Shown in pieces: positions 1 to 22,499 of a DNA stretch of 22,499 nucleotides. The notes under the pieces were generated by a model. It searched no databases and had not been told where the DNA came from. It saw nothing but the letters and a program-made list of their open reading frames with translations. Source of the DNA: a virus; the IMG/VR virus record IMGVR_UViG_3300047494_000019, positions 1 through 22,499 of that record. The stretch is one strand, 5' to 3'. The translations under genes were made by a program, and so were the position numbers. The stretch's first letter is position 1; each line of letters begins with the position of its first letter.

Positions 1-38
1 CCCGCCCTTCCGACAACAAAACCATCGAAATCGGGCAC

Positions 39-69
39 AAAAAAAGGCCCCCGGATCACTCCGGGGGCC
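39..69 (-). terminator. Rho-independent terminator ending the late operon
   Basis: A perfect 10-bp stem (46-55 with 60-69) closes a 4-base loop. On the minus strand it is followed directly by seven T residues (45-39). It lies 25 bases past the methylase stop codon, so it should end the long minus-strand transcript that carries the structural, lysis and methylase genes. Bases 1-38 beyond it show no gene or clear signal. Confidence 0.9.
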
Positions 70-94
70 ATCAAATCACTACCGTGGAACCAAA

Positions 95-937
95 TCAATC
101 AAACAATCCACCACCGCTGCGGCCGTCACTTATCAGCAACTCGGCCGCCTTCCCTTGTGCGCCGCCATTGACCGAATAGCTGGTCTCAACCGCCTCAATA
201 CGAAAAGCCGCGAAGATTTCTCTCACCTCGGGCACATCGTTTAACGAGAGCAGGAACCGCCCCTTGATGCCCGCCAGCAGCGCGGCCAGGCGTTCAAAGT
301 CCGCCGGCGCAAACACGCCATCCCCATAATCAGTCTCGCAGCCCCAATAAGGCGGGTCGAGGTAAAACAGGGTTTCCGGCCGATCATAGGTCTCAATCAG
401 CCGGCCGAACGGCAAGCACTCGATCGCCACGCCGGCCAGGCGCTCATGCACATCTTCCAGAATGGCGCCCAGCTTCGTTACATCAAACCGGCCGCTGTCG
501 GCCGTGCTGGTACCAAAATTCCGGCCGGCCACTTTCCCGCCGAATGCCGTTCGCTGGAGGTACAAAAACCGCACCGCCCGCTCGAGGTCCGTAAGAGTAT
601 CCGGATTCGCAGCCTTTAGCCGCTCAAACTCTGCCCGGCTGGTCACCTGCCAGCGCAGCATGTCCATCAGCGGCACATAATGCCTTTGTAGCACCCGGAA
701 CAGCGTTGCCACGTCCCGGCTGATATCGTTCACCACCTCAGCTTGGGCGCGGAACGGCCGCCGCAGGAACACACCACCCATGCCCACGAAAGGCTCCACG
801 TAGCAGCTGTGGGAGACGGTGGAGATCCGTTGGATAATTCGCGCCGCCAGGCGGCGCTTGCCGCCCAGATACGGCGCAACCGGTTCCACCGGCGTAACAG
901 ATATGGACTCCATGTCGATTGTCCGGTCATTCTGCAC
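95..937 (-). CDS. DNA adenine methylase (D12 class, Dam-like)
   Basis: This is an N6-adenine DNA methyltransferase of the D12 family (MT-A70 and cytosine types do not fit). Visible motifs are the N-terminal YLGGKRRL around residues 23-30, the AdoMet-binding FVGMGG at 50-55, VNDIS near 69-73, and the catalytic DPPY at 194-197. The 280-aa length is normal for the family. The start is uncertain. GTG at 937 has GGAGG only three bases upstream; an in-frame ATG at 913 keeps all motifs but has no nearby Shine-Dalgarno. It is the last gene before the terminator, and no restriction endonuclease gene is beside it. It therefore probably modifies phage or host DNA, for example to evade host restriction, rather than forming a complete restriction-modification pair. 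Its target sequence cannot be read from the protein. Confidence 0.93.
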   Translation of the reverse strand: MQNDRTIDMESISVTPVEPVAPYLGGKRRLAARIIQRISTVSHSCYVEPFVGMGGVFLRRPFRAQAEVVNDISRDVATLFRVLQRHYVPLMDMLRWQVTSRAEFERLKAANPDTLTDLERAVRFLYLQRTAFGGKVAGRNFGTSTADSGRFDVTKLGAILEDVHERLAGVAIECLPFGRLIETYDRPETLFYLDPPYWGCETDYGDGVFAPADFERLAALLAGIKGRFLLSLNDVPEVREIFAAFRIEAVETSYSVNGGAQGKAAELLISDGRSGGGLFD

Positions 938-940
938 CCG

Positions 941-954
941 CCTCCGGCCGGAGG
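941..954 (-). promoter_or_regulatory. Palindrome covering the methylase Shine-Dalgarno
   Basis: The 14-base sequence CCTCCGGCCGGAGG is a perfect palindrome. In the minus-strand mRNA it can fold as a 5-bp CCUCC/GGAGG stem with a GGCC loop. Its 3' arm is the only good Shine-Dalgarno (GGAGG) before the methylase GTG at 937. Folding would hide that site, so translational control is possible; a protein-binding site or chance are the alternatives. Confidence 0.45.
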
Positions 955-1018
955 TGCGGGGCGGTTAATACCGTGCGCGGACAACTTCGCGCGGCTTTGG
1001 CTGCTCGCAACAGCCAGG

Positions 1019-1035
1019 CCCCCGCGCTACGGGGG
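1019..1035 (-). terminator. Possible hairpin terminator after the endolysin
   Basis: A 6-bp G/C stem (1019-1024 with 1030-1035) around a 5-base loop lies 9 bases past the endolysin stop. No T run follows on the minus strand, so it may be a weak or partial terminator, or an mRNA-stabilising hairpin. It sits in the 106-base gap before the methylase, one of the longest gaps in the region, which suggests the methylase may be expressed somewhat separately. Confidence 0.4.
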
Positions 1036-1043
1036 TAGTCTCG

Positions 1044-1598
1044 TCAAACCGGCGCCGGCGCCTCGTTCACGCCTGCCATCTGGAAGGCCAAGGCCAGAAA
1101 AGAATTCACCCGGTTAAGCCAGCCTTTGCCGTAGATCGAAAACTGCGCAAGGGTGCGGTAATGCGCTGCCTGGGCGTTGCCAATCGCCTGCAGCGCGGTT
1201 TTGGTGCCCACATAGCCGGTATAGGTCGCCAGCGCCGCCAGCGTGCGCGGGCCGATCACGCCATCCTGCTTCACGGCAACCAGTGCCTGCAATTCCGTCG
1301 CCGCCACGGCGCCGGCATTCACCTCGAAATGCATCAGCAGCGCATCCACGCCGGCCGGCAAAAAATCCCCGTCCACCATATTCCAGTATCGCTGGCGGTA
1401 AAGCGGGTCTGTATCAGCCTGCGTTAACCCCTGCATCATCTTGGCGCTTACCAGGGACAGCGGAATCCCCTTCCACGCCGCCCATTCCCGCGCCGTCACG
1501 CCCAGGTTCGTCATGCCGCCAGGGTCTCGCGGGTCGTTAGAAAAGCCACCCTCAGCCGTATACAAATGCGGCATCACCAGGCCAAAATCCTGCTGCAT
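1044..1598 (-). CDS. Endolysin, GH108 N-acetylmuramidase with peptidoglycan-binding C-terminus
   Basis: A phage lysozyme-like enzyme that should cut the glycan strands of peptidoglycan at the end of infection. The N-terminus carries the GH108 signature: EGG at 16-18 (E16 the expected catalytic acid), followed by NDPRDPGG and TNLGVT. The C-terminal half has DGVIGPRTLAAL, typical of the PG_binding_3 domain of this family. Its 184 aa match full-length family members (about 170-190). No signal peptide or N-terminal membrane anchor is visible, so export should need a holin. Holin-like and coiled-coil/TM genes lie just upstream (2548-1601), and the stop of the preceding gene is 2 bases from this ATG. 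Together they form the lysis group. Confidence 0.93.
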   Translation of the reverse strand: MQQDFGLVMPHLYTAEGGFSNDPRDPGGMTNLGVTAREWAAWKGIPLSLVSAKMMQGLTQADTDPLYRQRYWNMVDGDFLPAGVDALLMHFEVNAGAVAATELQALVAVKQDGVIGPRTLAALATYTGYVGTKTALQAIGNAQAAHYRTLAQFSIYGKGWLNRVNSFLALAFQMAGVNEAPAPV

Positions 1599-1600
1599 AT

Positions 1601-1924
1601 CTATTTTCCAAAAAGGAGCTTGACGACTTCGATCAATGCGCCGCCCGAAATCGCGGCCAACATAATTTGAAAGAAATTCCCGCGCGCTGCCTCGCGCTGC
1701 GATTTTGCCCCATTTGCCGTGGCCGTTTGCAAAATCAGCTGATCAAGCTTCGATCCATTCAATGTGCTTAACGTTTTAACTTCCGCAAGATCATTCTTTT
1801 GGTCCGCAAACGAATTGACATTCTGCTGGTGCCGCTGCTCATCCAAAACATCCTTCGCGGCGCGCCATAACTCCAGCCTTGTCAACCGGGCGTTCATGTC
1901 GCGAACATCATGTTCATCAGCCAT
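1601..1924 (-). CDS. Coiled-coil protein with C-terminal TM segment (XhlA-like lysis accessory)
   Basis: A 107-aa protein with a charged, heptad-like helical region (about residues 8-65) and one hydrophobic segment near the C-terminus (about 84-104) ending in LLFGK. This layout, a soluble coiled coil followed by a single C-terminal membrane helix directly upstream of an endolysin, resembles the XhlA / holin-accessory type. I cannot assign the family by sequence alone. The start is an ATG with GGAG six bases upstream. It ends 2 bases before the muramidase start, so the two are probably co-translated. It could act with or instead of the holin-like protein at 2318-2548. No recognisable i-spanin/o-spanin pair (no lipobox) is seen in this group. 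Confidence 0.7.
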   Translation of the reverse strand: MADEHDVRDMNARLTRLELWRAAKDVLDEQRHQQNVNSFADQKNDLAEVKTLSTLNGSKLDQLILQTATANGAKSQREAARGNFFQIMLAAISGGALIEVVKLLFGK

Positions 1925-1945
1925 TTCGTCTCCAACCAGAAAATC

Positions 1946-1965
1946 GCCCCGGCTTGCGCCGGGGC
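1946..1965 (-). terminator. Intra-operon hairpin, possible terminator or attenuator
   Basis: A perfect 8-bp stem (1946-1953 with 1958-1965, loop TTGC) lies between the Ala-rich protein (stop at 1973) and the coiled-coil/TM gene. On the minus strand it is followed by CGATTTTC, a short T tract. It could lower transcription into the endolysin genes and so influence lysis timing. Confidence 0.5.
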
Positions 1966-1972
1966 CAGGTGG

Positions 1973-2278
1973 TTATTTCTCGATGCCGATCAGCTCCAGG
2001 AAGTCATGGAATAACAGCGCCATTCCGGAAAGCTTCGCCGCGATCACAGGATTGTTCTGCACGGCCGGCGTGGCCGCCAGCGCGGAAAGCCCGACCGCGA
2101 CATCGGACGCCGCGGTATGATGGTCCAGGTTCGCTTCCACCGCATTGGTCACGTTCTCGGCGGCATCCAAACCCGCAATCGCTGGTGCGGCTGCGGGAAG
2201 GGCAGCGGCAACAATCGGCGCCAGGCCGTTGATAACACCCTCCACGGTCTGTGTGGTACTCTGCAAAGTGCTCGACAT
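1973..2278 (-). CDS. Small Ala-rich protein of the lysis region, function unknown
   Basis: A 101-aa protein I do not recognise. Its N-terminal third contains a hydrophobic Ala/Pro/Ile stretch (about residues 14-38), perhaps a membrane-associated helix but with prolines. The remainder is Ala-rich and mildly amphipathic, with HDFLELIGIEK at the end. The start ATG has AGGAG a few bases upstream. It sits between a holin-like gene and an XhlA-like gene, so a role in lysis or in the membrane is possible. Only its position supports that. Codon use and GC content match its neighbours. Confidence 0.7.
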   Translation of the reverse strand: MSSTLQSTTQTVEGVINGLAPIVAAALPAAAPAIAGLDAAENVTNAVEANLDHHTAASDVAVGLSALAATPAVQNNPVIAAKLSGMALLFHDFLELIGIEK

Positions 2279-2317
2279 TTCATGCTCCTTTTCAAAACGC
2301 GGGTCCGCCGCGCACGG

Positions 2318-2548
2318 TTAGGTTTTTTCTGCAACCACCTGCTGGGGCGCCGGAGGATCGCTGGGCACCGCCGGCAGAATTTTCAGGGCGATGAGGTAGT
2401 GAAACAACATCGTCAGCAGGCTCGCGAATGCCAGCGCGACGGTATCCGGAATTTGAATCCCGCGCAGCGAAAGAACCCAAACCACAATCACGGTAAAAAG
2501 CCCCGCCCCGCCGGCGGCGCCCTGGCCACTACCAAGCGTCGTGTTCAT
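2318..2548 (-). CDS. Holin-like two-TM membrane protein
   Basis: A 76-aa protein with two predicted membrane helices (about residues 15-29 and 34-57), a short polar turn containing RGIQIPD between them, and a hydrophilic Pro/Ala-rich C-tail. Size, topology and position three genes upstream of the endolysin fit a small class II-like phage holin, which would make the inner-membrane holes that release the muramidase. The hydrophilic Gly-rich N-terminus has no signal peptide. The family was not identified precisely, so the call rests on topology and context. It starts 12 bases after the stop of the small acidic protein. Confidence 0.75.
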   Translation of the reverse strand: MNTTLGSGQGAAGGAGLFTVIVVWVLSLRGIQIPDTVALAFASLLTMLFHYLIALKILPAVPSDPPAPQQVVAEKT

Positions 2549-2560
2549 TCCACGCTCCTT

Positions 2561-2779
2561 TCAAACGTCCGTTTCTGGATCGGAGATAATCCAATCCTCA
2601 CACCAATCCTGTGCATCATCATCCTGGTACGCTGGCACGACAAAAGACCCATCGACCAGCGGCAGTGGTTGGGCCCATGCTTGCGTCACGCCATCCTCGG
2701 GCAGGTCCATTAGCGCAGTCTGCGCATCACAATATTCTTGCGCGCTCGCCAGAGTCGTAAATCGTTTAAACGTACTCAT
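2561..2779 (-). CDS. Small acidic protein after the fibre genes, function unknown
   Basis: A 72-aa acidic protein rich in Asp, Gln and Trp (motifs QDDDAQDWCEDW and PLPLVDGSFVVP). Its ATG overlaps the stop of the preceding fibre-type gene by 4 bases, so it is probably translated by coupling. No TM segment or signal is present. Small acidic proteins just behind tail fibre genes are often fibre-assembly chaperones or uncharacterised phage proteins. That role is inferred from location only. Confidence 0.7.
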   Translation of the reverse strand: MSTFKRFTTLASAQEYCDAQTALMDLPEDGVTQAWAQPLPLVDGSFVVPAYQDDDAQDWCEDWIISDPETDV

Positions 2780-3654
2780 ATGCCAGGTATCCCGTAAAAC
2801 TTCTCTTGGCTTTGTTCCAGTGTTTTCCTATCGGACGTAGAAAGCACAGAGAAATCAATTACAATTTCATTCATATAATAACCTGCCGTCGCGGCGGTGA
2901 CGGAGGAGACATTAAAGCCCGTACCGGCGGTCGCCAATGACGACAAAGATTGAGTGGATATAGCACTTCCATCAATAAATAAGTTGCCACTGAATGTGCC
3001 GCCCGATATTCCTGCGCCAGACTGCAATGTTAATATTGCTGGGGTGCCCCACGCCTGTGAGCTTCCGGCAAAAGCTGCATTCGCGCCAGATTTGACCAAA
3101 TAAATCGGCGCTGGATTTCCACTTCCGCCCGCCGCAAAGCCCAGCGCACTTCCACCATTATTCGTGATAATGGCCGGAAATCCAGCGCTACCAATAATGG
3201 ACTCTACGACATTGATCGTTTGTGCGCCCGCGCCAAACACAGCATAGGATGCATTTTTCAACTGATACGTTACCGTCGACCCAGCCCCGCCAAACTTCAA
3301 TGCGGGCACCCCGCTTGACGTTAAAAGAACCCCGCTTTTTATGATAGGCGGTTGATTGGCGGCTGTGGTCTGAGAAAGATCGCCGGCCGAGCCAGCCGAC
3401 CCTTGGTTATACCATTTCGTCACAAATCCATCACCCGTGCCGACGAAAGCGAGAAGCGCCGTGATATTCAATACCCCTGATCGAAAGCCGACATCGATCG
3501 CCGAATTATCGCTGGATCGCCGAACGTTGATGCAACTGCCTTTATAGGCGGCCCGCATCAACCTGAATGAATAAGCAATGACAGGAACGGTCGAAAGACA
3601 GTCGAGAACACAACCTCCCACGGAAAAACCAATCGTAACATCGCCGATCAGCAT
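2776..3654 (-). CDS. Tail fibre / receptor-binding protein, arabinofuranosidase-B-like LamG fold
   Basis: About 292 aa. Residues around 25-100 follow the pattern of the alpha-L-arabinofuranosidase B catalytic-like domain often found in phage tail proteins: AYSFRLMRAAYKGSCI, then NVRRSSDN, a Leu/Ala-Phe-Val-Gly stretch, and FVTKWYNQGS. A Gly/Ser-rich concanavalin-like beta region follows. The ATG at 3654 overlaps the stop of the upstream fibre gene by one base (TAATG), and I prefer it to an in-frame start at 3708. It probably recognises or trims a surface polysaccharide. Catalytic activity is not shown and the domain may only bind sugar. The gene reads as more AT-rich than the surrounding tail genes, consistent with exchange of host-range modules. 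Confidence 0.78.
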   Translation of the reverse strand: MLIGDVTIGFSVGGCVLDCLSTVPVIAYSFRLMRAAYKGSCINVRRSSDNSAIDVGFRSGVLNITALLAFVGTGDGFVTKWYNQGSAGSAGDLSQTTAANQPPIIKSGVLLTSSGVPALKFGGAGSTVTYQLKNASYAVFGAGAQTINVVESIIGSAGFPAIITNNGGSALGFAAGGSGNPAPIYLVKSGANAAFAGSSQAWGTPAILTLQSGAGISGGTFSGNLFIDGSAISTQSLSSLATAGTGFNVSSVTAATAGYYMNEIVIDFSVLSTSDRKTLEQSQEKFYGIPGI

Positions 3655-4805
3655 TACTGCACACCATTGATCAGCGCGCAGACAATGCGGCCCGAGTCCA
3701 TAACCCAATAAACCAGCACGTCGATCGCATTGGCTGCGGTGCTCAATGTCGGCGTGCCAGCCGCGCCAAACTTGAAATAAGTCCCGAAGCTCGCGGTGCG
3801 GCCACCGGTTGAATCCTGGATAATCTCGATATGCCCGGACGCCCCAACATTCATGACACTCGGGTTCGCGAACGTCACGTTTCCCGTCAACGTCACCACC
3901 GCGTCATTTCCCGCGCTGGTGTCAAAGGTAATCGTGGAAGCATATGTCAGGCTCTGAACCGTTGCAGACTGCGTCTTCGTAAAAGTCTGCGCAGCGTTCA
4001 GCGCTGCTGCATTGGCGACATCGGCCGTGGTAAGCGTCACGGTACCGGTGCGCCCAGCCACGCTGGTCACTTCATTGCCCAGCCCGTCGATCTTGTTCCA
4101 CGTATTGGAAAGCCCGTTAAAAACGGCCTTGTCCCCAACATTCCAGCTACTGATGCCATCCAGCGTGGTGGTGCCAGCGACCGAAACAACATAGGTCACG
4201 CCAGGCGACCCTGTGCCGGACGTAAACGCCGGCGAATTGGTCGATGCGTTCCAATTCCCGCCGAACACCAGAGCTTCCGCCAGACCCAAATTCGCCACCG
4301 CGCCAGCCGCCGTGTTCGCGCCGGTGCCGCCCTGTGTAATCGGTATCGGCGCCGCGAATTGCGGGTTTCCTCCATCCCGCGCCAGCAGCCGGTAATTCGT
4401 CGTGGCGGCGACATATTGCGCGAGGATCTGCTGCCCTGCCTGCACGGCGCCTGCCACCAGCGCGGCCGCCGTACCGCTCAGCAGAGATTTCGCACCGGAC
4501 CCGTTATAGTTGATCGTCACGCTACCGGTGCTGGTCGCGCCCACTAGAATCGACAGCACCATCCCATCCGCCGGCGCTGTCGGCCCCACATTGGAGGCAA
4601 CGGTGATCACCCCGGCCGTGGTGCTGCTATCAACGCAGTTGACGGTAATATCCGTCTGCAGCGCCAACGGGTGACCATTGGCGGTGGAGCCATCATGCAC
4701 ATGCAGACGGTTATTGTCGGTGTTCACCGCCAGCTCGCCGGCCGCACCGGTAAACGCCGCCATGCCGGCCGTGTTGCCACGCCGGCGCTTGACCTGAATG
4801 CTCAT
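3654..4805 (-). CDS. Tail fibre with Mtd_N-type N-terminal domain
   Basis: A 383-aa fibre. The N-terminus (about residues 5-48) has the pattern RRGNTAGMAAFTGAAGELAV followed by NTDNNRLHVHDGST. This is the repeat-like attachment domain seen in the major tropism determinant N-terminal family and many fibres. Mid-protein are the fibre motifs ITQGGTGANTAAGAVANLGL (about 155-175) and VTSVAGRTGTVTLTTADV (about 243-262). A beta-rich C-terminus follows. It should project from the tail tip hub encoded just upstream and carry or position the receptor-binding protein encoded next. The C-terminus has no chaperone domain or enzymatic motif I can recognise. Confidence 0.85.
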   Translation of the reverse strand: MSIQVKRRRGNTAGMAAFTGAAGELAVNTDNNRLHVHDGSTANGHPLALQTDITVNCVDSSTTAGVITVASNVGPTAPADGMVLSILVGATSTGSVTINYNGSGAKSLLSGTAAALVAGAVQAGQQILAQYVAATTNYRLLARDGGNPQFAAPIPITQGGTGANTAAGAVANLGLAEALVFGGNWNASTNSPAFTSGTGSPGVTYVVSVAGTTTLDGISSWNVGDKAVFNGLSNTWNKIDGLGNEVTSVAGRTGTVTLTTADVANAAALNAAQTFTKTQSATVQSLTYASTITFDTSAGNDAVVTLTGNVTFANPSVMNVGASGHIEIIQDSTGGRTASFGTYFKFGAAGTPTLSTAANAIDVLVYWVMDSGRIVCALINGVQ

Positions 4806-4815
4806 GGAACCCCGA

Positions 4816-6939
4816 TTAAGTTAATGTGCCGAGATCGATGACGATATTCACCGGGTCAAACACGGACCCGAAATCGTCAAACTCAACCGCCGCGTCTGCC
4901 ACCTGGCCGTAATCCAGCGGAATGCCCATCGAAAGGGCAGACGCCACCTGCCCGAACAACCCGCCGCCGATCGGCACGTACGGATAGGCGATGCAGTTGG
5001 ACAAATCTTGCAGCCCGCCGCCCTGCCCGTTGAAGCTGGCCAGCTTTACCCAGATCAGCTGGCCAACATAGGCCGTTGGCAGGTCGTACACCAGGAAAGC
5101 GCCATCCAGCCTGGCAAACTGCGTGCCGGCGGCATGCGCGCTGCCCGTGGTGCCATTCTGGCCCCGGTACAGGGATGTCAGGGCGTATTGGTTGGCCGCC
5201 GTTAATGTCGCGGTCTGAAAGCTCAGCACCTCGCCATCCACATAACAAACCGTGCTGCCATTGGCCGCATCCGCGGCGGATGCCGCGCTGGCGAGCGCCC
5301 CGCCGCTCTGCGTCATATCCACGGCCAGCGTGTCGGTGCTGTCCGGGTTGCCGCCAGCATAGGCCGGCAGCGCGGTCAGCAGCGCGCCTTGCCGCACCGG
5401 CGCGGTGATGGTCCCGACAAATTCATACGTCGCATTGTCACTCGAAATATAAACATTCGCGCCACCCCATTGCGGGTCTGCAACGCCGCCGATAGACCCG
5501 GAAGCGCCAATCCAAACCTGCGCTTCATTGTTGGTCATTGAAGGCGGAGGCTCGAATATGATCGGCGGGTTCACCGGGCTGGCTGGCGCATATTGCACAT
5601 TGCCCAGGCCGCCATTGGTTTGTTTCGGATAGGCCACGGCGGTCGCCACGCCGGCCGGCAACTCTTCCACCTGCACCGTCAAAACGCCGGTATCGTCTTC
5701 CTCCTCAATTTGGACAATCCGAACGGCCGTGCCAGTCATGCCCATCACGGTCTCGTTGAAGGCCAGCCAGTCCATCGGGTCCAGCCCGCAATACCGCGCA
5801 TCCAGCTTGATCGTGTAGGTATTTCGCACATAAAGCTGCCGCTGCAGGATCAGTTGCGCGACAATCGCCGCCACGGCCGCATCGCAAATCTCAGTGGCGG
5901 AAACGCTGGTATCGACGCGCAGCCCATACTGATTAACCGCCGCCTCAATCCGCGCCTCGATCGGCACGGAATTATACTCGTTCGCCCGGTCGTTAATCGT
6001 CAGCCGCTCGACATTATAGGCTTCGGACGGATCGGTAATCTGCCCTTGCACCGGGTCCGCCGTCGAATCGCCCTGGAAATCATCGTCATCCAGCGTGAAC
6101 ACCGGCGTCATGTTCGGCACATAGGTCACGCCATTGCCGGAAATCGGCGTGTCCCCGTACGGGATAAACCTCACTTTTCCGCCGGAAACCACCACGGCGG
6201 TATTCAACAATTTAATCCACCGCTGCAGCACGGATTGCGCGGTTTCCACATCCGTCAGGCATGGTGAGAATGAAATGCTGACAGCCCGCAAATAGGTCTG
6301 CAGCGCCGCATCACCCGTGGTGCTGGCCGCCGCGGATGAATATAGGCTGGTTCCATCCAGCGACCCAGCCGGAAACCGCACGCCATATTGCTGGTTCAGC
6401 AGAAAATCGCCGATCACCTGCGCAGGATCGGCGTCGGTACCATTCGTGCCGCCCCCCGAAAATGCGTTGATCACCTCAAAATTATGGTTGGAGAGTGAGG
6501 CCGAGCTGCCCAGGTCATAATCCGCCGCGCACACGAACGCCGTGCCGGCATAACCCAGCGCCTGCGTTGGATATAAAAAAGCTAAGTACGGCCAAACAGC
6601 CTGCGGCGTGGTGCCGGTGAACAACGAAAGCCCCACCTGCGCGGGGCTGGCATAGATCAAGCTATCCTTCCACACCTGCGCCACGGTGGTCAGCGGCCCC
6701 TCGCATAACCCCATGATAATATCGGCGGAGTAGGTGTAGCCGGTAACAGACCCACCGCCTTTGCCGGCGCTTTGCTTTTGCGCATTGGCCCGGAAATTCG
6801 CGGTCCAGATCAGGTTCGGCGAAAGCTTTGTGCGGCCCCAGAAAACCGGAATCGGCAGCGTGCTGGTGGACGTCTGGATCTGCAGGCCGGTATATTCCGG
6901 TTTCGCACTTTGGCCGCTGCCGGCGCTCAAAAAACTCAT
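4816..6939 (-). CDS. Tail tip / baseplate hub protein (PF13550-type phage tail protein)
   Basis: A 707-aa tail protein. It begins with the family pattern GLQIQTSTSTLPIPVFWG, then GYTYSADIIMGLCEGP (about 66-82), which is characteristic of host-attachment hub proteins. The middle (about 300-430) fits the Phage-tail_3 domain: EAYNVERLTINDRANEYNSV, then LILQRQLYVRNTYTIKLDA and DPMDWLAF. Fn3-like or beta regions follow. It occupies the position of the GTA gp15 tip protein and of lambda J. GTA gp15 proteins are about 1300 aa with a TIM-barrel-like peptidoglycan hydrolase region; that region is absent here. It overlaps the peptidase gene by 4 bases (ATGA). Confidence 0.9.
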   Translation of the reverse strand: MSFLSAGSGQSAKPEYTGLQIQTSTSTLPIPVFWGRTKLSPNLIWTANFRANAQKQSAGKGGGSVTGYTYSADIIMGLCEGPLTTVAQVWKDSLIYASPAQVGLSLFTGTTPQAVWPYLAFLYPTQALGYAGTAFVCAADYDLGSSASLSNHNFEVINAFSGGGTNGTDADPAQVIGDFLLNQQYGVRFPAGSLDGTSLYSSAAASTTGDAALQTYLRAVSISFSPCLTDVETAQSVLQRWIKLLNTAVVVSGGKVRFIPYGDTPISGNGVTYVPNMTPVFTLDDDDFQGDSTADPVQGQITDPSEAYNVERLTINDRANEYNSVPIEARIEAAVNQYGLRVDTSVSATEICDAAVAAIVAQLILQRQLYVRNTYTIKLDARYCGLDPMDWLAFNETVMGMTGTAVRIVQIEEEDDTGVLTVQVEELPAGVATAVAYPKQTNGGLGNVQYAPASPVNPPIIFEPPPSMTNNEAQVWIGASGSIGGVADPQWGGANVYISSDNATYEFVGTITAPVRQGALLTALPAYAGGNPDSTDTLAVDMTQSGGALASAASAADAANGSTVCYVDGEVLSFQTATLTAANQYALTSLYRGQNGTTGSAHAAGTQFARLDGAFLVYDLPTAYVGQLIWVKLASFNGQGGGLQDLSNCIAYPYVPIGGGLFGQVASALSMGIPLDYGQVADAAVEFDDFGSVFDPVNIVIDLGTLT

Positions 6940-7388
6940 CTGCCGCTACGCCGCCAATAGCTGTAGAACTTGCACGCTTTGTCCGCGAAGGGGCTTTTGC
7001 CGATATCCTCCATCACCACGCAGCCCGCCGGCGCCGAGGCATGCACAATCAGCGGCCAGCCGATCACCACGCCGCCATGGCTATAGGTCCGGCCATGCCG
7101 GAACACCGCAACATCGCCAAACAGCGGCTGCTCCACCTCGGCCACGCGCTCGAGCACGAAGCCGAGATATTTTTCTTCCGAGCGGTGCATATACCAGTCA
7201 TTGGAATAAGGCCTGGGGTCGAACGGTGGCACCAGGCCGCAATCCACGAACACGCGCACCAGCAACATGCCGCAGTCCACCCCAGCACCCTTCACATCCG
7301 CCTGGTGCTGGTACGGCGTGCCAATCCACGCGCAGGCTTCCGCCACCACCGCGGCGCGCTGGCTAATCTCTTGGGCGGTGGGAATCAT
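6936..7388 (-). CDS. NlpC/P60 cell-wall peptidase of the tail tip
   Basis: A 150-aa NlpC/P60 cysteine peptidase of the type found as GTA gp14 and lambda K. The likely catalytic Cys39 lies in VDCGMLLV, the His104 in YSHGGVVIG, and the third polar residue is His116 in LIVHA. It should cut peptide cross-links in peptidoglycan as the tail penetrates. The tight fit (TAA then ATG with no gap after the DUF2163 gene, and a 4-base overlap with the hub gene) places it in the standard tip assembly block. No signal peptide is present, as expected for a virion-carried enzyme. Confidence 0.93.
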   Translation of the reverse strand: MIPTAQEISQRAAVVAEACAWIGTPYQHQADVKGAGVDCGMLLVRVFVDCGLVPPFDPRPYSNDWYMHRSEEKYLGFVLERVAEVEQPLFGDVAVFRHGRTYSHGGVVIGWPLIVHASAPAGCVVMEDIGKSPFADKACKFYSYWRRSGR

Positions 7389-8798
7389 TTAATAGGCGTA
7401 GTTCGGGGCCGGAACGAACGGAAAGCCCCGGAAATTCGCCTGGTTATTGAACTTGGCGCAGCCGCCGGCGCCCAGGCTGTGGTCACAGCCCGGCCAGATC
7501 AAAAACGCATCGCCCACAGCCGGCGCATAATTCAGCGGCGCGACCAGGTTGACGGTAGACCCGCTGGCGCTGCCAATCTGCACCAGCGTCCCGGCATTCT
7601 GCCCGCCTTGAAACATCAGCATTCCCTGCGCAAAATTCGTGAAAGCCGCATCGACAATCGCAACGGTCGGGGCCGAGCTGTATCCGGTTCCATGGTTGGT
7701 CATGGTCACCCCCGTCACAGCGCCCCCGCTAATCACCGGCACCCCGGCAGCACCCGTGCCGCCCCCGCCGCTGAAAACCACCTGCGTGGCGCCGGAATAG
7801 CCGCTGCCACCGGCGCTGACGCTTACGCTGTTCACGGACTGGCTGCCGCCCAGCAGCACCGCCTCGGCCGTCGCGGTCCCGCTGACGCCCGGACTGATCG
7901 TGATCGTCGGGTTCGTATAGCCAGCGCCAGGGCTCACCACCTGGATGGCGTACAGCACGTACGTGGCGACCCCGTAGGCATTGCTGCGGTTGCCGTAATT
8001 GGCGCTAAGCAGCGCCCGCAGCACGGCGCCAGACCCAGTTGGATCGCTCACCGTAACCGTCGGCACGGAGTAAAATAAATTGTTGGAACCGCCGCTGGTA
8101 ACAATCACCCGGCCAATCGCCGCACCGCCGGCCCCGCTCATATTCGCCGTTGCCACCGCGCCGGTGCCAGCCAGAGACACGACGATCTGGCTCACGGTGG
8201 ACCCGGCGCCGGCCGTCGCCAGCGTCTGGTAATTGCCCTTATTCAGCCCGCAGCCGGAATCATACAGCGTATGCAGGCAAGAAGGCTGCCAAAGGTTGCG
8301 CGGAAAATCGATATCCAGCAGCACCAGGTCGCTTTTCAGGTTGATCTGCGCCGTGGTCCGTCCCAGCCCGGTAATGTCCGCCACGCGGCCCACGAACAGC
8401 GTCACGCCGCCAGTCGCAACCGCCCCTTTCATCGGGTTCGGCGGCCAAGCTGTGGCCGGATTAAAGAACGCCCGCTCCCGCTGGATATAACAGCCATCCA
8501 GCACATGCTGCCTGATCGCCTGCGCCCACGGAATCCCTTTAATCGTATCCGTGCTGCCATAGATCAGGTCGATCTCTTGCTCGTCGATATCCACGCCGGT
8601 GGTCTGCTTGAATTTCAGGCCCTGGATGCGAACGGCGTTCGCGGCGAAATAATTGCCATTCAACCACACCGGAACATCCAGGTTGGTGTAGCGCAGCACC
8701 GTCCCGTCCTGCAGCGTCATGGTGAAGCACTCGGCAAAGGGCAGTTCGGTCCAGCTCTGAATCCCGGCGGCAATCAGCGCCGCATAGCCTGGCTTCAC
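7389..8798 (-). CDS. DUF2163 / BR0599-family tail tip protein with Gly-rich repeat insertion
   Basis: A 469-aa homologue of GTA gp13. Residues 1-190 hold the DUF2163 part (WTELPFAECFTMTLQDGTVL; the Cys-rich SGCGLNKGNY near 180-190). The C-terminus holds the BR0599-type end, PGCDHSLGAGGCAKFNNQ then FRGFPFVPAPN. Between them (about 196-365) is a Gly/Ser/Thr-rich region with four repeats built on GxGYxxxPTVxI. Usual family members are near 290 aa, so this looks like an insertion of roughly 170 aa. The conserved cysteines flanking the insertion are kept, so the core fold is probably intact. The start is GTG, overlapping the DUF2460 gene by 4 bases (GTGA). Confidence 0.9.
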   Translation of the reverse strand: MKPGYAALIAAGIQSWTELPFAECFTMTLQDGTVLRYTNLDVPVWLNGNYFAANAVRIQGLKFKQTTGVDIDEQEIDLIYGSTDTIKGIPWAQAIRQHVLDGCYIQRERAFFNPATAWPPNPMKGAVATGGVTLFVGRVADITGLGRTTAQINLKSDLVLLDIDFPRNLWQPSCLHTLYDSGCGLNKGNYQTLATAGAGSTVSQIVVSLAGTGAVATANMSGAGGAAIGRVIVTSGGSNNLFYSVPTVTVSDPTGSGAVLRALLSANYGNRSNAYGVATYVLYAIQVVSPGAGYTNPTITISPGVSGTATAEAVLLGGSQSVNSVSVSAGGSGYSGATQVVFSGGGGTGAAGVPVISGGAVTGVTMTNHGTGYSSAPTVAIVDAAFTNFAQGMLMFQGGQNAGTLVQIGSASGSTVNLVAPLNYAPAVGDAFLIWPGCDHSLGAGGCAKFNNQANFRGFPFVPAPNYAY

Positions 8799-9697
8799 GA
8801 AGTGCGGACCGATCGGAATTTGCAGCTCTGCAGCGTGTGCATCTGGTACATGAACTCTTCATAATCATGCACGTCGTCGAGAAACCGGCAGACGAAATAA
8901 TAGGTGAAATCCGCCGTCACCGTCACGTTGGCGCCGGGCGGGGTGGCGAAGCTTATCGTATTGCCGTTTGCAACCGCCCAACTCCCACCGGCCTGCGCGA
9001 CACCATTCAGGTAAACCGTCGTCACGATATTCGCGGCCTGCACCTGCTCGCTATAATTGCCCACCGTCCGCAGCAGCGGGAACACCGCCGTGGTGCCGTC
9101 GCCAATCCCCAGCGTGCCGCCGCTCACCTGGTTGAAATCCGGGTCAGTGAACAGCCACGCGCCATACTGCCCCTGCAGGGACAGGAAAAACCCCATCAGC
9201 AGTTGCTGGCTTTGCGCCGGAATCGCGCCCAGATTATTGTTGCCGGAATACAGCCCGTCGAAGGTCAGTTCGAACTCATACAGCGGGATGGTGTAATAGG
9301 GGCTGCGCACCTCCCGCCCGCTCACCGCGGCGGCAATGCGCGTGGAATAAGTCGGCCGCCTGTGTACGCTCCACCCCTGCCCGGCCCCGTTCAATGTCGC
9401 CAGGGTTGGAAAAGCTACTGTTGGAATCAATGGGTTCACCGGATAAGAAAAAACATACTCGATCATCGCGCTGCCCAGGCGCAGTTGTGGGCTGCCGGTG
9501 GTGACGTCCTCGCCAAGCGCCCCGCCGACCCGCAGCTTCGGGCTGCCGGTGGTGACGTCCTCGCCAAGCGCCCCGCCGACCCGCAGCTTCGGGCTGCCGG
9601 TCGTAATGTCCTCGCCGATCGCGCCACCCACCCGCAGCTTGGGCGTTCCGGTGGTAACGTCCTCGCCAAGCGCCCCGCCAACGCGCAGGTTCGTCAC
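8795..9697 (-). CDS. DUF2460 tail tip protein with N-terminal 17-aa repeats
   Basis: A 300-aa homologue of GTA gp12. The DUF2460 domain starts around residue 95: GWSVHRRPTYSTRIAAAVSG, REVRSPYYTIPLYEFELTFD, then LMGFFLSLQGQYGAWLFTDP. The C-terminus has a beta region and LDDVHDYEEFMYQMHTLQSC. In front of it, residues 4-71 are four copies of a 17-aa unit (LRVGGALGEDVTTGSPK-like), plus a fifth degenerate start LRLGSA. It begins with GTG overlapping the upstream stop (GTGA) and ends overlapping the DUF2163 start. The protein should form the distal tail ring; the repeats could be a decoration or an anchor for the fibre-like protein encoded just upstream. Confidence 0.9.
   Translation of the reverse strand: MTNLRVGGALGEDVTTGTPKLRVGGAIGEDITTGSPKLRVGGALGEDVTTGSPKLRVGGALGEDVTTGSPQLRLGSAMIEYVFSYPVNPLIPTVAFPTLATLNGAGQGWSVHRRPTYSTRIAAAVSGREVRSPYYTIPLYEFELTFDGLYSGNNNLGAIPAQSQQLLMGFFLSLQGQYGAWLFTDPDFNQVSGGTLGIGDGTTAVFPLLRTVGNYSEQVQAANIVTTVYLNGVAQAGGSWAVANGNTISFATPPGANVTVTADFTYYFVCRFLDDVHDYEEFMYQMHTLQSCKFRSVRTS
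9485..9688 (-). repeat. 51-bp in-frame tandem repeat, four units
   Basis: Four contiguous 51-bp units (9688-9638, 9637-9587, 9586-9536, 9535-9485) encode residues 4-71 of the DUF2460 protein. Units three and four differ at only three bases, all at their 3' coding ends. Units one and two are more diverged at synonymous and conservative positions (Leu/Ile, Val/Ile, Thr/Ser). The high identity suggests recent duplication and possible copy-number change. Confidence 0.95.
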
Positions 9698-10722
9698 GCC
9701 GCGACCTTACCGCCAAATTGCAACGGCGCGCTCAATGCCGCGGGCGTAAACGGCACGCCAGTCGAAGGATCGGTTTCCCAGATATCGGACTGCGTGGTGT
9801 AGCTGCTGGCCAGCGGCACCGTGGCACCGCTCGCCAGCGTCCCGCCGGATTTCAACCAGGTCGCGGCACTGCGCGTGCCCGAATCATCTTTCTCGCCCAG
9901 CAGGCTAACCATCACGCCGGCGACAGCGGTAACGCCGGATGGCGACGCGCCCTTATATAAATCGCCATTCCCAACAGTGGACCCTGCGTTATAATTGGCC
10001 CCATTCGGCGCTGATTGACCGGCATTGGCATAATTCGTGGATAATCCAACGGGCGTCAGCTGCGTCGTGTCGCCATTGGCGGTCGGCAGCACGCCGATCA
10101 CACGCCTGTCCCCAAGGAAATTATTGTTGCGCGTGCCGGTCGTGTCCCACCAGACCTTATGCTGCACAAAATTATAATTGTTGCTCGCCGTGTAAGATGT
10201 GGTGTCTGCCAGAGCACGGCTGCCATTTTGCGTGTTAACGCCGGTTAGATTGATCGTGGTGGAAGGCAGGGAAATTTTAACTGATCCGCTGGTCCCGCTT
10301 CCAATCGTGAACAGAACCTCCACCCAGAAATAGGCGTTGATCGGAAACTGGCCAGGTGCCGTTGTCAGCAACACGCCACCTGGACCGTAAACCTGAATCA
10401 CGCCGGAGGTGCCGTTGAAATTAACGCCGCAATGATTAACGCCGTTCACCAGGTCCACGGCATTGATCGAAAATACGCCGCCGATTCCCACAAGCATCCG
10501 CAGCGAATGCCCAAGCGCCGAGAATGGGCCGCCAGGAACGATGCGGCGGCAAATATTAGCCACTCCAACACCGTTATTGCCGAAATATAGGCACGGGTCA
10601 TTTGTTCCACCACCCGTGGTGATGGAGATCGAGTTATATCCAGATGGCGGATAGTACCGATTATAGGCCCAATAATCGCTCGCGTTGCCCGAGAACCGAA
10701 AACTTTCACAGTCCCGCAGCAT
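9694..10722 (-). CDS. LamG-like minor tail protein
   Basis: A 342-aa beta-rich protein opening with MLRDCESFRFSGNASDYWA and a GTNDPCLYFGNNG segment. It runs through a concanavalin-like domain (PINAYFWVEVLFTIGSGTSG, SVKISLPSTTINLTGV, HKVWWDTTG) and ends with WETDPSTGVPFTPAALSAPL. That ending is typical of phage structural proteins that wrap or cap a tail with a jelly-roll. It lies between tape measure and tip genes, starting 3 bases after the tape measure stop and overlapping the DUF2460 GTG. It probably decorates the tail tip and may bind surface carbohydrate. Neither the ligand nor the exact position in the particle can be read from sequence. Confidence 0.8.
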   Translation of the reverse strand: MLRDCESFRFSGNASDYWAYNRYYPPSGYNSISITTGGGTNDPCLYFGNNGVGVANICRRIVPGGPFSALGHSLRMLVGIGGVFSINAVDLVNGVNHCGVNFNGTSGVIQVYGPGGVLLTTAPGQFPINAYFWVEVLFTIGSGTSGSVKISLPSTTINLTGVNTQNGSRALADTTSYTASNNYNFVQHKVWWDTTGTRNNNFLGDRRVIGVLPTANGDTTQLTPVGLSTNYANAGQSAPNGANYNAGSTVGNGDLYKGASPSGVTAVAGVMVSLLGEKDDSGTRSAATWLKSGGTLASGATVPLASSYTTQSDIWETDPSTGVPFTPAALSAPLQFGGKVAA

Positions 10723-10725
10723 CGT

Positions 10726-13116
10726 CTATCTCCGCATCATGCGTGCGATGGCCGGATATTTTTGCAAACTACCGCTGCGCACGGCGGTATTCAGCGTGCT
10801 CAAAATCGTCTCGGCATCCGCGCCGCCACCGCCGCCATGCGCCGTCAGGTTAAAATGGTTGGTCACATTCGTATCGCCGCTCGAATCGTTGATGCTCCCG
10901 CCATTGGAAATCATCGTCTGCAGCGGCTGCGCGATATGCGCCGGCAGCACCATTTCCTTCTCATGCAGTTGCACCACAGGGTTGACGCCGGCGCCAATCG
11001 TCATGCCGCCCTCGGCGGACAGCACGTCAAACGCCATCACGCCGGCAAACGCCGCCGCGGCGGCCGCCGGCGCCAGCACGGGACCGATATAGGGAATGCT
11101 CGCAACAGCCGCGAAGGCGCCGGACGCGGCAACATAGGCATTATGAATAATGGTTTCGGACCCCGCCGCCGCGTCAATCGCTTTGCCGCTTGCGGTAAAG
11201 CCCGCTTTCGTCGCGAGCATTTCCGCTTCGCTCGCGACATAGGCTTCCAGCTTCTTCGCCGCGGCATCCACAAAGGACAGCACCACGCTCTGCGCCGCCT
11301 TCGCCTCCGCCTGCTTCAGGGTTTCGGTCCCCTGGATGATGCCTTTGATACTGGTATCGAACGCGCTGGTAATCGGCTGGAATGCCCGCTGCCAGGCCTG
11401 TTGCGTCGCCTGTGCGGCTGCCTGTTGCTTCTGCTGTAATTCGTTAGCCTGCTGCACCTGGGCTTGCACCAGCGCGGCATTCATTTGCGAGATCGTCTCC
11501 ACATGCTGCGCCGTCATCACCTGAATATCATCCAGCGCCTTCGCCTTCGCCACCGTCCCGGCCTGCAGCAGCGCGGCTTCTTTCTCGGCTTCGGTCAACT
11601 GCGCCTGGTACATCTGATTTTGTGCCGAAATTTCGGCCTGCACCTCTTGCGCCTTGGTCATTTGCCCGGCGGTGACTTGCGCATCCCATGTCGAAATCTG
11701 CGTCTCGTACTCGCTGGCGGAGATCTGCTTGCGCGCATCGGCCGCCGCCTGGGCAATTTGCGTTATCTGATCCTGCGCCGCCTGCGCCTTCGAGGCACCC
11801 CCATCACCTGCGCCGCCGGCAGAATAATCGTACGTGTTCCCGCCGGCGTTGCTATTATCCTGCCCCGCCACGCCCTGGTGATCACCCAACGACCCACCGC
11901 CTGTAATGCTTGGCGCTTGCGCCGTACCAGCGGCAGCGCCGCCAGCTCCTGCGCTCTGCGCGGCGATCGATGCGTCTAATTGTTTCTTTTGCGCCTCCAG
12001 ACCAGACAGATCGAGCTCGAGTTTTGGTTTTAAGTACACTTGCCTCGCCGACAAGGTGTTAATCTCATGCTCCACCTGGGCGATCTGCCCATTGATATCC
12101 GGGGCAAGATTTTCGGCCAACGCAGTTAATGCCGGCAACAAACCCCGGACGATCATATCTTCCAGCCCATGGGTGGCGGCAGACGCCCGTGCCATATCCT
12201 GTTCGTATTGCTCTGCGGCTTCGGCCGTTTCCCCGGTCCATGTGCTATGCAAATTATCAGATTGGATAATGAGGCCGCCGATACCCTCTTTACCGATAAG
12301 ATTTCCCAACGGAATCATGGTAGCGCCCAGCTTGGAGCCGAACACGTCAGTCTCAAGCGCAGCCTTATTCGCCCCATCTGAATAGGTCAGCAGTTTCGCA
12401 AATAATTCATCGATGATGTCCGCCATCGGACGAATATTGCCGCTGGCATCGGTCACCTGGATACCCATGGCACGAAAAGCATCAGCAGCTTTGCCCGTAC
12501 CTGAAGCAGCTTCCTGCAAGGTATTCGGCATCCGTTGCAGAATTCGCGTGACCTCGTCAAAATCCGTACCGGTCAGCTGCGCGCCTACGCGAAGACCAGA
12601 GAGCTGTTCGGTGGTAAGACCCGTTTCCTGGCTCAGCTTGAGTAATCCCGCACCAGTCTCCGCGACGTGATTGATCGCCTCGCCAACCTGGTCAACAGCC
12701 AAACCTGCAACCACGAATTCGCTAAGTGAACCGGCAAGCCGTCCGAAGCTAGTGAATTTATCGGTCAATCCTTGCACCGACTTAGTTGTCCCTTCAACGC
12801 CCTCCACCAGCTTGGCAAATCCGCCTCTAGAAGCCTCAGCGGCTTCCATGTTAGACCTCGCGATTTCTGCATTTGCGGCAGCGATGGCCGTTTTGAGCGC
12901 GTTGACAGTAGCCGTCTGTGCCGCAGCAGCTTCGACCGCTTGCTGTAGCTGCGCCTGTTGCGCTGATTTCATTTCCTCGCTTGCGGCAACGACGCCCTTG
13001 GCTAAATCACGAACGCTTGCCAGCATCTGCTTATCGACGGCTTGGGCAATCGCCATCTTGGTCTGCAGATCCGTGACGTCGGCTGTGATTTTGACTTGTA
13101 ATGCGCTATCCGGCAT
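10726..13116 (-). CDS. Tail tape measure protein
   Basis: A 796-aa, Ala/Gln-rich, largely helical protein. The N-terminal 110 residues are coiled-coil-like. A middle domain (about 110-330) contains LSQETGLTTEQLSGLRVGAQ, typical of TMP cores. A Gly-rich linker lies near 390-455, followed by a second long coiled coil. A hydrophobic stretch VASIPYIGPVLAPAAAAAAF near the C-terminus is followed by VVQLHEKEMVLPAHIAQPL, the usual tape-measure ending. It sets tail length during assembly; at roughly 0.15 nm per residue this implies a tail of about 120 nm. The length is far above that of GTA tape measures, so this is a true siphovirus-type tail. The 5' part (about 11980-13116) looks more AT-rich than the 3' part, suggesting a mosaic junction. 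Confidence 0.93.
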   Translation of the reverse strand: MPDSALQVKITADVTDLQTKMAIAQAVDKQMLASVRDLAKGVVAASEEMKSAQQAQLQQAVEAAAAQTATVNALKTAIAAANAEIARSNMEAAEASRGGFAKLVEGVEGTTKSVQGLTDKFTSFGRLAGSLSEFVVAGLAVDQVGEAINHVAETGAGLLKLSQETGLTTEQLSGLRVGAQLTGTDFDEVTRILQRMPNTLQEAASGTGKAADAFRAMGIQVTDASGNIRPMADIIDELFAKLLTYSDGANKAALETDVFGSKLGATMIPLGNLIGKEGIGGLIIQSDNLHSTWTGETAEAAEQYEQDMARASAATHGLEDMIVRGLLPALTALAENLAPDINGQIAQVEHEINTLSARQVYLKPKLELDLSGLEAQKKQLDASIAAQSAGAGGAAAGTAQAPSITGGGSLGDHQGVAGQDNSNAGGNTYDYSAGGAGDGGASKAQAAQDQITQIAQAAADARKQISASEYETQISTWDAQVTAGQMTKAQEVQAEISAQNQMYQAQLTEAEKEAALLQAGTVAKAKALDDIQVMTAQHVETISQMNAALVQAQVQQANELQQKQQAAAQATQQAWQRAFQPITSAFDTSIKGIIQGTETLKQAEAKAAQSVVLSFVDAAAKKLEAYVASEAEMLATKAGFTASGKAIDAAAGSETIIHNAYVAASGAFAAVASIPYIGPVLAPAAAAAAFAGVMAFDVLSAEGGMTIGAGVNPVVQLHEKEMVLPAHIAQPLQTMISNGGSINDSSGDTNVTNHFNLTAHGGGGGADAETILSTLNTAVRSGSLQKYPAIARMMRR

Positions 13117-13119
13117 TTT
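13091..13119 (+). promoter_or_regulatory. Possible promoter for the plus-strand moron
   Basis: TTGACT (13091-13096) and CATTTT (13114-13119) are spaced 17 bases, within the start of the tape measure gene and upstream of the plus-strand gene. The -35 is good and the -10 is poor (3 of 6). A promoter of its own is expected because the gene is opposite to the late operon; this exact site is tentative. Confidence 0.25.
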
Positions 13120-13156
13120 AAACCCTAAATTGTAACATGTTTATGGGAGTTATTCG

Positions 13157-13462
13157 GTGCTGGTCATTTGCCTTTGGCTATTTTGCGGGATCATCTGCGC
13201 CGTGATGGCGTCCAACAAAAACCGGAACGTGCCGGGGTGGCTGTTCATCGGCTTCATTTTCGGCATCTTCGCCGTCATTCTGCTGGCGGTCATGAAGTCA
13301 CTGCCCGGCGATGATGCCACGGCGCCGGCACTAACATCACCAGTGAACGCCGTTCACATGAGTGAAACCAAAACCTGCCCGCAATGCGCGGAAACCATCA
13401 AGGCAGCAGCCATCAAATGCCGTTTCTGCGGCGCGGACCTCACCGCCGCTGCGCTGCCTTGA
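13157..13462 (+). CDS. Two-TM membrane protein with C-terminal zinc ribbon (moron)
   Basis: The only plus-strand gene I support here. Its 101 aa contain two membrane helices (about 1-17 and 28-46) joined by the basic, Asn-rich loop ASNKNRNVPGW. A short linker leads to a zinc ribbon with Cys74/Cys77 and Cys88/Cys91 (CPQCAETIKAAAIKCRFCGA). The GTG start has GGGAG seven bases upstream. Two-TM plus zinc-ribbon layouts occur in superinfection-immunity-type and other small membrane proteins, so exclusion of other phages or a change to the host envelope is a reasonable guess, not shown. It sits between the tape measure and tail chaperone genes, facing the other way, as morons do. Its 3' end overlaps the chaperone extension by 23 bases. 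No clear terminator follows it. Confidence 0.82.
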   Translation: MLVICLWLFCGIICAVMASNKNRNVPGWLFIGFIFGIFAVILLAVMKSLPGDDATAPALTSPVNAVHMSETKTCPQCAETIKAAAIKCRFCGADLTAAALP

Positions 13463-13622
13463 ACCACGCCGCCAGCACCACTTGCACGGGCGGGTTGTCT
13501 TTCCAATGGTCGCACAGCGCCCTGTAATGGTTCCAGGTCATCGCATCGATCTGGTCTTCGGTATACCCTAGCACCGTAGTAATCGTCGCCCGTATCTTGG
13601 ACCAGTCGAACTCGCTTAAGGG
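13440..13622 (-). CDS. Tail assembly chaperone extension in the -1 frame (gpT-like part of a G-GT fusion)
   Basis: A 60-codon open stretch (CCC at 13622 to TGA at 13442-13440) has protein-like content: SEFDWSKIRATITTVLGYTE, then AMTWNHYRALCDHW, and VVLAAWFKAAQRR at the end. The FDW start and helical pattern resemble the small tail assembly chaperones that follow the tail tube gene. This frame has no ATG, GTG or TTG between about 13690 and the FDW codons. It is exactly the -1 frame of the preceding gene, which stops at 13616. A -1 ribosomal frameshift in the overlap would give a fusion of about 171 aa, as in lambda G/GT. Candidate slip sites are G GGG GAG (13649-13643) and C CCT TAA at the stop codon (13622-13616); neither is a textbook heptamer. 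Partial feature: it has no start of its own. Confidence 0.72.
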   Translation of the reverse strand, partial: PLSEFDWSKIRATITTVLGYTEDQIDAMTWNHYRALCDHWKDNPPVQVVLAAWFKAAQRR

Positions 13623-13954
13623 GACACCGCTTCCCCTTTGGGCTCCCCCTGGGCATCGTTCTCCGCGTTTGGAACTGGATAATATCCGATTATCTGTCCG
13701 ATTTCCCAGTGAGCTTTCGCGAGTTCGGAAGATTTTACATTTTCCAACTCCAAAAACTGCTTGTAATCACCGTCAAAGCCGCCGCCACGATGAATTTCAC
13801 CATGCACGATTTCAGTTTGCCGTTGAATTTCCATCGCCGTCTTTGGAACCAAACTCGATTCCGCCATCAGCGGCACCAGCGTCATCACATCCTTGATCGT
13901 ATAGGTCGCAAGCGGGTACTCCACCCCACCCAATGTCACGCTATGCTGTGCCAT
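13616..13954 (-). CDS. Tail assembly chaperone, N-terminal product (gpG-like)
   Basis: A 112-aa protein between the major tail protein and tape measure genes, the position of the tail assembly chaperone that binds the tape measure. The N-terminus HSVTLGGVEYPLATYTIKDV resembles domains of small tail-chaperone/GTA gp10-type proteins. The middle is helical (VPKTAMEIQRQTEIVHGEIH), and the last 20 residues are polar and low in structure (NAENDAQGEPKGEAVSP), as expected for a linker across a frameshift site. The ATG overlaps the tail protein stop by one base (TAATG). It should be made alone and as a fusion with the -1 frame extension that follows. Confidence 0.8.
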   Translation of the reverse strand: MAQHSVTLGGVEYPLATYTIKDVMTLVPLMAESSLVPKTAMEIQRQTEIVHGEIHRGGGFDGDYKQFLELENVKSSELAKAHWEIGQIIGYYPVPNAENDAQGEPKGEAVSP

Positions 13955-14925
13955 TAGTTCACATCCCCGCTGAAGCCATAAACCCGCTTGAGGAAATCCG
14001 CACTGGCGGTCCAGTCACTTTCAGGGATCGTCCAGTCCTCGTTCTTGAAGTCGAGGCTGAATTTATCAATCCCGGCGTTAAACACCGTGCAGGTCATCGG
14101 CGTGCCGGCATAGCCCGGGTTGTTGCTTCGGTACAGGTTGCTCGCCACGATCATGAACGTCGGGCGGTACCCCATCGGCTGGGCATAATAGATGAAATTA
14201 GTGCCCGTGGTCTTCGTGTATGTATAGCTCGGCAGCACATACAACCCGGCATCCGCCGGGGCGAAAGTATAAACCCCCGCGGCCACCGAATACTGCCCCG
14301 TGGTGGGGGCGGAGGCGACGCATTTCAGCTGGATGCCCGTCGCGGCATAAATCACCCCGCCATCCGCCACGAAGCTGGCGGCGTTAGCGACGGTGATGGA
14401 AGGCCCGAAGGTAATGGAAGCACCGCTGGCCACCGTGCCCGTCACGGCCTGGCTCAGGGTGACCGTGGTGCCGGTCAAGGACGCCACGGTGGTGCCAGCT
14501 GCAATATTGGTGCCCGTCACGCTCTGCCCCACCACGGCGCCGGTCGTGGAAACAAAGGTTAGGGTCGTGCCGCTGGCGGTGGCGGCGCTGGTCACCAGCG
14601 TGACAGGCGCTGGAATCACCGTTCCCGTCGGCGTCCCCTCATTATCGGCCACCAACGTGGACCCGGTATTCAAGGTCTGGCCCGTGATCAGGTTATTGAC
14701 ATCCTGCATCTTGAATTTCGCGGCTTTGACCTTGCCGGAAACTTTCAGGGCGCCGCGCGCAATGGCTGCCGCCGCATCATCCCGGCCCTGCAGGGGCTTG
14801 TTGCCCCAATCGAGGTCGATCGAAAATTCCTGCGTCGTGCCAACCTGCACCGGCTGCGGCACGGCCACGCCGTTTTGCAGCATGAAGATTTTGCTGGTGC
14901 CGTAAATGTAGCTTTCGAGAGCCAT
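13954..14925 (-). CDS. Major tail (tube) protein with inserted beta module
   Basis: A 323-aa protein in the slot directly before the tail chaperones. The N-terminus MALESYIYGTSKIFMLQNG and the C-terminus (DKFSLDFKNEDWTIPESDWT then ADFLKRVYGFSGDVN) fit a siphovirus tube subunit that polymerises around the tape measure. Residues about 117-164 form a Thr/Val/Ala-rich beta module (FVSTTGAVVGQSV, GTTVASLTGTTVTLSQAVTG, then VASGASITFG). Related modules occur twice in the connector gene at 16178-17263. The module is probably a surface loop or Ig-like decoration on the tube exterior. The assignment rests on position, size and terminal pattern. Confidence 0.85.
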   Translation of the reverse strand: MALESYIYGTSKIFMLQNGVAVPQPVQVGTTQEFSIDLDWGNKPLQGRDDAAAAIARGALKVSGKVKAAKFKMQDVNNLITGQTLNTGSTLVADNEGTPTGTVIPAPVTLVTSAATASGTTLTFVSTTGAVVGQSVTGTNIAAGTTVASLTGTTVTLSQAVTGTVASGASITFGPSITVANAASFVADGGVIYAATGIQLKCVASAPTTGQYSVAAGVYTFAPADAGLYVLPSYTYTKTTGTNFIYYAQPMGYRPTFMIVASNLYRSNNPGYAGTPMTCTVFNAGIDKFSLDFKNEDWTIPESDWTASADFLKRVYGFSGDVN

Positions 14926-14943
14926 GTCACAAAATCCTTACGT

Positions 14944-15237
14944 TCAGGTTGCGGTCGAAAATTCCGCGACAATCGCGGCAATCAGTTCAGGCGCTGCGGC
15001 CTCCACTTTGGCGAAGGCATCCGGCGGCAACGTGTCCAGCCTGGCGTTGCGCCAGCCCTGGTAAACCCGCCACGCCACCGCCTCGGCTGCACTGGCGGTC
15101 ACCGCCGGCGCCGCCACAGTCGTCGGCGTTTCCTTCGCCAGCGCCTCTTCCACAGCTTCCGCAATGGCACGCGCCTCGGCAAACGGCACAGCCGCACCCT
15201 TCGCCGCGGCAGCGCCAGCGTCGTTCGTTTCGCTCAT
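14944..15237 (-). CDS. Small Ala-rich tail-region protein, function unknown
   Basis: A 97-aa, Ala/Glu-rich, mostly helical protein (EARAIAEAVEEALAKE; WRVYQGWRNARLDTLPPDAF; LIAAIVAEFSTAT). I do not recognise the family. It has no signal peptide or TM segment. It lies between the tail terminator and the tube gene, 18 bases before the tube start, and has its own ATG. Small proteins in this slot are variable among siphophages. A role in tail assembly is inferred from location only. Confidence 0.72.
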   Translation of the reverse strand: MSETNDAGAAAAKGAAVPFAEARAIAEAVEEALAKETPTTVAAPAVTASAAEAVAWRVYQGWRNARLDTLPPDAFAKVEAAAPELIAAIVAEFSTAT

Positions 15238-15252
15238 TTGGGTCTCCGAATT

Positions 15253-15696
15253 TTATGAAATCGCGACTATCCGAATCGGCACCCGCGCCACGGCCTGCCC
15301 GGTGGACTGTGTGGCGCCATCATCGATATCGATTTTGTCTTTCTGGATGTAACAGCTTGAGACATAGCTCAGGCCGAGATTTTGGTAGTCCATGGAAGGC
15401 AGCGGTCTCAGCGCGTCCTCAAGGCCCGTCACCAGCTCGGCAATCTTCCGGCCGGGCGCTTCCGTCAAATCGCTGGCTTTGTAGTAAATCCAGATCTCGA
15501 AATGCATAGTCACGGCCACCGCAGGCATCCGCCCTGGCCGGTCGCCATATTCATCGCCCAGCCAGCGCAGGAACAGCGCCGGCTGCGCCGGCACATCGGT
15601 CCACAACCGCAACCGCTGGCTCTTGGTCACGAAATCGCCTGAGCTTACAGCCAGGTCATACAGCGCGTCCATAATCTGCACCCGGTTCAAGCTCAC
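15253..15696 (-). CDS. Tail terminator / tail completion protein
   Basis: A 147-aa protein of the tail terminator type (lambda U / HK97 gp10-adjacent position). The N-terminal helix MSLNRVQIMDALYDLA is followed by SQRLRLWTDVPAQPALFLRW and FEIWIYYKASD. This is the usual helix then beta-strand order for proteins that cap the tail tube and join it to the neck. The C-terminus GQAVARVPIRIVAIS is the last strand of such a fold. The GTG start overlaps the upstream gene stop by 4 bases (GTGA). It acts after the tube reaches the length set by the tape measure. Confidence 0.82.
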   Translation of the reverse strand: MSLNRVQIMDALYDLAVSSGDFVTKSQRLRLWTDVPAQPALFLRWLGDEYGDRPGRMPAVAVTMHFEIWIYYKASDLTEAPGRKIAELVTGLEDALRPLPSMDYQNLGLSYVSSCYIQKDKIDIDDGATQSTGQAVARVPIRIVAIS

Positions 15697-16178
15697 AGCG
15701 CCGCGGCCTTATCCACCGCCTCATGCATAGCCGCCAAGGCATCGCCCTCAATTTCATGCAGGGGATCACGCAAATAATTACGTGCTGTTATGTTAACTCT
15801 TCGATTATACGCTTTAACCATCCCGCGTGATGGCGCCGAAATCTTAGACGATAGATCGGTACGCCTTGAAGGATGTTCTTTGACATGTGCAACGCCATGA
15901 GCGCCATATTCCTCCGCACCAGCTTTAGCATTTTCGTTTTGCGTATCACCACGCACACTGACGATACCAGAAATCCGATCAGGATAATCCTTTACGGACA
16001 TCTCAATCTCGCTGGCCAGCTTTCCGGTCCGTTTCGGGGCAGCGCCTTCAACCATGTCGCGCAGGCGCTCAGTCACCTGCGTGATCGCCGCTTTCAGGTT
16101 GGCATGCGCCTCGGCCGGAAACTCATCAAACCGCAGCGCAACCTTCCGGTCGGTAACAATCTCGATGCCAATTTCCAT
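15693..16178 (-). CDS. HK97 gp10-like neck protein
   Basis: A 161-aa protein in the head-tail joining block. Features of the gp10-like group are AAPKRTGKLASEIEMSVKDY (about 43-62), AGAEEYGAHGVAHVKEHPSR near the middle, and NYLRDPLHEIEGDALAAM near the end. The ATG overlaps the connector stop by one base (TGATG), and the end overlaps the terminator GTG by 4 bases. It should sit at the junction between connector and tail. Bases about 15770-16010 are visibly more AT-rich than the flanks, so the C-terminal half may come from a different source. Confidence 0.82.
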   Translation of the reverse strand: MEIGIEIVTDRKVALRFDEFPAEAHANLKAAITQVTERLRDMVEGAAPKRTGKLASEIEMSVKDYPDRISGIVSVRGDTQNENAKAGAEEYGAHGVAHVKEHPSRRTDLSSKISAPSRGMVKAYNRRVNITARNYLRDPLHEIEGDALAAMHEAVDKAAAL

Positions 16179-17263
16179 CAGCCCACCACCGGCACGCGAT
16201 AGCTCTCCAGCAGGTCCTCGATGTCCGGCGGCAAATTGCCGCCCTTATTGTCATCAACCCAATACCGCGTGGTCCCCGCTGGCTGCGCTTGTTCCATGAT
16301 CGATGGATCACGCCCACGATTCCAGAACATTTTCGTCACCATGCGGATGCAGGCATCCGTCAGGTCACCCGGCAACGTGGCGTAACCGGCCGTGTAAGTC
16401 ACGGTCGTTGGCCAGGCATCCCAGTCCATTGCCGTGCCCGTGAATGGGTTCAGCCGCATCAACTGCCCGCTCTGCGGCTTCACGAGATAATCTTTGTACG
16501 GCGTCAGCGTCTGCACGGACCCTGGCGCCGTCTGCACAGTCACGCCCGGCGCGAAATACACCAATGACCCGTTTGCAACGGGCGCCGCGATCGGCTGGCT
16601 CAAGGTCACGCTGGTCTGGCCCACGGCGGTAATCAGCGTGCCGTCAGGGATATTCGCCTGCACGGCTGCCATGCCAGCCACCAGGCCCGCCGTGCTGGCA
16701 AAATTCAATACATTGCCAGAACCCGCGGCTGCATTTGTCGGCAGCGTCGCCACCAGCACCGGCCATTCGGAAAGCTGAATCATCCAAATGCTTCCCGGCA
16801 CCTGGCCCGGATAATCGTCCCGCTGCGGAAAAACCTGGTCCTGCAGGGTCTGCACGCCAAACACCCGGTCGCAATGCTTCTGAATTGCCCAGGAAGCCTT
16901 GCCAATCTGGTCCGTCAAAAATATGTCCAGCAGCTGGTCGTTGCCGAACGTAATCACGCTGCCCGCCGGCACATCCCCGGTCACCGGCAAGCTCAGCGTC
17001 ACGGTGGTTGGGGTCACGGCCGCCACCACCGTGCCGGTCTGAATATTCGGTCCCGCCACGCTGGTGGGAGATCCATCGGTGGAGGATTGCGGCGCAATCC
17101 CAGCAGTCCCCAAAAACGGCAGCACCTGGCCGGACGGCACATCGGCGCTCGTCACATAATTGGTACCGCTGGGCACGCCAAGCTGCGCTTTCACCTGCGC
17201 CAGCGTCGCCAGGGCATAGCTCGCCGGCGGCGTGATCACCGTCTTTATGGTTTGCACGCCCAA
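16178..17263 (-). CDS. gp6-like head-tail connector with two inserted beta modules
   Basis: A 361-aa connector. Core segments are the N-terminal YALATLAQVKAQLGV, the helical LLDIFLTDQIGKASWAIQKH (111-130) with CDRVFG, and the C-terminal LPGDLTDACIRMVTKMFWNR. Ordinary gp6-like/DUF3199 connectors are roughly 100-200 aa. The surplus is explained by two Thr/Val/Gly-rich beta modules at residues about 44-107 and 181-240, related to each other and to one in the tail tube protein. Both sit at loops between core pieces. It should form the ring joining portal and tail. The start is TTG at 17263 with GAGG ten bases upstream; GTG at 17257 is an alternative. Confidence 0.82.
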   Translation of the reverse strand: MGVQTIKTVITPPASYALATLAQVKAQLGVPSGTNYVTSADVPSGQVLPFLGTAGIAPQSSTDGSPTSVAGPNIQTGTVVAAVTPTTVTLSLPVTGDVPAGSVITFGNDQLLDIFLTDQIGKASWAIQKHCDRVFGVQTLQDQVFPQRDDYPGQVPGSIWMIQLSEWPVLVATLPTNAAAGSGNVLNFASTAGLVAGMAAVQANIPDGTLITAVGQTSVTLSQPIAAPVANGSLVYFAPGVTVQTAPGSVQTLTPYKDYLVKPQSGQLMRLNPFTGTAMDWDAWPTTVTYTAGYATLPGDLTDACIRMVTKMFWNRGRDPSIMEQAQPAGTTRYWVDDNKGGNLPPDIEDLLESYRVPVVG

Positions 17264-17275
17264 GCTGGAAGCGCC

Positions 17276-17560
17276 TCAGCTCATGCCGACGATATTGGTG
17301 GCGGACGTGCCGGTGGCCATCACGCACCCTGCCCGCACATGCAGCACGGTCCCGGCGGGCACGCTGGAAAACGTCACGGGCGCTGTATCCTCCACCCCGA
17401 TAATCGTCAGGCTTCCCGCCCCGCCCACGTAAATCGATTTCGTGGCCAGCAGCAGCGGTGTGTTATCGGCCGGGGTGATGGCCCGCAAGCGGGAGCACGG
17501 CCCATTCAGGTCATCGCCCATGCCCGCGAACAGGTCGGTACTGGCATAGTTATTCGCCAT
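17276..17560 (-). CDS. Head spike base-like protein (Rcc01079 type)
   Basis: A 94-aa protein with the pattern DNTPLLLATKSIYVGGAGSL, VTFSSVPAGTVLHVRAGCVM and ATGTSATNIVGMS. It matches the spike base protein of the Rhodobacter GTA (Rcc01079 family), a small beta protein that seats a fibre on a capsid vertex. Comparable short proteins are also widespread in phage head regions, so presence on the head is likely and the vertex role is inferred. No separate spike fibre gene is visible next to it in the window. Its ATG overlaps the end of the previous gene by 11 bases. Confidence 0.78.
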   Translation of the reverse strand: MANNYASTDLFAGMGDDLNGPCSRLRAITPADNTPLLLATKSIYVGGAGSLTIIGVEDTAPVTFSSVPAGTVLHVRAGCVMATGTSATNIVGMS

Positions 17561-17744
17561 TGCCCGCCCCCTTCGTCTTCAGCCGCTTTGCAGGCGGCGG
17601 CGTCAGTGATGCCGCTTCCGGCCACGCGGCCGGGTTTTGCGCATCACCATTCGCGACCAGGGAGTCGGCCACGTCATCCGGCAGCACGGCCGTATCGTTC
17701 TGCCGATACGGCCGCATGTCGCGCGTCATCGTCACCTTTTTCAT
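17550..17744 (-). CDS. Small head-region protein
   Basis: A 64-aa protein with the pattern MKKVTMTRDMRPYRQNDTAV then LPDDVADSLVANGDAQNPA. The short 'methionine-arginine-proline-tyrosine, then leucine-pro-asp' layout resembles many small phage proteins between capsid and connector genes whose role is not settled. A basic Lys/Pro-rich tail (PPPAKRLKTKG) ends the protein. The stop of the gene before it is three bases upstream of the ATG. It overlaps the spike base gene by 11 bases, so the two are co-translated. A head or head-completion role is by location. Confidence 0.72.
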   Translation of the reverse strand: MKKVTMTRDMRPYRQNDTAVLPDDVADSLVANGDAQNPAAWPEAASLTPPPAKRLKTKGAGNGE

Positions 17745-17747
17745 GGC

Positions 17748-18224
17748 TTACGGGGACGCCGCCAACCGGTCGAACCCGGCGAAGAACGCCACCGCCCGCA
17801 GCGCCGCGGTGTCGACCGAACCGGCGGAAAACGTCGGGGTGTAATTGCAGCGCACATAGCGGTTCGCACCTGCCAGGTCGACCGCCAGCGTAATCTGGCC
17901 CGTCTGCAGCGTGCCCCCGGCATTACCTGTCGCCGCCACGGTCGCCGCCTGGACCAGATAATCGGTCCAGGTCGAACCATCCGGCGAGTGCTGGAAATCG
18001 AACGCCACGGACATGGTGTGGCCGGTCGCGAGCGTGGTATCGAACACCACGGCCAATTCCGCCGAAAGCGGCGGCGAGCCATTGGCGAAGCTGAACCGGT
18101 CGAAGGTAACGCCGTTTACCTGCGTGCCGGCACCGGTGCCACCGGCCGTGGCGGTGGAAGCCGCACTCATCGCGCGGCTGGACCCCAAGCCGCCGATATT
18201 ATGTTGGGTAACAATGTCGGCCAT
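17748..18224 (-). CDS. Beta-rich head accessory protein, function unknown
   Basis: A 158-aa protein of beta character with FDFQHSPDGSTWTDYLVQA near residues 75-93 and RYVRCNYTPTFSAGSVDTAA near the end, a jelly-roll-like pattern common to phage accessory structural proteins. It follows the major capsid gene after an 80-base gap with a hairpin, the usual place for a head decoration or minor head protein. Family membership was not recognised. It starts ATG GCC GAC ATT and has no signal or TM segment. Confidence 0.75.
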   Translation of the reverse strand: MADIVTQHNIGGLGSSRAMSAASTATAGGTGAGTQVNGVTFDRFSFANGSPPLSAELAVVFDTTLATGHTMSVAFDFQHSPDGSTWTDYLVQAATVAATGNAGGTLQTGQITLAVDLAGANRYVRCNYTPTFSAGSVDTAALRAVAFFAGFDRLAASP

Positions 18225-18267
18225 CTAAAAGCCTCCTTGAAAAGAAAGGTTGAATTGAACCTGGAAA

Positions 18268-18285
18268 CCCTGCCGGTCAGCAGGG
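18268..18285 (-). terminator. Hairpin after the capsid gene, weak terminator or mRNA stabiliser
   Basis: A 6-bp stem (18268-18273 with 18280-18285, loop of 6) lies 20 bases past the capsid stop. Only TTT follows on the minus strand. It may lower transcription of downstream genes relative to capsid, or protect the capsid mRNA 3' end. The rest of this 80-base gap shows no gene. Confidence 0.35.
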
Positions 18286-18304
18286 CGCCAGCATCAAAAA
18301 CGAA

Positions 18305-19675
18305 TTACGAAATCGCCGGCGCCCACGCGACGAACTGGTTGACCGCCACCGATGCGTCATGCCTGATATGGAAGTCATGTTCCGCAACCGCGCGGATCAA
18401 GGTCAAATCCTTCTGGAACGCGCTTTGCGTGGTGCCCTGTGTGTCGATATAGGTGCCCTCGAGCGAGACCGAGAGTTCAAGCTGCATCGAATCCAGCACG
18501 ATCGCCTCGGTCATCTCCACCAGCATCACGAAAGACGTGCCGGCAACACCGCTCGGGTTCTGAATGTTGATCGGGATCTGCGTGGATTTCTTGTACGGAT
18601 ACCCAAGCAGCGTGCCCTTGCTCAGCTCATCCCGGTACACATAAACGCCCAGGCTGTTCTGCACATTGTTGAGATAGTTCCAGGAACGCGGATGCATGAA
18701 CCAGCAGCGCTTGATATCCGGGACGTTGGCGGTATCCAGCTTGTTGACCAGGCCGCCAAGCTCAGATGCCACCGTCGCCAGCGTATAGGTGGCGTTGGAG
18801 GTGATGAAGTTCCCGCCGCTGGCCGCGGTGCTGTTGGCGCCGGTCAGATAATTGCCCGCATTCCCACCGTTGCCGCTGGCAAAGCCGTTCGCGAAGCTCA
18901 GGAAGCCGCGCGGCTGGTACGCCGTGCCAACGCCGAACATGAATGCATAATCCTCCGCCAGCGCGATCACCTTCACCAGGTCATCCCGCACAAAGGCGTC
19001 GATCGCAGGGTCGGCGTAGCGCATCATGTCGTTGGAAACCGGCACCAGCGCCGTCAGCTTCTTGAAGCTGGCGACGATATCATTCAGCGTCTGCTGGCTG
19101 GAGGAGATCGCCTGCGCCTCGCCGGCATAGCTGGCGGTCGCGGCACTCGCCTGCCCGGGCAGCGTCATCGTGCCGCGCGGCATCGGAATGTTGCGCGGCC
19201 CAGCGGCCCGCACCACGGCCTGGGCGCGCAGCAGCTCGATAATCTCGTTCATATAGTCGGGCGGCACGATAAAGCCGCCGGCCGAGCCGGTACCGGTCAC
19301 CAGCGCCTTGGTGACGGGATGGTTTTCACCATAAATTTCCTGGGCGATGCTGCGCGCTTCCCGGACGGAGCCGCGGCCCTGGCCGATCATCTTGATCACG
19401 CCGCCCACCACGAGGCTCTTCTCGGTCAGATATTTATCGCCTTCCGCCTGCGCCGGCACGGTCTGCCCGGCCACCGGCTTTGCCGACTTCGCCGCCAGCG
19501 CCTGCGCTTCCTGCACGCGCTCAATCTGCGCGTCGAACGCCTGCACCTCGGCCTTTTTTTCGCCAAAGGCCTTGATCTCGTCGGGGGTCAGATCGTCTTT
19601 GGTTGCCAGCGCGTCGAGCTGCTCGAACGCCGCCTGACGCTGCTTGCGGATGTCCGCCAGCTTCTGCACGTGCAT
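18305..19675 (-). CDS. HK97-fold major capsid protein with delta domain
   Basis: About 456 aa. I prefer the ATG at 19675 because GGAG lies six bases before it; the ATG at 19687 has no such site. Residues about 1-75 are a charged coiled-coil delta (scaffold) region, followed by an Ala-rich segment likely removed by the prohead protease. The HK97 fold then begins near TGTGSAGGFIVPPDYMNEII. P-domain and A-domain patterns follow: TASYAGEAQAISSSQQTLND, FKKLTALVPVSNDMMRYADP, AFMFGVGTAYQPRGFLSF, then ALDIRDV-like C-terminal strands. It assembles the icosahedral shell around the portal. The protease gene upstream and the accessory genes downstream complete the head block. Confidence 0.95.
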   Translation of the reverse strand: MHVQKLADIRKQRQAAFEQLDALATKDDLTPDEIKAFGEKKAEVQAFDAQIERVQEAQALAAKSAKPVAGQTVPAQAEGDKYLTEKSLVVGGVIKMIGQGRGSVREARSIAQEIYGENHPVTKALVTGTGSAGGFIVPPDYMNEIIELLRAQAVVRAAGPRNIPMPRGTMTLPGQASAATASYAGEAQAISSSQQTLNDIVASFKKLTALVPVSNDMMRYADPAIDAFVRDDLVKVIALAEDYAFMFGVGTAYQPRGFLSFANGFASGNGGNAGNYLTGANSTAASGGNFITSNATYTLATVASELGGLVNKLDTANVPDIKRCWFMHPRSWNYLNNVQNSLGVYVYRDELSKGTLLGYPYKKSTQIPINIQNPSGVAGTSFVMLVEMTEAIVLDSMQLELSVSLEGTYIDTQGTTQSAFQKDLTLIRAVAEHDFHIRHDASVAVNQFVAWAPAIS

Positions 19676-19704
19676 ATCAGTCTCCATTTATGGATAAGGC
19701 GGCT

Positions 19705-19741
19705 TGCCCAAGGCCGGTTGGGGCATCCGGCTATGCGCCGG
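19705..19741 (-). other. Two adjacent hairpins in the protease-capsid gap
   Basis: In the gap before the capsid gene, TGCCCAA/TTGGGGCA (19705-19711 with 19718-19725, one bulged base) and CCGGC/GCCGG (19727-19731 with 19737-19741) can each fold. They precede the capsid ribosome binding site on the minus strand. They could mark an mRNA processing or stability site that lifts capsid yield; no promoter was recognised in the gap. Confidence 0.35.
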
Positions 19742-19752
19742 AATTCAAAAAA

Positions 19753-21252
19753 TCAGGCGGCTTTCGCCCGCAGCTCCTGCACTTCCTTGCGGCGCGCCTC
19801 TGCGGACTTCCCATTGGCGGGACCGCCCGAATCACCATCACCATCGGAAGTCTGCACGTCCGTGGCGTCCGTATCCGGCGGCATCAGGTCCTTGATGCAT
19901 TTTGCCGCCTTCACCAGGCTCTTGCCGGTCTCCCGGTGCGCCTCCATCGCTTTGTCATGATGCGCCAGCGCATCTTTCAGCGCATCGGCCGTCGCGGCCG
20001 AAATCTTCTTGCCATCCTTCACCCGTGTGGCGGCGGCTTTGGTCCTGTAGAAGCCAGCACGGAACTTCCGCACCATCGGGTTGCTCCCGGCCGTCACCAG
20101 CACCGCATCATCCGCTATCAGGCCATCCATCTGTTCTTCCTGGCCCAGCGTGCCCTGCGCCTCCGCAATGGCTTCCGCCACCTCTTCTTCCGTCATGGCG
20201 ATCAGCGCGGCGCCCAAATCCTGCATCACGCCGGCCAGAATTTCCGGCAGCTTGCTGTTATCGCCCTCCAGCGCGGTTTCAATCCGCGCGGATGTCTGGG
20301 CATAGCCCAGCGAAGCCAGCAACCAGGCGAGCTGGCCGATATCGTAAAGGTCCTTCACCACCGGCGCGCCAGCGCGCCGAAGCACGCCTTTCACCACAGT
20401 TTGCTGTGCGGCCTTCTCTTCTGCTTTTGCCATTTTTTCCTCATATCCATCGATCACCGATTGCGCGGATTTTTTCACCGCATCCGGAATATCTGTCTGG
20501 CTGACTCGCGAAGCGGCTGCCCGAATGCCGGACGCCACGGCGACAAGCTTGCCGTTTTTAATGTCCGCGAAAGGCAGCTTGTAACTGCCCTTCAGCGTGG
20601 CGTTGGCTTCGTCATAAGCCAGAAATCCTAGCTTCGCTTTGTCTGGGTCCGGATGATCGCCGTTGAAACCGGCATCATTCAAAATCCGGTCCGCCGCGTC
20701 GCGGCCATCCCAATCGGATTCGATGTCGATATCCAAATCCTTCGCCGGCGCACAGCGCCAATCTTCCGAATTTGCCGCGCGTAGCCTGCGCTGGGTGATC
20801 ACCGCATCCTTGTTGGCCGGGATGGAAACGATGCTTGTCTCCATCAGATCGATTTTCAAATAGCGCTGCGGCGCATTGCGCTTCCCGGCTTGCGCCGGGT
20901 TCATTGCTTCGGTCTCGATCGGATCAAACCCGATCGAAACCGTATTTAGCACGCCGGCCTTCACCAATCCGCAAATTTCGTCGGCCTTTTTGCTCACGCC
21001 CTCCGGCGCGAACTCGATATCCATCTGCAGCGCATCCGGCAGCTGCACAAAATTGCTCGCCCGCCCGATCGGATGCTCAGGGTCATGCTGCCACAAGATG
21101 ATCGGGTTGGCCTTGAACCCGGAAAGATCGATGCCGCTCTGCACCACTTGTTCGCCCGTCCGGTCCACTTCCCCGGTGGAGCAAATAACCCGGATCTGCC
21201 GCGGCCCCAGATCAACCGTCTGACTCGCAAAGGCCTTCCTAACCCGGTCCAT
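19753..21252 (-). CDS. HK97-type prohead protease (S78) with long C-terminal extension
   Basis: About 499 aa from the ATG at 21252, one base after the portal stop (TGA G ATG); an in-frame start further upstream would run into portal coding and looks wrong. The protease part (about 20-160) has His56 in LWQHDPEHPIGRA, Ser106 in LNTVSIGFDPIE, and LMETSIVSIPANKDA (Glu138 a possible third residue). This is the S78 order. It should mature the capsid delta domain. The extension includes a domain around 170-270 (LGFLAYDEANATLKGSYKLP, GKLVAVASGIRAAASRV), often joined to prohead proteases or Mu-like I proteins. Next comes a helical part (DLYDIGQLAWLLASLGYAQT) and a Lys/Ala-rich end. The extension may serve as internal scaffold. 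This is longer than a lone S78 protease (about 200 aa). Confidence 0.92.
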   Translation of the reverse strand: MDRVRKAFASQTVDLGPRQIRVICSTGEVDRTGEQVVQSGIDLSGFKANPIILWQHDPEHPIGRASNFVQLPDALQMDIEFAPEGVSKKADEICGLVKAGVLNTVSIGFDPIETEAMNPAQAGKRNAPQRYLKIDLMETSIVSIPANKDAVITQRRLRAANSEDWRCAPAKDLDIDIESDWDGRDAADRILNDAGFNGDHPDPDKAKLGFLAYDEANATLKGSYKLPFADIKNGKLVAVASGIRAAASRVSQTDIPDAVKKSAQSVIDGYEEKMAKAEEKAAQQTVVKGVLRRAGAPVVKDLYDIGQLAWLLASLGYAQTSARIETALEGDNSKLPEILAGVMQDLGAALIAMTEEEVAEAIAEAQGTLGQEEQMDGLIADDAVLVTAGSNPMVRKFRAGFYRTKAAATRVKDGKKISAATADALKDALAHHDKAMEAHRETGKSLVKAAKCIKDLMPPDTDATDVQTSDGDGDSGGPANGKSAEARRKEVQELRAKAA

Positions 21253-21253
21253 C

Positions 21254-22499
21254 TCAATCCTCTTCTGGCGTATCGGTTGCCGCCGGCCCATTGCCGATCG
21301 TGATATTCGTTCCGTCTGTCGGCACGCCTGGCGCCGGCAGCAGCCCGCTACCCGGACGCCCTGCCCCATCGGCCGCCGTGCCGCTCACATCGCTGCCCAG
21401 CGCCGCCGTGTTGGTCGGTACCAGCAGTTCGTCGCCGCCTTTCTTCGGCGGCAAGCCTTCCGTCTTGCGCGCCTCATTCGGCGTCAGGATCGAGGACAGC
21501 ACGCCAATCCGCGCGGCATTATAGCGGGTCATGATATCGGCCCGCAGTAATTGCGTTTCGTCGAAGTCGAGCAGCACGCTGTCCGCTTCCAGGTCGAACG
21601 TGAACTCCATCCGGGTTTCCCAACGGTCGAGCTCCGGCGCGATCGTGCCGTTCACATATTCCTGGTTCTGCTCCGGCATGGACTTTGCGGAGGTTTTTTC
21701 CATCACGCCCAACTTGAACAACGGCACGCCCCACCAACGCGCAACGTCCGCGACCTGGAAATTCCGGCCAGCCAGAAATTCGAGATCCACCGATGTCAGA
21801 CTCAGCGACTGGTACTCGATGCCCTCTTCCAGCACCGCCGTCTTACCAACATTCTGAATTCCTGAGTTAAAATCGTTCCACGAAGTCCTCAGCCGGGTCA
21901 CTGTGTCGTCGTTCAATCGACCTTTGGCCTTCAGAATACCAGAATTGCGCGCGCCGTTCCGCATCCAGCGTGCAGCCTGCTGTTCCTGCCCCATCGCCAG
22001 GCCAATAGAATCCCGCGCCAGCCCGATGGTCGATGCGCCGACCAGCGCGTTGAACGTCAGACCGCGAATATGCAGAATATCCTCGGCCGGAATCGCCGTC
22101 GGAAAATCCTGCAACATGGCAATCTGCCATAGGCCGAGCCGGTTGACATTATAGAAAATCGACCCGTCGCCCGCTTCCAGCACCATCACCGCGTCAGGAT
22201 TGATCGGGATCAGCTCAATCGGTTCTCCAGCTTTATTGCGCCGTATCGCCGCATAGGCATTCCCCCGCAGCAGCAACCCCGCCTGCAACATCTCCGCGAA
22301 TTCAAACCATCCTTGCTGGCGGTTCGGCTTTTTCAGCAGCGGCGAAAGCCAATGGTCGGTAACGAGAACTTTCTCTTCGTCGGCATTCAGCCGGTACAGG
22401 GACGGCGTGCAGCGCGCCAGGTCGATCGAAATGCACCTTACGCATCGATACACCGCGGACACCGCCATGGCCGTCGCCTGGCTGATCAGCAGGCCGGTG
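21254..22499 (-). CDS. Portal protein, HK97/lambda-type, 5' end cut by window
   Basis: Coding runs from the right edge; the visible part reads about 414 aa. The N-terminal sequence LLISQATAMAVSAVYRCVRC is the conserved portal segment that normally follows 30-60 residues of N-terminal sequence, so the ATG at 22468 is probably internal and the real start lies beyond 22499. Other portal signatures: LLKKPNRQQGWFEFAEMLQA, LLRGNAYAAIRRNKAGEPIE, and the clip/crown region ARWWGVPLFKLGVMEKTSAK then MPEQNQEYVNGTIAPELDRW. The Gly/Pro/Ala-rich C-tail ends at the TGA one base before the protease start. It forms the dodecameric DNA entry channel. The terminase genes are expected outside the window. Confidence 0.93.
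   Translation of the reverse strand, partial: TGLLISQATAMAVSAVYRCVRCISIDLARCTPSLYRLNADEEKVLVTDHWLSPLLKKPNRQQGWFEFAEMLQAGLLLRGNAYAAIRRNKAGEPIELIPINPDAVMVLEAGDGSIFYNVNRLGLWQIAMLQDFPTAIPAEDILHIRGLTFNALVGASTIGLARDSIGLAMGQEQQAARWMRNGARNSGILKAKGRLNDDTVTRLRTSWNDFNSGIQNVGKTAVLEEGIEYQSLSLTSVDLEFLAGRNFQVADVARWWGVPLFKLGVMEKTSAKSMPEQNQEYVNGTIAPELDRWETRMEFTFDLEADSVLLDFDETQLLRADIMTRYNAARIGVLSSILTPNEARKTEGLPPKKGGDELLVPTNTAALGSDVSGTAADGAGRPGSGLLPAPGVPTDGTNITIGNGPAATDTPEED

Follow-up and report, generated by a model that had tools for sequence, protein, structure and literature searches.

The question raised by this locus is whether a short gene in the tail region of the phage yields one protein or two, the longer of them made through a programmed -1 frameshift. 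On the minus strand of the window (the whole 22.5-kb stretch of DNA analysed, an IMG/VR virus record), the genes follow the order portal, protease, major capsid protein, connectors, major-tail-protein-like gene, 112-aa ORF, and tape measure gene. An earlier note, made from the sequence of this window, had described a 112-aa tail chaperone just before the tape measure gene, and the gene concerned, 13954-13616 (-), does follow the major tail protein gene and precede the tape measure gene. From gene order and the lambda-type layout, we infer that it encodes a lambda G-type tail assembly chaperone. The features of the locus, in the order in which they would be transcribed, are as follows:

14925-13954, minus strand: major-tail-protein-like gene (phrog_8234), labelled as the major tail protein (MTP) by position and relatives
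13616-13954, minus strand: putative tail assembly chaperone, 0-frame (G-like), 112 aa, directly after the MTP gene and upstream of the tape measure gene
13661-13664, minus strand: weak Shine-Dalgarno-like GGAG, 11 nt before the heptamer
13643-13649, minus strand: putative slip heptamer G_GGG_GAG (CAG GGG GAG -> GGG GGA)
13618-13638, minus strand: possible stimulatory hairpin AAGGGGA-N7-TCCCCTT, 4 nt after the heptamer
13443-13646, minus strand: -1 frame extension (putative T-like domain), 68 codons from GGA, with the stop TGA at 13442-13440
13116-10726, minus strand: tape measure gene (TMP; phrog_2854 and others)

It is very probable, judging from sequence comparison, that the phage makes both a 112-aa G-type chaperone and, as a minority product, a 171-aa GT-type fusion by a -1 slip at G_GGG_GAG (13649-13643).

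The 112-aa ORF at 13954-13616 (-) stops at TAA 13618-13616. Comparison of the 0-frame protein with Pfam, NCBIfam, and PHROGs matched no known chaperone family. Its structure model, a beta-hairpin with helices, is of low confidence (pLDDT 59); no PDB match was found with this weak model by Foldseek, and searches with both structure models returned nothing informative. Several other features of the window were also observed. The major tail protein (13954-14925) and the head-tail adaptor (16178-17263) contain a similar inserted stretch of ~80-110 aa (blastp 1e-14). The gene at 8795-9697 encodes N-terminal tandem repeats of LRVGGALGEDVTTGSPK followed by a DUF2460 domain, and that at 3654-4805 encodes a tail-fibre-like protein with an Mtd_N domain. 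On the opposite strand, the interval between the extension and the tape measure gene holds a 101-aa ORF at 13157-13462 (+) (phrog_8436, zinc-ribbon UPF0547). This ORF overlaps the final 23 bases of the extension in a tail-to-tail arrangement, is conserved in contig L003, and resembles a moron gene.

From 13766, the -1 frame stays open as far as TGA 13442-13440 and runs 59 codons beyond TAA 13618-13616, so that the extension (SEFDW...) gives a fusion of 103 + 68 = 171 aa. The open stretch of about 60 codons and the fusion of about 171 aa in the earlier note agree with this count, and programmed -1 frameshifting as the source of the fusion is strongly supported by comparison. The statement that the FDW codons have no usable start in front of them is likewise correct, as the open -1 frame of the window contains no ATG, GTG, or TTG from 13766 until GTG 13574, and none lies ahead of the conserved segment. 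The nearest relatives are two contigs, L002 and L003, which are identical across the junction. Identity to them is 60% for the 0-frame protein and 85% for the extension. When the extension is compared with that of L002, differences number 5, 6, and 20 at the 3 codon positions of the -1 frame, with the third position changed most, and they amount to 16 silent codon changes and 9 that alter the residue (dN 0.078, dS 0.905; dN/dS ~0.09). Before the first ATG, 6 non-synonymous differences were found versus the 13.2 +/- 1.7 expected when substitutions are placed at random (P ~5e-5). Comparison thus shows the extension evolving, and evidently translated, as a protein without a start of its own. Were the extension translated as a separate protein, by re-initiation following the TAA or from a start that is internal or non-standard, GTG 13574 and ATG 13541 would be available, but both fall within the conserved extension, L002 lacks the GTG, and protein-level selection acts on the segment before any start.

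Wider relatives were reached through the major tail protein, namely Pseudomonas phage KT1, Acinetobacter phages 5W and AbaSI_5, and Brevundimonas phages Strzyga and Polewnik. Direct tblastn of the 0-frame part or the extension in phages gave nothing usable, and a scan of the genome collection with the fused pair as query gave no relative. In all 5 phages, the gene after the major tail protein carries a -1 extension with (F)DW...PP motifs. The window extension matches the KT1-like extension (hhalign E 9e-7) and the Brevundimonas-like extension (profile E 5e-6), and the last two match each other (profile E 1.5e-13). The 0-frame part of the window showed no link to the Brevundimonas-like 0-frame parts by profile comparison, and no match of the 0-frame protein to phrog_7947 was found. 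In PHROGs, the halves of the KT1 and 5W genes are phrog_7947 and phrog_8018, both of unknown function, with phrog_8018 representing the -1 extension; the window extension is homologous to phrog_8018 by profile (through alignment A4). A function is hereby suggested for these unannotated families, which are split into separate hypothetical genes in GenBank phages. When profile A6 was compared with PDB sequences, an MS2 coat protein variant was matched (E 2e-4; another MS2 coat entry, 0.07), which was taken as chance similarity.

In 5W, AbaSI_5, Strzyga, and Polewnik the extension is annotated as a CDS of its own, in keeping with a separate protein, but the annotated starts lie within the homologous domain. 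Homologues with a separate start before FDW were looked for, and none was found in the window, L002, or the KT1-like, 5W-like, and Brevundimonas-like records; only the distant loci L061-63 and L064 have an ATG, GTG, or TTG somewhere upstream in the open -1 frame. Separate translation would also leave the GGGGGAR conserved at the junction without a role, and is considered extremely unlikely.

As for the place of the shift, the earlier note had named 2 candidates, GGGGGAG at 13649-13643 and CCCTTAA at 13622-13616. Both are located as claimed, and its remark that no perfect in-frame X_XXY_YYZ heptamer exists was borne out in the window overlap. An in-frame G_GGG_GAA or G_GGG_GAG is found at the junction in ~134 records from five or six lineages, comprising the window, L002/L003, 45 KT1-like, 79 Acinetobacter, 4 Brevundimonas-like, and 3 L061-like records; the scans of viral contigs had added 44 KT1-like loci, 77/79 further Acinetobacter-like loci, and five other loci. 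The junction codons are CAG GGG GAG in the window, CCG GGG GAA in L002 and KT1, TCG GGG GAA in 5W, and TCG GGG GAG in Strzyga. In the window, 13649-13643 is the sole in-frame G_GGG_GAR among ~7,170 codon triplets of its genes. With the proteins and codon usage taken as fixed, the site would arise by chance with a probability of 0.04 to 0.27 in a single lineage and ~2e-6 in all six, although the six lineages are not completely independent of one another. The overlap in 5W measures 25 nt, with the heptamer abutting the stop and no other slip-like sequence there, and across the 5W group GGGGGAA is invariant among dozens of distinct flanks, with diverging upstream sequence. Two distant relatives, L060 (= L069) and L064 (= L072), have the canonical G_GGA_AAC at the same place, as is predicted of a functional slip site. 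Exceptions are the Acinetobacter contigs L096 and L097, with G_GGG_AAA instead of G_GGG_GAA, where a G.U pair would let the tRNA on the A-site AAA move to GAA. At L059/L068, a distant locus with a -1 extension, no recognisable slip heptamer was found in the overlap. A second G run in the window, A GGG GAA (13637-13631), was also considered as a slip site, and it is not kept in L002. From these comparisons, it can be seen that the junction with the 0-frame gene carries a conserved heptamer with the marks of a slip site.

The same records bear on the remaining explanations. As the junction lies in the homopolymer GGGGG, an error there in sequencing or assembly could have split one ORF, or the gene could have decayed; but the two-frame layout recurs in ~134 records with diverged flanks, including the isolates KT1, 5W, AbaSI_5, Strzyga, and Polewnik, and the chance of an artefact or decay is practically negligible. 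A slip at the stop itself would have the P-site tRNA-Pro move from CCT to CCC at C CCT TAA (13622-13616) with the ribosome waiting at the TAA. It agrees with the conservation of CCCCTTAAG between the window and L002, in both of which S-P-stop ends frame 0, although the conserved CCCCTT is also explicable by the 3' arm of the hairpin together with coding in the -1 frame. The homologous FDW segment of KT1-like and Brevundimonas-like relatives (KT1, Strzyga) already precedes the 0-frame stop, and the shift must therefore come earlier than the stop. Moreover, the Acinetobacter phages end in GGG GAA TAG/TAA, without a Pro codon. A slip at the stop is thus very unlikely; among the 2 candidates, G GGG GAG is upheld by its conservation among relatives and C CCT TAA is not.

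Possible stimulators flank the heptamer. The 3' arm of the predicted hairpin in the window contains the C CCT T of the CCCTTAA candidate, and its folding energy is not significant alone (z -1.2 for 31 nt, +0.7 for 60 nt). The 19 distinct sequences of the KT1-like loci all keep the heptamer and, at a position similar to that of the hairpin, a 6-bp stem GGCCCC/GGGGCC, with a variable 4-nt spacer and a variable loop; the invariant stem supports a stimulatory hairpin in this group. The upstream SD-like element, GGAG in the window, is weak there (18th percentile of local segments) and good in L002, KT1, 5W, and Strzyga (2nd-6th percentile).

With the slip at G_GGG_GAG, the majority of ribosomes would terminate at TAA 13618-13616 and release the 112-aa protein, and a minority would shift -1 at 13649-13643 and read to TGA 13442-13440. 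In such a shift, tRNA-Gly may re-pair from GGG to GGG and tRNA-Glu from GAG to GGA via a central G.U pair, or the P-site tRNA alone may slip; from the reading frames, the junction peptide would be ...NAENDAQGEAQR for double slippage and ...NAENDAQGGAQR for the P-site slip. The downstream hairpin and the weak upstream GGAG may assist. The small helical C-terminal domain of the fusion would connect the complex of tape measure protein and chaperone with the major tail protein. In a wider sense, G_GGG_GAR is likely to be a working slip class outside X_XXY_YYZ, with A-site re-pairing by a central G.U, maintained by selection in a range of Gram-negative phages, exchangeable for G_GGA_AAC, and used in the GAG form too, as in the window. 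The conservation of a slip site outside the textbook pattern is a clean comparative case, and the G.U re-pairing idea thus becomes easy to test. Frameshift finders restricted to X_XXY_YYZ would miss G_GGG_GAR sites.

Making a longer tail chaperone by a one-base backward slip is standard among long-tailed phages, and such frameshifts were reportedly surveyed by Xu, Hendrix and Duda in 2004. In the lambda model, the T domain added by the -1 shift binds the major tail protein (PMC5009743). The locus resembles lambda G/GT in its position before the tape measure gene, in a -1 shift late in the first gene, and in the short C-terminal domain added. Unlike lambda G/GT, the slip G_GGG_GAG is not a canonical X_XXY_YYZ, no family-level sequence match was found, and the extension is separated from the tape measure gene by an antisense gene. 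In the literature search, GGGGGAG as a slippery frameshift sequence gave no match. In the actinobacteriophage data of PRFect, every one of the roughly one thousand 'fivetwo' sites reads GGGGGAA; the authors have GAA re-pair with GGA by a central G.U and note that 'fivetwo' frameshifts were not experimentally tested (PMC10885494). The present site likewise has five G then A in the same frame, tRNA-Glu would again re-pair with GGA by G:U, and the exact form G_GGG_GAA occurs in most relatives. It differs in phage lineage, with relatives on Pseudomonas, Acinetobacter, and Brevundimonas, and in its last base, which is G (GAG) in the window and Brevundimonas phages; the window form is synonymous and gives the same -1 codon GGA. 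For gp14A of corynephage phi16, GGGGGAA with an internal SD and a pseudoknot was proposed in tail genes (PMC5506516). Tail assembly genes, a GGGGGAA slip, downstream RNA structure, and an upstream SD-like element (GAGG in phi16) are common to both (PMC5506516), whereas a simple hairpin is predicted in the window in place of the pseudoknot. The suggestion in the earlier note that the mechanism may be unusual is weakly true: the heptamer departs from X_XXY_YYZ, but GGGGGAA has already been reported for tail chaperones. The locus is a new member of the lambda G/GT frameshift type with a less common heptamer, not a new mechanism.
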